In this document: in pieces, positions 1-64,000 of the stretch
Layout of the letters: each line of letters starts with the position of its first letter
Position numbering within the stretch: position 1 is the stretch's first letter
NCBI RefSeq assembly: GCF_000442255.1
Contig: NZ_KE557285.1
Coordinates: forward strand, 6,306 to 70,305
Length of the DNA: 64,000 nt
Source: Salipiger mucosus DSM 16094
Lineage (GTDB): Bacteria > Pseudomonadota > Alphaproteobacteria > Rhodobacterales > Rhodobacteraceae
Reading direction: 5' to 3'
The notes under the pieces: generated by a model
The model's database searches: none
Told to the model about the DNA's origin: nothing
The model's input: the letters and a program-made list of their open reading frames with translations, nothing else
Program-made: the position numbers and the translations under genes

Positions 1-48
1 CCCTCCGGCATCCAGGTCGGGCGCCGCAGCCCGAGGTCCTCGGGCAGC
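1..48 (-). repeat. Direct repeat copy 2 (in-frame, inside the EEP gene)
   Basis: These 48 bases are identical to 307-354. The offset is 306 bp, exactly 102 codons, so the reading frame is kept. The copy runs off the window, so its full length is unknown. Confidence 0.9.
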
Positions 49-698
49 CGCAGGCCAAGGTCCACGCCCCGCGCCTCCAGCGGCGCGATGGCCCGCGCGC
101 CCGGCCCGGCGGGCTCGTTCAGATCGCCCGCCACCAGCCAGAGCGCACCCTCGCCCCGGGGCAGCAGCCGCACCACCGCCTCGGCCTCGAGCCGCCGCTG
201 GTGCCAGCCGCGCACCGCGTCCGGCCAGGGCGCCTTGAGATGCACCACGAAAAGCGTCAGCGCGCCAAAGGCCAGCTCCAGGCAATCGCGGCGAAAGACC
301 GGCTGCCCCTCCGGCATCCAGGTCGGGCGCCGCAGCCCGAGGTCCTCGGGCAGCAGCCCCGCATGGCTCGTCGCCGCCTCCCAGCGCCGCCGCGCCATGA
401 CCGCCACGTCGAGGCCCCGCCCGTCGTTGCCCGGCAGGCACAGCCGGTGCGGCCATTCCGCCCCCAGCGGGGCAAGGCAACGGTCGTGAAAGGCGTCCAG
501 CGTCGCCGCGTCGAAGACCTCCTGCAGCGCCACCACGTCGGCGTCGATCTCCGCCAGCAGCTCGGCGGTCAGGCTCCGGTCGCGCGCGTCGAGCGACGGA
601 TCCTCGCCCGCGTCGCGGTCGCGCGCGCCGTGCAGGTGGCCGCCGCCCGCGTCGGGCAGCAGGCGCAGGTTCTGCACGTTGAGGCTCGCGATCCGCAT
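1..698 (-). CDS. Endonuclease/exonuclease/phosphatase family protein, 3' end cut by window edge
   Basis: About 232 N-terminal residues are visible. The start (MRIASLNVQN) lies 16 nt after the mfd stop, so the gene is probably the last member of the operon with mfd. Motifs of the Mg-dependent EEP fold (DNase I, exonuclease III, sphingomyelinase type) are present: the LNVQN opening strand, ALQEVFD with the metal-binding Glu near residue 60, and GDLNEP near residue 198. The substrate cannot be told. The last visible residues (LPEDLGLRRPTWMPEG) are an exact copy of a segment about 102 residues earlier. That is not expected in this family and suggests a tandem duplication or an assembly fault at the edge. 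Fold assignment is fairly sure; function is open. Confidence 0.8.
   Translation of the reverse strand, partial: MRIASLNVQNLRLLPDAGGGHLHGARDRDAGEDPSLDARDRSLTAELLAEIDADVVALQEVFDAATLDAFHDRCLAPLGAEWPHRLCLPGNDGRGLDVAVMARRRWEAATSHAGLLPEDLGLRRPTWMPEGQPVFRRDCLELAFGALTLFVVHLKAPWPDAVRGWHQRRLEAEAVVRLLPRGEGALWLVAGDLNEPAGPGARAIAPLEARGVDLGLRLPEDLGLRRPTWMPE
307..354 (-). repeat. Direct repeat copy 1 (in-frame, inside the EEP gene)
   Basis: Identical to 1-48. It encodes LPEDLGLRRPTWMPEG in what looks like the normal family context, followed by QPVFRRDC. This is therefore probably the original copy. Confidence 0.9.
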
Positions 699-714
699 GC
701 CACCCCTTCGGCGC

Positions 715-3700
715 TCAGGCCTTGGCCGGCTCCCGCGTCTTGATCGCGCCGGCCTTCTCGGCAAGGTCGCGGGCAATGGCGAAGGCGCCCTTGATCTTGT
801 CGCTGTCCTTCTTCCAGTCCCGGCGCACGACGATCTTGTTCTCCTTGATCTTCGCCAGCCCGTCCTGCGCCTTGATGTATTCCACCAGCCCCTCGGGCCG
901 CGCGAACTTGTCGTTGTGGAACTGGATCGTCGCACCCTTGGGCCCGCCGTCAAGCTTGGCGATGCCCGCGCGCTTGCACATCGCCTTGATGCGCACCACC
1001 AGCAGCAGCGTGTTGACCTCCTTGGGCAGCGGCCCGAAGCGGTCGATCAGCTCGGCGGCAAAGCCCTCGAGCTCGACCTTGGTCGTCAGCTCCGAGAGAC
1101 GCCGGTAGAGCCCCAGCCGCACGTCGAGATCGGGGATGTAATCCTCGGGGATCAGCACCGGCACGCCGAGGTTGATCTGCGGCGCCCACTGGCCGTCGTC
1201 GTCGGTCAGCCCCTCGGTCTCGCCCGACTTGATCTTGGAAATCGCCTCTTCCAGCATCGACTGGTAAAGCTCGTAGCCCACGTCGCGCATCTGGCCCGAC
1301 TGCTCCTCGCCCAGCAGGTTGCCGGCGCCGCGAATGTCCAGGTCCTGGCTCGCCAGCGTGAAGCCCGCCCCCAGCGTGTCGAGCGAGCCCAGCACGCGCA
1401 GCCGCTTCTGCGCCGAGTCGGTCAGCTTCGCGCGCGGCCGCGTCGTCAGGTAGGCATAGGCCCGCGTCTTCGAGCGTCCCACCCGGCCCCGGATCTGGTA
1501 GAGCTGGCTCAGCCCGAACATGTCCGCGCGGTGCACGACCATCGTGTTGGCCGTCGGGATGTCGAGGCCCGATTCCACGATGGTCGTCGCCAGCAGCACG
1601 TCGAACTTGCCGTCGTAGAAGGCGTTCATCTTGTCGTCGAGCTCGCCCGCCGGCATCTGCCCGTGCGCCACCACGAAGGAGACCTCGGGCACCTGCTCGC
1701 GCAGGAACTCCTCGATCTCGGGCAGGTCGGTCAGGCGCGGCACCACGAAGAAGCTCTGCCCGCCGCGATAATGCTCGCGCAGCAGCGCCTCGCGGATGGT
1801 GATGGCGTCGAACTCGCTCACGTAGGTGCGGATCGACAGCCGGTCCACCGGCGGCGTGCCGATGATCGACAGCTCGCGCACACCCGAAAGCGACAGCTGC
1901 AGCGTGCGCGGGATCGGCGTCGCGGTCAGCGTCAGCACGTGGATGTCGGTGCGCAGCTGCTTCAGCCGTTCCTTGTGCGACACGCCGAAATGCTGCTCCT
2001 CGTCGATGATGAGCAGGCCGAGGTTCTGGAACCGGATGTTCTTGGCCAGCAGCGCGTGGGTGCCCACGGCGATATCCACCGTGCCCTTGGAAATCCCCTC
2101 GCGCGTCTTGGCCGCCTGCGAGGACGACACGAAACGCGACAGCGGCGCCACGTTGATCGGGAAGCCGCGAAAGCGTTCGGCAAAGCTCTTGTAGTGCTGC
2201 CGCGCCAGCAGCGTCGTCGGCGCGATCACCGCCACCTGCACGCCCGACATGGCGGCGATGAAGGCCGCGCGCATCGCCACCTCGGTCTTGCCGAAGCCCA
2301 CGTCGCCGCAGATCAGCCGGTCCATCGGCTGGCCGCTGGTCATGTCCTCGACCACGTCGTGAATGGCGCCCAGCTGGTCGTCGGTCTCGTTGTAGGGGAA
2401 GCGCGCGCAGAAGCTCTCCCAGGCGCCCGGCGGCGGATCGATCGCCGGCGCCTTGCGCAGCGCGCGCTCGGCGGCGACGCGGATCAGCCGGTCGGCGATC
2501 TCCTTGATGCGCTCCTTCAGCCGCGCCTTCTTGGCCTGCCAGGCGCCGCCGCCCAGCTTGTCTAGCAGCCCCTCGTCGTGGCCGTATTTCGACAGCAGCT
2601 CGATGTTCTCGACCGGCAGGTAAAGCCGCGCGCCCTCGGCATATTCCAGCAGCAGGCACTCGTGCGCGGCGCCCGCCGCCGTCACCACCTCGAGCCCGTG
2701 GTAGCGCCCGATGCCGTGATCGACGTGCACCACCAGGTCGCCCGGCGTGAGCGCCTGCGCCTCGGTCAGGAAGTTCTCGGCCTTGCGGCGTTTCTTCGGC
2801 GCCCGGATCAGCCGGTCGCCCAGCACGTCCTGCTCCGAGATCACCGTCATGCGGTCGTCGCCGCGCGGCGCCTCGAAGCCCGACTCCAGCGCCCAGACCG
2901 CAAGGTGCAGCCCGCGCCGGCCCATGCGCGTGCCGTTGGCGACCGGGATGGCCTCGGCCAGTCCCTCGTCCTCCAGCAGGCCCGACAGCCGCTCGCGCGC
3001 GCCCTCGGACCAGGAGGCGATGAGCACCGGACCCTCTTGAAGCTTCGCTTTAATGTGATCGGCCAGAGCGCTGAACAGGTTCACATTTTCCTGCTGTCGC
3101 TCGGGCGCGAAGTTGCGCCCGATACGCCCGCCCGCGTCCACGACGCCGGGCCCCGAGGCCTGCGCGAGCGGGTGGAACTGCACCGCGCGCCGATCCGCCA
3201 GCGCGCTCTCCCAGGCGTCGTCGTCCAGGTACAGCTGGTCCGGCGGCACGGGCTTGTAGACCGAGTCCATGCGCCCCTTCTGGCTCATGGCATGGCGGCG
3301 GGTGTCGTACTGGTCCTCGATGCTCTCCCAGCGCGCCAGCCGCGCGGGGGTGAGCTGGTCGTCCATCAGCACCGGCGCCTGCGGCATGTAGTCGAACAGC
3401 GTCTCCAGCCGCTCGTGGAAGAAGGGCAGCCAGTGCTCCATCCCCTGCTGCTTGCGCCCCGCACTCACCGCCTCGTAGAGCGGATCGTCCGAGGTGCCCG
3501 CGCCGAACTCCACGCGATAGTTCTGCCGGAAGCGGGTGATCGCGCTCTCGTCGAGGATCACCTCCGAGACCGGCGCCAGCTCGACCGTCTCGAGCTTTTC
3601 GGTCGTCCGTTGCGAGACCGGGTCGAACCGCCGCGCCCCGTCCAGCACGTCGCCGAAGAGGTCCAGCCGCACCGGCCCGCCCTCGCCCGGCGGATAGATG

Positions 3701-4185
3701 TCGATGATGCCGCCCCGGATCGCGTAGTCGCCCGGCTCGGTCACCGTGGGCGCCTGGACGAAGCCCATCCGCACGAGGAAGGCGCGCAGCGCCGCCTCGT
3801 CGACGCGGTTGCCGACGCGGGCCGAGAAGGCCGCCTCGCGCAGCACCTCGCGCGCAGGGATGTACTGCGTCGCCGCCGAGAGCGTCGTCAGCAGAACGAA
3901 GCGCTCGGGCATCCCGTGCACCAGCCCCGCCAGCGTCGCCATGCGCGCGGCCGAGATGTCGGGGTTGGGCGAGACGCGGTCATAGGGCAGGCAGTCCCAG
4001 GCGGGAAAGTGCAGCACCGGCATATCGGGGGCGAAAAAGGCCAGCGCCTCGGCCATGGCGGCCATGCGCTTGTCGTCGCGGGCGACATGGATGACGGGGC
4101 CGCCGGCCTTTTCGGCCTCGGCCAGCACGAGCGTCGCGTCGAAACCTTCGGGCGCGCCGCCAATGGTGAGCTTGGTCTGGGACAT
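715..4185 (-). CDS. mfd: Transcription-repair coupling factor Mfd
   Basis: A 1156-residue superfamily 2 translocase. Mfd removes RNA polymerase stalled at DNA lesions and recruits UvrA (whose gene lies at the far end of this window). The N-terminal third is the UvrB-like module. It is followed by the RNA-polymerase-interacting region, then helicase motifs including Walker A GDVGFGKT near residue 630 and the DEEQ box (DEEQHFG) near 725, and the C-terminal TRCF domain. Length matches the family. The open frame continues upstream of MSQTKLTIGG, but that extension is a shadow of the preceding membrane-protein gene, so the ATG at 4185 is preferred. It lies 32 nt after the upstream gene and 16 nt before the EEP gene, which suggests one operon. 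Confidence 0.97.
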   Translation of the reverse strand: MSQTKLTIGGAPEGFDATLVLAEAEKAGGPVIHVARDDKRMAAMAEALAFFAPDMPVLHFPAWDCLPYDRVSPNPDISAARMATLAGLVHGMPERFVLLTTLSAATQYIPAREVLREAAFSARVGNRVDEAALRAFLVRMGFVQAPTVTEPGDYAIRGGIIDIYPPGEGGPVRLDLFGDVLDGARRFDPVSQRTTEKLETVELAPVSEVILDESAITRFRQNYRVEFGAGTSDDPLYEAVSAGRKQQGMEHWLPFFHERLETLFDYMPQAPVLMDDQLTPARLARWESIEDQYDTRRHAMSQKGRMDSVYKPVPPDQLYLDDDAWESALADRRAVQFHPLAQASGPGVVDAGGRIGRNFAPERQQENVNLFSALADHIKAKLQEGPVLIASWSEGARERLSGLLEDEGLAEAIPVANGTRMGRRGLHLAVWALESGFEAPRGDDRMTVISEQDVLGDRLIRAPKKRRKAENFLTEAQALTPGDLVVHVDHGIGRYHGLEVVTAAGAAHECLLLEYAEGARLYLPVENIELLSKYGHDEGLLDKLGGGAWQAKKARLKERIKEIADRLIRVAAERALRKAPAIDPPPGAWESFCARFPYNETDDQLGAIHDVVEDMTSGQPMDRLICGDVGFGKTEVAMRAAFIAAMSGVQVAVIAPTTLLARQHYKSFAERFRGFPINVAPLSRFVSSSQAAKTREGISKGTVDIAVGTHALLAKNIRFQNLGLLIIDEEQHFGVSHKERLKQLRTDIHVLTLTATPIPRTLQLSLSGVRELSIIGTPPVDRLSIRTYVSEFDAITIREALLREHYRGGQSFFVVPRLTDLPEIEEFLREQVPEVSFVVAHGQMPAGELDDKMNAFYDGKFDVLLATTIVESGLDIPTANTMVVHRADMFGLSQLYQIRGRVGRSKTRAYAYLTTRPRAKLTDSAQKRLRVLGSLDTLGAGFTLASQDLDIRGAGNLLGEEQSGQMRDVGYELYQSMLEEAISKIKSGETEGLTDDDGQWAPQINLGVPVLIPEDYIPDLDVRLGLYRRLSELTTKVELEGFAAELIDRFGPLPKEVNTLLLVVRIKAMCKRAGIAKLDGGPKGATIQFHNDKFARPEGLVEYIKAQDGLAKIKENKIVVRRDWKKDSDKIKGAFAIARDLAEKAGAIKTREPAKA

Positions 4186-4217
4186 GGCAGCCGAAATGGC
4201 GTGGCGCGGGCGCCGCG

Positions 4218-4751
4218 TCAACCGCCCAGCACGTTCACGGACATGTTCATGAACATGCCCCAGAGCGCCGTGACCACGATCGAGACCATGCCGATGATCT
4301 GCGTGCCCAGCCGGTGCATCGACAGCCGGCGCCACATCGCGGGGCCGCCAAGCCCCTCGCGCCGGATCCGCGCGGCGGTGACGACGCTTAGCAGGCCGAC
4401 CATCGACATCGGGAAGCCCAGCAGGAAGCAGGCCTGCGCGAACTCGATCCAGTAGACCCAGCCCAGCACCGCGAGCCCCGTCAGCACCGCCGAGCCGATG
4501 GCCACGATCCACAGCCCGGCCTCTTCCGCGATGTAGAGGATGCGGGTCACGTTGATCCGCACCAGCTCCTCGAGATCCGCCGCCGCCGGGCCGTCCGTGC
4601 CCGTGCGCCGCGCCCGCACCACCATGTCGAAGGGCACGCCCAGCACCCAGTGGCTGGTCGAGGACCACATCACCGCCAGCGCGATCCAGAACCACAGGTT
4701 CGAAAAGGACCGCATGTCGATGGTTTCAAAAACGATCCTGTACCAGTCCAC
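4218..4751 (-). CDS. Small integral membrane protein, 'component of SufBCD complex' type
   Basis: 177 residues, starting at a GTG (VDWYRIVFETIDMRSFSN) with GACGAGG a few bases upstream. Several hydrophobic segments (FWIALAVMW; LWIVAIGSAVLTGLAVLGWVY; FLLGFPMSMVGLL; IIGMVSIVVTALWGMFM) indicate about four membrane spans. From memory, close relatives are annotated 'component of SufBCD complex' throughout Rhodobacteraceae. I see no motif that shows an Fe-S role, and no suf genes are nearby. It is the first gene of a probable operon with mfd and is divergent from hemB. The ATG at M13 is an alternative start. Confidence 0.75.
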   Translation of the reverse strand: MDWYRIVFETIDMRSFSNLWFWIALAVMWSSTSHWVLGVPFDMVVRARRTGTDGPAAADLEELVRINVTRILYIAEEAGLWIVAIGSAVLTGLAVLGWVYWIEFAQACFLLGFPMSMVGLLSVVTAARIRREGLGGPAMWRRLSMHRLGTQIIGMVSIVVTALWGMFMNMSVNVLGG

Positions 4752-4917
4752 GCCGCGCCTCGTCCCGCTTTTCCGCCTTCTAGCCCGCCGCCGCGCGAAA
4801 GCCCAGAGCCGCGCGGCCCGCAGGCGCGCGAGTGTGATCGCCGGGCCGCGCAGGGCTGGACAATCCCGCCCCGCAGAGTGCATCTCGAGGCAACGTAAGG
4901 CCAGCCGGAGACCCGCC

Positions 4918-5916
<999 letters not shown>

Positions 5917-6071
5917 GCAATCCCCCGCCCGCGCCCCGCGTCATGCCGTGACAGGCGCGGCGCGGGCGCGTATACTACCGGTCAACCGGCGGAACAGCCG
6001 GGTCCAAAAGGCAGCCCGGCCAAAGCGCCGGGCCACAGGCATTCGGCAACGAGAGACAAGAGAGCAGACCC

Positions 6072-6632
6072 ATGACATTCACCCGACGAGCGTTCACCCT
6101 CGGGCTCGGCGCCGGCGCGGCGGGCCTCGTGGCCGGCTGCGGCAACGGCATCGGCAGCCCCGGCGGCGCAACCATCGACGCCCGCGTGGATTCCACGCTG
6201 AGCCAGATGTACTCGCAGTTCCCCGGCACGGTCGACCTGGCCGAGAAATCCGCCGGCATGCTGGTCATGCCGCTGGTGACCGAGGCCGGCCTCGGCCTCG
6301 GCGGCGCCTACGGCCGCGGCGCGCTGCGCGTGGGCGGCGCGACCGTCGACTACTACTCGATGGTGCGCGGCTCCGGCGGGCTGCAGATCGGCGCGCAGCA
6401 ATACGCGCACGTGCTGTTCTTCATGACCAACGACGCGCTCATGAACTTCCGCCGCTCGCCGGGCTGGGCCGCGGGCGCCAACGTGGAATACGCCACCCCC
6501 GAAGAGGGCCAGACGCTGGCGGCCGAGACGACGACCTCGCTCTCGCCGGTGATCGCGGTGATCTTCGGCCAGTCGGGCCTGCGCGTCGGCGCCACGCTCG
6601 AGGGCACCAAGTACACCCGCATCATTCCCTGA
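6072..6632 (+). CDS. SYLF/Ysc84-domain lipoprotein
   Basis: 186 residues. The N terminus has TRRAF followed by a hydrophobic stretch and a lipobox ending at C23 (GLVAGC), so this is a probable lipoprotein, possibly Tat-dependent. The rest matches the SYLF (Ysc84, lipid-binding) domain: DSTLSQMYSQFPG, SAGMLVMPLVTEAGLGLGG, YGRGALRVGGATVDYYS, and a C-terminal GLRVGATLEG strand. In bacteria these are small periplasmic proteins of unclear role. AGAGACAAGAGAGCAG precedes the start. It is a single gene between hemB and the convergent channel gene. Confidence 0.8.
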   Translation: MTFTRRAFTLGLGAGAAGLVAGCGNGIGSPGGATIDARVDSTLSQMYSQFPGTVDLAEKSAGMLVMPLVTEAGLGLGGAYGRGALRVGGATVDYYSMVRGSGGLQIGAQQYAHVLFFMTNDALMNFRRSPGWAAGANVEYATPEEGQTLAAETTTSLSPVIAVIFGQSGLRVGATLEGTKYTRIIP

Positions 6633-6660
6633 GGCCACGTCGGCGCGACCCGCGCCGTCC

Positions 6661-8367
6661 CTAGCTGCGCGGCGAGGGCGCGGCCCCGCCGCCCCCCGCC
6701 TCGCCCGCTTCGGGCAGGGCGCGGGCATCGGGGAACAGCGGCTCGGCCGTGCTGTCAATCTCGCGCGCTTTCGTCAGAAGCGCCTCGCGCATCTCGCAGG
6801 AGAAGGTCCAGCCCTCGTTCGGATCGTCGCTGGGGATCAGGAACAGCACCGTCTGGCCGAAGACGTCGTGGTCGGTCACCAGCACGCCGCGCTCGTCCCC
6901 GTCGCGGATGCCGCGCCGGTCCAGCAGCGCGTGGTAGGCCTCACGCAGGGGCCGGATGTCGGCGCGGTGATCCAGCCTCAGCGTCACCAGGAAGATGTTG
7001 TTCTGCTCCTGCATCGTCCAGTTTTCAAACGGCTCGGCCACGAAGTCGGCCACCGGCACCACCAGCCGCTTGCCCGTCCAGATGCGCAACTGGACATAGG
7101 TGAAGTTGATCCGCTCGACCGAGCAGATATGGCCCTGGTACTCGATCCGGTCGCCGATCCGCGCCGATTGGTTCAGCGAGATCTGCAGCGACGCCATGAT
7201 GTTGGACAGGATGTTGCGCCCGGCAAAGGCCATCAGCAGCGTGATCGTGCCCGCCGAGGCCAGCAGCGAAATGCCCAGCGACTGCATCACGCTGGCCTCG
7301 TTCAGCACGATGCCCGCGCCGACAACGGCGATGATGACCAGCAGGAAACGCCGCGCCGCCGAGACCTTGGTCGCGACCGAGCGGCGCTGCTCCTGACCCT
7401 CGCCGACGGCACTCAGCTCGGCCCCGTCGAAGGAGACCAGCTTGGCCAGGATCGCGTCCGCCGCGTTGACCACCAGCCAGAGCACCGCCGCCACGACGCC
7501 CAGGATCGTCAGCGGCGAAAGCACCGTCTCGATCCGGCCCGAGAAGATGAACAGCCGGTTGCTCAGCAGGCCCAGCACAACCGTCATCACCAGCAGCACG
7601 ATGGGCCCCCGCACAGCGACCAGCAGCGAGTCCGGCGCGATGCGCCGGTTCCGGTTGTAGCCCTTCGACAGCAACCAGTGGGTGATCCAGCCCGCCAGAG
7701 CCGTGATCAGCAGCCCGATGGGCAGGCCCGCGACCTCCCACCAGCGCAGGCCCCAGAAGGCGTGCTGGCGCAGGATGCCGGGCAGCATCTGCTCCAGCTC
7801 CGAGGGGCCGAAGGCCTGCCCCAGCGCCGGCAGGTGGTCGACCGTCTGCCGCGAAAGCACCCAGACCGGGTCGGCGCCCTCGGGCTTCACGCGGTTGATG
7901 CGGATGGGCATCGGCCGCCCGCCCAGGTCGACGTACCACAGCGCGATGGAGCGGCGCGACACGCCCGCCATCGGATCGTTCGACGGGCCCCGCGTGCTCA
8001 TCCCGTCGGGACGGTCGGGCACGCCGAGCCAGTTGATGACGATCTTGCGCTCGAGAAGGTTGAGAAAGTCTTCCGCCCGCGCGCGCCCCTCGCCGGGCTG
8101 GTCGCCGCGCGGAATGTCCGACAGGTCGAGCATGTGCATCGCCGCCGACCAGTTCCCGTTGCGCGCCGCGATGAGAAAGCTCTCGAGGCTCGACCGCGGC
8201 GTCGTCCGGTCCAGGCCGTCGGGCATGGTCCCGAGCCCCGCGTTGAGGCTCTCGATCTCGAACCAGCTCCCCGGCGGACCCTCCTCCTGGGCAGAGGCCG
8301 GCGCCACGTGAACGAGCGCCAGCAGCACGGCCGCCACGGCGAGGAAGGTCAGTCGTCGGAATATCAT
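6661..8367 (-). CDS. MscS-family mechanosensitive ion channel with periplasmic N-terminal domain
   Basis: 568 residues. A signal peptide (ends ASAQEEG near residue 28) precedes a soluble region of about 180 residues with a TPRSSLESFLIAARNGNW segment seen in large MscS homologues. Several transmembrane helices follow, then the pore-lining helix region (LLASAGTITLLMAFAGRNILSNIMASLQI) and the beta domain (RIGDRIEYQGHICSVERINFTYVQLRIWTGKRLVVPVADF). It probably releases solutes on hypo-osmotic shock or has a related mechanosensing role. It ends convergent with the SYLF gene. The 180 bp upstream carry unusual GTACG repeats (see 8439-8533). Confidence 0.9.
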   Translation of the reverse strand: MIFRRLTFLAVAAVLLALVHVAPASAQEEGPPGSWFEIESLNAGLGTMPDGLDRTTPRSSLESFLIAARNGNWSAAMHMLDLSDIPRGDQPGEGRARAEDFLNLLERKIVINWLGVPDRPDGMSTRGPSNDPMAGVSRRSIALWYVDLGGRPMPIRINRVKPEGADPVWVLSRQTVDHLPALGQAFGPSELEQMLPGILRQHAFWGLRWWEVAGLPIGLLITALAGWITHWLLSKGYNRNRRIAPDSLLVAVRGPIVLLVMTVVLGLLSNRLFIFSGRIETVLSPLTILGVVAAVLWLVVNAADAILAKLVSFDGAELSAVGEGQEQRRSVATKVSAARRFLLVIIAVVGAGIVLNEASVMQSLGISLLASAGTITLLMAFAGRNILSNIMASLQISLNQSARIGDRIEYQGHICSVERINFTYVQLRIWTGKRLVVPVADFVAEPFENWTMQEQNNIFLVTLRLDHRADIRPLREAYHALLDRRGIRDGDERGVLVTDHDVFGQTVLFLIPSDDPNEGWTFSCEMREALLTKAREIDSTAEPLFPDARALPEAGEAGGGGAAPSPRS

Positions 8368-8438
8368 CGCTATCCGAACCCCGGTGGCCCGCCCCGGGTT
8401 CCCCGGAAAATGTCCCCGGGGTGGCGTTGTCTCGGGAT

Positions 8439-8533
8439 CCGTACGGAAAGCCCGTACGACCGGTACGGATGGCGTCTTGGCGTCATCGGCCGGGTCTGCC
8501 GGGCCGTACGGAACTCCCGTACGTCCGGTACGG
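8439..8533. repeat. Twin 30-bp GTACG-rich direct repeats, each a hairpin
   Basis: Copies at 8439-8468 and 8504-8533 match at 27 of 30 positions and start 65 bp apart. Each contains the palindrome CCGTACGG, a second CCGTACG and a terminal CCGGTACGG. CGTACGG and CCGTACG can pair as a 7-bp stem with a 5-base loop. The loop differs between copies (AAAGC versus AACTC) while the stem is kept. They lie between the usg stop and the channel start, so they may be an operator, a 5'-leader structure of the channel mRNA, or processing hairpins. Confidence 0.75.
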
Positions 8534-8547
8534 CTCGCCGCTCCGGC

Positions 8548-8817
8548 TCAGTGATAGCGCAACTCGCCCACGACCTGCCGCCACTCCCCCGAGGCCAGCG
8601 CCTTGCGGTGCGAGAACCGCACCGAGTGCAGCGGCCCTTCGATCTCGTCCTGCCAGAACTCGATGAACTTGAAGAGCTTGGGATGATCCGGCGCCAGGTC
8701 GTAGTCCTGCCAGACGAAGGTATTGAGAACGTTGTTATAATCGGGCATCCGGTAGAAGATTTCGGCGGTCGTCAGACCGTAGCCCCTGAGCATGAGTTCG
8801 GTTTCGCTTTCCTGCAT
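8548..8817 (-). CDS. usg: Usg family protein
   Basis: 89 residues from the ATG at 8817, which has GAGGT about 7 nt upstream; an in-frame ATG eight codons earlier lacks a comparable site. The sequence matches the short alphaproteobacterial Usg family: LRGYGLTTAEIFYRMPDYNN, LNTFVWQDYDLAPDHPKL, FWQDEIEGPLHSVR. Function is unknown. It is divergent from gyrA. Confidence 0.8.
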   Translation of the reverse strand: MQESETELMLRGYGLTTAEIFYRMPDYNNVLNTFVWQDYDLAPDHPKLFKFIEFWQDEIEGPLHSVRFSHRKALASGEWRQVVGELRYH

Positions 8818-8935
8818 CGCTTTACCTCGCGTGTCTCTCATGCAAGAAGCTTGCCCAGCGAGTCGCGAGTTTTCAATTAAAACAGTATGTTAGCCACCAT
8901 CAGGGGTGGCTGCCAGAAAAGCGGTCCGGGTGCCA

Positions 8936-8965
8936 TTGCGCCCCATATCCTGTCTCTGATATAAG
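8936..8965 (+). promoter_or_regulatory. Putative gyrA promoter
   Basis: TTGCGC (8936-8941) and TATAAG (8960-8965) are separated by 18 bp and sit in an AT-richer gap, about 43 nt before the GTG start of gyrA. A 7-bp hairpin (AGCCACC/GGTGGCT, 8892-8911) and an inverted repeat GTTTT-N5-AAAAC (8869-8883) lie further upstream in the region shared with usg. Confidence 0.55.
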
Positions 8966-9008
8966 CTTTTTCAACAACATATAGCGAAAAGACGGACAGG
9001 CATCGCCA

Positions 9009-11744
9009 GTGACCGACACGCCGGAACCCCCTGACAACGATCAAGAAAACGGCGGACCCGAGCGGTCTGCCTACGACGGCCCCAACATCTCGATCACCGA
9101 CGAGATGAAGTCGAGCTATCTCGACTACGCCATGAGCGTCATCGTGAGCCGCGCGATCCCCGACCTGCGCGACGGCCTCAAGCCGGTGCACCGCCGCATC
9201 CTCTATACCCTGTGGGAAAACGGCCAGACCCGCGCCAAGCCCTACCGCAAGTGCGCCACCGCCGTCGGCGACGTCATGGGCCGCTACCACCCCCACGGCG
9301 ACAGCGCGGTCTACGACGCCCTCGTCCGCATGGCCCAGGATTTCTCCATGTCCCTGCCGCTGATCGACGGCCAGGGCAACTTCGGCTCGATGGACGGCGA
9401 CCCGCCGGCCGCCTACCGTTACACCGAGTCCCGGCTCGAGAAATCGGCCGAGGCGCTGCTCGAGGACATCGACAAGGAAACCGTTGATTTCGTTCCGAAT
9501 TACGCGAACGAACGCAACGAGCCGCTGGTGCTTCCGGCGCGCTATCCGAACATCCTCGTCAACGGCTCCGAGGGCATCGCGGTCGGCATGGCGACCCGCA
9601 TTCCCCCGCACAACCTTGGCGAAGTCGTGGACGCCACGCTCGCGCTGATCGAGCAGCCCGACCTCTCGACCGAGCAGCTAATCGAGTACATTCCCGCCCC
9701 CGACTTCCCCACCGGCGGCGTGATCCTCGGCCGCTCCGGCGCCCGCAAGGCCTACATCGAGGGGCGCGGCAGCGTCATCATCCGGGCCAAGACCCGGATC
9801 GAGGAAATCAAGCGCGACCGCCACGCCATCGTCATCGACGAGATCCCCTACCAGGTGAACAAGGCCACGATGATCGAGCGCATCGCGGAAACCGTGCGCG
9901 AGAAGAAGATCGAGGGCATCTCCCACGTCCAGGACGAGAGCGACCGCTCCGGCGTCCGCGTCGTGGTCGAGCTCAAGCGCGACGCCACCCCCGACGTGGT
10001 GCTGAACCAGCTCTACCGCTTCACGCCGATGCAGACCTCCTTCGGTTGCAACATGCTTGCCCTCAACGGCGGCAAGCCCGAGCAGCTCACCCTGCGCGCC
10101 TTCCTGACGGCCTTCCTCGACTTCCGCGAGGACGTCGTCGCGCGCCGCACCGCCTACCTGCTGCGCAAGGCGCGCGAACGCTCGCACATCCTCTGCGGCC
10201 TTGCCGTGGCGGTCTCCAACGTCGACGAGGTTGTCGCGACCATCCGCTCCTCGGCCGATGCCGCCGAGGCCCGCGAAAAGCTCATGACCCGGCGCTGGCC
10301 GGCGCATGACATCGCGCAGTACATCCGCCTCATCGACGATCCGACCCACACGATCAACGACGACGGCACCTACAACCTCTCCGAGGCGCAGGCCCGCGCC
10401 ATCCTCGAACTGCGGCTGCAGCGCCTCACCCAGCTGGGCGTCAAGGAGGTCACCGACGAACTCGAGGAGCTGGCCGGCAAGATCAAGGAATACCTCGAGA
10501 TTCTCGGCTCGCGCGAGCGGATCATGGGCATCGTCTCGGATGAGCTGACCGCCGTGCGCGACCAGTTCGCAGTGCCCCGCCGCACCGAGATCGTCGACTG
10601 GGCCGGCGACATGGAGGACGAGGACCTCATCGAGCGCGAGGACATGGTGGTGACCGTCACCCAGTCCGGCTACATCAAGCGCACCCCGCTGGCCGACTTC
10701 CGCAGCCAGAAGCGCGGCGGCAAGGGTCTCTCGGGCGGCGGCCTCAAAGAGGACGACGTCGTCACGCAGCTCTTCGTGGCCAACACCCACACCCAGCTGC
10801 TGTTCTTCACGACCGAGGGCATGGTCTACAAGCTCAAGTGCTGGCGCCTGCCGGCCGGCGGCCGCACCTCCAAGGGCAAGCCCATCGTCAACATCCTGCC
10901 GATCCCGCAGGGCGTCTCGGTCGCGGCGATCATGCCGGTCGACCGCGAGGAGAGCGACTGGGACGAGCTGCAGATCGTCTTCGCCACCTCGGCGGGCGAC
11001 GTGCGCCGCAACGCGCTCTCGGACTTCACCAACGTGAAGCGCAACGGCAAGATCGCCATGGAGCTCCCCGAGGACGTGGAGCTGGTCAACGCCCGCATCG
11101 CCTCGGAAGAGGACGACATCATGCTGGTGACGGACTCGGGCCGTGCGATCCGCTTCCGCACCACCGACGTCCGCATCTTCAAGGGCCGCAAGTCCACCGG
11201 CGTCCGCGGCATCCGCCTGCAGAACGGCGACCGCGTGGTCTCGATGTCGATCATCCGCCACTTCGAGGCCAGCTCCGACGAACGCGCGGCCTACCTCAAG
11301 ATGCGCCGCCTCGTGGCCGGCATCACCGAGGACGACGAGTCGGACGAGGAAGAGGGCAACGCCGACTCCGGCATCAGCCAGGAGCGCTACGCCGAAATGT
11401 CGGCGGCCGAGAACCTGCTCCTCACGATCACCGCGCGCGGCCTCGGCAAGCTCTCGTCGAGCCACGACTACCCGGTGCGCGGCCGTGGCGGACAGGGCGT
11501 GCAGGCCATCGACAAAGGCATGCGCGGCGGGCCGCTGGTCGCCTCCTTCCCGGTCGAGATGGACGATCAGATCATGCTGGCAACCTCCACCGGCCAGTCG
11601 ATCCGCGTGCCCGTCGAGGGCATCTCCTTCCGCTCGCGCAACGCGGGCGGGGTCAAGGTCTTCAACACCCGCGCGGGCGAGACCGTGGTCTCGGTCGCAT
11701 GGATCGCCGAACAGGCCGAGGACGACGAGGGCGCGGCGGAGTGA
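9009..11744 (+). CDS. gyrA: DNA gyrase subunit A
   Basis: 911 residues, starting at GTG with GGACAGG upstream. This subunit breaks and rejoins DNA in the ATP-driven introduction of negative supercoils. The catalytic tyrosine is Y138 (AAYRYTESR). The quinolone-resistance region reads [10 protein letters not shown] with Ser99 and Asp103, the usual sensitive residues. The C-terminal beta-pinwheel repeats (for example [11 protein letters not shown] and GMVYKLKCW) and a gyrase-box-like segment (QKRGGKGL) are present. Acidic inserts ([15 protein letters not shown] near residue 780, and the C-terminal EDDEGAAE) add length. It is monocistronic. Confidence 0.98.
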
Positions 11745-11813
11745 TCCGCCCGCCCCGCGGCCCGGAATCAGCGCGACCTCGCGGCCGCGCGGCCGGGCCT
11801 AAGCGGCGGGTTC

Positions 11814-11837
11814 GAGTATTTGAGAGAAAGATGAAAG
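11814..11837 (-). repeat. Variant of the dispersed AAATAC motif, opposite orientation
   Basis: On the plus strand this reads GAGTATTTGAGAGAAAGATG followed by AAAG. Its complement (CTTTCATCTTTCTCTCAAAT, then ACTC) resembles the motif at 12620, 17964 and 52710, but with one extra base in the spacer. It lies in the gap between gyrA and the protease gene, with a long possible stem GGCCCGG/CCGGGCC (11759/11793) before it. Confidence 0.5.
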
Positions 11838-11922
11838 ACGGGCCGGCGCGGTCCTTCGCCTGTGACCGGCCGGCACAAAGGCTTGTCTTGGCGGAGCGTC
11901 CTCGCGGCCCCATATTCTCCCC

Positions 11923-12609
11923 ATGTTGAAGTTCACGCCGATCCTTCTCGCGATTCTCTACGCGCTCGCCATGTACCGCTTCTCGGCCTGGCGGACGGCG
12001 AAGGAGCTGGACGCGAAGTCGACCGAGCTTGCCGACGCACGGCTCAAGGGCCTCACCGACCGCATGGCCGAGGCGCTGGACCTGCCGCGCATCCGCGTGA
12101 ACATCTACGAGATCGAACCGGTCAACGGTCTCGCCGCACCGGACGGGCGCATCTTCATCACCCGGGGCTTCTACGCGCGCTACCGCGCGGGCGAGGTCTC
12201 GGCCGAGGAGATGGCCAGCGTCATCGCGCACGAGCTGGGCCACGTTGCGCTGGGGCACGCCCGGCGGCGTATGATCGATTTCTCCGGCCAGAACGCCATC
12301 CGCACGGCGCTCGCCATGGTGCTGGGCCGGCTCATCCCCGGCATCGGCGTCTACATCGCCAACGCCCTGACCTCCCTGCTCGCGGCCCGGCTCTCGCGCT
12401 CCGACGAATACGAGGCCGACGCCTACGCCGCTGCGCTGCTGCACAAGTCCGGCATCGGCGTCGAGCATCAGAAGTCGCTCTTCACCAAGCTCGAGAGCCT
12501 GACCCAGGGACGCGGCGGCTCCGTCCCGGCCTGGCTGCTGTCGCACCCGAAAACCGACGAGCGCATCGCCGCCCTCGAAAAGCTCGAGGCGCGCTGGCAG
12601 GCGACCTGA
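11923..12609 (+). CDS. M48-family membrane metallopeptidase
   Basis: 228 residues. An N-terminal membrane segment (TPILLAILYALAMYRF) is followed by the zinc-peptidase core with HELGH at residues 103-107 and the downstream Glu ligand in SDEYEADAYA. This is the HtpX/Ste24/Oma1-type arrangement. A second hydrophobic stretch (LIPGIGVYIANALTSLLAARL) lies between them. It ends with LLSHPKTDERIAALEKL, typical of the family. The likely role is quality control of membrane or periplasmic proteins. It stands alone, convergent with the AlkC-like gene. Confidence 0.9.
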   Translation: MLKFTPILLAILYALAMYRFSAWRTAKELDAKSTELADARLKGLTDRMAEALDLPRIRVNIYEIEPVNGLAAPDGRIFITRGFYARYRAGEVSAEEMASVIAHELGHVALGHARRRMIDFSGQNAIRTALAMVLGRLIPGIGVYIANALTSLLAARLSRSDEYEADAYAAALLHKSGIGVEHQKSLFTKLESLTQGRGGSVPAWLLSHPKTDERIAALEKLEARWQAT

Positions 12610-12619
12610 TCGCCCGGTC

Positions 12620-12642
12620 CTTCTTCTTGTTCCAAATACGCA
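12620..12642 (+). repeat. Dispersed intergenic motif, copy A
   Basis: The 23-bp string starting at 12620 contains TTCTTCTTGTTCCAAATACG and is identical to copies at 17964 and 52710. It begins 11 nt after the stop of the M48 gene, in the sense of transcription. Confidence 0.85.
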
Positions 12643-12655
12643 GCGGCGCAGCCGC

Positions 12656-12672
12656 AGGGGGCGCAGCCCCCT
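12656..12672. terminator. GC hairpin between convergent genes
   Basis: AGGGGGC-GCA-GCCCCCT is a perfect 7-bp stem with a 3-base loop. It lies between the M48 gene (plus) and the end of the AlkC-like gene (minus). There is no clear T-run, so a terminator role is likely but not certain. Confidence 0.5.
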
Positions 12673-12675
12673 CCT

Positions 12676-13818
12676 TCAGGCCGGCAAAAGCTCGAACCCG
12701 GCCTCCGCGACGTCGCGCCCGTTGACCTGCACCACCACCGCATGTGGCCCGGGATGCAGCCGAAAGGTCTTCGCATCCCCCTTGAGCCGATGCCGTTTCT
12801 CGAGCCGCAGCGGCCGCCCGGGCACCACCTCACCTGCCTTCAGCTTGAAGACCCTTTCCGCGCTCCCGCCCGGACGGTGAAACCGCAGCCGGTAATCCAC
12901 TAACACCGGGCCCATTTCACCGCTTTCCAGGGTCACGGAAAACTCCAGTGCCTCGCCGACCGTGACGCTCCCGGGCACCTGGAGTCGCGCCGTGACGGGC
13001 AGGTCGGCGCGGTATCCCAGAAGCGCCAGCGCCCCCGGCTCGCCCCGCTTCACCGCCGTGCGCAGCGCGTGCCGCGTCAGCCAGTCCAGCTCGCGCGCGT
13101 CCTGAGCACCTTCGGCGCGCCAGCGGGTCAGCCGGTCCAACACCGCGTCGGGGTGGATCTTCGACAGGTCGATGAGGTGGTTCGCCACCGAGCGCGTGAC
13201 GAATCGCGCCGGGTCGCCATGCAGGACATCGAGAAAGCGCAGCGGCTCCATGGGGTCGAGGGTGATGCCCGCGCCCCAGGGAAGGCGCGGCCGCGTGCCC
13301 TCGCTCACCAGCCGGCGTACGTGGTAATGCGGGTCACGCGCCCAGTGCTCCATCCGCGCCAGCGTGAGATCCGGCCAGCGGTTCAGGAAGGGGCGGATCG
13401 CGTATTCCATCGAGAACCGCTGCGTCGCCGCCTGGATCAGGTCGAGCGCGCGGTCCGGGTGATCCTCCAGCCCGTGCCGCACGGCAAGCACGCCGGGCAC
13501 GGCATGGATGAAGCGCCCGAAGTCGTCGTCGCGGCGCCCCGGATCGAGCGGCGGCGGCATGGCGGCCTCGAGCGCGTCTGCCATCTCCGGGAAGGCGCGC
13601 GGGAGCTGCGCCTCGAGCCCGTCGGCGATGACGTCGAGCCGGTCATGCACGCCCAGCCCGGCGAGCCGCGGCGCCGTCTCGTCCACGAACCGCCCCGCAT
13701 CGAAGCCGGGCAGCACCGCGAACTCGGCGCCCAGGTCCGCCAGAGTGTCACGGTTGAACAGCTGCGCGGCGAGAGAAGACCCCGCGCCGCCGCCCTGCCC
13801 GTCGGGTCCGCGCGCCAC
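12676..13818 (-). CDS. AlkC/AlkD-like DNA alkylation repair protein with C-terminal Ig-like domain
   Basis: 380 residues from a GTG (VARGPDGQ) 4 nt after the SDR stop; no ATG fits. The body is HEAT-like helical repeats: LAAQLFNRDTLADLGAEFA, PFLNRWPDLTLARMEHWARD, HYHVRRLVSEGTRPRLPWG, VTRSVANHLIDLSKIHPDAV. These match AlkD/AlkC-type glycosylases that excise N3- and N7-alkylated purines without base flipping. The last ~105 residues (from about LPVTARLQVPGSVTVGEALE) form a beta-rich Ig-like domain, the architecture known for AlkC. The upstream SDR gene is tightly coupled, which is unexpected. Family assignment is good; the substrate is inferred. Confidence 0.8.
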   Translation of the reverse strand: MARGPDGQGGGAGSSLAAQLFNRDTLADLGAEFAVLPGFDAGRFVDETAPRLAGLGVHDRLDVIADGLEAQLPRAFPEMADALEAAMPPPLDPGRRDDDFGRFIHAVPGVLAVRHGLEDHPDRALDLIQAATQRFSMEYAIRPFLNRWPDLTLARMEHWARDPHYHVRRLVSEGTRPRLPWGAGITLDPMEPLRFLDVLHGDPARFVTRSVANHLIDLSKIHPDAVLDRLTRWRAEGAQDARELDWLTRHALRTAVKRGEPGALALLGYRADLPVTARLQVPGSVTVGEALEFSVTLESGEMGPVLVDYRLRFHRPGGSAERVFKLKAGEVVPGRPLRLEKRHRLKGDAKTFRLHPGPHAVVVQVNGRDVAEAGFELLPA

Positions 13819-13822
13819 GGGC

Positions 13823-14602
13823 TCAGATCGTCGCGTTTGTCTCGCCGCCGTCCAGAACGATGTTCTGTCCGACGATGTAGCCCGCATGCGCCGAGCAGAG
13901 GAAGGCGCACATCCGCCCGAACTCGGCCGGATCGCCGTAGCGCCCGGCCGGGATGCCGCCCGCGCGGCGGCGGCGCGCCTCGTCGCGGTCGATGCCCTCT
14001 TCACTCATGAGCCGCGCGTCCATCTGCTCGATCCGGTCGGTGTCGTGCACGCCGGGCAGCAGGTTGTTGATCGTCACGCCCTGTCCGGCCACCTGCCGCG
14101 AGGTTCCGGCGACGAAGCCCGTCAGCCCCGCGCGAGCAGAGTTCGACAGGCCAAGTGGCAGGATCGGCGCCTTGACCGAGCGCGAGGTGATGTTGACCAC
14201 CCGGCCCCAGCCGCGCTCCATCATGCCCGGCACCAGCGCCTGCATCAGTGCGATGGGCGAGAGCATCGAGCCGTCCAGCGCCTTGATGAAATCCTCGCGG
14301 TCCCAGTCTGTCCAGTAGCCCGGCGGTGGCCCGCCCGAGTTGGTCACGAGGATCTCGACCTCGCCCGCCGCCTCGAGCAGCGCGGCGCGGCCTTCTTCCG
14401 TCGTGTTATCGGCGGCCACGGTCACGACCTCGACCCCGTGTGCCTCGCGGATCGCCTGCGCGGTCTCCTCGAGCGGGCCTTCGCTGCGCGCGTTCAGCAC
14501 CAGTGCACAGCCCGCCTCGGCCAGCGCCTCGGCGCAGCCCCGGCCCAGCCCCTTGGATGCCGCGCAAACCAGCGCCCTCTTGCCTGCGATCCCCAGATCC
14601 AT
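13823..14602 (-). CDS. SDR-family protein lacking the catalytic Tyr/Lys
   Basis: 259 residues with a strong Shine-Dalgarno (GGAGGAGAG) before the ATG at 14602. The Rossmann fold is clear, with the glycine loop written AASKGLGRG near residue 15 (Ala instead of the first Gly). NSGGPPPGY and INNLLPG also match 3-oxoacyl-ACP-reductase-like SDRs. After the active-site Ser (NITSRS) the expected YxxxK is replaced by LSNSARAG, so the normal catalytic Tyr and Lys are absent. A 'BKR-like' SDR subgroup with this degeneration is known. The gene overlaps in expression with the AlkC-like gene (4-nt gap). The substrate is unknown and a non-catalytic role is possible. Confidence 0.85.
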   Translation of the reverse strand: MDLGIAGKRALVCAASKGLGRGCAEALAEAGCALVLNARSEGPLEETAQAIREAHGVEVVTVAADNTTEEGRAALLEAAGEVEILVTNSGGPPPGYWTDWDREDFIKALDGSMLSPIALMQALVPGMMERGWGRVVNITSRSVKAPILPLGLSNSARAGLTGFVAGTSRQVAGQGVTINNLLPGVHDTDRIEQMDARLMSEEGIDRDEARRRRAGGIPAGRYGDPAEFGRMCAFLCSAHAGYIVGQNIVLDGGETNATI

Positions 14603-14653
14603 GCTCTCTCCTCCTTGCGCGTTGCGCCGGCAGATCGCCGGCCTCGCGACCAA

Positions 14654-14681
14654 TTGATGCCAGATTGTTTCGGCATACAAT
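14654..14681 (+). promoter_or_regulatory. Putative promoter of the Hint-domain gene
   Basis: TTGATG (14654-14659) and TACAAT (14676-14681) are 16 bp apart and lie 61 nt before the ATG. The same bases on the minus strand offer a weaker TTGTAT/TCAATT pair for the divergent SDR gene, so the two promoters may overlap. Confidence 0.6.
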
Positions 14682-14742
14682 GGCTTGCACGAGATTTCCG
14701 CGCCCCGCACGCCGGCTGCGGCGCGCGACGGGAGACGACGAC

Positions 14743-15759
14743 ATGAGCCAGACCGACCCAAAGGCGCCCGCGCAGAGCGTCAGCGTCTACCGCGCCGACC
14801 AGCTGCGCGTGGTCAACGGCGCCAACATGGGCGACGGGCTGGGATTCGCGGAGGAGCTGGAACTCGACGACGTCTTCAACCTGTCGCCCGTGGCCGCGCT
14901 GCACCGCCTCAGCCTGGTTCCCGCCAGCCGCCCGCCCTTTTCCGTCGCGGTCGACAGCGGCATCGGCACGCCGGGCGCGGCGCTGCACCTCGACTGCTGC
15001 CTGACCTTCATGTCCGGCAACGGCGAGACGACCGAGGCGCTTGTGCTGGTGGAAACCGACGCCGAGGGCGGCGTGGTGCAGGTTCTGGTGCTGCCAGTGG
15101 CGCCAATGCAGCCGCGCCGCGACTACGTGCTCGTCGGCATAGACCGGGCCGGTGCATTGCAGACGTTTGCGCAGATGGCCTGCACGTCCTTCACGGCCGG
15201 CACGATGATCACGCTTGCCTCGGGCGCACAACGCGCCGTCGAGGACCTGCGCGAGGGCGACCGCGTTCTCACCCGCGACGACGGCCCGCAGGAGATCCGC
15301 TGGATCGGCCACAACACGACCCGCGCCATCGGGGCCTTCGCCCCGGTGCTGATCCGCGCGGGCACGCTCAACAACGCGCGCGACCTGCGGGTCAGCCCCG
15401 ACCACCGGCTCTTCGTCTACCAGCGGCAGGACCGCCTCGGCGCCGGTCGCGCCGAGCTGCTGGTGCGGGCGCGACATCTGGTAAACGGCACCACGATCAC
15501 GCGCACCGAGGGCGGCTTCGTCGACTACTACCAGATGCTCTTCGATCGGCACCAGATCGTCTACGCCGAGGGCATCGCGGCCGAGAGCCTGCTCGTCGAC
15601 ACCCGCACCCGCGCGGCCCTGCCCGGCGACCTCGACAAGACGATGGGCGCGCTGCTGCCAGACCACGGGCGCAGCGACCAGGGCGTCTTCGAGGTGCAGG
15701 AAACGCTGTTGCGCCGCCCCGACGCGGCCGAGGCGCTGCGAAAGTCCTCGCGCTGCTAA
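14743..15759 (+). CDS. Hint-domain (hedgehog/intein-like) protein
   Basis: 338 residues. The N-terminal ~140 residues are a beta-rich region of no recognised family. From C147 the sequence reads CTSFTAGTMITLASGAQRAV, then EDLREGDRVLTRDDGPQEIRWIG, the start of a Hint module as found in many Rhodobacteraceae surface or secreted proteins. SPDHRLFV carries the conserved His. Hint domains can self-cleave at the leading Cys. Here no intein insertion into an essential host protein is visible and no signal peptide is clear. GGAGA precedes the ATG. It is divergent from the SDR gene and ends 7 bp before the convergent SnoaL-like gene. Confidence 0.8.
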   Translation: MSQTDPKAPAQSVSVYRADQLRVVNGANMGDGLGFAEELELDDVFNLSPVAALHRLSLVPASRPPFSVAVDSGIGTPGAALHLDCCLTFMSGNGETTEALVLVETDAEGGVVQVLVLPVAPMQPRRDYVLVGIDRAGALQTFAQMACTSFTAGTMITLASGAQRAVEDLREGDRVLTRDDGPQEIRWIGHNTTRAIGAFAPVLIRAGTLNNARDLRVSPDHRLFVYQRQDRLGAGRAELLVRARHLVNGTTITRTEGGFVDYYQMLFDRHQIVYAEGIAAESLLVDTRTRAALPGDLDKTMGALLPDHGRSDQGVFEVQETLLRRPDAAEALRKSSRC

Positions 15760-15766
15760 AGGCCGG

Positions 15767-16141
15767 CTACTGCGGCAGGCCGAAGAACTCCTCGCGGACG
15801 ATGCGGTCGCCCGCGACGGTGTAAAGCCCGATCTCCTGCATCTGCATGCGTGTGCCGCTGGCCAGCTCGGTGGCATCCACCACGAAGATCACGGCAAAGC
15901 GATCCTCGCCGTGCAGGAAGGGCCCCGCGACCTCGGCGGAATGCGTCTCGAAGGCCCCGGCCCACCACTCGTGCTTGCCGTGGATGCCCGCGCGGCCGCG
16001 CGTCTCGCGCCCCGCACCGCCCGGCATGTCAAAGGCCTCGACCGAGACCGCGTCCTCGGCATAGAGCCGGTCGAGGTTCTCGGCCTCGCGGCCCTCGCGG
16101 CAGCCGGCGACCAGTTCGTCCGCAACGGATTTCAGAGACAT
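15767..16141 (-). CDS. SnoaL/NTF2-like small protein
   Basis: 124 residues of the cone-shaped NTF2-like fold: an N-terminal helix pair (ADELVAGCREGREAENLDRLYAED), then AVSVEAFDMPG, GRAGIHGKHEWW, FAVIFVVDAT and a C-terminal IVREEFFGLPQ. Such proteins are small enzymes or ligand-binding proteins; nothing here fixes a substrate. GGGAGGAG is a strong ribosome-binding site. A GTTC-N7-GTTC sequence overlaps the likely -10 (see 16160-16174), so damage-inducible control is possible. Confidence 0.75.
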   Translation of the reverse strand: MSLKSVADELVAGCREGREAENLDRLYAEDAVSVEAFDMPGGAGRETRGRAGIHGKHEWWAGAFETHSAEVAGPFLHGEDRFAVIFVVDATELASGTRMQMQEIGLYTVAGDRIVREEFFGLPQ

Positions 16142-16159
16142 GGCGACTCCTCCCGGTTT

Positions 16160-16174
16160 GTTCCCTATATGTTC
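16160..16174. promoter_or_regulatory. Candidate LexA (SOS) box
   Basis: GTTCCCTATATGTTC fits GTTC-N7-GTTC exactly, the LexA target form known in Rhodobacter. It begins 18 nt upstream of the SnoaL-like gene, and its centre supplies the only TATA-like element there (TATAGG on the minus strand). prfC starts 119 nt away on the other side. A single 8-base match can occur by chance in a window of this size. Confidence 0.4.
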
Positions 16175-16293
16175 CGATCATGCACCGAACCGATGACGTT
16201 CACAAGACGGCAGATACGACAGCCGCCCCGGATCGCCCCACGCCGCGCGCTTCCCCGTGGACAGCGGCGCCGGCGCACCATATATGCCCGCCC

Positions 16294-17901
16294 ATGCTGG
16301 ATGCCCCTTCGAACCGCCCCGACCTGCCCGCGGAAATCGCCCGCCGCCGCACCTTCGCGATCATCTCGCACCCGGATGCAGGCAAGACGACGCTGACCGA
16401 GAAATTCCTTCTCTACGGCGGCGCGATCCAGATGGCGGGCCAGGTCCGCGCCAAGGGTGAGGCACGGCGCACTCGCTCGGACTTCATGAAGATGGAGCAG
16501 GACCGGGGCATCTCGGTCTCGGCCTCGGCCATGTCCTTCGACTACGGGAACTTCCGCTACAACCTCGTGGACACGCCCGGCCACTCGGATTTCTCCGAGG
16601 ACACCTACCGCACGCTCACGGCGGTTGACGCGGCGATCATGGTGATCGACGGGGCCAAGGGCGTGGAAAGCCAGACGCAGAAGCTCTTCGAGGTCTGCCG
16701 GCTCCGCGACCTGCCGATCCTGACCTTCTGCAACAAGATGGACCGCGAGGCGCGCGACACCTTCGAGATCATCGACGAGATCCAGGAGAACCTGGCCATC
16801 GACGTGACGCCCGCCTCCTGGCCCATCGGCATGGGGCAGGATTTCGTCGGATGCTACGACCTTCTGCGCGACCGGCTGGAACTGATGGACCGCGCCGACC
16901 GCAACAAGGTCGCGGATTCGATCAAGATCGAGGGGCTGGATGACCCGAAGCTGGCCGAGCACGTTCCCGACCACCTGCTCGAACAGCTCAAGGAAGAGAT
17001 CGAGATGGCGCGCGAGCTGCTCCCCAGGCTCGACCCGCAGGCAGTGGCAGAGGGGCACATGACGCCGATCTGGTTCGGCTCCGCGATCAACTCCTTCGGC
17101 GTGCGCGAACTGATGGACGGCATCGGCAACCTCGCGCCCGAGCCGCAGCCAGCCCGCGCCGAGCCGCGCCAGATCGCGCCCGAGGAAAAGAAGGTCTCCG
17201 GCTTCGTCTTCAAGGTGCAGGCCAACATGGATCCCAAGCACCGCGACCGCGTGGCCTTCGTGCGACTCTCCTCGGGACACTTCGAGCGGGGCATGAAGCT
17301 CACCCACGTGCGCTCCAAGAAGGCGATGACCATCTCGGCGCCGGTGCTTTTCCTCGCCTCCGACCGCGAACTCGCCGAGGAGGCCTGGGCCGGCGACATC
17401 ATCGGCATCCCGAACCACGGCCAGCTGCGCATCGGCGACACGCTGACCGAGGGCGAGGCGCTGCGCGTGACCGGCATCCCCTCCTTCGCGCCCGAGCTCC
17501 TTCAGGGGGTGCGCGCCGGCGATCCCATGAAGGCCAAGCACCTCGAGAAGGCACTCTTCCAGTTCGCCGAGGAAGGCGCCGCCAAGGTCTTCAAGCCCAA
17601 CATCGGCTCGGGCTACATCGTGGGCGTCGTGGGCGCCCTGCAGTTCGAGGTGCTGGGCGCGCGGATCGAACAGGAATACGGCCTGCCGGTGCGCTTCGAG
17701 CCCTCGCAGTTCACCTCGGCCCGCTGGGTTCACGGCGACAAGGCCGCGGTCGAGAAATTCGTCAACGCCAACAAGCAGCACATCGCGCACGACAACGACG
17801 GCGACGTCGTCTACATGACCCGCCTGCAGTGGGACATCGACCGCGTCGCGCGCGACTATCCCGACATCACCCTGTCGGCGACCAAGGAAATGATGGTCTG
17901 A
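16294..17901 (+). CDS. prfC: Peptide chain release factor 3
   Basis: 535 residues. A translational GTPase that removes RF1/RF2 from the ribosome after termination. The G motifs are clear: G1 SHPDAGKTTLTEK (about residues 28-40), G2 QDRGISVS, G3 DTPGHSDF and G4 NKMD. Domains II and III follow (VSGFVFKVQANMDPKHRDRVAF and FQFAEEGAAKVFKPN). The ATG at 16294 gives MLDAPSNRPDLPAEIARRRTF, the usual N terminus; the longer open frame upstream is non-coding. It is monocistronic, with its own terminator. Confidence 0.97.
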   Translation: MLDAPSNRPDLPAEIARRRTFAIISHPDAGKTTLTEKFLLYGGAIQMAGQVRAKGEARRTRSDFMKMEQDRGISVSASAMSFDYGNFRYNLVDTPGHSDFSEDTYRTLTAVDAAIMVIDGAKGVESQTQKLFEVCRLRDLPILTFCNKMDREARDTFEIIDEIQENLAIDVTPASWPIGMGQDFVGCYDLLRDRLELMDRADRNKVADSIKIEGLDDPKLAEHVPDHLLEQLKEEIEMARELLPRLDPQAVAEGHMTPIWFGSAINSFGVRELMDGIGNLAPEPQPARAEPRQIAPEEKKVSGFVFKVQANMDPKHRDRVAFVRLSSGHFERGMKLTHVRSKKAMTISAPVLFLASDRELAEEAWAGDIIGIPNHGQLRIGDTLTEGEALRVTGIPSFAPELLQGVRAGDPMKAKHLEKALFQFAEEGAAKVFKPNIGSGYIVGVVGALQFEVLGARIEQEYGLPVRFEPSQFTSARWVHGDKAAVEKFVNANKQHIAHDNDGDVVYMTRLQWDIDRVARDYPDITLSATKEMMV

Positions 17902-17933
17902 GCGGCGCCCCGCGGGGCCACCCGGACACCGAC

Positions 17934-17974
17934 GAAGGGCCCGACGCCAACGGCATCCGGGCCCTTCTTCTTGT
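17934..17974 (+). terminator. Rho-independent terminator of prfC
   Basis: A 10-bp perfect stem (GAAGGGCCCG at 17934-17943 with CGGGCCCTTC at 17958-17967) is followed by TTCTTGTT. It begins 32 nt after the prfC stop. Its 3' arm and T-tract merge into copy B of the dispersed motif. Confidence 0.9.
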
Positions 17975-17986
17975 TCCAAATACGCA
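17964..17986 (+). repeat. Dispersed intergenic motif, copy B
   Basis: The same 23 bp as at 12620 and 52710, here overlapping the T-tract of the prfC terminator. After the motif, copies B and C continue similarly (AAATCACGCC versus AATCACGCC). Confidence 0.85.
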
Positions 17987-18004
17987 AATCACGCCATCGG
18001 CACC

Positions 18005-18037
18005 GAAAAACGGCCCCGCGAGATGCCACGGGGCCGT
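18005..18037 (-). terminator. Rho-independent terminator of the YeeE pair
   Basis: ACGGCCCCG (18010-18018) pairs with CGGGGCCGT (18029-18037). On the minus strand the stem is followed by TTTTTCGG. It lies 23 nt beyond the stop of the downstream YeeE gene. Confidence 0.85.
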
Positions 18038-18060
18038 CCATTTGCCATTGAAGGCCGGCT

Positions 18061-18648
18061 TCACTCCGCCGGCATTTCCTGCACATGGCCGCCGCCGATA
18101 CCCTCCGGCAGGACGAAGGCCACCAGCACGAAGACCAGGCCCAGGACGATCCCCAGAAGGTCGCCCGAGACGGCCCAGATCCCGGCATAGGCCGACCCCG
18201 GAACGGTCCCCAGCGTGACCTTGCCCCCGGCAATGTCGGCCAGCAGGCCGCTGGCCTTCCAGGCCGGGTAGGTCGCCATGTAGGCTGCCGCCCCGAGCAG
18301 CCCGCCCGCGATGAAGAAGAGCGCATCCCGGCGCCCCGTGGCCGCCGCGCAGACGCCCGTGCCGGGGCAGAAGCCCGAGGCCGCCCAGCCCGCGCCCAGC
18401 AGCAGCCCGCCGATGAAGACGCCGATGTAGGCGGCCTTGACCGACATGTGCCCGACCTCGACGAGGCCCAGCATCTGCCCGCCGAACATCAGGATCGACC
18501 CCGTGCCGATGGCCAGCAGGATGGTCTTCATCAACCGCAGGCGCCGCAGCGTGAGCATGCCGGTGATGACGTTGGGATTGGTGGCGCCGATGCGGTCCAG
18601 CACGAAGCCGAAGGCGCCGCCAACGAGAATGGCGAGAACGATCTGCAT
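18061..18648 (-). CDS. YeeE/YedE-family sulfur transport protein (second of pair)
   Basis: 195 residues, about five hydrophobic segments. It carries the family signature GWAASGFCPGTGVCAAATG with Cys residues that pass sulfur species (thiosulfate or related) through the membrane in characterised YeeE/TsuA proteins. It starts 3 nt after the stop of the preceding YeeE gene, so the two half-size proteins probably work as a pair, like PmpA/PmpB. A TusA gene 4 kb away is a possible partner, but not adjacent. Confidence 0.85.
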   Translation of the reverse strand: MQIVLAILVGGAFGFVLDRIGATNPNVITGMLTLRRLRLMKTILLAIGTGSILMFGGQMLGLVEVGHMSVKAAYIGVFIGGLLLGAGWAASGFCPGTGVCAAATGRRDALFFIAGGLLGAAAYMATYPAWKASGLLADIAGGKVTLGTVPGSAYAGIWAVSGDLLGIVLGLVFVLVAFVLPEGIGGGHVQEMPAE

Positions 18649-18651
18649 GGC

Positions 18652-19200
18652 TCAGCCCTCCTTGTAGATCAGCATCGCGGTGGGAACGGCGGCGAGGAAG
18701 GCACCGGCGGCGAAGATGTAGCCCGAGAGCGCGGTCTGCATCATGCCGCTCATCATGTGCCCCGAGGTGCAGCCGCCGGCCAGCCGTGCGCCGTAGAGCA
18801 CGACGAAACCACCCGCGAAGGCCACCGCGTAGCGCCTCCACGGGGTGTCGCCGAAGTTCGCCCGCCAGATCTCGGGCGCGCGGCGTTCGGCCAGGGGGAC
18901 GCCGCCGCGCAACATGGACGACAGGAAGGCCCCCACCGCCATGGCGAGCACGAAGACGAAGCCGTAGTTCAGCGGACCCGCCGCGCTGGCTGCGTATTTG
19001 CCCGAGCTCTTGGCCATGTAGGCATTGGTCGAGGTCCAGCCCTCGTCCGTCTGCGTGATGAAGTCGGGCGACACGGCGTCCGCCACGATCCCGTCAAGGA
19101 TCACGAACTGCGTGCTCACCCCGATGGGCTTGACCAGCAGGACCGCGGCGAAGAACACCGCGCCCAGCAGGATACCCCCGAGTTTCCAGTCCAGAGTCAT
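18652..19200 (-). CDS. YeeE/YedE-family sulfur transport protein (first of pair)
   Basis: 182 residues from the ATG at 19200, preceded by GGGAGGT; an upstream in-frame start would remove the leader region. Hydrophobic segments alternate with the conserved GARLAGGCTSGHMMSGM motif, whose Cys matches the pore cysteine of YeeE proteins. The first part has an extra soluble loop (PDFITQTDEGWTSTNAYMAK). A perfect inverted repeat 49 nt upstream is a likely operator. The substrate (thiosulfate, sulfide or polysulfide) is not determined by sequence. Confidence 0.85.
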   Translation of the reverse strand: MTLDWKLGGILLGAVFFAAVLLVKPIGVSTQFVILDGIVADAVSPDFITQTDEGWTSTNAYMAKSSGKYAASAAGPLNYGFVFVLAMAVGAFLSSMLRGGVPLAERRAPEIWRANFGDTPWRRYAVAFAGGFVVLYGARLAGGCTSGHMMSGMMQTALSGYIFAAGAFLAAVPTAMLIYKEG

Positions 19201-19248
19201 GAGCGACCTCCCGTTTGCGAAAACATTCGACCGGGAGAATGCATGACA

Positions 19249-19266
19249 CATTCCGATACCGGAATG
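19249..19266. promoter_or_regulatory. Operator-like inverted repeat upstream of the YeeE pair
   Basis: CATTCCG-ATAC-CGGAATG is a perfect 7-4-7 inverted repeat 49 nt before the first YeeE start. YeeE/PmpAB genes elsewhere are often controlled by sulfide-sensing ArsR-type repressors (BigR/SqrR). No regulator gene is adjacent here. Confidence 0.55.
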
Positions 19267-19312
19267 ATTCAGATCAAATCGGGCCGTGGCATCGCGATGG
19301 TCACGGAACCTC

Positions 19313-19342
19313 TTGACGACCGGGCGCCTCCGGCCCTATCTG
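19313..19342 (+). promoter_or_regulatory. Putative promoter of tRNA-Gly
   Basis: TTGACG (19313-19318), an 18-bp spacer and TATCTG (19337-19342), ending 11 nt before the tRNA 5' end, as expected for a short-leader tRNA promoter. Confidence 0.65.
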
Positions 19343-19353
19343 CATGCGATGCG

Positions 19354-19427
19354 GCGGGTATGATGTAATGGTAGCCTGTCAGCTTCCCAAGCTGAACGCG
19401 CGGGTTCGATTCCCGCTACCCGCTCCA
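19354..19427 (+). tRNA. tRNA-Gly (anticodon CCC)
   Basis: The cloverleaf is clear. The acceptor arms are GCGGGTA and TACCCGC, discriminator T, with CCA encoded at 19425-19427. The D-loop contains AATGGTAG. The anticodon arm is TCAGC-TTCCCAA-GCTGA, giving CCC. The T arm is GCGGG-TTCGATT-CCCGC. It decodes GGG. Confidence 0.95.
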
Positions 19428-19435
19428 TATTTCCC

Positions 19436-20539
19436 TTACAGGCGGGCCTTCAGCGGCGGCACCAGTCCGCGCACCTCGTCGCGGATCGGCCCCTCGCGCG
19501 GGGCGTCGCGCAGCGTCTCGAGCAGCTCCGCCGCCGGCCGTCCCTTGCGCGTCCAGGTGAGGCCCGCGAGCAGCTCGCGCGCCTCTGGCGGCAGGCGGTC
19601 GGGAATCTCCTGTCCCGAGAGCGTCGCCCAGACGCCGCTCCAGCAGCGCGCCACGGTCCAGGGGTTGTAGCCACCGCCACCCGACACGATCAGACGCGGC
19701 GCGATCGCAGCCAGGGCCGCCGCCGCGCGGACATGCGAATTGTTCGACAGCGCGAGGCGCGACAGCGGGTCTTCGTCCAGCGCATCGGCACCGCACTGCA
19801 GGAAGACCGCACCCGGGCGAAAGCGCTCGACGGCGGGCAGGATGACCTCCTCCAGCAGGAAGGCGAACTCGGTGTCGTTGAAGCCGCGCGGAACCGGCAT
19901 GTTGAAGGCCGCGCCACCGGCGGTGTCGTCCACCGCGCCCGTGAAGGGCCAGCGCCGGTCCTCGTGGACCGAGATCACCCGCACCTTCTCCGAGCCCTCG
20001 AAGGCGATCTCGACGCCGTCGCCGTGATGGGCGTCGATGTCGACATAGACCACCCGCTCCACGCCGAGGCGCAGCAGGTGGCGGATGGTCAGGACCGGCT
20101 CGTTGAGAAAGCAGAACCCGGCGGCCCGGTCTGCCAGCGCGTGATGCGTACCGCCGCCCGGGTTGTGCACGATGCGCTGCCCGGCCACGGCCAGTTCCGC
20201 CGCGAGCAGCCCACCCCCGGCGGCGGTTGCCGGGCGGCGATACATCTCGGGAAAGACCGGGTTCGAGAGCGTGCCGAGCCCGTGACGTTCACGCACCGCG
20301 TCGGTCACGGTGCCCGCGTCCTCGGCCGCCTGGAGCGCGGCGATGTAGCGCTCGGTGTGAAACCCTGTCAGCGCCGCCGGCCGCGCCCGGGGCGAATTGC
20401 GGTACCGCGCGCGTGGCAGCCATCCCAGCATGCGCGACAGGTCGATGGCCGCCGGCACGCGCTCGATCGAGAGCGGATGCAGCCGGCCGTAACGTGAGCC
20501 ACGGTAGATCTCGGACCCGATGAAGAGCGCCTGTTCCAT
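19436..20539 (-). CDS. Histone-deacetylase-family (AcuC-like) deacetylase
   Basis: 367 residues. Zn-dependent arginase/deacetylase fold with its hallmark motifs: NPGGGTHHALADRAAGFCFLN (active-site His pair), YVDIDAHHGDGVE (metal Asp and His), QCGADALDEDPLS (metal Asp) and GGGGYNPWTVARCW. Bacterial members remove acetyl groups from acetyl-CoA synthetase or small amines (AcuC, acetylpolyamine amidohydrolases); the substrate cannot be chosen here. The start MEQALFIG at 20539 fits the family; the longer frame does not. It is convergent with the tRNA and divergent from the AbrB transporter. Confidence 0.88.
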   Translation of the reverse strand: MEQALFIGSEIYRGSRYGRLHPLSIERVPAAIDLSRMLGWLPRARYRNSPRARPAALTGFHTERYIAALQAAEDAGTVTDAVRERHGLGTLSNPVFPEMYRRPATAAGGGLLAAELAVAGQRIVHNPGGGTHHALADRAAGFCFLNEPVLTIRHLLRLGVERVVYVDIDAHHGDGVEIAFEGSEKVRVISVHEDRRWPFTGAVDDTAGGAAFNMPVPRGFNDTEFAFLLEEVILPAVERFRPGAVFLQCGADALDEDPLSRLALSNNSHVRAAAALAAIAPRLIVSGGGGYNPWTVARCWSGVWATLSGQEIPDRLPPEARELLAGLTWTRKGRPAAELLETLRDAPREGPIRDEVRGLVPPLKARL

Positions 20540-20634
20540 GCCCGCCAGACTAGCGCGGCGCGGGCGTGATCCAAGACAGGCCGCGCGGTCCGGGCGGGAT
20601 TGCACCCCCCGGCGGGTTGCGGTTTAACCTGCGC

Positions 20635-21729
20635 ATGGATCTTTCCACCCTTACCCTGCGCATGATCGTGACCACAGCCGTCCTCCTGACGCTCGGCACC
20701 GGAGGCGGCTTTGTCGCGCAGGCGGCGCATCTGCCGATGCCCTTCATGCTGGGCAGCCTCGCCACCTCGGCCCTCGCGGTGGGGCTCGCGCGCGGCGGAC
20801 CGCTGGAAAGCTACGGCTTTCCCATGCGGTTCCGCGCATTCTTCATCGCGCTGATCGGGGTCATGATCGGCACGCAGGTCACGCCCGAGATCATCGCGCT
20901 GGCGCCGCAGCTGCCGCTGACGCTGGGCCTGCTGGCCGTCTTCGTGGTGCTCAGCCACGGCGGAAACTACCTCATCTTCCGGCGGCTGGGCGGTTACGAC
21001 CGCGCCACGGCTTACTATTCGGGCACGCCCGGGGGACTGATGGAAAGCCTCGTGCTGGGCGAAGGCGCAGGCGCCGACGCCCGTATCCTCACCGCGCAGC
21101 AGTTCCTGCGCGTCATCCTCGTCATCGCGATCCTGCCCTCGGCGCTTTCGCTCTGGCTGGGGCATCCCGTGGGCAGCGCCGCCGGGATGGAACTCATGGG
21201 CAACGAGGCCGTGCCCCCGCGCGGGCTGATCTTCATCGCGCTCGCCGCAGCGGCCGGCCTCTTCATCGGCGGGCGCATCCGGCTTCCGGCCGGCCAGATC
21301 ACCGGCCCGCTGCTGTTTTCCGCGGCGCTGACGCTCTCGGGACTCGTGGACCTGCACCTGCCCTTCTGGCTCATCGCCACGGCGCAAGTGGTGATCGGCA
21401 CGTCGCTGGGCGTGCGCTTCAACGGCATGACCGCCGGGATGCTGCGTCGCTCGGTCTGGCTGAGCCTCGTCTCGGTGCTCTGGATGCTGGGGCTGGGCGC
21501 GGCCTTTGCCGAGGCGCTCGCGCTGGTGACCGGCATTCCCTTCCTGCACCTGCTCATCGCCTATGCGCCGGGCGGCGTGACCGAGATGTCGGTGATCGCG
21601 CTGAGCCTTGCCGCCAACCCGGCGCTGGTGAGCCTGCACCACGTCGTGCGCATCCTGCTCACCGTCGGGTTCATGATGCTTGCGCAGAAGCGTCTCCGGT
21701 TGTCCGAAGAGCCCGCGCCCGGCGAATGA
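20635..21729 (+). CDS. AbrB-family (AmoA-like) membrane transporter
   Basis: 364 residues, about ten hydrophobic segments in two similar halves. Family landmarks include GGGFVAQAAHLPMPFMLGSL near the start, YYSGTPGGLMESLVLGE and the matching second-half IAYAPGGVTEMSVIAL. Proteins of this family are annotated 'AbrB' or 'ammonia monooxygenase' by old naming errors. They are unrelated to the AbrB DNA-binding regulator, and their transport substrate is unknown. The start was chosen at MDLSTLTLRM (20635). It is convergent with ccdA. Confidence 0.85.
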   Translation: MDLSTLTLRMIVTTAVLLTLGTGGGFVAQAAHLPMPFMLGSLATSALAVGLARGGPLESYGFPMRFRAFFIALIGVMIGTQVTPEIIALAPQLPLTLGLLAVFVVLSHGGNYLIFRRLGGYDRATAYYSGTPGGLMESLVLGEGAGADARILTAQQFLRVILVIAILPSALSLWLGHPVGSAAGMELMGNEAVPPRGLIFIALAAAAGLFIGGRIRLPAGQITGPLLFSAALTLSGLVDLHLPFWLIATAQVVIGTSLGVRFNGMTAGMLRRSVWLSLVSVLWMLGLGAAFAEALALVTGIPFLHLLIAYAPGGVTEMSVIALSLAANPALVSLHHVVRILLTVGFMMLAQKRLRLSEEPAPGE

Positions 21730-21745
21730 GCCGCCGGGCCGGGGA

Positions 21746-22495
21746 TCAGCCCAGCTGACCCAGCGCCGGGAAGGTCTCGAGCAGCCAGAAGGACAGCGAC
21801 GAGAAGCCGCCCGTCAGCATCAGCAGCCCGATGGTCCAGAGCAGCAGACCCATGATCCGCTCGATCCGCTCCATGTGGCGCTTCATCCAGGACATCGCCC
21901 CGGTGAGCCGGCCGAGGAAGGCCGCGACCAGCAGGAAGGGAATGCCGAGCCCGGCGGCATAGACCGCGAGCAGCAGCGTGCCGCGCGTGACCGAGGCCTC
22001 GGAGGCGGCCAGCGACAGGATCGCCCCCAGCTGCGGGCCGATGCAGGGCGTCCAGCCGAAGGCGAAGGCGAGCCCCAGCACGTAGGCGCCGAGCGCTGAA
22101 CCGCCCCGGTCGCCCGCGTCGAGCCGCGCCTCGCGGTCGAGGAAGGGAATGCGGTAGACGCCGACGAAATGCGCGCCGAAGATCATCACCACGATGCCCG
22201 CGGCGGTGTTCAGCACCTCCTGGTATTGCAGGAAGGCCGCGCCGATGGCCGAGGCCGCGAAGCCCAGCATCAGGAAGACCGTCGACAAGCCCAGCACGAA
22301 GAAGAGCGCCGGCAGGAGCGCGCGGCTGCGATGCGCGCCGCCGCTGATCTCGGCAACCGAGACGCCGCTCATGTAGGCCAGGTAGGGCGGCACCACCGGC
22401 AGCACGCATGGGCTGAGAAACGAGATCACGCCGGCCGCAAGGGCCACGAACATCGCCGGCAGGAGGCTGGCGTCGAAGAGGTCGATTCCGAACAT
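21746..22495 (-). CDS. ccdA: CcdA/DsbD-family thiol-disulfide transporter
   Basis: 249 residues, six membrane helices. The two redox cysteines sit in FLSPCVLPVVPPYLAYM (near residue 30) and FGWTPCIGPQLGAI (near residue 150), as in CcdA. It moves reducing equivalents from cytoplasmic thioredoxin to the periplasm for cytochrome c maturation or related thiol chemistry. It is divergent from tusA (93 bp between starts), an association often seen in alphaproteobacteria. The cytochrome c genes at 47.7-49.1 kb are possible beneficiaries. Confidence 0.92.
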   Translation of the reverse strand: MFGIDLFDASLLPAMFVALAAGVISFLSPCVLPVVPPYLAYMSGVSVAEISGGAHRSRALLPALFFVLGLSTVFLMLGFAASAIGAAFLQYQEVLNTAAGIVVMIFGAHFVGVYRIPFLDREARLDAGDRGGSALGAYVLGLAFAFGWTPCIGPQLGAILSLAASEASVTRGTLLLAVYAAGLGIPFLLVAAFLGRLTGAMSWMKRHMERIERIMGLLLWTIGLLMLTGGFSSLSFWLLETFPALGQLG

Positions 22496-22588
22496 GCAAC
22501 GGGCTTAGGGCAATTCGGCGCGGGCGTCACGCGGCGCGGCGTCACATCCCCGTGGACAGCGCCGCCGCCGCGGCGTAATTCGCGCCGC

Positions 22589-22810
22589 ATGGAAGAGCTT
22601 GACGCGACGGGGCTGCTCTGCCCCCTGCCCGTTCTGAAGACACGCAAGCGCCTGCTGGCGCTGGCCCCCGGCACCCGGCTGCGGGTGACGACCGACGACC
22701 CCGTCGCGGTGATCGACCTGCCGCATTTCTGCGCCGAGGCCGGGCATCGCCTGATCGGATCGGAAAGCGAAGGCAGCGCGACCGTCTGGCTGATCGAACG
22801 CGGCGCCTGA
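22589..22810 (+). CDS. tusA: TusA-family sulfur carrier protein
   Basis: 73 residues. The start MEELDATGLLCPLPVLKTRK contains the CPxP motif whose Cys (residue 11) carries persulfide sulfur. The rest (LRVTTDDPVAVIDLPHFCAEAGH) is typical. It hands sulfur to tRNA thiolation, molybdenum cofactor or sulfur oxidation systems. MnmA is encoded at 59.8 kb, though alphaproteobacteria generally lack the TusBCD relay, so the partner is uncertain. The ATG at 22589 is the only sensible start. Confidence 0.9.
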   Translation: MEELDATGLLCPLPVLKTRKRLLALAPGTRLRVTTDDPVAVIDLPHFCAEAGHRLIGSESEGSATVWLIERGA

Positions 22811-22817
22811 CGCAAAA

Positions 22818-22842
22818 CGCCCCGGGAGATTGTCCCGGGGCG
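22818..22842. terminator. Bidirectional terminator between tusA and rne
   Basis: CGCCCCGGGA-GATTG-TCCCGGGGCG, a perfect 10-bp stem. The minus-strand side continues TTTTGCG; the plus side has CATTTTCT a few bases on. It serves the convergent tusA and rne genes. Confidence 0.88.
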
Positions 22843-22876
22843 CCTGCATTTTCTCACATTCGATGACCCGAGGCCG

Positions 22877-25804
22877 TCAGCGTCCGACAGACCACCAGCC
22901 ACGGCGCTTCGGCTTGGCCGCTTCGTCCTGGTTGGCGGTTTCTGCCGCCGGCTCGGGCTCCGGCTGCGGCGCGGGGGCCGGCTCTTCGGCCGCCGGCTGC
23001 GGTGCGGGTTCGGCCTCTGCAGGCTTGTCCGCGGGCGCTTCCGGTTCGGGCGCCGGCGCCACCTCGGCGACGGGCTCCGCCGGAGCCTCTTCGACCGGCG
23101 CCGCTTCGGGCTCTGCCGGGCTCTCCTCGACAGGCGCCGGGGTCTCGGCCTCGTCGGTCAGCACGGCCGCTGGTTCTGCGGCAACCTCGGGCGCCTCGCC
23201 CGACTCTGCGGGCTGCGGGCGTGCCGCGGCGGCCTCAGGAGCGGCTTCGGCCGGGATTTCCGAGGCTTCAGCGGCCACGGCGGCTTCGGCAGGTGCCGCA
23301 GGGGCCTCGGCCTCGGTGGCCGGGGATTGACCCTCGGCACCGGCATCACCCTCGCTCGAAGCGCTGCCCTCGCCTTCCTGCACCTTGGACTTGGCGCGCG
23401 AGCGCGTGCGGCGCGTGCGCTTCTTGGGCTTCGTGCTCTCGTCCTGCGCGGCCTCGGACGCTTCAGCGTTCTGCGGTGCGGCTTCGGCCTGCTCGGCTTC
23501 GGCGCTCTCGGCGTCCACCTCGGCCTTGCCGCTGTCGTCGCCGTTGCCCGACTCCTCGCCGTTGCCGTTGCCGTTGTCCTGACCGTTGCCGTTGTCCTTG
23601 TTGCGGGACTTCGACCGGCGGCGGCGCCGACGCTTCTTCTTGGGCTTGGACTCGTCGCCGTTGCCACCCTCGGCCTCGGGCTGCGTCTCGGCGGCGGGCG
23701 CCTGCTCTTCGGCCTCGGCCTCGGATTCCTCGGCGGCCGAGCTCTCGTCGATGTCGTCCATCAGCGACGTGTCGACCGAGACCACCGGCGCGGCCACCTC
23801 GGGCACGCTGCGCGTCGCGGTCTTGAACTTCTCCATCGAGAAATCGGGCGAGACAAGGTGCATGTCACCCTCGATCCGCACGGCCATGCCGTAGCGCGCC
23901 TCGATCTGGGCGACGTGCTCGCGCTTCTGGTTCATCAGGTAGTTGGCGATGCCCACCGGGCATTTCACCAGAACCTCGCGCGAGCGGCGGCGGGTGCCCT
24001 CTTCCTCGATCTGGCGCAGGATGTTCAGCGCCATGTTGTCGTCCGAGCGGATGAGGCCGGTGCCGTGGCACGCGGGGCAAGGCTGCGTCGTCGCCTCGAT
24101 CATGCCGGGGCGCAGGCGCTGGCGCGACATCTCGAGCAGGCCGAAGCCCGAGATCCGGCCCACCTGGATGCGGGCACGGTCGGTCTTGAGCTTGTCCTTG
24201 AGCTTCTTCTCGACGGCAGCGTTGTTCTTGCGCTCGTCCATGTCGATGAAGTCGATGACGATCAGGCCGGCAAGGTCGCGCAGACGCAGCTGGCGCGCCA
24301 CTTCCTCGGCGGCCTCCAGGTTGGTCTTGAGCGCGGTCTCCTCGATGGAGCCCTCTTTGGTCGCGCGGCCGGAGTTCACGTCGATGGCGACCAGCGCCTC
24401 GGTCACGCCGATGACGATGTAGCCGCCCGACTTGAGCTGCACGGTCGGGTTGAACATCGAGCTGAGGTAGCTCTCGACCTGGTAGCGCGCGAAAAGCGGC
24501 ATCGGGTCGACGTAGTGCTTCACGTTCTTCGCGTGGGACGGCATGATCATCTTCATGAAGTCCTTGGCGATGCGGTAGCCCTTCTCGCCCTCGACGTGGA
24601 CCTCGTCGATCTCGCGGTTGTAGAGGTCGCGGATCGAGCGCTTGATGAGGTCGCCTTCCTCGTAGATCTTCGCGGGCGCGACCGACTTGAGCGTCAGCTC
24701 GCGGATCTGTTCCCACAGACGCTGAAGATACTCGTAGTCGCGCTTGATCTCGGTCTTGGTGCGCTTGGCACCCGCGGTGCGGATGATGAGACCCGCGCCC
24801 TTGGGCACGTCGATTTCCTGCGCGATCTGCTTGAGCTTCGAGCGGTCGGTCGCGTTGGTGATCTTGCGGCTGATGCCGCCGCCGCGCGCGGTGTTGGGCA
24901 TGAGCACGCAGTAGCGGCCCGCGAGGCTGAGGTAGGTGGTCAGCGCCGCGCCCTTGTTCCCGCGCTCTTCCTTGACGACCTGCACCAGCATGATCTGGCG
25001 GACCTTGATGACCTCCTGGATCTTGTACTTCCGCGCACGCGCCTTCCGGCGGGGACGGATGTCCTCCTCGGTGTCGTCGTCGGCAACGCTCTCGATGCTG
25101 TCGTCGGTGCGCGCCTTGGCATCGCCTTCGGCATCGTCCTCGGCACCAGCCTCGTCGGGGGCTTCCACCTCCTGCGGCGCGGCCTCCGCGCTGTCCTCGG
25201 TGGTCTCGCCTTCGGCTTCGGGCGCTTCTGCTTCCGGGGCTGCTTCGGCGGTCTCGGACGCCGGTGCCTCGGTTGCTGCCGGCGTCTCGTCGGTCAGCGC
25301 CTCGGTCGAAGTCTCGCCGTTTTCGGAGGCATCGCCCTCGCCGAGGTCGATGGTCTCCATGCCCGAGATCTCTTCGGAGACCTCGGCCGTCGCGGTCTGG
25401 TCCGCGCTGGTCGTCTTCTCGGCCCGAGCCTCGGGCTTGCCACGCGACCGCGAGCGGCGCGAGCGCGACTTGGAGCGGCCGCGCGCTGCGTCGTCCTCGT
25501 CCTCTTCCTCGGCGGCGAGCGCGGCCTCTTCCTCCATCAGCGCCTGACGATCGGCGACGGGGATCTGGTAATAGTCCGGGTGGATTTCCGAGAAGGCGAG
25601 AAAGCCGTGGCGGTTGCCGCCGTAATCCACGAAGGCCGCCTGGAGCGACGGCTCCACGCGCGTGACCTTGGCGAGATAGATGTTGCCGGCTAGCTGACGC
25701 TTGTTCTCCGACTCGAAGTCGAATTCCTCGACCTTGTTTCCGTCCACCACCACGACGCGGGTTTCCTCCGCGTGGGTGGCGTCGATGAGCATTTTCTTTG
25801 CCAT
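22877..25804 (-). CDS. rne: Ribonuclease E
   Basis: 975 residues from MAKKMLIDATHAEETRVVV (25804). Endonuclease of mRNA decay and rRNA/tRNA processing. The S1 domain begins near residue 35 (GNIYLAKVTRVEPSLQAAFV). It is interrupted by a long acidic Glu/Ala-rich insert with an Arg-Ser-Lys stretch, then resumes at RKYKIQEVIKVRQIMLVQVV. The DNase-I-like catalytic core has the magnesium aspartates in AIDVNSGRA and IVIDFIDMDER. The Zn-link is CPACHGTG. The C-terminal ~350 residues are low-complexity Ala/Pro/Glu with basic RRRRRRSKSR and KKRTRRTRSRAKSK patches, the usual scaffold for degradosome partners. The apparent N-terminal extension to 26182 is not coding. Confidence 0.96.
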   Translation of the reverse strand: MAKKMLIDATHAEETRVVVVDGNKVEEFDFESENKRQLAGNIYLAKVTRVEPSLQAAFVDYGGNRHGFLAFSEIHPDYYQIPVADRQALMEEEAALAAEEEDEDDAARGRSKSRSRRSRSRGKPEARAEKTTSADQTATAEVSEEISGMETIDLGEGDASENGETSTEALTDETPAATEAPASETAEAAPEAEAPEAEGETTEDSAEAAPQEVEAPDEAGAEDDAEGDAKARTDDSIESVADDDTEEDIRPRRKARARKYKIQEVIKVRQIMLVQVVKEERGNKGAALTTYLSLAGRYCVLMPNTARGGGISRKITNATDRSKLKQIAQEIDVPKGAGLIIRTAGAKRTKTEIKRDYEYLQRLWEQIRELTLKSVAPAKIYEEGDLIKRSIRDLYNREIDEVHVEGEKGYRIAKDFMKMIMPSHAKNVKHYVDPMPLFARYQVESYLSSMFNPTVQLKSGGYIVIGVTEALVAIDVNSGRATKEGSIEETALKTNLEAAEEVARQLRLRDLAGLIVIDFIDMDERKNNAAVEKKLKDKLKTDRARIQVGRISGFGLLEMSRQRLRPGMIEATTQPCPACHGTGLIRSDDNMALNILRQIEEEGTRRRSREVLVKCPVGIANYLMNQKREHVAQIEARYGMAVRIEGDMHLVSPDFSMEKFKTATRSVPEVAAPVVSVDTSLMDDIDESSAAEESEAEAEEQAPAAETQPEAEGGNGDESKPKKKRRRRRRSKSRNKDNGNGQDNGNGNGEESGNGDDSGKAEVDAESAEAEQAEAAPQNAEASEAAQDESTKPKKRTRRTRSRAKSKVQEGEGSASSEGDAGAEGQSPATEAEAPAAPAEAAVAAEASEIPAEAAPEAAAARPQPAESGEAPEVAAEPAAVLTDEAETPAPVEESPAEPEAAPVEEAPAEPVAEVAPAPEPEAPADKPAEAEPAPQPAAEEPAPAPQPEPEPAAETANQDEAAKPKRRGWWSVGR

Positions 25805-26296
25805 GTTGTCCGTCTGCACGGCACATCGAAGCACCGCCCTGGCGGGCGGAGGCGGGATGTGGCGTGGCTTGTCTGGGCGACGGGCGGCGCGCAGGCACGG
25901 GAAGACGTTGCGTCTTCGCCCGGGTGCCTCTGTTGCGTCGCGCGCTTCATCGCGTTTCTTCTCCGACGCCTGTCCGGTCCGCGGATCGTGATCCGGTCCG
26001 TCTGCGCCTGTTTGCGGCCCGCCGCATGTCGCGGTCCGGGCGGTCTTCGGTGGCCTTGCGGCCCGATCGGTCTGCGCCGGGTCCTTGAGGGGACGCTCCG
26101 ACGCAGCGAAACTCTCGGCCGCCGCGCTGAGGGCGCGGCTGGCCCATCGGTGAGCATAAGGGATAGGGTGTGGAAAAGACAATATGGAATATGACGGCCG
26201 GGCGAATATCGGCGCCTGTCCGGGCGGCGGTTTCCGCGCGGGAACCGACCGCGTGCCACCGGCGCGGGGACTGCCCGCGCCGGTGCCTTGCCCGCG
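25805..26296 (-). other. Long gene-free stretch: rne leader and promoter region
   Basis: 492 bp separate the rne start from the stop of the next gene. No convincing ORF was seen. It holds several strong hairpins: GAAGACG-TTG-CGTCTTC inside an outer GGCAC/GTGCC stem (25894-25928), CGGATC-GT-GATCCG (25982-25995) and GCCGCGC-TGAGG-GCGCGGC (26121-26139). The only AT-rich part is 26153-26190, where the minus strand reads TTGTCT, 17 bp, TTATGC, a weak promoter candidate. If transcription starts there, the leader is about 340 nt. Long leaders used for autoregulation are known for RNase E mRNAs in other bacteria. Confidence 0.55.
26258..26284 (-). terminator. Strong GC hairpin after the beta-hydroxyacid dehydrogenase gene
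   Basis: ACCGGCGCGGG-GACTG-CCCGCGCCGGT is a perfect 11-bp stem 12 nt beyond the stop codon. No T-run follows on the minus strand, so it may be a stabilising 3' end or a Rho-assisted site. Confidence 0.6.
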
Positions 26297-27169
26297 TCAG
26301 TCGAAGGCCTTGAGTCGCTTGATGAGGCTGGAGGTATCCCAGCGGCCGCCGCCCATCTTCTGGACGTCCTTGTAGAACTGGTCGACCAGCGCGGTGACGG
26401 GCAGCGAGGCGCCCACCTCGTCCGCCGTGGCAAGGCAGATCTTGAGGTCCTTGCGCATCCAGTCGACCGCGAAGCCGTGGTCGAACTTGTCGTCCAGCAT
26501 GGTCTCGTAGCGGTTGACCATCTGCCAGGACCCGGCCGCGCCGCCGCCGATCACCTCGACCACGTCGCGCCCGTCGATGCCCGCCTTCTCGGCAAAGGCC
26601 AGCCCCTCGGAGAGGCCCTGCACGAGGCCCGCGATGCAGATCTGGTTCACCATCTTGCACAGCTGGCCGGCGCCGGGGCCGCCCAGCCGCTTGCAGAGCT
26701 TGGCGTAGCAGTCGATCAGCGGGGCGGCGGCATCGTAATGGGCCTGCTCACCGCCGCACATCACCACGAGCTGGCCGTTCTCGGCCCCTGCCTGTCCGCC
26801 CGAGACCGGCGCGTCGACGAAGCCGCAGCCCTGGTCGTGTGCGACGGCCGCGAGCTCTTCGGTCACCATCGAGGAGACCGTCGTGTGATCGACGAAGATC
26901 GCGCCCTGCGACATGCCGGAAAAGGCGCCATCCGTCCCGGTGCAGACCTCGCGCAGGTCATCGTCGTTGCCGACGCAGGCCATCACGAACTCGGCGCCCT
27001 CGGCCGCCTCGCGCGGGGTCGCGGCGCTCGCGCCACCGTATTCGCTGACCCATTTCTCGGCCTTGGCAGCAGTGCGGTTGTAGACCGTCACCTCGTGTCC
27101 GGCCTTCGCCAGGTAGCCCGCCATGGGGTATCCCATCACGCCGAGCCCCAGGAATGCACATTTCGCCAT
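26297..27169 (-). CDS. Beta-hydroxyacid dehydrogenase family NAD(P)-dependent oxidoreductase
   Basis: 290 residues. The N-terminal Rossmann motif AFLGLGVMGYPMAGYLAKAGH (residues 4-24) leads into the substrate-binding FVDAPVSGGQAGAENGQL. The catalytic lysine is in GAGQLCKMVNQI, near residue 172. This is the family of 3-hydroxyisobutyrate dehydrogenase and tartronate semialdehyde reductase (GlxR). The sequence does not separate these, and no valine or glyoxylate genes are adjacent. GGGAGGGTGAAGC provides a good ribosome-binding site. A LacI-type palindrome sits 19 nt upstream. Confidence 0.88.
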   Translation of the reverse strand: MAKCAFLGLGVMGYPMAGYLAKAGHEVTVYNRTAAKAEKWVSEYGGASAATPREAAEGAEFVMACVGNDDDLREVCTGTDGAFSGMSQGAIFVDHTTVSSMVTEELAAVAHDQGCGFVDAPVSGGQAGAENGQLVVMCGGEQAHYDAAAPLIDCYAKLCKRLGGPGAGQLCKMVNQICIAGLVQGLSEGLAFAEKAGIDGRDVVEVIGGGAAGSWQMVNRYETMLDDKFDHGFAVDWMRKDLKICLATADEVGASLPVTALVDQFYKDVQKMGGGRWDTSSLIKRLKAFD

Positions 27170-27187
27170 GCTTCACCCTCCCGTTAT

Positions 27188-27201
27188 CGCAATCGTTTGC
27201 G
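27188..27201. promoter_or_regulatory. LacI-family-like operator
   Basis: CGCAATCGTTTGCG is a 14-bp palindrome centred on CG, with one mismatched pair, which matches the general form of LacI-family targets. It lies 19 nt before the dehydrogenase start and about 86 nt before the acylase start. No LacI-type gene is in the window. Confidence 0.35.
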
Positions 27202-27287
27202 CGTTTGTCGCCGCTGGCCCGCCCCTTGGCAAGGGGGCGGCGGCGCGATACTCCCGAATGAAGACGACAGACGGGATCATCCTGCCA

Positions 27288-29750
27288 ATGGCGCTTCTTT
27301 TCCGATGGCTGCTCCGGCTCGCCTCGACGGCCGTCCTGCTGGGGCTCGTCGCCGTGGGGCTGGTCTATTACCTCGCCTCGCGGTCCCTGCCCGACTACGA
27401 CAAGACCCTCGCGGTCGCCGGCACCACGGCCGATATCGAGATCGTGCGCGACAACGCGGGCGTGCCGCACATCCTCGCGCGGTCGGACCGCGACGCCTTC
27501 TTCGGGCTGGGCTATGCCCACGCGCAGGACCGGCTCTGGCAGATGACGCTCATGCGGCGCACCGTCCAGGGACGTCTGTCGGAGATCTTCGGGCGCCGCA
27601 CGGTCGAGACCGACACGCTGATGCGCAGGCTGGATCTGCACACGCTGGCGGTCCGCTCGGTCGAGGCGCAGGACGGCGCGACGCTGGACTCGCTCGCGGC
27701 CTACGCGGCGGGCGTCAACGCCCGCATCGAGGAGGTCAACGACCGCAGCCTCGGCCGCGGCGCCCCGGAGTTCTTCCTCTTCAACGCGCCGCTTGCTCCG
27801 TGGCAGCCCGCGGATTCGATTGCCATCGTCAAGCTCATGTCGCTGCAGCTCTCGGGCCAGTTCCGGAACGAGATCCTGCGCGCGCGCACCTCGCTGCGTC
27901 TGCCGGAGGCCGAACGGCTCGAGGACATCCTGCCCGAGATCCCCGGCGCGGGGACGGCCGCCCTGCCGGAATACGCGCAGCTTTTCCCGGGCGCGAAGGG
28001 GCAACAGTTCGCGCAGGGACGACCCGAGGGGCCGCTTTCGCCGGTGCCCGAGCCGGACTTCGCCGGCGCCTCCAACGCCTGGGCCGCGGCGACCGGGCGC
28101 ACGGCGGGCAGCGGGACGCTGCTTGCCAACGACCCGCACCTCGGCTTCACCGCGCCCTCGACCTGGTATCTCGCGCGGATGGACCTCGCGACGGGCGGGG
28201 TCATCGGCGGCACGATCCCGGGCGTGCCGGCGATCCTGCTGGGCCGCTCCGAGCAGCTCGCCTGGGGCATCACCTCGGCCTACCTCGACGATCAGGACCT
28301 CTACATCGAGGAACTGGACCCCGAGAACAACGAGCGCTACCGCACGCCGGATGGCTGGAAACGCTTCCGCACGCGCCGCTCCATTGTCGAGATCAAGGAC
28401 GCGGCCCCGGTCACCGTCACCCTGCGCTGGACCGACAACGGCCCCGTGCTGCCGAAGAGCCGCTTCGACCTCGCCGGGATCACGCCGCCCGGGCATGTCG
28501 TCTCGCTGGCCTGGACGGCGCTGTCCGACACCGACACCTCGATGAGCGCGGCCATCGGCCTGATGAAGGCCGACTCCGTCGAGGACGCCTTCGAGCGGTC
28601 GGACACCTACGTGGCGCCCGCCCAGATGCTGACCGTGATCGACGACGAGAGCATCGGCATGAAGCTCGTCGGCGCCATGCCAGAGCGCGACGCCGCCCAC
28701 CAGTCGAAGGGCCGCATGCCCTCGCCCGGCTGGATCGAGAGCAACCGCTGGCAGGGCATCCTGCCCGACAGCGCCAACCCGCGCTGGATCGACCCCGAGG
28801 GAGGTATCGTCGGGAACACCAACAACAAGGTGATCGACCGCCCCTTCCCGCGCCACATCAGCTACGACTGGGGCGACAGCCAGCGCGTGCAGCGCTGGAG
28901 CGCGATGATGCAGGGCCGCGCGGTGCATACCCGCGACAGCTTCATCGAGGCGCAGCTCGATACCGTTTCGCCCGCCGCGCGCACGCTGCTGCCGCTGATC
29001 GGGCGCGACCTGTGGTACACCGGCGAGGCCGCGCCCGAGGGCACGCCCGAACGCCGCCGTCGCCGTGCGCTCGACCTGCTCGCCAACTGGAACGGCGAGA
29101 TGAACGAGCACCTGCCCGAGCCGCTGATCTACGCCGCCTGGCTGCGCGCGCTGCAGGACCGGCTGATCCGAGACGACCTCGGGCCGCTGGCGGACGACTA
29201 CGACCACATCCGCCCGCTCTTCATCGAGCGCGTCTTCCGCGATGTCGACGGCGCCAGCGCCTGGTGCGACGTGGTCCGCTCGGCCCCGACCGAGACCTGC
29301 ACCGACATCGCGCGGCTCGCGCTGGACGACGCGCTTGTCTGGATCGACGAGCGCTACGGCTCGGCGCTGGAAAGCCTGCGCTGGGGCGACGCGCACCAGG
29401 CGCGCCACGACCACCCGGTGCTGGGCGAAGTGCCGGTGCTGCGCTACTTCACCAACATCCGGCAAAGCACTTCGGGCGGCGATTTCACCCTTCAGCGCGG
29501 GCTCACGCTGGGGCACGGACGGGACCCCTTCGCCAACGTGCATGGCGCGACCTATCGCGGCGTCTACGATTTCGCGGACCCGGATTCGTCGGTCTTCATC
29601 TCCTCGACCGGGCAGTCGGGCCACTTCCTGTCGCGCCACTACGACGACCTGGGGCAGCTCTGGCGGCGGGGCGAATACATCCCGATGTCGCTGGACGAGG
29701 ACCTCGCCCGCGCGGCCTCGGTCGGGGTGACGCGGCTGGTCACCCCGTGA
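27288..29750 (+). CDS. Penicillin-acylase-family Ntn hydrolase (N-acyl amidase)
   Basis: 820 residues from MALLFRWLLRL, with ACGGGA about 12 nt upstream; an ATG ten codons earlier is possible. A membrane anchor or signal (residues 3-25) is followed by the alpha-chain motif VPHILARSDRDAFFGLGYAHAQDRLWQM. The nucleophile is Ser262 in FAGASNAWAAATG, the start of the beta chain after autocleavage. NDPHLGF and the late NTNNKVID also match. The family hydrolyses amide bonds of penicillins, acyl-homoserine lactones or other N-acyl compounds. The true substrate is not given by sequence. It overlaps the following kinase-like gene by 4 bp (GTGA). Confidence 0.9.
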   Translation: MALLFRWLLRLASTAVLLGLVAVGLVYYLASRSLPDYDKTLAVAGTTADIEIVRDNAGVPHILARSDRDAFFGLGYAHAQDRLWQMTLMRRTVQGRLSEIFGRRTVETDTLMRRLDLHTLAVRSVEAQDGATLDSLAAYAAGVNARIEEVNDRSLGRGAPEFFLFNAPLAPWQPADSIAIVKLMSLQLSGQFRNEILRARTSLRLPEAERLEDILPEIPGAGTAALPEYAQLFPGAKGQQFAQGRPEGPLSPVPEPDFAGASNAWAAATGRTAGSGTLLANDPHLGFTAPSTWYLARMDLATGGVIGGTIPGVPAILLGRSEQLAWGITSAYLDDQDLYIEELDPENNERYRTPDGWKRFRTRRSIVEIKDAAPVTVTLRWTDNGPVLPKSRFDLAGITPPGHVVSLAWTALSDTDTSMSAAIGLMKADSVEDAFERSDTYVAPAQMLTVIDDESIGMKLVGAMPERDAAHQSKGRMPSPGWIESNRWQGILPDSANPRWIDPEGGIVGNTNNKVIDRPFPRHISYDWGDSQRVQRWSAMMQGRAVHTRDSFIEAQLDTVSPAARTLLPLIGRDLWYTGEAAPEGTPERRRRRALDLLANWNGEMNEHLPEPLIYAAWLRALQDRLIRDDLGPLADDYDHIRPLFIERVFRDVDGASAWCDVVRSAPTETCTDIARLALDDALVWIDERYGSALESLRWGDAHQARHDHPVLGEVPVLRYFTNIRQSTSGGDFTLQRGLTLGHGRDPFANVHGATYRGVYDFADPDSSVFISSTGQSGHFLSRHYDDLGQLWRRGEYIPMSLDEDLARAASVGVTRLVTP

Positions 29751-30688
29751 ACGACGCCGCCGCGCGGCTGGATCCCGACGCGGCACGCCGGACCGCCCGC
29801 GCTGTCCTGGCCCGCCACCGGCCGGGCCGGACCTACGATCTGGCTCCGCTGGGACCGGACGGCGCGCGGGCGAGCCTCGTTTTCGTCGCCCGCCACCCGC
29901 GCGAGGCGTTGGTGCTGAAGCTCTGGGCCCCCGGGCTCGCCGCGAAGGCCGCGGCACAGGTCACCCGTCAGCGGACCGTCCTCGCGCAGCTTTCGACGGG
30001 AGATTGGCGCGCGCCGGTGGTGCTGTTCTTCGACACCGATGCGCTCTGCCTCGGCATGGAGCACGTCGACACGCCCAGTCTCTCGGCACTGTGGCCGAGC
30101 CTCTCGCAACCCGCGCGGCAGGACGCCCTGCACCGCGCCGGGCGCTGGCTGGGCGCGTTTCATGCCCCGGAGGCGCGCGACCACCCGTTTCGCCCCAAGG
30201 GCCAGATCGCCTGGCTGCACCGGCTCCTGGACTGGCATTCCGAGGGGCGGCGGCAGATCCCCGACCCAACGGCCTTCCGCGCCGAGGTTGCGCGGCTCGA
30301 GGAGATGTTCCCGGACGTCCGCGGCCGGCCGGCGTGGCGCGCGGTCACGCATCGCGACATGCATCTCGACAACCTGCTGCCGGTGCCGGGCGGCATGGTC
30401 GGCCTCGACTTCGAGAATGACCGCGAGGACGAGCCGCATCGCGATCTGGTCTGGCTGCTGGTCGACGCGCTGGCGCGCAGCGAAAGGCCTGACGTCACCG
30501 GGTATGCCGCCGCCATCGCGCAGGGCTACGCCGACCGCACGACCGATCCGGCGGCGCGGCTCTTCCTGCAGCGGCTCTTCGCGCTCGGGATCTGGGCGAA
30601 CACGCCAGCGACGCCCTCGCGCCACCACCTCGCGCGCTACGACGCCGCGCGCGCGGTGGTGGCCTGCGATACGGTGCTCTTTACCTGA
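29747..30688 (+). CDS. Aminoglycoside-phosphotransferase-family kinase-like protein
   Basis: 313 residues, starting at a GTG that overlaps the acylase stop. The kinase fold is shown by the Brenner motif THRDMHLDNLL near residue 203 (catalytic Asp) and the metal-binding GLDFEND near 222. VLKLW is the probable ATP lysine strand. APH-family proteins phosphorylate small molecules (antibiotics, choline, homoserine) and many have no known substrate. Translational coupling to an acylase suggests a shared substrate route, or simply joint transcription. Nothing indicates antibiotic resistance. Confidence 0.8.
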   Translation: MNDAAARLDPDAARRTARAVLARHRPGRTYDLAPLGPDGARASLVFVARHPREALVLKLWAPGLAAKAAAQVTRQRTVLAQLSTGDWRAPVVLFFDTDALCLGMEHVDTPSLSALWPSLSQPARQDALHRAGRWLGAFHAPEARDHPFRPKGQIAWLHRLLDWHSEGRRQIPDPTAFRAEVARLEEMFPDVRGRPAWRAVTHRDMHLDNLLPVPGGMVGLDFENDREDEPHRDLVWLLVDALARSERPDVTGYAAAIAQGYADRTTDPAARLFLQRLFALGIWANTPATPSRHHLARYDAARAVVACDTVLFT

Positions 30689-30717
30689 AACCGGCGGCGG
30701 CCCGACCGGAACCGACC

Positions 30718-31992
30718 TCAGAGGGTGTCGAACTGCGCCCGGTCCTTGGCGGTCCAGCGCACGCGCAGCAGGTAGCCGTGCTCGTCCTGCTGCTCGTCCT
30801 GAACGAGACCCTTGCCGAAGAGCCAGGACCGCCGCTTGCCGTCGGAAAAGGCCAGCCGGATTTCCTCCTCGACGGTCTCGCCCTGGAGCCGTTCGGTCAC
30901 CACCTCGAGCAGCCCGTCCAGCCCCTCCCCGGTCCAGGCCGAGACGGCGAAGACATCCTCGTCGCGTTCGGCACGGTTGAGCGCCGCGGTGCGGGCCTCG
31001 GGATCGAGCAGGTCGATCTTGTTCCAGACCTCGACCAGCGGCACGGCCTCGTTCACGCCGAGCGACGCCATGATCGCGCTCACGTCCTCGGCCTGTTCCT
31101 CGGTGTTGGGATGGGCGATGTCGCGCACGTGCAGGATGATGTCGGCGGCAAGAACCTCCTCCAGCGTGGCGCGGAAGGCCGCGACCAGCTCGGTCGGCAG
31201 GTCCGAAATGAAGCCCACCGTGTCCGACAGGATCACCTCGAGGCCCGTGGGCAGGCGCACCGCCCGCATGGTGGGGTCGAGCGTGGCGAAGAGCATGTCC
31301 TTGGCCATGACCTCGGCACCCGTCAGGCGGTTGAAGAGCGTCGACTTGCCGGCGTTGGTGTAGCCCACCAGTGCCACGATCGGGTAAGGCACCTTGGCGC
31401 GCGCCTTGCGGTGCAGGTCGCGGGTTTTCACGACCTTGTCGAGCTGACGACGCAGGCGCACGAGCTGTTCGTCGATGGCGCGGCGGTCGGCCTCGATCTG
31501 CGTCTCGCCCGGGCCGCCCACGAAGCCAAGCCCGCCGCGCTGGCGTTCGAGGTGGGTCCAGGCCCGCACGAGCCGCGTGCGCTGGTAGCTGAGATGCGCC
31601 ATCTCGACCTGAAGCACGCCCTCTCGCGTGGCGGCGCGGTCGGAGAAGATTTCCAGGATCAGCCCCGTCCGGTCCAGAAGCTTGACGCCCCAGGCCTTCT
31701 CGAGGTTGCGCTGCTGCACCGGCGTCACGGGCCCGTCGACCAGGACGAGCTCGACCTCCTCGGCCTTCATGCGCTCGGCGAGTTCCTCGATCTTGCCGGC
31801 GCCGAAGAGCGTGCCGGGGTGCGGTTCGCGCAGTTGCACGACCTCGCCGCCCGCGACCACGAGGTCGGGCAGCGCAACGGCAAGCGCCATGGCCTCTTCG
31901 AGGGCCATGGTGGCATCGCGTCGGTCGCGGTCGGATCGGATGTCCGGGTGAATGACCCAGGCGCGGGTCACCGGAGTTTCATGTTCCTTCAA
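30718..31992 (-). CDS. hflX: GTPase HflX
   Basis: 424 residues if started at the TTG that overlaps the hfq stop (TTGA); a GTG at 31971 ([10 protein letters not shown]) is an alternative with AAGGAA upstream. A ribosome-associated GTPase that splits stalled or stressed 70S particles. The HflX N-terminal domain has [18 protein letters not shown] and [16 protein letters not shown] coiled-coil linker ([25 protein letters not shown]) follows, then the G domain: [22 protein letters not shown] and NKIDLLD. It is the last gene of the hfq-hflX pair at the end of the ntr/trk cluster. Confidence 0.95.
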
Positions 31993-32234
31993 TCGTTGCC
32001 GCCGCCGTCGCCATCATAGAGGTTGATCGGCTGCGAGGGCATGATCGTCGAGATCGCATGCTTGTAGACCAGCTGCGATTGGCCGTCGCGGCGCAACAGC
32101 ACGCAGAAATTGTCGAACCAGGTGATCACGCCCTGCAATTTGACGCCGTTGATGAGAAAGACCGTCACCGGAACCTTGGTCTTGCGGACGTGATTGAGGA
32201 ATGCGTCCTGAAGGTTCTGTCTGTCGGAAGCCAT
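31989..32234 (-). CDS. hfq: RNA chaperone Hfq
   Basis: 81 residues: [20 protein letters not shown], then the Sm1 motif ([21 protein letters not shown]) and Sm2 ([10 protein letters not shown]). It forms a hexamer that pairs small RNAs with mRNAs. The C-terminal tail is short ([11 protein letters not shown]), as usual in alphaproteobacteria. 155 bp separate it from the trkH stop, enough for its own promoter. Its stop overlaps the hflX start. Confidence 0.97.
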
Positions 32235-32389
32235 TGAATTTGCCTTTGTTCTTGCCGTTTCCGCCCTGTGGCGTGCCCTCGTCCGGGGAGTATGGAGTCA
32301 CAGTCGCGGAACTTCCAGTGCAAAAAATGACGGCTGCCCGAATGTGCGGCACCCGCGCATCCCCCCGCCTGCCGCGCGTGCAGCGGGTC

Positions 32390-33904
32390 TCAGTCGCGCC
32401 AGAGGTCCGGGCTGAGCAGCACGATGATCGCCAGCAGTTCGAGCCGGCCCAGCACCATCGCCGCGGTGAAGGTCAACTTGGCCGCCGCGCCCAGGCTCGC
32501 GAGCCGCAGAGGCACCTCGGCCGCGGTGGTCACCAGCGGCCCGCAGTTGGTGAGCCCGGCGATGGTCAGCACCATGGCGTTCTCGAAATCCGCGCCGAAG
32601 ATCGACAGCAGCAGCGAGAAGGCAGCGATGGCCATGGCGAAGAGCATGAAGAAGACCCAGGCGATGAAGGCGCCCTGCCGCCGGATGCGCCGCGCCAGCA
32701 GGCCCGCGCGCCCGATCGACGAGGGATGCACCAGCCGCTCCAGCTCGCGCTTGCCGGCGAGGTAGAGCGCGTAGATCCGCAGCAGCTTGACCCCGCCCGC
32801 GGTGGTGGCGACGCCCCCGCCCACGATGGCGAGCCCCATGAGGATCAGCCCCGGCGTCGGCAGCCCCGACCAGTCGCGTGCCGCGACCCAGTCGGCGCTG
32901 ACGAAGCCCGTCGTGGACAGGAAGGACATCGCGGTGAAGATCCCGCCCCAGAGGGCGCGCAGGCCGAGCCCCAGGTTCTGCTCCTCGCCGATGTCGAAGG
33001 AGGCGATCCAGTGCCGCATGAACAGTGCCAGCGGCACCAGAGCGGCGATCGCGAGCCCCATGCGGAACTCCGGGTCGGACTTCAGGCCGAGGCTGCCGGC
33101 GGCACCGGTGTCGCTCGAAAAGGTCAGGCGCGAGAGCGCGAAGAACAGGAAGCAGAAGAGGATCATCTCGCCCGCCATCCCGCTCGGGGCCTGCGCGGGC
33201 CCGCCCACCGGCGAAATCCCCGAGGTCGCCAGCGTCGACATGGCGTGGCTGAGCGCGATCAGCGGCGGGTCGCCCGCCACCATCAGCATGATCCACAGTG
33301 CAAGCGTGAGCCCGGCATAGACCGGCACCAGCATCGCCGCACTCCGCGCGAGGCGCTGCGATGGATCGGCGCTGTCCTGATGCGCGGCGCCCACGTCGAC
33401 GCTCTGCCCCGGCTCGCCGCTGGCGGTCACCTCGAAGCCGCCCAGCGTGAGCGGCGCCATGATCGCCGCCGCCGCGACCCACATCATCAGGCCGCCCAGC
33501 CAGCCCACCTGCGCGCGCCATAGGTGCTCGGCATCCGACAGCCGGTCGGGCGCAAAGAGCGTGGCACCTGTGGTGGTCAGGCTCGAGACCATCTCGACGT
33601 AGGCGTTGAGGAAGCTGGTCGTGCGCAGCGCCTCGTGGAAGGGCACGGCCAGCACCGCCGGCAGCAGCACGAAGGTCGCGAGCAGCGCGAGCAGCTGGCG
33701 CGACGCGCTGCCCTTTTGGCGCCGCGTCGCCTGGGCCACCGCCACCAGCGCGGTCAGCACCAGCCCGACCACGCCCGCGTAGAAGAAGCTGCGCGCGTCG
33801 TGGAATTCCTCCTGCGCCAGGGCGACCGCCGCCGGGGCGATCATCGACAGGCAGGCAATGCCCGTCAGCAGCAGGATGAGCGGCAGGCGGAACAGGGCGG
33901 TCAT
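32390..33904 (-). CDS. trkH: TrkH-family potassium transporter
   Basis: 504 residues. The membrane pore subunit of the Trk K+ uptake system. Four pore-loop repeats are visible: SSLTTTGATL, STLATSGISP, SFLSTTGFVS and AGLTNCGPLV. The gating loop GGVATTAGGVKLLRIYAL is in the second half. It starts 12 nt after the trkA stop, so the two are co-transcribed. Confidence 0.95.
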   Translation of the reverse strand: MTALFRLPLILLLTGIACLSMIAPAAVALAQEEFHDARSFFYAGVVGLVLTALVAVAQATRRQKGSASRQLLALLATFVLLPAVLAVPFHEALRTTSFLNAYVEMVSSLTTTGATLFAPDRLSDAEHLWRAQVGWLGGLMMWVAAAAIMAPLTLGGFEVTASGEPGQSVDVGAAHQDSADPSQRLARSAAMLVPVYAGLTLALWIMLMVAGDPPLIALSHAMSTLATSGISPVGGPAQAPSGMAGEMILFCFLFFALSRLTFSSDTGAAGSLGLKSDPEFRMGLAIAALVPLALFMRHWIASFDIGEEQNLGLGLRALWGGIFTAMSFLSTTGFVSADWVAARDWSGLPTPGLILMGLAIVGGGVATTAGGVKLLRIYALYLAGKRELERLVHPSSIGRAGLLARRIRRQGAFIAWVFFMLFAMAIAAFSLLLSIFGADFENAMVLTIAGLTNCGPLVTTAAEVPLRLASLGAAAKLTFTAAMVLGRLELLAIIVLLSPDLWRD

Positions 33905-33916
33905 CGGCGGCCGTGC

Positions 33917-35293
33917 TCAGAAGAAGTCGATCGAGACCTGCAGGAGGCGCTCGACCTCCGGCACGTCCTTGGCGAGCGCGAAGATCACCACGCGGTCGCC
34001 CTCCTCGATGCGCAGCCCGCCGGTGATCTTGACTACGCGGTCCTGTTTCATCACCGCGCCCACGAGCACGCCTTCCGGGAAGTCGATGTCGCGGATCGAC
34101 TTGCCCGAGAGCGGCGAGGTCGAGAGCACCTCGGCCTCGATCACCTCGGCCTCGGCGTCGCCGATGGAATAGACCGAGCGCACGCGCCCGTGGCGGATGT
34201 GGCGCAGGATCGAGCTGACCGTGGTGGCCCGCGGGTTGATCCATGCGTCGACGCCCAGCGGCTCCATCAGCGGGATCAGCGTGGGATCGTTGACCAGCGC
34301 GATGGCCATGGGGCTGCCCTCGGCCTTGGCGCGCACGGCGGCGAGCATGTTGGTCTTGTCGTCGTCGGTCACGCAGAGCACCGCGTCGGCGCGCTCGATC
34401 CCCGCCTCGCGCAGCAGCCCGGTGTCGAGCCCGTCGCCGTGCAGCACGATGGTGCGCTCCAGCGCGTCGGCGGCCAGTTCGGCCCGGCGCCTGTCACGCT
34501 CGATCACCTTGGCGCGGATGCGCTCCGCCCGCGTCTCGAGCGCCTGGGCCACGGCAAGGCCCACGTTGCCGCCACCCACCACAATGACGCGCTCCTTCTT
34601 GCGCAGCGACTTGCCGAAGATCTCCATGGTGCGCCGGATGTCGTCGGCGTGGATGATGACGTAGCAGGCATCGCCCGGGAACAGCTGGTCGCCCGGCTCG
34701 GGCGAGAAGAGCGTGCCCTCGCGCCGCACGCCCACGACGACCGCGCGCAACGTCGAGAAGAGGTCCGAGAGCTGCCGCAGCGGCGTGTTCACGATCGGGC
34801 AGTCGTCGTCGATCACCAGCCCGACGAGTTTTGCGCTGCCTCCAAGGAACTGCTCGGTGTCGAAGGCGACCGAGGTCGCCAGACGCTGGAGCGCGGCCTC
34901 GGCGACCTCCTTCTCGGGCGAGATCACGACATCTATCGGCATGTGATCGCGCCGGTAGAGGTCGGAATAGATCGCCGTCAGGTAGGACTGCGAGCGCAGC
35001 CGCGCGACCTTGCGCGGAATCGAGAAGATCGAGTGGGCCACCTGGCAGGTGACCATGTTGACCTCGTCGGAATAGGTCGCGGCGATGATCATGTCGGCAT
35101 CGCGCGCGCCGGACCGTTCCAGCACGTCGGGGTAGCTCGCGAAGCCTGCGATCCCCTGCACGTCGAGCGTGTCGGTCGCCCGCCGCACCAGGTCGGGGTT
35201 GTTGTCCACGACGGTGACGTCGTTGCGTTCGCCCGAGAGGTGGCGGGCGATCTGCCAGCCCACCTGCCCCGCGCCGCAAATGATGACCTTCAT
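33917..35293 (-). CDS. trkA: Trk potassium transporter NAD-binding component TrkA
   Basis: 458 residues from the ATG at 35293. Two RCK units are seen: the first Rossmann motif MKVIICGAGQVGWQIARHL and the second VIVVGGGNVGLAVAQAL near residue 235, each followed by a TrkA-C subdomain. It is the cytoplasmic ring that gates TrkH in response to nucleotides. It is the first gene of trkA-trkH. A 134-bp gap upstream without coding sequence may hold a promoter. Confidence 0.96.
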   Translation of the reverse strand: MKVIICGAGQVGWQIARHLSGERNDVTVVDNNPDLVRRATDTLDVQGIAGFASYPDVLERSGARDADMIIAATYSDEVNMVTCQVAHSIFSIPRKVARLRSQSYLTAIYSDLYRRDHMPIDVVISPEKEVAEAALQRLATSVAFDTEQFLGGSAKLVGLVIDDDCPIVNTPLRQLSDLFSTLRAVVVGVRREGTLFSPEPGDQLFPGDACYVIIHADDIRRTMEIFGKSLRKKERVIVVGGGNVGLAVAQALETRAERIRAKVIERDRRRAELAADALERTIVLHGDGLDTGLLREAGIERADAVLCVTDDDKTNMLAAVRAKAEGSPMAIALVNDPTLIPLMEPLGVDAWINPRATTVSSILRHIRHGRVRSVYSIGDAEAEVIEAEVLSTSPLSGKSIRDIDFPEGVLVGAVMKQDRVVKITGGLRIEEGDRVVIFALAKDVPEVERLLQVSIDFF

Positions 35294-35427
35294 GCGCCTC
35301 TGCCCCTCGGCCTCGATCCGCTTGGCATGGCACGATGTGCGTGGGGGGTCAATGCGCGGGCCGCCGCGCTGCTCCGGGGCGGTGCGCTCGCGCACGGGAG
35401 CGACCATCGCGGCAGCGCCGGGGCGCG

Positions 35428-35937
35428 TCAGGCTGTGCGCGCCACGCCCACCACGTAGTTCCGGCCGTAGACCTTGGCGCATTTCGGGCAGGTCGTGTAG
35501 AAGAAGTAGACCTCGTCCGCCTTGGCCCCGGTCTCGCGCGCGAGCGCCGTCATCTCGGCGTGCCAGTTCCTGGCATTGCGGTACGGGCCCTCGAAGACCT
35601 TCGTGACGAAGTTCCCCGAGAGCGTGACCATCTGCTCGTCCGGCACCGGCCCCGTGACGGCGAAGAGGTGCTCGGACTCCCAGGGCGACAGATCGCGGCT
35701 CAGCACGATGCAGTTCTCCGGATCATAGGCACCGGCTGCCTCCATCCGGCGCTGCACGCGCGCAAAGACGCGGCCCATGTTCAGCGGGATATGCATGGCG
35801 CTGCGGGTGGTGGCACGCAGGAAGGGCTTGTCCTCGAAATGAAGGCTGCGCCCGTCCCATCCGGTGGGGTCGAAGCGCGGGCAGCATCCGGTGGGATTGT
35901 CGCTGTCGTCGTAGCGGGGAAGTGCGTTGGTCTGCAT
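35428..35937 (-). CDS. Conserved cysteine-rich protein of unknown function
   Basis: 169 residues from MQTNALPRYDDSDNPTGCCP. It has an N-terminal CC pair (residues 17-18) and a C-terminal TTCPKCAKVYGRNYV, which together could bind a metal. In between are RATTRSAMHIPLNMGRVFAR and FVTKVFEGPYRNARNWHAEM. From memory, close homologues occur across Rhodobacteraceae, sometimes labelled 'hydrolase' without experimental support; I do not recognise a catalytic site. It lies between ntrX and trkA, in a cluster where these genes are more often adjacent. Confidence 0.7.
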   Translation of the reverse strand: MQTNALPRYDDSDNPTGCCPRFDPTGWDGRSLHFEDKPFLRATTRSAMHIPLNMGRVFARVQRRMEAAGAYDPENCIVLSRDLSPWESEHLFAVTGPVPDEQMVTLSGNFVTKVFEGPYRNARNWHAEMTALARETGAKADEVYFFYTTCPKCAKVYGRNYVVGVARTA

Positions 35938-36025
35938 GCGGGCCTCCCGAGGCGATACGGGCGGCACGGTATCATCCCACGCGGCGCGCCGGCATTGACA
36001 CCGGTCATGCCCTGCGCTGCGTCCG

Positions 36026-36643
36026 CTAGCCGTCCACGCCCGCGCGCGCCTTCCAGGCCTTGTGCCAGGCGCGCACCGAGGCACGGCTCTCCCAGCTGTA
36101 GCGCGGATCCTCGGTCACCCGTCCCACCCAGAGGCGCCCCTGCCCGATCCGCCAGGGATCGAGGATGAGCCCCTCCTGCATCGCCTGGCCGGGTGCGGTG
36201 ACGATCACCGTGGCATGTTCGAGCTTGGGATTGCGGGCATTGGCGATGGCGCGGTGCAATTCGAGCGTGCCGAACCCCTCGGCGTGCAACGCGATCTCGA
36301 GCGCGTCGGCGAAATCCTGGCAGACGCCCTTCTCGCGCAGCCCGTGGACGACCTTGACGTTGTGCAGGAACGGTGGATCGACCACCTGCCACTCGCGTGC
36401 CCAGTCGAGCGGCTCGCGCACGGCGATCTCGGCGGCGCGCGCGGCCTCGGCCGGATCGACGCCGGGCCCCAGCGCCATGAGCGCGCGGGTCACCTCGGCG
36501 ATCTGCGCACTGCGGGCGGCCTCGGAAGTGCGCGTGTCGGGCGCACTCGCGCCGGCGGTGGCAACGCGGGGCACGGCGGTGTCGCAGCCGGCCAGCGCCA
36601 CGAGGCCCAGCCCCAGCGCGGCGGCAAATGTAGCGGCGCGCAT
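36026..36643 (-). CDS. Transglutaminase-like cysteine-peptidase-fold lipoprotein (putative)
   Basis: 205 residues. A signal peptide with lipobox (LVALAGC, Cys20) marks it as a lipoprotein. The mature part shows a possible Cys-His-Asp triad spaced as in bacterial transglutaminase-like proteins: C108 in KGVCQDFADAL, H143 in LEHATVIV and D162 in LILDPWR. The fold assignment is my inference from this pattern. Its ATG lies 2 nt after the ntrX stop, so it is expressed with the ntr operon. The target is probably in the periplasm. Substrate unknown. Confidence 0.6.
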   Translation of the reverse strand: MRAATFAAALGLGLVALAGCDTAVPRVATAGASAPDTRTSEAARSAQIAEVTRALMALGPGVDPAEAARAAEIAVREPLDWAREWQVVDPPFLHNVKVVHGLREKGVCQDFADALEIALHAEGFGTLELHRAIANARNPKLEHATVIVTAPGQAMQEGLILDPWRIGQGRLWVGRVTEDPRYSWESRASVRAWHKAWKARAGVDG

Positions 36644-36645
36644 GC

Positions 36646-38064
36646 TCAACCGGCCTGCTGCACGTCGTCGTCCTCGACGAAAGCCACGCGGCCGCCGGAC
36701 TTGGCCCCGGTCACCACGCCCAGCGACTTCAGCTTGCGGTGCAGCGCCGAGCGCTCCATCCCGACAAAGGCCGCCGTCCGCGAGATGTTGCCCCCGAAGC
36801 GGTTGATCTGGGTCAGCAGGTATTCCCGCTCGAAGGCCTCGCGCGCCTCGCGCAGCGGCATGGTCGCCAGCGCGCCGGACAGCACCACGCGCCCCTCGGC
36901 GCCGTCGGTCGCGGGGGCCTCCTGCGGCAGTTCGCGCGCCTCGATGGGGCCCGTGCCCTCGCCCAGGATCAGCACCCGTTCGATCATGTTCTTGAGCTGG
37001 CGCACGTTGCCCGGCCAGACCATGGTCTGCAGCAGCGCCACGGCCTCGTCCGACAGCTCGCGCTTCGGCAGGCCCTGCGAGACGTTGAAGGTCTCGATGA
37101 AATGGCGCGCCAGAAGCGGAATGTCCTCGCGCCGGTCCTCGAGGCTGGGCACCGCGATCGGCACCACGTTGAGCCGGTGGTAGAGCTCCTGCCGGAAACG
37201 GCCCTCGGCGATCTCGGCATCGAGGTCGCGGTTGGTCGAGGAGATCACCCGCAGGTCCACGCGCACCTTGTCGGCGCCGCCGACGCGGGTGAAGCTCTGG
37301 TCCACCAGCACGCGCAGGATCTTGGACTGGGTGCCCAGCGGCATGTCGGCCACCTCGTCGAAGTAGACGACGCCGCCGTGGCCCTGCTCCAGCAGGCCCG
37401 GCTCGATCCCGCGGTCGGCGGTCTCGCGGCCGAAGAGCACCTCTTCCATGTTCTCCGGCGCAACCCCGGCGCAGTTCACCGTGACGAAGGGCGCGCCCGC
37501 GCGCGCGGAATGGGCGTGGATGTAGCGCGCGGCCACCTCCTTGCCCGCCCCGGCGGGGCCGGTGAGCATGACGCGGCCGTTGGATTTCGTCACCTTGTCG
37601 AGCTGGCCGGTCAGCGCACGGAAGGAGGCGCTGTCGCCGACCATCTGCGCCACCTCGGTCTCGCGCCGCTTGAGCTTGAGGTTCTCGCGGCGCAGGCGCG
37701 AGGTCTCCATCGCGCGGCGGATCACCACCAGCAGCTGGTCGATGTTGAAGGGCTTCTCGATGAAGTCGTAGGCGCCCTGCTTGATCGCGGCCACGGCGAT
37801 CTCGATGTTGCCGTGCCCCGAGATGATGACGACGGGAATGTCGGGGTTGTCGCGCTTGACGGTCTTCAGGATGTCGATCCCGTCCATCTTGCTGTCCTTG
37901 AGCCAGATGTCGAGGATCAGCAACCCCGGCGGCTCGGCGTTGACCTCGGACATGGCCTCGGAGGAGTTGCCCGCGAGCCGGGTCGTGAAGCCCTCGTCCT
38001 CGAGAATGTCTCCGATGAGCTCGCGAATGTCGCGCTCGTCGTCCACGATCAGGATGTCGCTCAT
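36646..38064 (-). CDS. ntrX: Nitrogen/redox response regulator NtrX, GAFTGA-less
   Basis: 472 residues. The receiver domain (phospho-acceptor D52 in LLILDIWLKD) is followed by an AAA+ domain with Walker A GPAGAGKE (169-176) and Walker B YFDE (234-237). A Fis-type helix-turn-helix (ISRTAAFVGMERSALHRKLK) comes last. Where sigma-54 activators carry GAFTGA, this protein reads GRETADRGIEPG (212-223), so contact with sigma-54 is unlikely. It overlaps ntrY by 4 bp (ATGA) and is co-transcribed with the lipoprotein gene downstream. NtrYX controls nitrogen, respiratory and envelope genes in related bacteria. Confidence 0.95.
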   Translation of the reverse strand: MSDILIVDDERDIRELIGDILEDEGFTTRLAGNSSEAMSEVNAEPPGLLILDIWLKDSKMDGIDILKTVKRDNPDIPVVIISGHGNIEIAVAAIKQGAYDFIEKPFNIDQLLVVIRRAMETSRLRRENLKLKRRETEVAQMVGDSASFRALTGQLDKVTKSNGRVMLTGPAGAGKEVAARYIHAHSARAGAPFVTVNCAGVAPENMEEVLFGRETADRGIEPGLLEQGHGGVVYFDEVADMPLGTQSKILRVLVDQSFTRVGGADKVRVDLRVISSTNRDLDAEIAEGRFRQELYHRLNVVPIAVPSLEDRREDIPLLARHFIETFNVSQGLPKRELSDEAVALLQTMVWPGNVRQLKNMIERVLILGEGTGPIEARELPQEAPATDGAEGRVVLSGALATMPLREAREAFEREYLLTQINRFGGNISRTAAFVGMERSALHRKLKSLGVVTGAKSGGRVAFVEDDDVQQAG

Positions 38065-40361
38065 GACTGCCCCTCCAGTTCGGTAGTGAGTTTCTGTGTC
38101 GCCGCCTTGCGCCCCTGCGCGGTGCCGAGCGGCAGCCGGACGACGGCCATGGCGCCCGCGTGCGCCGCGCCGTCGAAGGCGGGCGCATCCTCGAGCGTCA
38201 GCGTGCCGCCGTGTTCCTCGATGATCTTCTTGACGATGGGCAGGCCGAGGCCGGTGCCCTTGTCGCGGGTCGTGACATAGGGCTCGAAGAGCCGCGCGCG
38301 GTCCTCGGGCAGGCCGATGCCGTTGTCCATGATGCGGACAAGCGCGCGGCCCTCTTCCTCGGCCTCGAGCGTGACGCGGATCTCGGGGCCATGCCCCTCC
38401 GGCGCGCCCTTTTCCTGCAGGCTCTCGATGGCCTCGCCCGCGTTCTTGACCAGGTTCGTGAGCGCCTGCCCGATCATCGTCGCATCCAGTTCGGCGGGCA
38501 TCTCGCGTTCGGGCAGGTCGATGGTGAAGCGCACGTCCGGCTGGCCGCTTTCCTGCAGCATGACCGCACCGCGCAGGATCTCGACGAGGTCCTCGGGCTT
38601 GCGGTCGGGCTCGGGCATGCGGGCGAACTTGCTGAACTCGTCGACGATGCGGCGCAGGTCGGTGGTCTGGCGCACGATGACCTCGGTCATCTGGTCCAGC
38701 CGCTCGGCATCCTGCGGCTCGAGGCCCTTCCGGAACTTGCGCTTGATGCGTTCGGCCGACAGCTGGATCGGCGTGAGCGGGTTCTTGATCTCGTGCGCGA
38801 TGCGGCGGGCGACGTCGCCCCAGGCCGCCATGCGCTGCGCGCTGACGAGGTCGGTCACGTCGTCGAAGGCCACCACGTAGCCCTCGAGCCCGCCGTCGCC
38901 CCGGCGCCGCACCGAAAGGCGCACCAGCAGATGTTCGAGCCGCCCCTCGCGGCTGACCTTGACCTCTTCCTGCGCGGTTTCGAGCCCCTGCGTCCGCAGC
39001 CTGTCGAAGAGCGCGCCGAACTCGGGCACGGCCACGGTGATCGGAACCTCGGACTTGGTCTCCTGCCAGCCCAGCAGGCGTTCGGCCGAGCGGTTCACGA
39101 ATGTCACGCGGCCCGTCGCGTCGAGGCCCACGACACCGGAGGTCACCGAGCTCAGCACCGAGTCGAAGAGCCGCTGCCGGCGCTCGATCTGGCGGGTGTT
39201 CTCGAGCAGCGTCTCGCGCTGCGCCTTGAGCTGCTTGGTCATCTGGTTGAAGTAGCGGCCGAGCATCGAGATCTCGTCGTCGCCCTCCTCTTCCTTGACC
39301 TGCACGTCGAGATCGCCCGCCCCCACGCGCTGCGCGGCGCCGGTCAGGCGGCCCACGGGCCGGGACAGCCGTTCTGCGAACCACAGCCCCAGCCAGGTCG
39401 CCGCGAGGATCAGAAGCACCGCGAATCCCAGGTAGAGCAGCGCGAAGTCGAAGAGCCGCCGGCCCCGTTCGCTTTCCTGTTGCTGGTAGAAACGCGCGGT
39501 CTCCTGCGTCTCGTCCAGCAAGCCCAGCAGGTTGCCGTCGACCGCGCGACTCACGTAGAGATAGCGGTCGGCGAAGGCCTGGAGCGGCAGCAGCGCGCGC
39601 AGCTCGGAGTTTTCCCAGTCCGCGACAAGGGCGATGCCCTCTTCCTCGGCGCGCAGGAAGGCCGCCTGCGAGGGCTGCTCGAAATCGAAAAGGTAGGAAC
39701 GTTCGCCGCGCGCCCGGATCTCGCCGGTGCCGTCGATCACGTAGGCCTCGCGCAGACCGCGCTGCACCTGCCCCTGCCCCTGCGCCAGGATCTGCCGCAG
39801 GTCACCGTCATCCAGCGCGAAGTTCGCGCGCCGTGCGGCGTCGAGGAACCTTCCCAGCGCGGTGACATCTTCCTGCAGGCCGGCGCGCTGCTCGTCCTCG
39901 TAGGCCTCGGCCGCGGCCAGCGAGGCGCCAACCACGTTCTGCACGCGCTGCGAGAACCAGGTCTCGAGGCCGATATTGATGGTGAGCACCGCGAAGATCG
40001 CCACGGTGACCGTCGGCAGCAATGCCATGACCGCGAAGACGCCGGTGAGCCTCAGGTGCAGACGCGAGCCCGCCGACTGCGCGCGGCGGTCGGCGATCAT
40101 CCGCGCCACCCGCGCCAGCACGAGCGCCGCGATCAGCAGGACGTAGACGAGATCGGCCAGCAAGATCAGCCGCAGGCTGGTCTGCGCGCCCCGGCCCGTG
40201 TCGAGCGGCCCCATCGCCATGAAAGTCGCCATGGCGAGGATCGGGCCAAGTACGACGAGGCCAAGCGTCACGGCTGTCTGCACGCGGCGTTGTCGCCGCA
40301 GACGCATTAGCCGTGCCCAGGTTGAGCCTCTCGCCCCGGGGTGACGTGCCCGTGTTGCCAC
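38061..40361 (-). CDS. ntrY: Sensor histidine kinase NtrY
   Basis: 766 residues from a GTG (VATRARHPG) with GAGGT 6 nt upstream; an ATG at 40307 is less well placed. About three N-terminal membrane segments and a periplasmic region lead to another membrane helix near residue 310. A HAMP domain (RLSRPVGRLTGAAQRVGAGD) and a PAS domain (LFDSVLSSVTSGVVGLD) follow. The kinase core has the phospho-accepting His at 523 ([12 protein letters not shown]) and the ATP-binding N, G1 and G2 boxes (NLVKNAGEAI, DNGIGLP, GTGLGLPIVKK). It pairs with NtrX, which starts inside its stop codon. Confidence 0.96.
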   Translation of the reverse strand: MATRARHPGARGSTWARLMRLRRQRRVQTAVTLGLVVLGPILAMATFMAMGPLDTGRGAQTSLRLILLADLVYVLLIAALVLARVARMIADRRAQSAGSRLHLRLTGVFAVMALLPTVTVAIFAVLTINIGLETWFSQRVQNVVGASLAAAEAYEDEQRAGLQEDVTALGRFLDAARRANFALDDGDLRQILAQGQGQVQRGLREAYVIDGTGEIRARGERSYLFDFEQPSQAAFLRAEEEGIALVADWENSELRALLPLQAFADRYLYVSRAVDGNLLGLLDETQETARFYQQQESERGRRLFDFALLYLGFAVLLILAATWLGLWFAERLSRPVGRLTGAAQRVGAGDLDVQVKEEEGDDEISMLGRYFNQMTKQLKAQRETLLENTRQIERRQRLFDSVLSSVTSGVVGLDATGRVTFVNRSAERLLGWQETKSEVPITVAVPEFGALFDRLRTQGLETAQEEVKVSREGRLEHLLVRLSVRRRGDGGLEGYVVAFDDVTDLVSAQRMAAWGDVARRIAHEIKNPLTPIQLSAERIKRKFRKGLEPQDAERLDQMTEVIVRQTTDLRRIVDEFSKFARMPEPDRKPEDLVEILRGAVMLQESGQPDVRFTIDLPEREMPAELDATMIGQALTNLVKNAGEAIESLQEKGAPEGHGPEIRVTLEAEEEGRALVRIMDNGIGLPEDRARLFEPYVTTRDKGTGLGLPIVKKIIEEHGGTLTLEDAPAFDGAAHAGAMAVVRLPLGTAQGRKAATQKLTTELEGQS

Positions 40362-40460
40362 AGACTACCTCGCAAACATGTGCTGCTCGTGGCAGCAGAC
40401 CGCCATATCTTGTGGCTTCTTCATCGCGTGGAGCGATGCGGCCACATCCATGTGGCCCTT

Positions 40461-41834
40461 TTACATCAGTTTGCGGCGTCGTGTCACGCGAATATCGAGA
40501 TCGGTAATCTTCTTGCGAAGCGTGTTCCGGTTGATTCCCAGCAGGTCGGCGCATTTCGCCTGGTTCCCGCCGGTCGCCTCGAGCGCGATCTCGATGAGCG
40601 GCGCCTCGACCTCCTTGAGGATGCGGGCGTAGAGACCCGGCGGCGGCAGCATGTTGCCGTGCAGGTCGAAGTAGCGCCGCAGGTGCCGCGCGACCGAGGT
40701 GCCCAGCTTCTCGCTGTCGCCGCCGCGCAGAATCGGCCCGGTGTCGGGCTGGTTGCCCAGCACCGCCTCGACCTCGGAACGGCTGATCTCCTCGGCACGG
40801 CTGGTCAGGCTCAGCCGCCGCACCGAGTTCTCGAGCTGGCGCACGTTGCCGGGCCAGGAATAGGCGCGGAAGAGTTCCGAGGCCTCTTCCGAGAGCCACC
40901 GCTTGGGCGCACCCTCGCGCTCGGCCCGCGCGAGGAAGTGATCCGTCAGCAGCGCGATGTCCTCGACCCGCTCGCGCAGGCTGGGAACGTTGATCGTCGC
41001 GCCGGACAGTCGGTAGTAGAGGTCCTGGCGCACGTGGCCCTCGTCCATCGCCTGCGCGAGGTCCCCCTGCGAGGTCGCCATGAAGCGGGGCACGTGTTCG
41101 CCGGGGATGTCCATCATGCGCACGATGCGCGCCTGGATCTCGTCGGGGATATCGGTGATCTCGTCGATGAGCAGCGTGCCGCCCTTGACCCGCGCCAGCA
41201 CCTTCGACGGCCCCTCGAGCTCGGAGAGGTCGCCGCCCGTCACGGTGACGAAGGGCAGCGTGCGGCGGTCCGAGAAGTCGTGGATCGCCCGTGCGATCAG
41301 GCTCTTTCCGGTGCCGCTCTCGCCCGAGATCAGGACCGGGAGATCGGTGTTCATGACCTTGGCCACCAGGCGGTAGAGCGCCTGCATCGCGGGCGTGCGG
41401 CCCACCAGCGGCAGCTCGTCGGGGCCGTCGGCGCCGATGGTGGCGGAATCCTCGCGCGCGGGCGCGCGGTTGCGGTTGTCCAGCGCCTTGGCGGTGCGCT
41501 TCATCAGGTCCGGCAGGTCGAACGGCTTGGGCAGGTAGTCGTAGGCCTCGGCCTCGGCCGCCTGGATCGCCGTCATGATCGTGTTCTGCGCCGAGATCAC
41601 GATCACCGGCAGCTCGGGCCGGTCCTGGTGGATCTTGGGCAGCATCTCGAGCCCGTTGCCATCGGGCATGACCACGTCCGAGATCACCACGTCGCCCTTG
41701 CCCTCGCCGACCCAGCGCATGAGCGTGGTCAGCGAGCTGGTGGCGTGCACCTTGCAGCCCGCCCGCGTAAGCGCCTGTGTCAGAACCGTGCGGATCGTGC
41801 GGTCGTCGTCGGCGACCAGGACCGTGCCGTCCAT
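40461..41834 (-). CDS. ntrC: Nitrogen regulator NtrC, GAFTGA-less
   Basis: 457 residues. Receiver domain with D53 ([11 protein letters not shown]); AAA+ domain with Walker A GESGTGKS (171-178) and Walker B LLIDE (221-225); Fis-type C terminus ([19 protein letters not shown]). Between residues ~198 and 218 the L1 loop with GAFTGA is missing and only [20 protein letters not shown] remains. The NtrC of Rhodobacter capsulatus has the same deletion and activates sigma-70 RNA polymerase instead of sigma-54. Its ATG overlaps the ntrB stop (TAATG). The 99-bp gap to ntrY may carry a separate promoter. Confidence 0.96.
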
Positions 41835-42939
41835 TACCCTGTCTCCTCTGTCTCGCGCGGGGCGCGCGGAAGCGAAATGCGAAAGACCGTGCGGCCCGGA
41901 ACGGATTCCACCGAAATCCAGCCGTCGTGGTCAGAGATGATCTTCGAGACCAGCGCGAGGCCAAGCCCGGTGCCGTTCTCCTTGCCGGACACGAAAGGAT
42001 CGAAGACGTCGGCCTTGATGTCCGAGGGCAACCCCGGGCCGTCGTCGGTCACCTCGACCTGCAAAGGCAGCTTGAGCGTCGTGCCGTCGGCGCGGCGCAT
42101 GCGGAAGCTGTGCTCGTAGAAGGTGTGCAGGCGGATGGTGCCGCCCTCCTTCGGATCGGCGGCCTCGGCCGCGTTCTTGAGCAGGTTCAGCACCGCCTGC
42201 AGCAGCTGGTCGGGATCGCCGTAGGCCATCGGCAGCGAGGGATCGTAGTCCTCGACGATCTTCATGTGCGCGCCCACGCCCAGCTGGGTCGAGCGCCGCG
42301 CCCGGTCGAGCACGTCGTGCAGGTTCACCGCCTTGCGCTCGGGCGCCGAGAGGTTGCCGAACTGCTCGACCTGTTCGAGCAGTTTCACGATGCGCCGGGT
42401 CTCCTCGACGATCAGGTCGGTGAACTCGAGGTCGTCCTTGCCGAGGTTCATCGACAGCAGCTGCGCCGCGCCGGTGATCCCCGCGAGCGGGTTCTTGATC
42501 TCGTGCGCGAGCATCTCGGCCATGCCGATGGCCGACTTGGCGGCGGATTTCACGCTGTGGCTCTGGGTCATGCGGCCGGCCAGCTCGCGCGGGCTGATGA
42601 GCATGATGAACCAGCCCGGGTGCCCCTGCACCGGCGCGATCTGCAGGTTGCAGACCAGCGGCGCGCGGTTGCCGGTGCCGACGTCGACGTCGTTGACGAA
42701 GAGCGGCGTGCCGTTCTCGCGGGCCCGTGCAAGGCTCTCCTCCAGCGGCGCATCCACCGCGAGGCGGTCCCAGATCGGCTGGCCGATCAGCCACTTGGCG
42801 GAGTTGTTCATGAACCCCTCGGCCGCCGGATTCATGTCGGCGATGCGCTCTTCCGCGTCCAGCAGCACCGCCGGGACCGGCAGCGAGGACCAGAGCTGCA
42901 TCTGGAGCTCGGATGTGGCGTTGGTGTTGGCACTGGTGT

Positions 42940-42943
<4 letters not shown>
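41834..42943 (-). CDS. ntrB: Nitrogen-sensing histidine kinase NtrB (GlnL)
   Basis: 369 residues, cytoplasmic. An N-terminal PAS domain ([22 protein letters not shown]) is followed by the dimerisation/phospho-acceptor site H147 ([13 protein letters not shown]) and the ATP lid ([28 protein letters not shown]). PII proteins control its kinase/phosphatase balance. It overlaps dusB by 4 bp (ATGA) and ntrC by 1 bp. Confidence 0.96.
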
Positions 42944-43923
<980 letters not shown>

Positions 43924-43980
43924 GCGCCTATTCCTTGTGCAGATGCTTGGGAGGTAACCCGCGTCCGAGGCGCATTCAAT

Positions 43981-44009
43981 GCTATTGCGTCCGCGTCTGC
44001 CGCGATAGC
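43981..44009. promoter_or_regulatory. Inverted repeat in the dusB/ispDF divergent region
   Basis: GCTATTGCG and CGCGATAGC are inverted with one G-T type mismatch and an 11-base centre. It lies 58 nt from dusB and 91 nt from ispDF. It could be an operator for either side or a leader hairpin. Confidence 0.4.
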
Positions 44010-44099
44010 AGAGCTATGCCCGTTTTTTATGCACCCCGGGCGCAGTGATTGCGCAGGCGCCACGCAACGCATAGAGAACGCGCGAAAGGACAGCCTGTC

Positions 44100-45233
44100 A
44101 TGCGCACAGCCGCCATCATCGTCGCCGCCGGGCGCGGCACCCGCGCCGGCGGTCCCCTGCCCAAGCAGTGGCGCGAGGTCGCGGGCCGTCCCGTGGCGCG
44201 CCGGACGCTCGAGGCCTTTGCCCATCTCGACCAGGTTGTCCTCGTCGTGCACCCCGATGACCAGGCCCTTGCGACGGAGGCCGCCCGGGGGCTCGACGTG
44301 ATCCTTGCCGCGGGAGCCGCGGACCGTGCCGGATCGGTTCGCGCGGGGCTCGACGCGCTTGCGGGCGCCCCGCCCGACCGTGTGCTGATCCACGACGTCG
44401 CCCGTCCCTGCGTCAGCCGTGGGTTGATCGATTCGATCATCGCGGCGCTCGACGACGCACCGGGCGCGGCACCCGCACTGGCCGTCACGGACGCCCTCTG
44501 GCGCGGCGCCGAGGGTCGCGTCACGGGGACGCAGGACCGTGACGGTCTCTTTCGCGCGCAGACCCCGCAGGCTTTCCTGTACCCGGCCATCGTGCAGGCC
44601 CACGCGGCGCACCCGGGCGGCGCCGCGGACGACGTCGAGGTCGCCCGCGCCGCGGGGCTCGAGGTCGCCATCGTTCCGGGCGAGGAACGCAATCTCAAGA
44701 TCACCACCCCGGCGGATTTCGCCCGCGCCGCCGCACTCCTGGAGAGTTCCCGCATGGACATCCGCCTTGGCAACGGTTTCGACGTTCACCGCTTCGGACC
44801 CGGCGATCACGTCGTGCTGTGCGGCGTGAAAATCCCGCATTCCCGGGGACTTCAGGGCCATTCCGACGCCGATGTCGGGATGCACGCGCTGACGGACGCG
44901 CTCTATGGCGCCATGGCCGAGGGCGATATCGGCCGGCATTTCCCGCCGTCCGATCCGCAGTGGAAAGGCGCGGCCTCGGAGATATTCCTCCGTCACGCGG
45001 TGGATCTGGCGCGGGACAAGGGCTTCACCGTTTCGAACCTCGACCTGACCCTGGTCTGCGAGCGCCCGAAGATCGGACCACATGCCCCTGATATGATTTC
45101 TGAAATCGCCCGCATCACCGAATTGTGCGAGGACCGCGTCTCGATCAAGGCGACAACCTCCGAGCGGCTGGGCTTTGCCGGCCGGGAGGAAGGAATCGCC
45201 GCCATTGCCACCGCAACGCTGGTGAAACCATGA
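44100..45233 (+). CDS. ispDF: Bifunctional MEP-pathway enzyme IspDF
   Basis: 377 residues. The N-terminal half is the cytidylyltransferase IspD ([21 protein letters not shown], then [12 protein letters not shown]). The C-terminal half, from about M219, is 2-C-methyl-D-erythritol 2,4-cyclodiphosphate synthase IspF ([19 protein letters not shown] with the metal-binding DVH, and [19 protein letters not shown]). The two steps flank IspE in isoprenoid synthesis; this fusion is common in alphaproteobacteria. AAAGGA lies 10 nt upstream. It overlaps pgpA by 4 bp. Confidence 0.97.
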
Positions 45234-45715
45234 AACTGATCGCCACTTTCTTCTACGTCGGCCTCCTGCGCCCCGGCCCGGGCACGTGGGGATCGCTGAC
45301 CGCGCTGCCCGTGGCATACGGGATCCTGACGCTGGGCGGTTTCTGGCTGCTTCTGGCCGCGACCCTGGCGCTATATCCGCTGGGCTGGGCGGCCACCCGC
45401 GCCGAGACCGCGGGCAAGGCCGACCACGATCCGGGCCATATCGTGGTTGACGAGGTCGTCGGCCAATGGATCGCCCTGTTTCCCGTGGCTTACGGCGCGA
45501 TGTTCATGTCCGCGGACCTCTGGCGCCTCTGGCCCGGCTGGGTTTCGGCCTTCGTCTTCTTCCGGCTCTTCGACATCTGGAAGCCCTGGCTCGTGGGGCG
45601 CGCCGACCGCATGGGCGGCCCGACCGGCGTGATGCTGGATGACGTGATCGCGGGCGTGTTTTCTGCTATCGTGACGATTATTCTCGCCGCCATTTCGCAC
45701 GGAGTCCTGATGTGA
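45230..45715 (+). CDS. pgpA: Phosphatidylglycerophosphatase A
   Basis: 161 residues. Membrane enzyme that removes phosphate from phosphatidylglycerophosphate. Motifs: [28 protein letters not shown] and [10 protein letters not shown], plus [15 protein letters not shown] at the end. It starts within the ispDF stop (ATGA) and its own stop overlaps the cinA start (GTGA), so ispDF-pgpA-cinA is one translationally coupled operon. Confidence 0.95.
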
Positions 45716-46194
45716 CCGAAGTCCTTGCCCACGACATCCTGACCCGCGCCCGAGAGGCGGGCGTCACGGTCACCACGGCCGAAAGCTGCACCGGCGGCAT
45801 GGTCGCCGCCGCGCTGACCGACATTCCCGGTTCGTCCGATATCTTCCACCGCGGGATGATCACCTATTCCGACGCCGCCAAGCAGGAGATGCTGGGCGTC
45901 CACGCCGAGAGCCTGCAGGTGCATGGCGCGGTCTCGGAGCCGGTGGTCGTGGAGATGGCCGAGGGCGCCCGCATTGCGGCAAGTGCCGACATCGCGGTCG
46001 CCGTATCGGGTGTCGCGGGCCCCGGCGGCGGCACCGACCTCAAGCCCGAGGGGCGCGTCTGCTTCGCCCTCGCCACGGCGTCGGGCACGCAGGTCGAAAC
46101 CGTGGACTTCGGAGCGCTCGGCCGCGCCAATGTGCGGGCCGCCGCGACTCATCATGCGCTCGAGCTGATCCGCGGCGCGCTCGACGTAGACTGA
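45712..46194 (+). CDS. CinA C-terminal domain protein (nicotinamide-nucleotide amidase type)
   Basis: 160 residues, GTG start overlapping pgpA. Only the amidase (PncC) half of CinA is present. Motifs: TTAESCTGGMVAAALTDIPG and VSGVAGPGGGTDLKPEGRVCF. It probably deamidates nicotinamide mononucleotide to recycle NAD breakdown products. Confidence 0.93.
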   Translation: MTEVLAHDILTRAREAGVTVTTAESCTGGMVAAALTDIPGSSDIFHRGMITYSDAAKQEMLGVHAESLQVHGAVSEPVVVEMAEGARIAASADIAVAVSGVAGPGGGTDLKPEGRVCFALATASGTQVETVDFGALGRANVRAAATHHALELIRGALDVD

Positions 46195-46203
46195 GGCCGG
46201 CGG

Positions 46204-46647
46204 TCAGCCGTAGAGCTCGGCCGCACGCCGCTCGAAGGCGCGCACGATGCGCTGCATCGCCTCGTAGAAGAACATCCCAGCAGCCCCCTGCAGGATGCGG
46301 TTCTTGAACTCGAAATCGACGAAGAAATGCACGTCGACGCCGCCCTCGACATCCTCGAACTGCCACTTCGAGTGCATGTACTTGAACGGCCCGTCCAGGT
46401 ACTCGGTGTCGATCCGCTTCTCGTCGGGCCAGAGCGTCACGCGGCTGCCGAAGCGTTCGCGGAACACCTTGAACGAGATCACCAAGTCCGCGAGCATGAC
46501 CTCGTGGTCGCCCTTGTCCTCGCGCGAGCGCACGCGCGCCGCCGCGGTCCAGGGCAGGAACTCGGGATAGCGGCTCACGTCGGCCACCAGATCGTACATC
46601 TGCTGCGCCGTGTAGGGCAGGCGCTTGGTCTCGGAATGGGTCGGCAT
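46204..46647 (-). CDS. RatA/COQ10-type START-domain protein
   Basis: 147 residues: LPYTAQQMYDLVADVSRYPEF, LPWTAAARV, then DGPFKYMHSKWQFEDVEGG and VDFEFKNRILQ. This fold binds hydrophobic ligands such as ubiquinone (COQ10). The E. coli homologue RatA was described as a ribosome-association toxin, but the conserved role in alphaproteobacteria is more likely in quinone handling. It is convergent with the ispDF operon and divergent from hpt. Confidence 0.88.
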   Translation of the reverse strand: MPTHSETKRLPYTAQQMYDLVADVSRYPEFLPWTAAARVRSREDKGDHEVMLADLVISFKVFRERFGSRVTLWPDEKRIDTEYLDGPFKYMHSKWQFEDVEGGVDVHFFVDFEFKNRILQGAAGMFFYEAMQRIVRAFERRAAELYG

Positions 46648-46718
46648 ACCGGTCCTTTATCGCGTGACACTCATGGGTCAATACGTATGGTGGCCCCCGG
46701 GTTTCAAGGGAAAGCGAA

Positions 46719-47261
46719 ATGACCGACCGCGCCTACGTTGTCGACGAAATGATCTCGGCCAAGTCCATCGCCGCCCGCGTCGAGGCGCTGGCCCGCGAAA
46801 TCGCGGCCGATTTCCGCGATACGGAGCAGCTGGTCGTCGTGGGTCTGCTGCGAGGCAGCTTCGTCTTCATCGCCGATCTCGTGCGCGAGCTGGATCTGCC
46901 CGTCGAGGTCGATTTCCTCGAGGCCTCCTCCTATGGCAACGCCATGGAAAGCAGCCGAGAGGTGCGCATCCTCAAGGACCTGCGCTCGCCCGTCGAGGGG
47001 CGCGACGTGCTGGTCGTGGAGGACATCGTGGACACCGGCCACACGCTGCATCACGTCATGGCGCTTCTGGCCTCGCGCCAGCCGCGCCGGCTGCGCTCGA
47101 TCGCGCTGCTCGACAAGCCGGTGCGGCGCGAGGTCGATCTCAAGGCCGACTGGACCGGCTTCGAGATCCCCGACGAGTTCGTCGTCGGCTACGGCATCGA
47201 TTTCGCGCAGCGCAACCGCAACCTGCCCTTCATCGGCAAGGTGCGCTTTACCGGGGAGTGA
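46719..47261 (+). CDS. hpt: Hypoxanthine phosphoribosyltransferase
   Basis: 180 residues. Purine salvage: hypoxanthine or guanine plus PRPP to IMP or GMP. The PRPP-binding signature is [14 protein letters not shown], near residues 95-108. [18 protein letters not shown] is the early loop, and [15 protein letters not shown] near the end is typical. AAGGGAAAGCGAA precedes the ATG. Confidence 0.96.
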
Positions 47262-47265
47262 AGCG

Positions 47266-47451
47266 ATGGGTCCCACCTGGCTCCTGCGCATGGCGCGATG
47301 GGCGCGCAACCCGCCTTCGCCCGGACGGGTCAAGCTGGTGCTTGCCGTCGTCGGGATCTGCCTTGCGCTCTTCGCCGTGGAGCGCTGGGTCGGCTGGCCC
47401 GACGCCCTGTCGCCCGAGCGGGCCCGCCCGCCCATGCGCGTTTCGCCCTGA
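47266..47451 (+). CDS. Small single-pass membrane protein, unknown function
   Basis: 61 residues beginning 4 nt after the hpt stop. One hydrophobic helix (KLVLAVVGICLALFAV) is flanked by basic N-terminal (RMARWARNPPSPGRVK) and Pro/Arg-rich C-terminal parts. Codon use and the conserved look of such proteins downstream of hpt support it being real. No function is recognised. Confidence 0.6.
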   Translation: MGPTWLLRMARWARNPPSPGRVKLVLAVVGICLALFAVERWVGWPDALSPERARPPMRVSP

Positions 47452-47587
47452 TCCCGGGCCATTGACCGCCCACGCCAGGTCACATCTGCGCGAGCGCAGG
47501 CTCCGCGCCCGACGCTCTCAAGGCGCCAAACCTCCTTGTTTTCCTCGTGATGTGGCGTTCTGCCGCAGGCCTCCGCGGGCCCGCAGC

Positions 47588-47615
47588 CTCTGTCACCGGT
47601 GACGTTGTCACAGAG
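47588..47615. promoter_or_regulatory. Operator-like nested inverted repeat upstream of cytochrome c'
   Basis: CTCTGT (47588-47593) and ACAGAG (47610-47615) are inverted arms. Inside is the perfect 12-bp palindrome GTCACCGGTGAC (47592-47603). It is centred about 95 nt before the cytochrome c' start, in the 245-bp gap. It does not resemble an FNR box. Confidence 0.45.
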
Positions 47616-47696
47616 CCGGTCAGCGCCGAAGCTATCGTTGCCCCAGTGGGGGCGGACGCTACCCTTCGTTTTACCGAGCGACTCAAGGAGCCAGAC

Positions 47697-48155
47697 ATGA
47701 AGACCCTTCTGACGGCCATCGCGGCCACTGCCACCCTGACAGCCGGCGCCGCCGTGGCGCAGGACTACGGAGACCAGCTCAAGGCCCGGCAAGGCCAGTT
47801 CCGCATCCTCGCGATCAACCTCGGGATTCTGGGCGGCATGGCCAAGGGCGAGATCGACTACGATGCCGAGCGCGCGCAGATGGCCGCCGACAACCTCGTG
47901 GCCGTAACGAGCATCCAGCAGCAACCGCTCTGGCCGGAGGAGTCGGGCGAGATGAGCCTCGACGGCACGCGCGCCAAGGTCGAGATCTGGGACAACTGGG
48001 ATGATTTCGCGTCGAAATGGTCGGCCCTCGGCGAGGCGGCCGAGGTGATGGCCAGCGCCGCGGGCGAAGGTCAGGAAGCCATCGGCCCCGCACTCGGAGA
48101 GGTCGGCGGCGCCTGCAAGAGCTGCCACGACGACTACCGCGCCCCCGCGAACTGA
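47697..48155 (+). CDS. Cytochrome c'
   Basis: 152 residues with a cleavable signal peptide (ends AAVAQ, near residue 21). The heme c attachment motif is at the far C terminus, GGACKSCHDDYR, as in four-helix-bundle cytochromes c' (CycP). QLKARQGQFRILAINLGIL is the first helix. Periplasmic; cytochromes c' bind NO and help resist nitrosative stress. AAGGAG precedes the ATG. The diheme cytochrome c follows after 4 nt, and CcdA (21.7 kb) fits its maturation. Confidence 0.93.
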   Translation: MKTLLTAIAATATLTAGAAVAQDYGDQLKARQGQFRILAINLGILGGMAKGEIDYDAERAQMAADNLVAVTSIQQQPLWPEESGEMSLDGTRAKVEIWDNWDDFASKWSALGEAAEVMASAAGEGQEAIGPALGEVGGACKSCHDDYRAPAN

Positions 48156-48159
48156 GCCG

Positions 48160-49059
48160 ATGCGCAAGCTTCTGGGAACAGTTGCCCTGGCGGGGGTCGT
48201 CCTTGCCGGGGTCGGATGGTGGCTGACGGCGCCCGAGCCGTTGCCCGACGACACGCTTTCCGGGCTCGAAGGCGACGCGGCGCGCGGCGAGACGGTCTTC
48301 ACCGCCGCCGGTTGTGCCTCGTGCCACCACGCTCCCGAGGCCGAGGGCGACGACAAGCGCGTCCTTGCGGGGGGCCAGCGCTTTGCCTCGGAGTTCGGGA
48401 CCTTCCTTGCGCCCAACATCTCGCCGGACCCCGAGCACGGGATCGGTGCGTGGTCCCGCGACGACTTCGCCAATGCCGTGATGCGCGGGATCGACCCGGG
48501 CGGCGCGCATCTCTACCCGGCCTTCCCCTACACCGCCTATGCCCGCATGGAGCCGCAGGACCTGGCCGACCTCTGGGCCTTCATGCAGACCCTGCCCGAG
48601 GCGGACACGCCCTCGCAGCCGCACGAGGTGGGCTTTCCCTTCAACATCCGCCGCGCCGTGGGCGGCTGGAAGATGCTCTACTTTGGCCGCGACTGGGTCA
48701 TGTCCGGCGATCTCGACCCCCAAGAGACGCGTGGCCGCTACCTCGTCGAGGCACTGGCGCATTGCGGCGAATGTCACACGCCGCGCGACGCGCTCGGCGG
48801 GCTGGATACCTCGGCCTGGCTGACCGGCGCGCCCAATCCCAACGGGTCCGGCACGATCCCGCCGCTGACGCCCGGGGAGTTCGACTGGAGCGCGGGAGAC
48901 ATCGCCTACTACCTCGAGTCCGGCTTCACCCCCGACTACGACAGCGTCGGCGGCCACATGGCAGAGGTGGTCGACAACTTCTCGAAACTCCCGGCCGAGG
49001 ACCGCGAGGCGGTCGCGGCCTACGTGAAGTCGCTGCCCGAGGGCGGCGCGATGGAGTGA
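48160..49059 (+). CDS. Diheme cytochrome c
   Basis: 299 residues. An N-terminal signal/anchor ([19 protein letters not shown]) is followed by two cytochrome c domains, each with CxxCH: CASCHH near residue 52 and CGECHT near residue 203. Axial Met candidates are in each half. The layout is like the cytochrome subunits of alcohol/gluconate dehydrogenases, but no dehydrogenase is adjacent. It starts 4 nt after cytochrome c', so the two are co-expressed and may exchange electrons. Confidence 0.92.
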
Positions 49060-49084
49060 GGCGCGGGCGGTCTTCCCGGCCGCC

Positions 49085-50113
49085 CTAGCCCGCCTTGCGC
49101 AGCTCCGGCGCCACCTTGGTGCCCAGCACCTCGATCGCCTTGAGCATCTCGGCATGCTCGATGACGCCGATGGCCATCTGGATCGTCACCCGGTCGAAGC
49201 CGAGATCCTCGCGCAGCCCGAGGATCTTGTCGACGATCTGAGCCGGCGAGCCCACGAACATCGCGCCCTCCGGGCCCATGCCCGCGTCGAACTGCGCCCG
49301 GCTCTGCGGCCCCCAGCCGCGCTCGCGCCCGATCTGGTCCATGACCTGCTTCTGCGCCGGAAAGAAAACGTCGGCGGCGCGTTTCCCGTTCTCGCCCACG
49401 AAACCGTGCACGTTCAGCGAGACGCGTGCCGTGTCGGCGTGGCCGGCCTGGCCCGCGGCCCTGCGGTAGAGGTCGGCCAGCGGCGCAAAGCGGCGCGGCT
49501 CGCCTCCGATGATCGCCAGCGCCAGCGGTCGCCCCAGCGCGCCCGCACGCACCATGCTCTGCGGCGAGCCACCCGCGGCGATCCAGATCGGCAGATTCCC
49601 GCCCGCGGGCCGCGGGTAGACACCCTGCCCCGCGACCTTGGGCGTGAACCGCGTGCCCTTCCAGGTCAGCCGTTCGCCCTTGTCGATCTCGAGCAGCATG
49701 GCCAGTTTCTCGTCGAAGAGCGCGTCGTAGTCCTGCAGGTCGTAACCGAACAGCGGGAAGCTCTCGATGAAGCTGCCGCGCCCGACCATCAGTTCGGCGC
49801 GCCCGCCCGTGAGATTGTCCAGCGTCGCGAACTGCTGGTAGACGCGGATCGGATCGTCCGAGCTGAGCACGCTCACCGCCGAGCTGAGCTTGATGTTGCG
49901 CGTCGTGCGCGCCGCGCCCGCAAGCGCCGTCGCGGGCGAGGTGATGGCATAGTTCGGCCGGTGATGCTCGCCCAGCCCGAAGACATCCAGCCCGACCTGG
50001 TCGGCCAGCTCGATCTCCTCCATCAGGTTGGCAAGGCGCGTCTGCGCGTCGACCTGCTCGCCCGTGACAGGGTTGGTGCCGACGTCGCCGAACGTGTAAA
50101 GGCCGATTTCCAT
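49085..50113 (-). CDS. LLM-class flavin-dependent oxidoreductase
   Basis: 342 residues from [20 protein letters not shown], with GGGGACC upstream. Luciferase-like (bacterial luciferase alpha) TIM barrel: [56 protein letters not shown]. It uses FMN or F420-like flavin; the substrate is unknown. It is convergent with the cytochrome genes and divergent from trmFO. Confidence 0.9.
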
Positions 50114-50248
50114 GGCAGAGGTCCCCTTTTGGCGGTGCATTCTCCAGCCCAGTTAGACAGGCAAGGCCACGCGCGACAGGGCCCTGCGCGCACATCGCCT
50201 GTGCATCCCCTCTTAACTTGGGCGCCCGGATCGCCTATCTGCCCTCAC

Positions 50249-51604
50249 ATGACAGAGACATTGCATATCGTCGGCGGCGGCATGGCCGGATCCGAGGCCG
50301 CCTGGCAGGCCGCAGAGGCGGGCGTGCCCGTGGTGATCCACGAGATGCGCCCGAAGGTCGAAACCTTCGCGCACCGGACCGGCAACCTCGCCGAGATGGT
50401 CTGCTCGAACTCCTTCCGGTCGGACGACCACGAGCAGAACGCGGTGGGCCTTCTGCACTGGGAGATGCTGCAGGCCGGCAGCCTTGTCATGCGCAGCGCC
50501 TACGACCACCGCCTTCCCGCCGGCGGTGCGCTGGCGGTCGACCGCGATCCCTTCTCCGAGGCGGTGACCGACAGGTTGAGAGCGCATCCCAACATCACGA
50601 TTTCCAACGAGGAAATCGACACGCTCCCCGACGACGGCCGCTGGATCTTCGCCACCGGCCCGCTCACCTCCGAGGGGCTGGGCAAGTCCATCGCCACCGA
50701 GACCGGCGCCGACGCGCTGGCCTTCTTCGACGCCATCGCGCCCATCGTCTATGCCGAGACCATCGACATGGACACCGCCTGGCGTCAGTCGCGCTACGAC
50801 AAGGGCGAGACCGAGGACGAGCGCAAGGCCTACATCAACTGCCCGATGACGCGCGACGAGTACGAGGCCTTCATCGATGCGCTGCTCGCCGCCGACAAGA
50901 CCGAGTTCCACGAGGGCGAGACCGCCGGCTACTTCGACGGCTGCCTGCCGATCGAGGTCATGGCCGAGCGCGGCCGCGAGACCCTGCGCCACGGCCCGAT
51001 GAAGCCGGTGGGCCTCACCAACCCGCATCAGCCCGACGTGAAGCCCTGGGCGGTGGTCCAGCTGCGCCGCGACAACGCGCTGGGGACGCTCTACAACATC
51101 GTGGGCTTCCAGACCAAGATGAAGTACGGCGCCCAAGCTTCTGTTTTCCGGATGATTCCCGGCCTTCAGGACGCGAAGTTCGCACGCCTCGGCGGGATCC
51201 ACCGGAACACTTTCCTGAACTCTCCCACGCTGCTCGACGACCAGATGCGCCTGCGCAGCCGACCCAACGTGCGCTTTGCCGGCCAGATCACCGGCGTCGA
51301 GGGCTACGTCGAATCCGCCGCCATGGGCCTCGCCTCGGGCCGGATGGCCGCGGCCGAGATCCTCGGCCGCCCGGTCCCCGCGATCCCGCAGGACACGGCC
51401 CACGGCGCGCTCATCCACCACATCACAGGCGGGGCCGAGGCAAAGACCTTCCAGCCGATGAACGTGAACTTCGGCCTCTTCCGCCCGGTCGAGGGGCTCA
51501 AGGGCGGCCGCCGCGGCCGCCGCGACCGCTACAAGGCCTATACCGACCGCGCCAAGGCGGCCTGGTCCGACTGGCTCACCGCGCAGGAGGCGCAACCGGC
51601 ATGA
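50249..51604 (+). CDS. trmFO: Folate-dependent tRNA (uracil-54-C5)-methyltransferase TrmFO
   Basis: 451 residues. The FAD-binding start is [19 protein letters not shown]. The catalytic Cys is in [11 protein letters not shown]. Other signatures are [16 protein letters not shown] and [20 protein letters not shown]. It makes ribothymidine at tRNA position 54 using methylene-tetrahydrofolate. It overlaps the YqaE-like gene by 4 bp. CTTAAC upstream is an isolated half-site only. Confidence 0.96.
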
Positions 51605-51822
51605 ACTACGTCCTCGCCCTCTTCCTGCCCCCGCTCTCGATCCTCTTCACGGGCCGGATCATCCTGTCGATCGTGGTGCTCTTCATCTGGATCCCGGCGA
51701 TCCTCTTCACCGGCGGCCTCACGCACCCGATGTTCATCCTGCTCGCCTGGGTGCTGATCTACCAGTCCGGCGAAGAGCGGCGCACGCGCCGCCTCGAACG
51801 CAGCTACCGCCGCGACGACTAG
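51601..51822 (+). CDS. Small hydrophobic YqaE/Pmp3-like membrane protein
   Basis: 73 residues, overlapping the trmFO stop (ATGA). Two membrane helices ([21 protein letters not shown] and [25 protein letters not shown]) and a basic tail ([14 protein letters not shown]). The LPPLSI start resembles the Pmp3/YqaE stress family, but the match is partial. It is followed after 7 nt by gluQ. Confidence 0.6.
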
Positions 51823-51829
51823 GCCGCCC

Positions 51830-52696
51830 TTGCGCACCCGCTTCGCGCCTTCGCCCACGGGCCCGCTGCACCTGGGCCACGCCTACTCGGCACTGCTCGC
51901 CCACGACATGGCGCGCGCCGCCGGCGGCACCTTCCTGCTGCGGATCGAGGACATCGACCGCACCCGCGCCCGCGACCACTGGGAGGCGCAGATATACGAG
52001 GACCTGCACTGGCTGGGCATCGACTGGGACGAGCCGCCCCTGCGCCAGTCCGACCGCATCTCCGCCTACGAGGCCGCGCTCGACAGCCTCTGGCAGCGCG
52101 AACTGATCTACCCCTGCCACTGCTCCCGGCGCGACATCGCCGCCGCCGCCTCGGCCCCGCAGGAAGGCGCCGAGCCCACGGTTGGCCCCGATGGCCTCGT
52201 CTACCCCGGCACCTGCCGCGCGTTGCTCGCCCCCGGCTACGGCGCGACGCCCCGCCCGGGCGGCACCGCGCTGCGCCTGAACATGGCCCGCGCCCTGGAG
52301 GCACTGCCGGAGATCGCCTTCGAGGAAACCGGCGCCGGCCCCGAGGGCGAGGCCGGCCGCATCGTGACGTCCCGCCAGCAGTTGACCGAGACCATCGGCG
52401 ACGTCGTGCTCTCACGCCGCGACTTCACCGGCTCCTACCACCTCTCCGTGGTCCTCGACGACGCGCAGCAGGGCATCACCCACGTCGTCCGCGGGCAGGA
52501 CCTCTTCAGCGCCACGCCAATCCACGTCGTGCTGCAGCACATTCTGAACCTGCCGCACCCGCAATACCACCACCACCGCCTGATCCGCGACGAGACCGGC
52601 CGCCGCCTCGCCAAGCGCGACGACGCCCGCGCCATCGCCACCTACCGCACCGAAGGTAGATCCCCGCCCGACATCCGCGCCATGGTCGGGCTCTGA
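51830..52696 (+). CDS. gluQ: Glutamyl-Q tRNA(Asp) synthetase
   Basis: 288 residues from a TTG (LRTRFAPSPTGPLHLGHAYS, read as Met). It is a GluRS catalytic-domain paralogue without an anticodon-binding domain, which attaches Glu to queuosine-34 of tRNA-Asp. The HIGH motif is LHLGHAY. The zinc Cys set includes CHCSRRDI and YPGTC. The KMSKS equivalent is LAKRDDARAI. No ATG lies nearer than the family start, so TTG is favoured. Confidence 0.92.
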   Translation: MRTRFAPSPTGPLHLGHAYSALLAHDMARAAGGTFLLRIEDIDRTRARDHWEAQIYEDLHWLGIDWDEPPLRQSDRISAYEAALDSLWQRELIYPCHCSRRDIAAAASAPQEGAEPTVGPDGLVYPGTCRALLAPGYGATPRPGGTALRLNMARALEALPEIAFEETGAGPEGEAGRIVTSRQQLTETIGDVVLSRRDFTGSYHLSVVLDDAQQGITHVVRGQDLFSATPIHVVLQHILNLPHPQYHHHRLIRDETGRRLAKRDDARAIATYRTEGRSPPDIRAMVGL

Positions 52697-52709
52697 CCCG
52701 CGCCCCGCT

Positions 52710-52732
52710 CTTCTTCTTGTTCCAAATACGCA
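52710..52732 (+). repeat. Dispersed intergenic motif, copy C
   Basis: Identical 23 bp to copies at 12620 and 17964, 14 nt after the gluQ stop and again in the sense of the preceding gene. It is followed by AATCACGCC, as in copy B. Confidence 0.85.
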
Positions 52733-52783
52733 ATCACGCCGCCTGCCGCACGGCCCACCGCCGGCGGCTCCCGGCGCCGCGCT

Positions 52784-53146
52784 TCAGTCCGCCATCGGCG
52801 CCATGATCTCGACCTCTGCGCCCTCGCGCACCGCGCGATAGAAGCAGGAGCGCCGGTTGGTGTGACAGGCCGGCCCCGCCTGGCGCACGAGCGCCAGCAG
52901 GCAGTCGCGGTCGCAGTCGAGCCTCAGGTCGACCAGCTCCTGCAGGTGCCCGGAACTCTCGCCCTTGACCCAGAAGGCCTGCCGCGAGCGCGACCAGTAG
53001 GTCACGCGGCCCGTCTCCAGCGTGCGGGCAACCGACTCGGCCGACATCCAGGCCATCATCAGCACCTCGCCGGTCTCGGCCTCCTGCGCGATGCAGGGGA
53101 TGAGGCCCCGGTCGTCATAGACCAAGGTCGCGGGATCGAAAGACAT
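52784..53146 (-). CDS. hisI: Phosphoribosyl-AMP cyclohydrolase
   Basis: 120 residues from MSFDPATLVYDDRGL. Third step of histidine synthesis. The magnesium site is DLRLDCDRDCLLALV and the zinc ligands are in that segment and GPACHTNRRSCFY. The single-domain form, without HisE, is usual here. It is convergent with gluQ and divergent from the Fe-S scaffold gene. Confidence 0.95.
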   Translation of the reverse strand: MSFDPATLVYDDRGLIPCIAQEAETGEVLMMAWMSAESVARTLETGRVTYWSRSRQAFWVKGESSGHLQELVDLRLDCDRDCLLALVRQAGPACHTNRRSCFYRAVREGAEVEIMAPMAD

Positions 53147-53213
53147 GCAGAAAACCCTTTTGCAGAACGCCGGTCCGCCCCTATCTATGGGGAGGAACCG
53201 GGAAGGAAAAGCC

Positions 53214-53666
53214 ATGTCGGCCGAACAGGACCTCATCAAGCTCTACTCGTCGCGCATTCTTGCGCTCGCGGCCGATATTCCGCGAACCGAGCGGCTCGAG
53301 GCACCGGATGCCACCGTCAAGAAGCGCTCGCCGCTCTGCGGCTCGACCGTGACCGTCGACATCCGCATGGAGGACGGCAAGGTCGCCGACTACGGGCAGG
53401 ACGTGAAGGCCTGCGCGCTCGGCCAGGCCGCGGCGGCCGTGGTGGGCGGCGCCATCGTGGGCTGCACTCCCGACGAGATTGCCCAGGCCCGGGACGCCCT
53501 GCGCGCCATGCTCAAGCACGACGGCCCCACGCCGCCCGCGCCCTTCGACGGGCTCGAGGTGCTGCGCCCGGCACAGGCCTACAAGAACCGCCACGCCTCG
53601 ATCATGCTCGCGCTCGAGGCCTCGGCCGAGGCCGCCGACCAGGCCCGCGCCGCGCAGAGCGCCTGA
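53214..53666 (+). CDS. IscU/SufU-like iron-sulfur scaffold protein
   Basis: 150 residues. NifU-N/IscU fold: LYSSRILALAADIPRTERL, PLCGSTVTVDI with C42, and DVKACALGQAAAAVVGG with C67. A third Cys (C84) is in GCTPDEIA. The position of the last IscU ligand reads KNRHASIML and lacks Cys, so this is the variant group common in Rhodobacteraceae rather than canonical IscU. GGAAGG precedes the start. Target proteins unknown. Confidence 0.85.
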   Translation: MSAEQDLIKLYSSRILALAADIPRTERLEAPDATVKKRSPLCGSTVTVDIRMEDGKVADYGQDVKACALGQAAAAVVGGAIVGCTPDEIAQARDALRAMLKHDGPTPPAPFDGLEVLRPAQAYKNRHASIMLALEASAEAADQARAAQSA

Positions 53667-53701
53667 GCCTCCCCCGCTCCGAGACACCCGGACAAGAAAA
53701 A

Positions 53702-53730
53702 ACCGCCGCGCTCCGATGGGACGCGGCGGT
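53702..53730. terminator. Bidirectional terminator, stronger on the minus strand
   Basis: ACCGCCGCG-N11-CGCGGCGGT, 9-bp stem. On the minus strand it runs into TTTTTTCTTG, a classical U-tract; on the plus strand CAGTTTG follows. It lies between the Fe-S scaffold gene (plus) and the 39-codon gene (minus). Confidence 0.88.
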
Positions 53731-53865
53731 CAGTTTGCGTCGGTCGGGGTCCGGGGGCTCCGGCCCGTGTCCGGGATCAGGCAGACCGGACGGGGGACAG
53801 GCAGTTACGGGCAGCGCATCGGGGACAGATGATGCGGGAGGCCGGGACCGGGACGCAGGCAGAAT

Positions 53866-53985
53866 TCAAAGAACGGGCAGGTGCAGCGCCCCAACAAGGA
53901 TGACCACGAGCGCGGTGGCGCCCAGCATGTCCTGAACAAGCGTCGGCTGGGACCGGCGAAGGGCGGTGCGGATCGTCTGGTACAT
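53866..53985 (-). CDS. 39-residue single-pass membrane micro-protein under LexA- and CtrA-type boxes
   Basis: Begins MYQTIRTALRRSQPT and ends HLPVL. A basic amphipathic N terminus (about 15 residues, four Arg) leads into LVQDMLG and one hydrophobic helix (ATALVVILVGAL). GGGAAG lies 7 nt before the ATG. 136 nt beyond the stop a minus-strand terminator ends the transcript, and the AT-rich upstream region holds two abutting 15-bp boxes, so this is a complete small transcription unit. It is downstream of recG on the same strand (141-nt gap). By size, topology and SOS-type box it resembles SidA, the 29-residue SOS-induced division inhibitor of Caulobacter, although the sequences are not obviously similar. 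Function is inferred only. Confidence 0.7.
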   Translation of the reverse strand: MYQTIRTALRRSQPTLVQDMLGATALVVILVGALHLPVL

Positions 53986-54033
53986 GGCGGTCTTCCCTGT
54001 TGTGCGCTTCGTTGCCACTTTGTTCTCATACCA

Positions 54034-54048
54034 TTAACCCTGTGTAAA
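54034..54048 (-). promoter_or_regulatory. CtrA-box-like site upstream of the micro-protein
   Basis: On the minus strand it reads TTTACACAGGGTTAA, matching TTAA-N7-TTAA at 7 of 8 positions. The TTAA ends 48 nt before the start codon. Orientation and distance equal those at sciP and nearly equal those at ctrA in this window. Confidence 0.5.
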
Positions 54049-54063
54049 GAACTTTTTAAGAAC
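54049..54063 (-). promoter_or_regulatory. LexA (SOS) box upstream of the micro-protein
   Basis: GAACTTTTTAAGAAC matches GAAC-N7-GAAC exactly (GTTC-N7-GTTC on the coding strand), the alphaproteobacterial LexA target. It abuts the CtrA-like box with no gap. A third GAAC follows at 54070 with a 6-base spacer. Confidence 0.6.
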
Positions 54064-54126
54064 ATTTGCGAACACAAAGGGACGAGGCGGTCCCATCCTA
54101 TCGGTCGGACGTTCCCCGACGTTCCC

Positions 54127-58491
<4,365 letters not shown>

Positions 58492-58543
58492 TCACGCCTC
58501 TGCGGCCAAGGGATAGGCCGGGAACCGGGCGGCGTCCAGCAGC

Positions 58544-59260
58544 TCAGCCGTTGGCCGCGATGGCCGGCGGTTCACCCGCGCGGGGCTCGGGATCGCGCAG
58601 CACGTAGCCGCGGCCCCAGACCGTCTCGATGTGGGTCTCGTCGCCCGTCGCCTCGGAGAGTTTCTTGCGAAGCTTGCAGATGAAGACGTCGATGATCTTG
58701 AGCTCGGGCTCGTCCATGCCGCCGTAGAGATGATTGAGGAACATCTCCTTGGTCAGGGTCGTGCCCTTGCGCAGGCTCAGCAGCTCGAGCATCTGGTATT
58801 CCTTGCCGGTCAGATGCACTGGCTTGCCCGCGACCTCGACCGTCTTGGCATCGAGGTTGACCGAGATCTTGCCGGTCCGGATGACCGACTGCGAGTGCCC
58901 CTTGGACCGCCGGATGATGGCATGGATCCGCGCCACCAGTTCGTCGCGGTGGAACGGCTTGGTCAGGTAGTCGTCGGCACCGAAGCCGAAGCCCTTGATC
59001 TTGCTTTCGGTATCGTCGGCACCGGTAAGGATCAGGATCGGCGTGCTGACCCGTGCCATCCGCAGCTGGCGCAGCACCTCGTGTCCGGTCATGTCGGGCA
59101 GGTTGAGATCGAGCAGGATCAAGTCGTAATCGTAGAGCTTCGCCAGGTCGATGCCCTCTTCGCCCGCGTCGGTGGCGTAGACGTTGAGGTTGGCGTGGGT
59201 CAGCATCAATTCGATGCTCTTCGACGTGGTCGGATCATCTTCAACCAGAAGGATTCGCAT
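58544..59260 (-). CDS. ctrA: Cell-cycle response regulator CtrA
   Basis: 238 residues. OmpR-type: receiver with phospho-acceptor D51 ([14 protein letters not shown]) and a winged helix ([20 protein letters not shown], then [20 protein letters not shown]), the near-invariant CtrA recognition region. In Rhodobacteraceae CtrA, fed by CckA-ChpT, controls motility, gene transfer agent and related genes and is not always essential. A CtrA-like box 50 nt upstream suggests autoregulation. The divergent-function partner sciP is the next gene upstream. Confidence 0.97.
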
Positions 59261-59310
59261 GTACCGTCTCCACTATTCCACTTGTCTCACGCGACCCTGT
59301 CGGAAATTAG

Positions 59311-59325
59311 TTAATGCTTCTTTAC
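59311..59325 (-). promoter_or_regulatory. CtrA-box-like site upstream of ctrA
   Basis: TTAATGCTTCTTTAC on the plus strand; on the coding strand GTAAAGAAGCATTAA, a 7-of-8 match to TTAA-N7-TTAA. The TTAA ends 50 nt before the ctrA start. Confidence 0.6.
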
Positions 59326-59400
59326 CGCAGCCAAGGCAACGCAAACTTCAACCGTCGATTGCTTTTTCAGGACCGCGCGACCCGATGGAATACGGCCGCA

Positions 59401-59691
59401 TCAGGCGTCGTCCCCGTGGTCGCGAAAGCGCTGCACCAGCGTGGCCTTCAGCGCCTCCTCGCCGTGGGCGGCGACGGCGCGCATCCATTCGCCCAGTTCC
59501 TCGGCGCTGAGCTTGTAGCGGTCGCGCGCCTGCTCGTCGCTGAGCAGTCCGTAGCGGACCGCCTTGACCACCGCCGCCTTGCGCGACGCGACCCAGCGGC
59601 GGGTGTCCACCGGAGGAAGGTCCGCGCGCGTCATCACCGTACCGTCCGGCAGGGTGATGGCGCGCGGCCCGTCGACTTTCTTGAGATACAT
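59401..59691 (-). CDS. sciP: CtrA inhibitor SciP (DUF1153)
   Basis: 96 residues: VDGPRAITLPDGTVMTRADL, PPVDTRRWVASRKAAVVKAV, RYGLLSDEQARDRYKLSAEE. This is the helix-turn-helix SciP family, which binds CtrA and blocks its recruitment of RNA polymerase in Caulobacter. The start at MYLKKVDG fits. It lies 140 nt upstream of ctrA on the same strand, so activator and inhibitor are neighbours. A CtrA-like box 48 nt before its start would close a negative feedback loop. Confidence 0.92.
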   Translation of the reverse strand: MYLKKVDGPRAITLPDGTVMTRADLPPVDTRRWVASRKAAVVKAVRYGLLSDEQARDRYKLSAEELGEWMRAVAAHGEEALKATLVQRFRDHGDDA

Positions 59692-59739
59692 CGTCGTCGT
59701 CCCAATCTTCCCGATCGGGACGGTTCTGCCCGCCGCGTT

Positions 59740-59754
59740 TTAACAGCGCCTGAA
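59740..59754 (-). promoter_or_regulatory. CtrA-box-like site upstream of sciP
   Basis: TTAACAGCGCCTGAA on the plus strand (coding strand TTCAGGCGCTGTTAA), matching TTAA-N7-TTAA at 7 of 8 positions. The TTAA ends 48 nt before sciP. Confidence 0.5.
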
Positions 59755-59762
59755 GGCTGCCC

Positions 59763-59790
59763 TTGAGAGTGCGTCGCATTTTCCTATATT
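59763..59790 (+). promoter_or_regulatory. Putative mnmA promoter
   Basis: TTGAGA (59763-59768), a 16-bp spacer and TATATT (59785-59790), 25 nt before the ATG, which is itself preceded by AAGGAG. Confidence 0.65.
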
Positions 59791-59815
59791 CCGGCCAGAT
59801 TCCAAGGAGAGTCGC

Positions 59816-60958
59816 ATGCCCCTCGATCGCCAGCCGCTCAACTCGCTCGGCCTGCCCAAGCCGCCGTCCCAGACGCGCGTCGTCGTCGCCATGTCCGGTG
59901 GCGTCGACAGTTCTGTTGTAGCCGCGATGCTGGCCGAGGAGGGATACGACGTCGTCGGCGTGACGCTGCAGCTTTACGACCACGGCGCGGCGCTCGCCAA
60001 GAAGGGCGCCTGCTGCGCCGGGATCGACATCCACGACGCGCGCCGCGTGGCCGAGCAGATGGGCTTCCCGCACTACGTGCTGGACTACGAGAACATCTTC
60101 CGCGACGCGGTGATCGACGAGTTCGCCGACAGCTACCTCGGCGGCGCGACGCCGGTGCCCTGCATCCGCTGCAACGAGCGCGTCAAGTTCAAGGACCTGC
60201 TCGAGACCGCGCGCGATCTCGACGCCGACTGCATGGCGACCGGCCACTACATCCAGCGCAAGGCGGGCGCCGGCGGGGCCGAGCTGCACTCGGCCGCCGA
60301 CGCCAACCGCGATCAGAGCTATTTCCTGTTCTCGACCACGCCGGAGCAGCTCGACTACCTGCGCTTCCCGCTGGGCCACCTCGAGAGCAAGGCCGCCACG
60401 CGCGAGCTGGCGTCGAGATACGGGCTCACCGTGGCCGACAAGCCCGACAGCCAGGACATCTGCTTCGTGCCGGACGGCAACTACGCCAGCGTCATCGAGA
60501 AGCTGCGCCCCGGCGCGGCCGAGCCGGGCGAGATCGTCCATGCCGACGGACGCGTGCTGGGCGAGCATCGGGGCGTGATCCACTACACCATCGGCCAGCG
60601 CCGCGGTCTCGGCATCGGCGGGCTCTCCGAGCCGCTCTACGTCGTGAAGCTCGACGTCGACAACAAGCGCGTGGTCGTGGGTCCGAAAGAGATGCTGGCG
60701 ACACGCAAGGTGCCGGTGCGCGAGATCAACTGGCTGGGCGACGAGCCCTTCACCAGCCGCGAGGAATGGCACCTCTCGGTCAAGGTCCGCTCGACCCGCC
60801 CCCCGCGCGAGGCCATCGTGCGCCCGATCTCCGAGACCGAGGCCGAGGTCGAACTGCTGACCCCCGAAGAGGGCGTGAGCCCCGGGCAGGCCTGCGTCTT
60901 CTACGAGACCGAGGGCAGCCGCATCTTCGGCGGCGGCTGGATCTGGCGCGGCTACTGA
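59816..60958 (+). CDS. mnmA: tRNA 2-thiouridine(34) synthase MnmA
   Basis: 380 residues. The ATP-pyrophosphatase loop is MSGGVDSS (26-33). The catalytic pair is C119 (PCIRCN, with C116) and C216 (DSQDICF). GHYIQRK and [14 protein letters not shown] are typical. It thiolates U34 of tRNA-Lys, Glu and Gln using persulfide sulfur. It is divergent from sciP, with a good promoter and ribosome-binding site. Confidence 0.97.
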
Positions 60959-60962
60959 GCCC

Positions 60963-61388
60963 TCAGCCCTTCGCCGGCGGGATCGCGTAGGTCAGCGAGG
61001 CATGGGCGACCGGCTCGTCGGTGCCCTCCGAGAACAGCAGCACGTCGGTCACGCTCAGGCTGCGCCCCAGCTTGAGCATCCGCGCCTCGGCCAGAACGTC
61101 GCGCCCGGCGACCGGCTTGCGCATGAAGTCGATCGAGCAATGCGTCGTCACGGTCAGCGCCTGCCGCCCGATCCGCGCCATGGTCGCCACGTAGGCCGCC
61201 ACGTCGGCGAGCGAGAACATCGCCGGCCCCGACACGGTGCCGCCCGGCCGAAGGTGGCGCTCGTCCTCGTGCAGACGCATCACCAGCAGCTCCTCGTCCA
61301 TGCGGTCGATGCCGAACATGCCCTCGACCTGCGGAAAGACCTCGGCCAGGAAAGCCTCCATCTCGGGAACCGTGAACCGTAACGCCAT
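60963..61388 (-). CDS. PaaI-type hotdog-fold thioesterase
   Basis: 141 residues: RPGGTVSGPAMFSLADVAAY is the hotdog helix with the active-site region, followed by SIDFMRKPVAGRDVLAEARM and LKLGRSLSVTDVLLFSEG. It probably hydrolyses acyl-CoA thioesters. It is divergent from a crotonase gene, 57 bp between starts, and the two could act on related CoA esters. Confidence 0.88.
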   Translation of the reverse strand: MALRFTVPEMEAFLAEVFPQVEGMFGIDRMDEELLVMRLHEDERHLRPGGTVSGPAMFSLADVAAYVATMARIGRQALTVTTHCSIDFMRKPVAGRDVLAEARMLKLGRSLSVTDVLLFSEGTDEPVAHASLTYAIPPAKG

Positions 61389-61445
61389 GCTTTTCCTCCT
61401 GCTGCGACCGGCCTAGGCTGGGCCAAACCGCGTGGGGAGGACAAG

Positions 61446-62240
61446 ATGGATTTGCTGAAACGTCACGACAGCGGCGGCGTCGCGCACCTTGAAATGAACG
61501 CGCCCGAGCGGCTCAACGCCCTCTCGGACGAGATGCTGGCGGCGCTGCAGGCGCAGATCGACGCGCTTATGGAGGATCGCGAGACGCGCGTCGTGGTGAT
61601 CTCGGGCGCGGGTAAGGCCTTCTGCGCGGGGCACGATCTCAAGCAGATGCAGCAGGGCCGCCAGTCCGAGGACGCGGGCCGCGCCTATTTCGCCGATCTC
61701 TTCGAGCGCTGCTCGCGCGTCATGACCGGGCTACGCAACCTGCCGCAGCCGGTCATCGCGCAGGCCCACGGAATCGCCACGGCGGCGGGCTGCCAGCTTG
61801 TGGCCTCCTGCGACATGGCGGTCGCCGCGCGCGGCACCCGCTTCGGGGTGAACGGGGTGAACATCGGGCTCTTCTGCTCGACGCCCATGGTGGCGCTGTC
61901 GCGCAACGTGCCGCGCAAGCAGGCCTTCGAGATGCTGACCACCGGACGCTTCCTCGACGCCGAGGAGGCGCGCTCCGTGGGGCTGGTCAACCGCGTGGTG
62001 CCGCAGGATTCGCTCGCCGACGAGACCGCCGAGCTGGCCGCAACGGTCGCGGGCAAACTCTCGGCGGCGGTGCGGATCGGCAAGCGCGCCTTCTACGAGC
62101 AGGCCGAGATGGGGCTCGACGCGGCCTATGCCCACACCGGCGCGGTCATGGTCGAGAACATGCTCATGCGCGACACCGAGGAAGGCATCAGCGCCTTTCT
62201 CGAAAAGCGCAAACCCGACTGGAGCGACGGCTCCGTGTGA
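61446..62240 (+). CDS. Crotonase/enoyl-CoA-hydratase-family protein lacking both catalytic Glu
   Basis: 264 residues. The crotonase fold is clear: GAGKAFCAGHDLKQMQ (first oxyanion-hole loop) and HGIATAAGCQLVASCDMAVA (second). In hydratases the two catalytic glutamates lie in the CELA and PEILLG segments; here these read CQLVAS and NGVNIG, so both are absent. That pattern is like the ECHDC3 group. Hydratase activity is therefore doubtful. GGGGAGGACAAG precedes the start. Confidence 0.85.
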   Translation: MDLLKRHDSGGVAHLEMNAPERLNALSDEMLAALQAQIDALMEDRETRVVVISGAGKAFCAGHDLKQMQQGRQSEDAGRAYFADLFERCSRVMTGLRNLPQPVIAQAHGIATAAGCQLVASCDMAVAARGTRFGVNGVNIGLFCSTPMVALSRNVPRKQAFEMLTTGRFLDAEEARSVGLVNRVVPQDSLADETAELAATVAGKLSAAVRIGKRAFYEQAEMGLDAAYAHTGAVMVENMLMRDTEEGISAFLEKRKPDWSDGSV

Positions 62241-62311
62241 CCAGGTCACAGACGCCGGCGCCGCGCCGGCGGATGATGCGGGCATCACGTCCACGCATCA
62301 CGGAGACATCC

Positions 62312-62509
62312 ATGTTCCAGAACAACGTCGGCAAACTCGACAGGATCCTGCGCATCCTCGTCGGCGCCCTGCTGGTCCTCGCCTTCTTCATGGTCGAGGG
62401 CCAGTGGAGCTGGCTCTACCTCATCGGCATCGTGCCGCTGGTGACCGGCCTGCTGGGCAGTTGCCCGCTCTACGCGATGCTCGGCGTGTCCACCTGCCCG
62501 CGGCAGTGA
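62312..62509 (+). CDS. DUF2892 (YgaP-type) small membrane protein
   Basis: 65 residues: MFQNNVGKLDRILRILVGAL, two helices, and a C-terminal GSCPLYAMLGVSTC. This is the short inner-membrane DUF2892 family, often linked to rhodanese or sulfur genes. Its role is unknown. CGGAGACATCC precedes the ATG. Confidence 0.85.
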   Translation: MFQNNVGKLDRILRILVGALLVLAFFMVEGQWSWLYLIGIVPLVTGLLGSCPLYAMLGVSTCPRQ

Positions 62510-62609
62510 CACCGGCGGGGCTCCGCCCATCACGCGCCGCCGCGGCAACGCGGCGGTGCGCTCGCGCGTTTTCCCTGCAATGGTCATGTTCCACCCAAGG
62601 AGACGCTCC

Positions 62610-62975
62610 ATGCGGACACATCTCACCATTGCCGCCCTGGCGGCGGCGCTGATCCTTCCCCTGGCCATGAACACCCCGGCCCAGGCCGCCCCCAAGGGCT
62701 GCCCGCCCGGCCTGGCCAAGAAGCACAACGGCTGCACCCCGCCCGGCCTCTCCGGCCAGCGCCGCGGTGACGACGACCGGCACTACCGCGACGGCGACCG
62801 CTACCGAATCGGCGACCGGATCCGCGACGGCTACGTCGTGATCCGCGATCCGAGCCGATACGGCCTTGCCTCGCGCGGCACCTACTACCGCTCCGGCGAC
62901 TACGTCTACCGCGTCGACCGCGAAACCCGCGAGGTCCTCGACTTCATCGGCGCCTTCGCGCGGCTGGTGGACTGA
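62610..62975 (+). CDS. Secreted RcnB-like small protein
   Basis: 121 residues with a signal peptide (cleavage after AQAA, near residue 26). The mature part starts PKGCPPGLAKKHNGCTPPGL, followed by an Asp/Arg/Tyr-rich middle (RRGDDDRHYRDGDRYRIGDR) and a C-terminal GDYVYRVDRETREVLDFIGA. This is the RcnB-like periplasmic form common in proteobacteria. CAAGGAGACG precedes the start. Metal-homeostasis function is only suggested by the family name. Confidence 0.75.
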   Translation: MRTHLTIAALAAALILPLAMNTPAQAAPKGCPPGLAKKHNGCTPPGLSGQRRGDDDRHYRDGDRYRIGDRIRDGYVVIRDPSRYGLASRGTYYRSGDYVYRVDRETREVLDFIGAFARLVD

Positions 62976-62985
62976 GCGTGATTTG

Positions 62986-63009
62986 CCCTCCCCCTGCCAA
63001 GGGGGAGGG
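62986..63009. repeat. CCCTCCCCC hairpin between convergent genes
   Basis: CCCTCCCCC-TGCCAA-GGGGGAGGG is a perfect 9-bp stem with a 6-base loop, 11 nt after the RcnB-like stop and 43 nt from the end of uvrA. It has the form of short dispersed extragenic palindromes of alphaproteobacteria and may also end transcription. Confidence 0.6.
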
Positions 63010-63051
63010 TTGGGAGGGGGGCGGCAGACCGCGAAACGGGCTGCGGAGGCC

Positions 63052-64000
63052 CTACTCCGCCGCGACCTTGCGCTTTTCCAGCATCGGCTTGAGATACCGC
63101 CCGGTGTGCGACCGCGCCTCGCCCGCGATTTCTTCCGGCGTGCCGGTGGCGACGATCTCGCCGCCGCCGTCACCGCCCTCGGGGCCGATGTCGATGATGT
63201 GGTCGGCTGTCTTGATGACATCGAGGTTGTGCTCGATCACCACCACGGTGTTGCCCGCCTCGACCAGTTCGTGCAGCACCTCGAGCAGCTTCTTCACGTC
63301 CTCGAAATGCAGGCCCGTCGTCGGCTCGTCGAGGATGTAGAGCGTCCGCCCCGTCGACCGCTTGGCCAGTTCCTTGGAGAGCTTCACCCGCTGCGCCTCG
63401 CCGCCCGAGAGCGTCGTCGCCTGCTGACCCACCTTGACGTAGCCCAGCCCGACACGCATCAGCGCATCCATCTTCTCGCGGATCAAGGGCACCGCCGAGA
63501 AGAACTCCTGCGCCTCTTCCACGGTCATGTCCAGCACGTCGGCGATGGACTTGCCCTTGAAGCGGATCTCCAGCGTCTCGCGGTTGTAGCGCGCGCCCTT
63601 GCAGGTCTCGCACTCGACGTAGACGTCCGGAAGGAAGTGCATCTCGATCTTGATGACCCCGTCGCCCTGGCAGGCCTCGCAGCGCCCGCCCTTCACGTTG
63701 AACGAGAACCGCCCCGGCTTGTAGCCCCGCGCCTTGGCCTCGGGCAGCCCCGCGAACCAGTCGCGGATCGGCGTGAAGGCCCCGGTGTAGGTCGCCGGGT
63801 TCGACCGCGGCGTGCGCCCGATGGGGCGCTGGTCGATGTCGATGACCTTGTCGAGGTGCTCCAGCCCCTTGATCGTCTCGCAGGGCGCCGGCGTCTGCCG
63901 CGCGCCGTTGAGCGCCATCGAGGCCGACTTGAAGAGCGTCTCGATGGTCAGCGTGGACTTGCCCCCGCCCGAGACGCCGGTGACGCAAAGGAACGTCCCC
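63052..64000 (-). CDS. uvrA: Excinuclease ABC subunit A, C-terminal part (continues beyond window)
   Basis: About 316 C-terminal residues are visible and the frame is open to the edge. They contain the second ATPase Walker A ([16 protein letters not shown]), the zinc module [20 protein letters not shown] with CETC, the ABC signature [13 protein letters not shown] and Walker [17 protein letters not shown]. Damage-recognition subunit of nucleotide excision repair and the partner recruited by Mfd. The promoter, where an SOS box would be expected, lies outside the window. Confidence 0.97.

Follow-up and report, generated by a model that had tools for sequence, protein, structure and literature searches.

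A conserved gene for a predicted membrane micro-protein behind a LexA-type promoter downstream of recG in Rhodobacteraceae, a candidate SOS division inhibitor

The micro-protein locus in Salipiger mucosus

The window, by which we mean the whole stretch of 64,000 nucleotides from Salipiger mucosus DSM 16094 that was analysed, encodes on its minus strand a micro-protein of 39 residues. The 141-nt gap between the stop of recG and the ATG of the micro-protein gene holds the micro-protein's own promoter. In the direction of transcription, the features are the following.

54127..56088, minus strand: recG (NCBIfam NF008164), directly upstream of the micro-protein gene and on the same strand
54070..54073, minus strand: third GTTC half-site, preceding the first operator by N6
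54049..54063, minus strand: first LexA-type operator, GTTC-TTAAAAA-GTTC (GAAC-N7-GAAC on the plus strand)
54043..54048, minus strand: -35 element TTTACA, also the left half of the CtrA-type box
54034..54037, minus strand: TTAA (within GTTAA), right half of TTTA-N7-TTAA, the left half of which (54048-54045) is part of the -35 element
54011..54025, minus strand: second LexA-type operator, GAAC-AAAGTGG-CAAC, with one mismatched base in a half-site, covering the probable -10/+1 region
53992..53998, minus strand: Shine-Dalgarno-like AGGGAAG, read off the sequence
53866..53985, minus strand: 39-codon ORF, ATG at 53985, stop TGA ending at 53866, translation MYQTIRTALRRSQPTLVQDMLGATALVVILVGALHLPVL
about 53695..53730, minus strand: terminator-like hairpin with a T run, folding on both strands and starting about 136 nt past the stop

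The neighbours recG, ligA and ctrA, which had been named from the letters alone in an earlier model-made annotation (hereafter the original prediction), were confirmed by NCBIfam, with ligA and ctrA further upstream of recG. The closeness of the micro-protein gene to ctrA is of no weight as evidence. We compared 129 loci, made up of the 30 best single-sequence matches, 36 loci without the exact promoter pattern described below and 63 fetched for that pattern, TTAA carriers first; recG is directly upstream in 125 of them. At four loci (L015, L133, L153 and L197) the ORF and GTTC-N7-GTTC are kept and recG was not found directly upstream, and there the gene may have been relocated, or a contig break may hide recG. 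Downstream neighbours are metabolic genes or genes without assignment. In the window, the downstream neighbour is a convergent gene (53145-53666) without NCBIfam or Pfam match.

The U-tract terminator that had been assigned to the micro-protein gene itself turned out to be inexact. The strongest T-run hairpin that we found follows some 136 nt past the stop, with energies of -27.3 and -28.5 kcal/mol on the two strands; it is absent from the list of the terminator scan and, since it lies between the micro-protein gene and the convergent gene, may be shared by both. The scan itself gave only a weak hairpin at 53891-53875, inside the end of the ORF, with five pairs and the tail GTTCTTTGAA.

Distribution and coding signature of the family

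A single-sequence search with the window protein matched 112 of 198 same-family genomes, which represent 197 genera. Profile A1, built from 28 of the 30 proteins then in hand (L006 and L012 were left out), raised this to 168 genomes. Profile A2 comprises 57 sequences, namely the window protein and 56 of 76 distinct relatives; left out were wrong ORF picks from L234 and L244 and 18 others that were mostly close variants. With A2, 172 of the 198 genomes matched, each once except for two matches in one genome (G044), and the family was not detected in the other 26. In a sample of 386 genomes of the class, with up to 19 first-look candidates scored per genome, A2 matched six genomes, all from the same family, and A1 matched seven, one of them from another family. 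This last match (E 1.6e-4, 20 residues within a 245-aa frame) was gone with A2 and was taken as chance. A protein search of plasmids returned no match to the micro-protein. The genera named for promoter-bearing GTDB contigs are presumably all Rhodobacteraceae, except for three MAGs labelled Alphaproteobacteria and one labelled Rhodobacterales bacterium; the family was assigned from these contig titles.

Across 124 aligned sequences, pairwise identity at codon positions 1, 2 and 3 is 0.52, 0.67 and 0.37, respectively, and 64% of single-base codon differences are synonymous versus 29% expected. Stops interrupt the +1 frame of 120 of these sequences and the +2 frame of 47, and 99 of the aligned members are exactly 40 aa long. 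Since pN/pS is saturated across distant loci (mean 0.73 over 2175 pairs, which is uninformative), we used close pairs instead. The dN/dS check that the original prediction had proposed for the short ORF thus gave a pooled pN/pS of 0.24 over 16 overlapping close pairs, chosen by genus name or by similarity, several having a member in common. Codon-position identity and pN/pS together indicate, at the level of sequence comparison, that the ORF is under protein-level constraint, and the 39-codon ORF is almost certainly a real gene. A loose Shine-Dalgarno-like motif precedes it in 124 of the 129 loci, versus 67.8 expected from shuffles.

A small protein with one predicted membrane segment

The first 19 or so residues of the micro-protein are amphipathic and partly charged, residues from about 20 to 38 form one uncharged hydrophobic segment, and an LHLP-type motif stands at the end. 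In the window protein the 18 residues past D19 are all uncharged and the C-terminal half is hydrophobic, so that the 39-residue ORF with a Shine-Dalgarno sequence and one hydrophobic segment was borne out as first described, in its coordinates, in AGGGAAG and in hydropathy. The family consensus (57 sequences) reads MxxxIKxxxxRSxxTLxxDAxGAxALxVMLVxxLHLPxLx, with D19 and G22 invariant. Among the 124 sequences, 122 have the D..G motif, and none of these carries K, R, D or E in the 18 residues past the conserved Asp, a segment with a mean Kyte-Doolittle value of 2.09. The N-terminal part of the family is amphipathic (mean moment 0.41) and has a mean net charge near zero (0.18). The best reading of this layout is one membrane helix after a short surface helix, and the micro-protein is very likely to reside in the membrane. 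Two Paracoccus members (L284, 34 aa; L304, about 32 aa) have a shortened N-terminal part and keep the hydrophobic segment, a hint that the helix is the essential part.

The window ORF has no match in Pfam up to E 1, the SulA family (PF03846) included. Pfam, NCBIfam and PHROGs, queried with the window ORF and the 57 members, gave no described family, the sole match being DUF826 with one member (E 0.0077). A SulA search of the Salipiger mucosus genome likewise found no match, with a positive control in Escherichia coli.

Two LexA-type operators in a conserved promoter

GTTC-N7-GTTC has been reported as the alphaproteobacterial LexA motif (PMC3323433) and as that of Caulobacter (PMC12700426). The window has it at 54049-54063, exactly where the original prediction had placed it as GAAC-N7-GAAC. 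In the window alone the motif is not beyond chance (two matches versus 1.1 expected; 27 of 100 shuffles reach two), and its weight comes only from conservation. Among the best 150 of the 168 A1 matches, 146 have GTTC-N7-GTTC within 170 nt upstream of the ORF; these are 113 with the exact promoter pattern and 33 of the 37 others, the four listed matches without it being L154, L166, L167 and L173. The original prediction had beforehand made its case depend on conservation of the ORF and the box in related genomes, and both are found there, the ORF in 172 of 198 genomes and the box at these 146 of 150 listed matches.

The exact pattern is a promoter of 42 bp, GTTC-N7-GTTCTTTAC-N18-GAAC, which occurs once each in 123 of the 198 genomes, versus none for the reversed control. 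All 113 exact-pattern promoters with a listed ORF match lie 28-92 nt upstream of the ORF. Of the other ten, nine are likewise followed by an ORF of 38-47 aa in this arrangement, and for three of these the profile E exceeds 1e-3. At the tenth (L130, the 130th locus) a 38-aa ORF is readable, and this locus was left out of the 129 because it has no start codon near the profile start. Searching GTDB contigs for the promoter first led to the same gene: 78 of 80 listed loci (at least 117 loci in total) have the ORF no more than 380 nt away (E < 1e-3). One of the two exceptions is cut by the contig end (L249) and the other is the Paracoccus locus L304 with its divergent ORF of about 32 aa.

The first operator stands just upstream of the ORF in all 30 best loci, in 32 of the 36 loci without the exact pattern and in all 63 fetched for it (125 of 129), versus 47 of 25800 composition-only shuffles of the upstream regions. 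As the 63 loci were chosen for the promoter, TTAA carriers first, both the 125 of 129 and the count of TTAA carriers given below (23 of 115) are biased upward. A second site, GAAC-N7-[GC]AAC, is present within 170 nt upstream at 107 of the 129 loci, versus 35 of 6450 shuffles that keep base composition, and the distance between the two operators is 38 bp in 96 of the 105 loci where it was measured. In 109 of the 129 loci the first operator is part of GTTC-N6-GTTC-N7-GTTC, that is, GTTC three times at 10- and 11-bp spacing (54073-54049 in the window). The extra N6 half-site makes this more than a plain LexA box.

The Salipiger mucosus genome contains 112 copies of GTTC-N7-GTTC versus 60 of the reversed control, and 100 of the 112 places, examined with a rough gene caller, yielded 39 box-gene pairs within 220 nt. 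The box stands close before recA, lexA, uvrA, pcrA/uvrD, recQ and an error-prone polymerase gene; uvrA, pcrA, recQ and the polymerase gene are cut by the examined stretch and were named by best match. Further boxes stand close before genes for a putative UDG-linked radical SAM repair protein (L038), a PA0069-family radical SAM protein (L104), PdeM (L035) and an MmcB-like protein (L079), which suggests that the SOS regulon may be wider. Many of the 39 pairs involve genes without an evident repair role and are probably chance, so the box alone is weak evidence. LexA was found in 188 of the 198 same-family genomes, and its co-occurrence with the micro-protein is uninformative for that reason. The first operator has an A before its second GTTC, where the genome's own SOS boxes mostly have a T. 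Given the conserved box and the same box before recA, lexA, uvrA and other repair genes, LexA control of the micro-protein gene is well supported, as originally predicted, and its promoter is with high probability a LexA target.

In the 30 best loci the order of elements is GTTC-N6-GTTC-N7-GTTC-TTTACA-spacer-TGAGAACAAA-(N5)-AAC. Directly after the first operator, 101 of the 125 loci have TTTAC and 17 a TTG- form, 63 of the loci having been chosen for TTTAC; for the 36 loci that lack the exact pattern, the counts are 9 and 17. The TTTAC or TTG- form at this place marks the -35 element. A scan for sigma-70 promoters found no site at the micro-protein promoter. TATGAG was rejected as -10 because its spacing from TTTACA is just 12 bp. 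The candidate at 17 bp is GAACAA preceded by TG, in 113 of the 125 loci, which is no standard -10. Should the 17-bp spacing be the correct one, the region from -10 to +1 would be covered by the second operator and the leader would be about 27 nt long. The window has no good -10 hexamer at 54028-54019 even though TGAGAACAAA is highly conserved; there, the operator may double as part of the promoter, or the promoter may depend on a different sigma factor.

A CtrA-type half-site in a minority of promoters

CtrA binds TTAA-N7-TTAA, and a further shift was ascribed by the authors of that study to likely half-site binding (PMC9437464). In the window, TTTA-N7-TTAA at 54048-54034 abuts the first LexA-type operator, and two of the four one-mismatch TTAA-N7-TTAA sites of the window (0.26 expected) are at the micro-protein promoter. 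Across the whole genome TTWA-N7-TTAA showed no enrichment, with 36 sites (palindromic sites counted twice) versus 63 of the reversed pattern, a rough control.

The TTTA half is the -35 element and is thus no evidence for CtrA. The TTAA half is present in 6 of the 30 best loci and at exactly N7 in 21 of the 123 promoters, versus 14 of 1599 at thirteen other spacer offsets and 0.4-0.8 expected. In the promoter-first set, which may share genera with the set of 123, the count is 21 of 80, versus 0-2 at other offsets. Mapped on a RecG tree, TTAA, which 23 of 115 scored loci carry, takes 20 changes to explain. With shuffled labels the range is 17-23 (mean 21.1), and 25 of 100 shuffles give 20 or fewer. 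TTAA shows no phylogenetic clustering, so the element comes and goes and is not the mark of one clade.

We rejected the CtrA box as a general promoter element, as its TTAA half is found in 6 of 30 and 21 of 123 promoters only, and kept it as a minority feature because TTAA is enriched at the exact N7 offset. As to the box originally predicted, its coordinates are exact and its TTAA half is offset-specific; its TTTA half is the -35 element, and TTAA is missing from most promoters. A minority of genera, that of the window included, may plausibly receive CtrA input, which most lack. For the Salipiger mucosus genome itself, we rate CtrA input as slightly more likely than not.

Relation to known SOS-induced membrane proteins

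SidA of Caulobacter crescentus is a LexA-controlled inner-membrane protein of 29 aa that interacts with FtsW (PMC4211646), and lexA-null Caulobacter filaments through sidA (PMC12700426). The micro-protein resembles SidA as a very small, predicted inner-membrane protein with LexA-type control and the GTTC-N7-GTTC motif. It differs in its length of about 40 aa, its fixed place after recG, its second operator and its optional CtrA half-site. In the 386-genome class sample A2 had no match outside its own family. The likeness to SidA is one of description, and the micro-protein would work like SidA at most by analogy.

YneA of Bacillus subtilis binds FtsW through a single TM, and the study that describes this proposes that FtsW is commonly targeted in SOS responses (PMC13396833). 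YneA, with its single TM, and SosA of Staphylococcus aureus are SOS-induced division inhibitors, the role that we propose for the micro-protein. YneA carries an extracellular LysM domain, for which 39 aa leave no room.

In Dinoroseobacter shibae the promoters of lexA and of a Tad pilus gene have predicted LexA and CtrA sites in one promoter (PMC6473078), as has the micro-protein gene. Here, in contrast, the CtrA half-site overlaps the -35 element and spacer between two LexA-type operators. The main text of that paper makes no mention of recG. Among the titles and abstract openings of the best-ranked open-access papers (most subscription papers lying outside), we found no description of the micro-protein gene and no SOS division inhibitor of Rhodobacteraceae.

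A possible SOS division checkpoint and its alternatives

In undamaged cells, LexA would repress the promoter by occupying both operators, the one adjoining the -35 element and the one over the probable -10/+1 region, as the conserved anatomy suggests. RecA-driven cleavage of LexA after DNA damage is established biology, and here it would free the promoter for production of a single-pass inner-membrane protein of about 40 residues. By analogy with SidA, the protein may then serve as a division checkpoint, its membrane helix acting on late divisome proteins (FtsW/FtsI/FtsN) until the damage has been repaired. In a minority of genera, this one included, CtrA would probably add a cell-cycle input through TTTA-N7-TTAA overlapping the -35 element and spacer. 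An SOS-regulon gene specific to Rhodobacteraceae for a SidA-like membrane division checkpoint is the best explanation we can offer, one that we regard as evenly poised between right and wrong. More tentatively, the protein may be an undescribed checkpoint protein behind a promoter sandwich of about 50 bp, in which two LexA operators, spaced by 38 bp, flank a -35/spacer region that CtrA would also read in a minority of scattered genera. The promoter would then integrate damage and cell-cycle state; this fuller version is rather doubtful. The original description as a damage- and cell-cycle-controlled membrane regulator agrees with the LexA-type promoter and the membrane-like segment, while its cell-cycle part would apply to the minority of promoters with possible CtrA input.

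The Rhodobacteraceae include model phototrophs, marine roseobacters and the gene transfer agent model. A single-copy, predicted membrane micro-protein with LexA-type control in most of the genera examined is a natural candidate for their SOS division inhibitor. If this is true, SOS membrane peptides of such a kind may have arisen separately in different lineages, and the gene would provide a natural example of a promoter on which LexA and CtrA may converge.

Instead of stopping division, the micro-protein could be a signalling peptide from SOS to the cell cycle or GTA, modulating a membrane sensor (CckA, DivL) or GTA release and so tying damage to CtrA output. A link between control by LexA and control by CtrA exists in R. 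capsulatus and, judged from predicted sites, in D. shibae (PMC6473078), and both the occurrence in one family only, among the genomes searched, and the CtrA-type half-site in a subset of promoters would fit. With that half-site in about a fifth of promoters, and with recG and, downstream, metabolic or unassigned genes as neighbours, we consider this reading unlikely.

Comparably unlikely is a LexA-controlled membrane-active peptide that would disturb the membrane potential and slow growth or induce tolerance, with the divisome untouched. TisB and DinQ of Escherichia coli are SOS-linked membrane peptides with antisense RNAs, and the micro-protein is like them in its small size, its single hydrophobic, predicted membrane segment and its SOS-type promoter. 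It is unlike them in that this segment has no charged residue in 122 of 122 members. The probable short leader with a Shine-Dalgarno-like motif (124 of 129 loci) is also unlike a translationally locked type I toxin, and single-copy conservation at one place across most genera is unusual for toxins.

It is quite improbable that a repressor other than LexA reads the TGTTCTCA-like half-sites in both orientations and that the gene lies outside the SOS response. Three GTTC half-sites with inverted GAAC sites do exceed one LexA box, and the A in place of the usual T before the second GTTC would suit another repressor. Against this stands the exact GTTC-N7-GTTC spacing at 146 of 150 listed matches, the same as before recA, lexA and uvrA in the Salipiger mucosus genome. 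LexA itself was found in 188 of 198 genomes, too many for its presence to tell the two readings apart. That the locus downstream of recG encodes no protein and is instead a conserved small RNA or leader under LexA control has next to no probability; in its favour are a strong promoter, conserved in its own right within a short gap, and the T-run hairpin downstream. We rejected this reading on the coding signature of the 124 sequences (conservation by codon position, a bias to synonymous changes, a constant length of 40 aa in 99 of them and stops in the other frames) and on the pooled pN/pS of 0.24.

Other LexA- and CtrA-type sites in the window

The only other GTTC-N7-GTTC of the window is at 16160-16174 on the plus strand (GTTCCCTATATGTTC, L125), between two divergent genes. 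One of these looks by eye like RF3, a translation GTPase, and is a possible LexA target. Further one-mismatch CtrA-type sites are at 59311-59325 and 59740-59754 on the plus strand, the first of which is just upstream of ctrA and could be autoregulatory.
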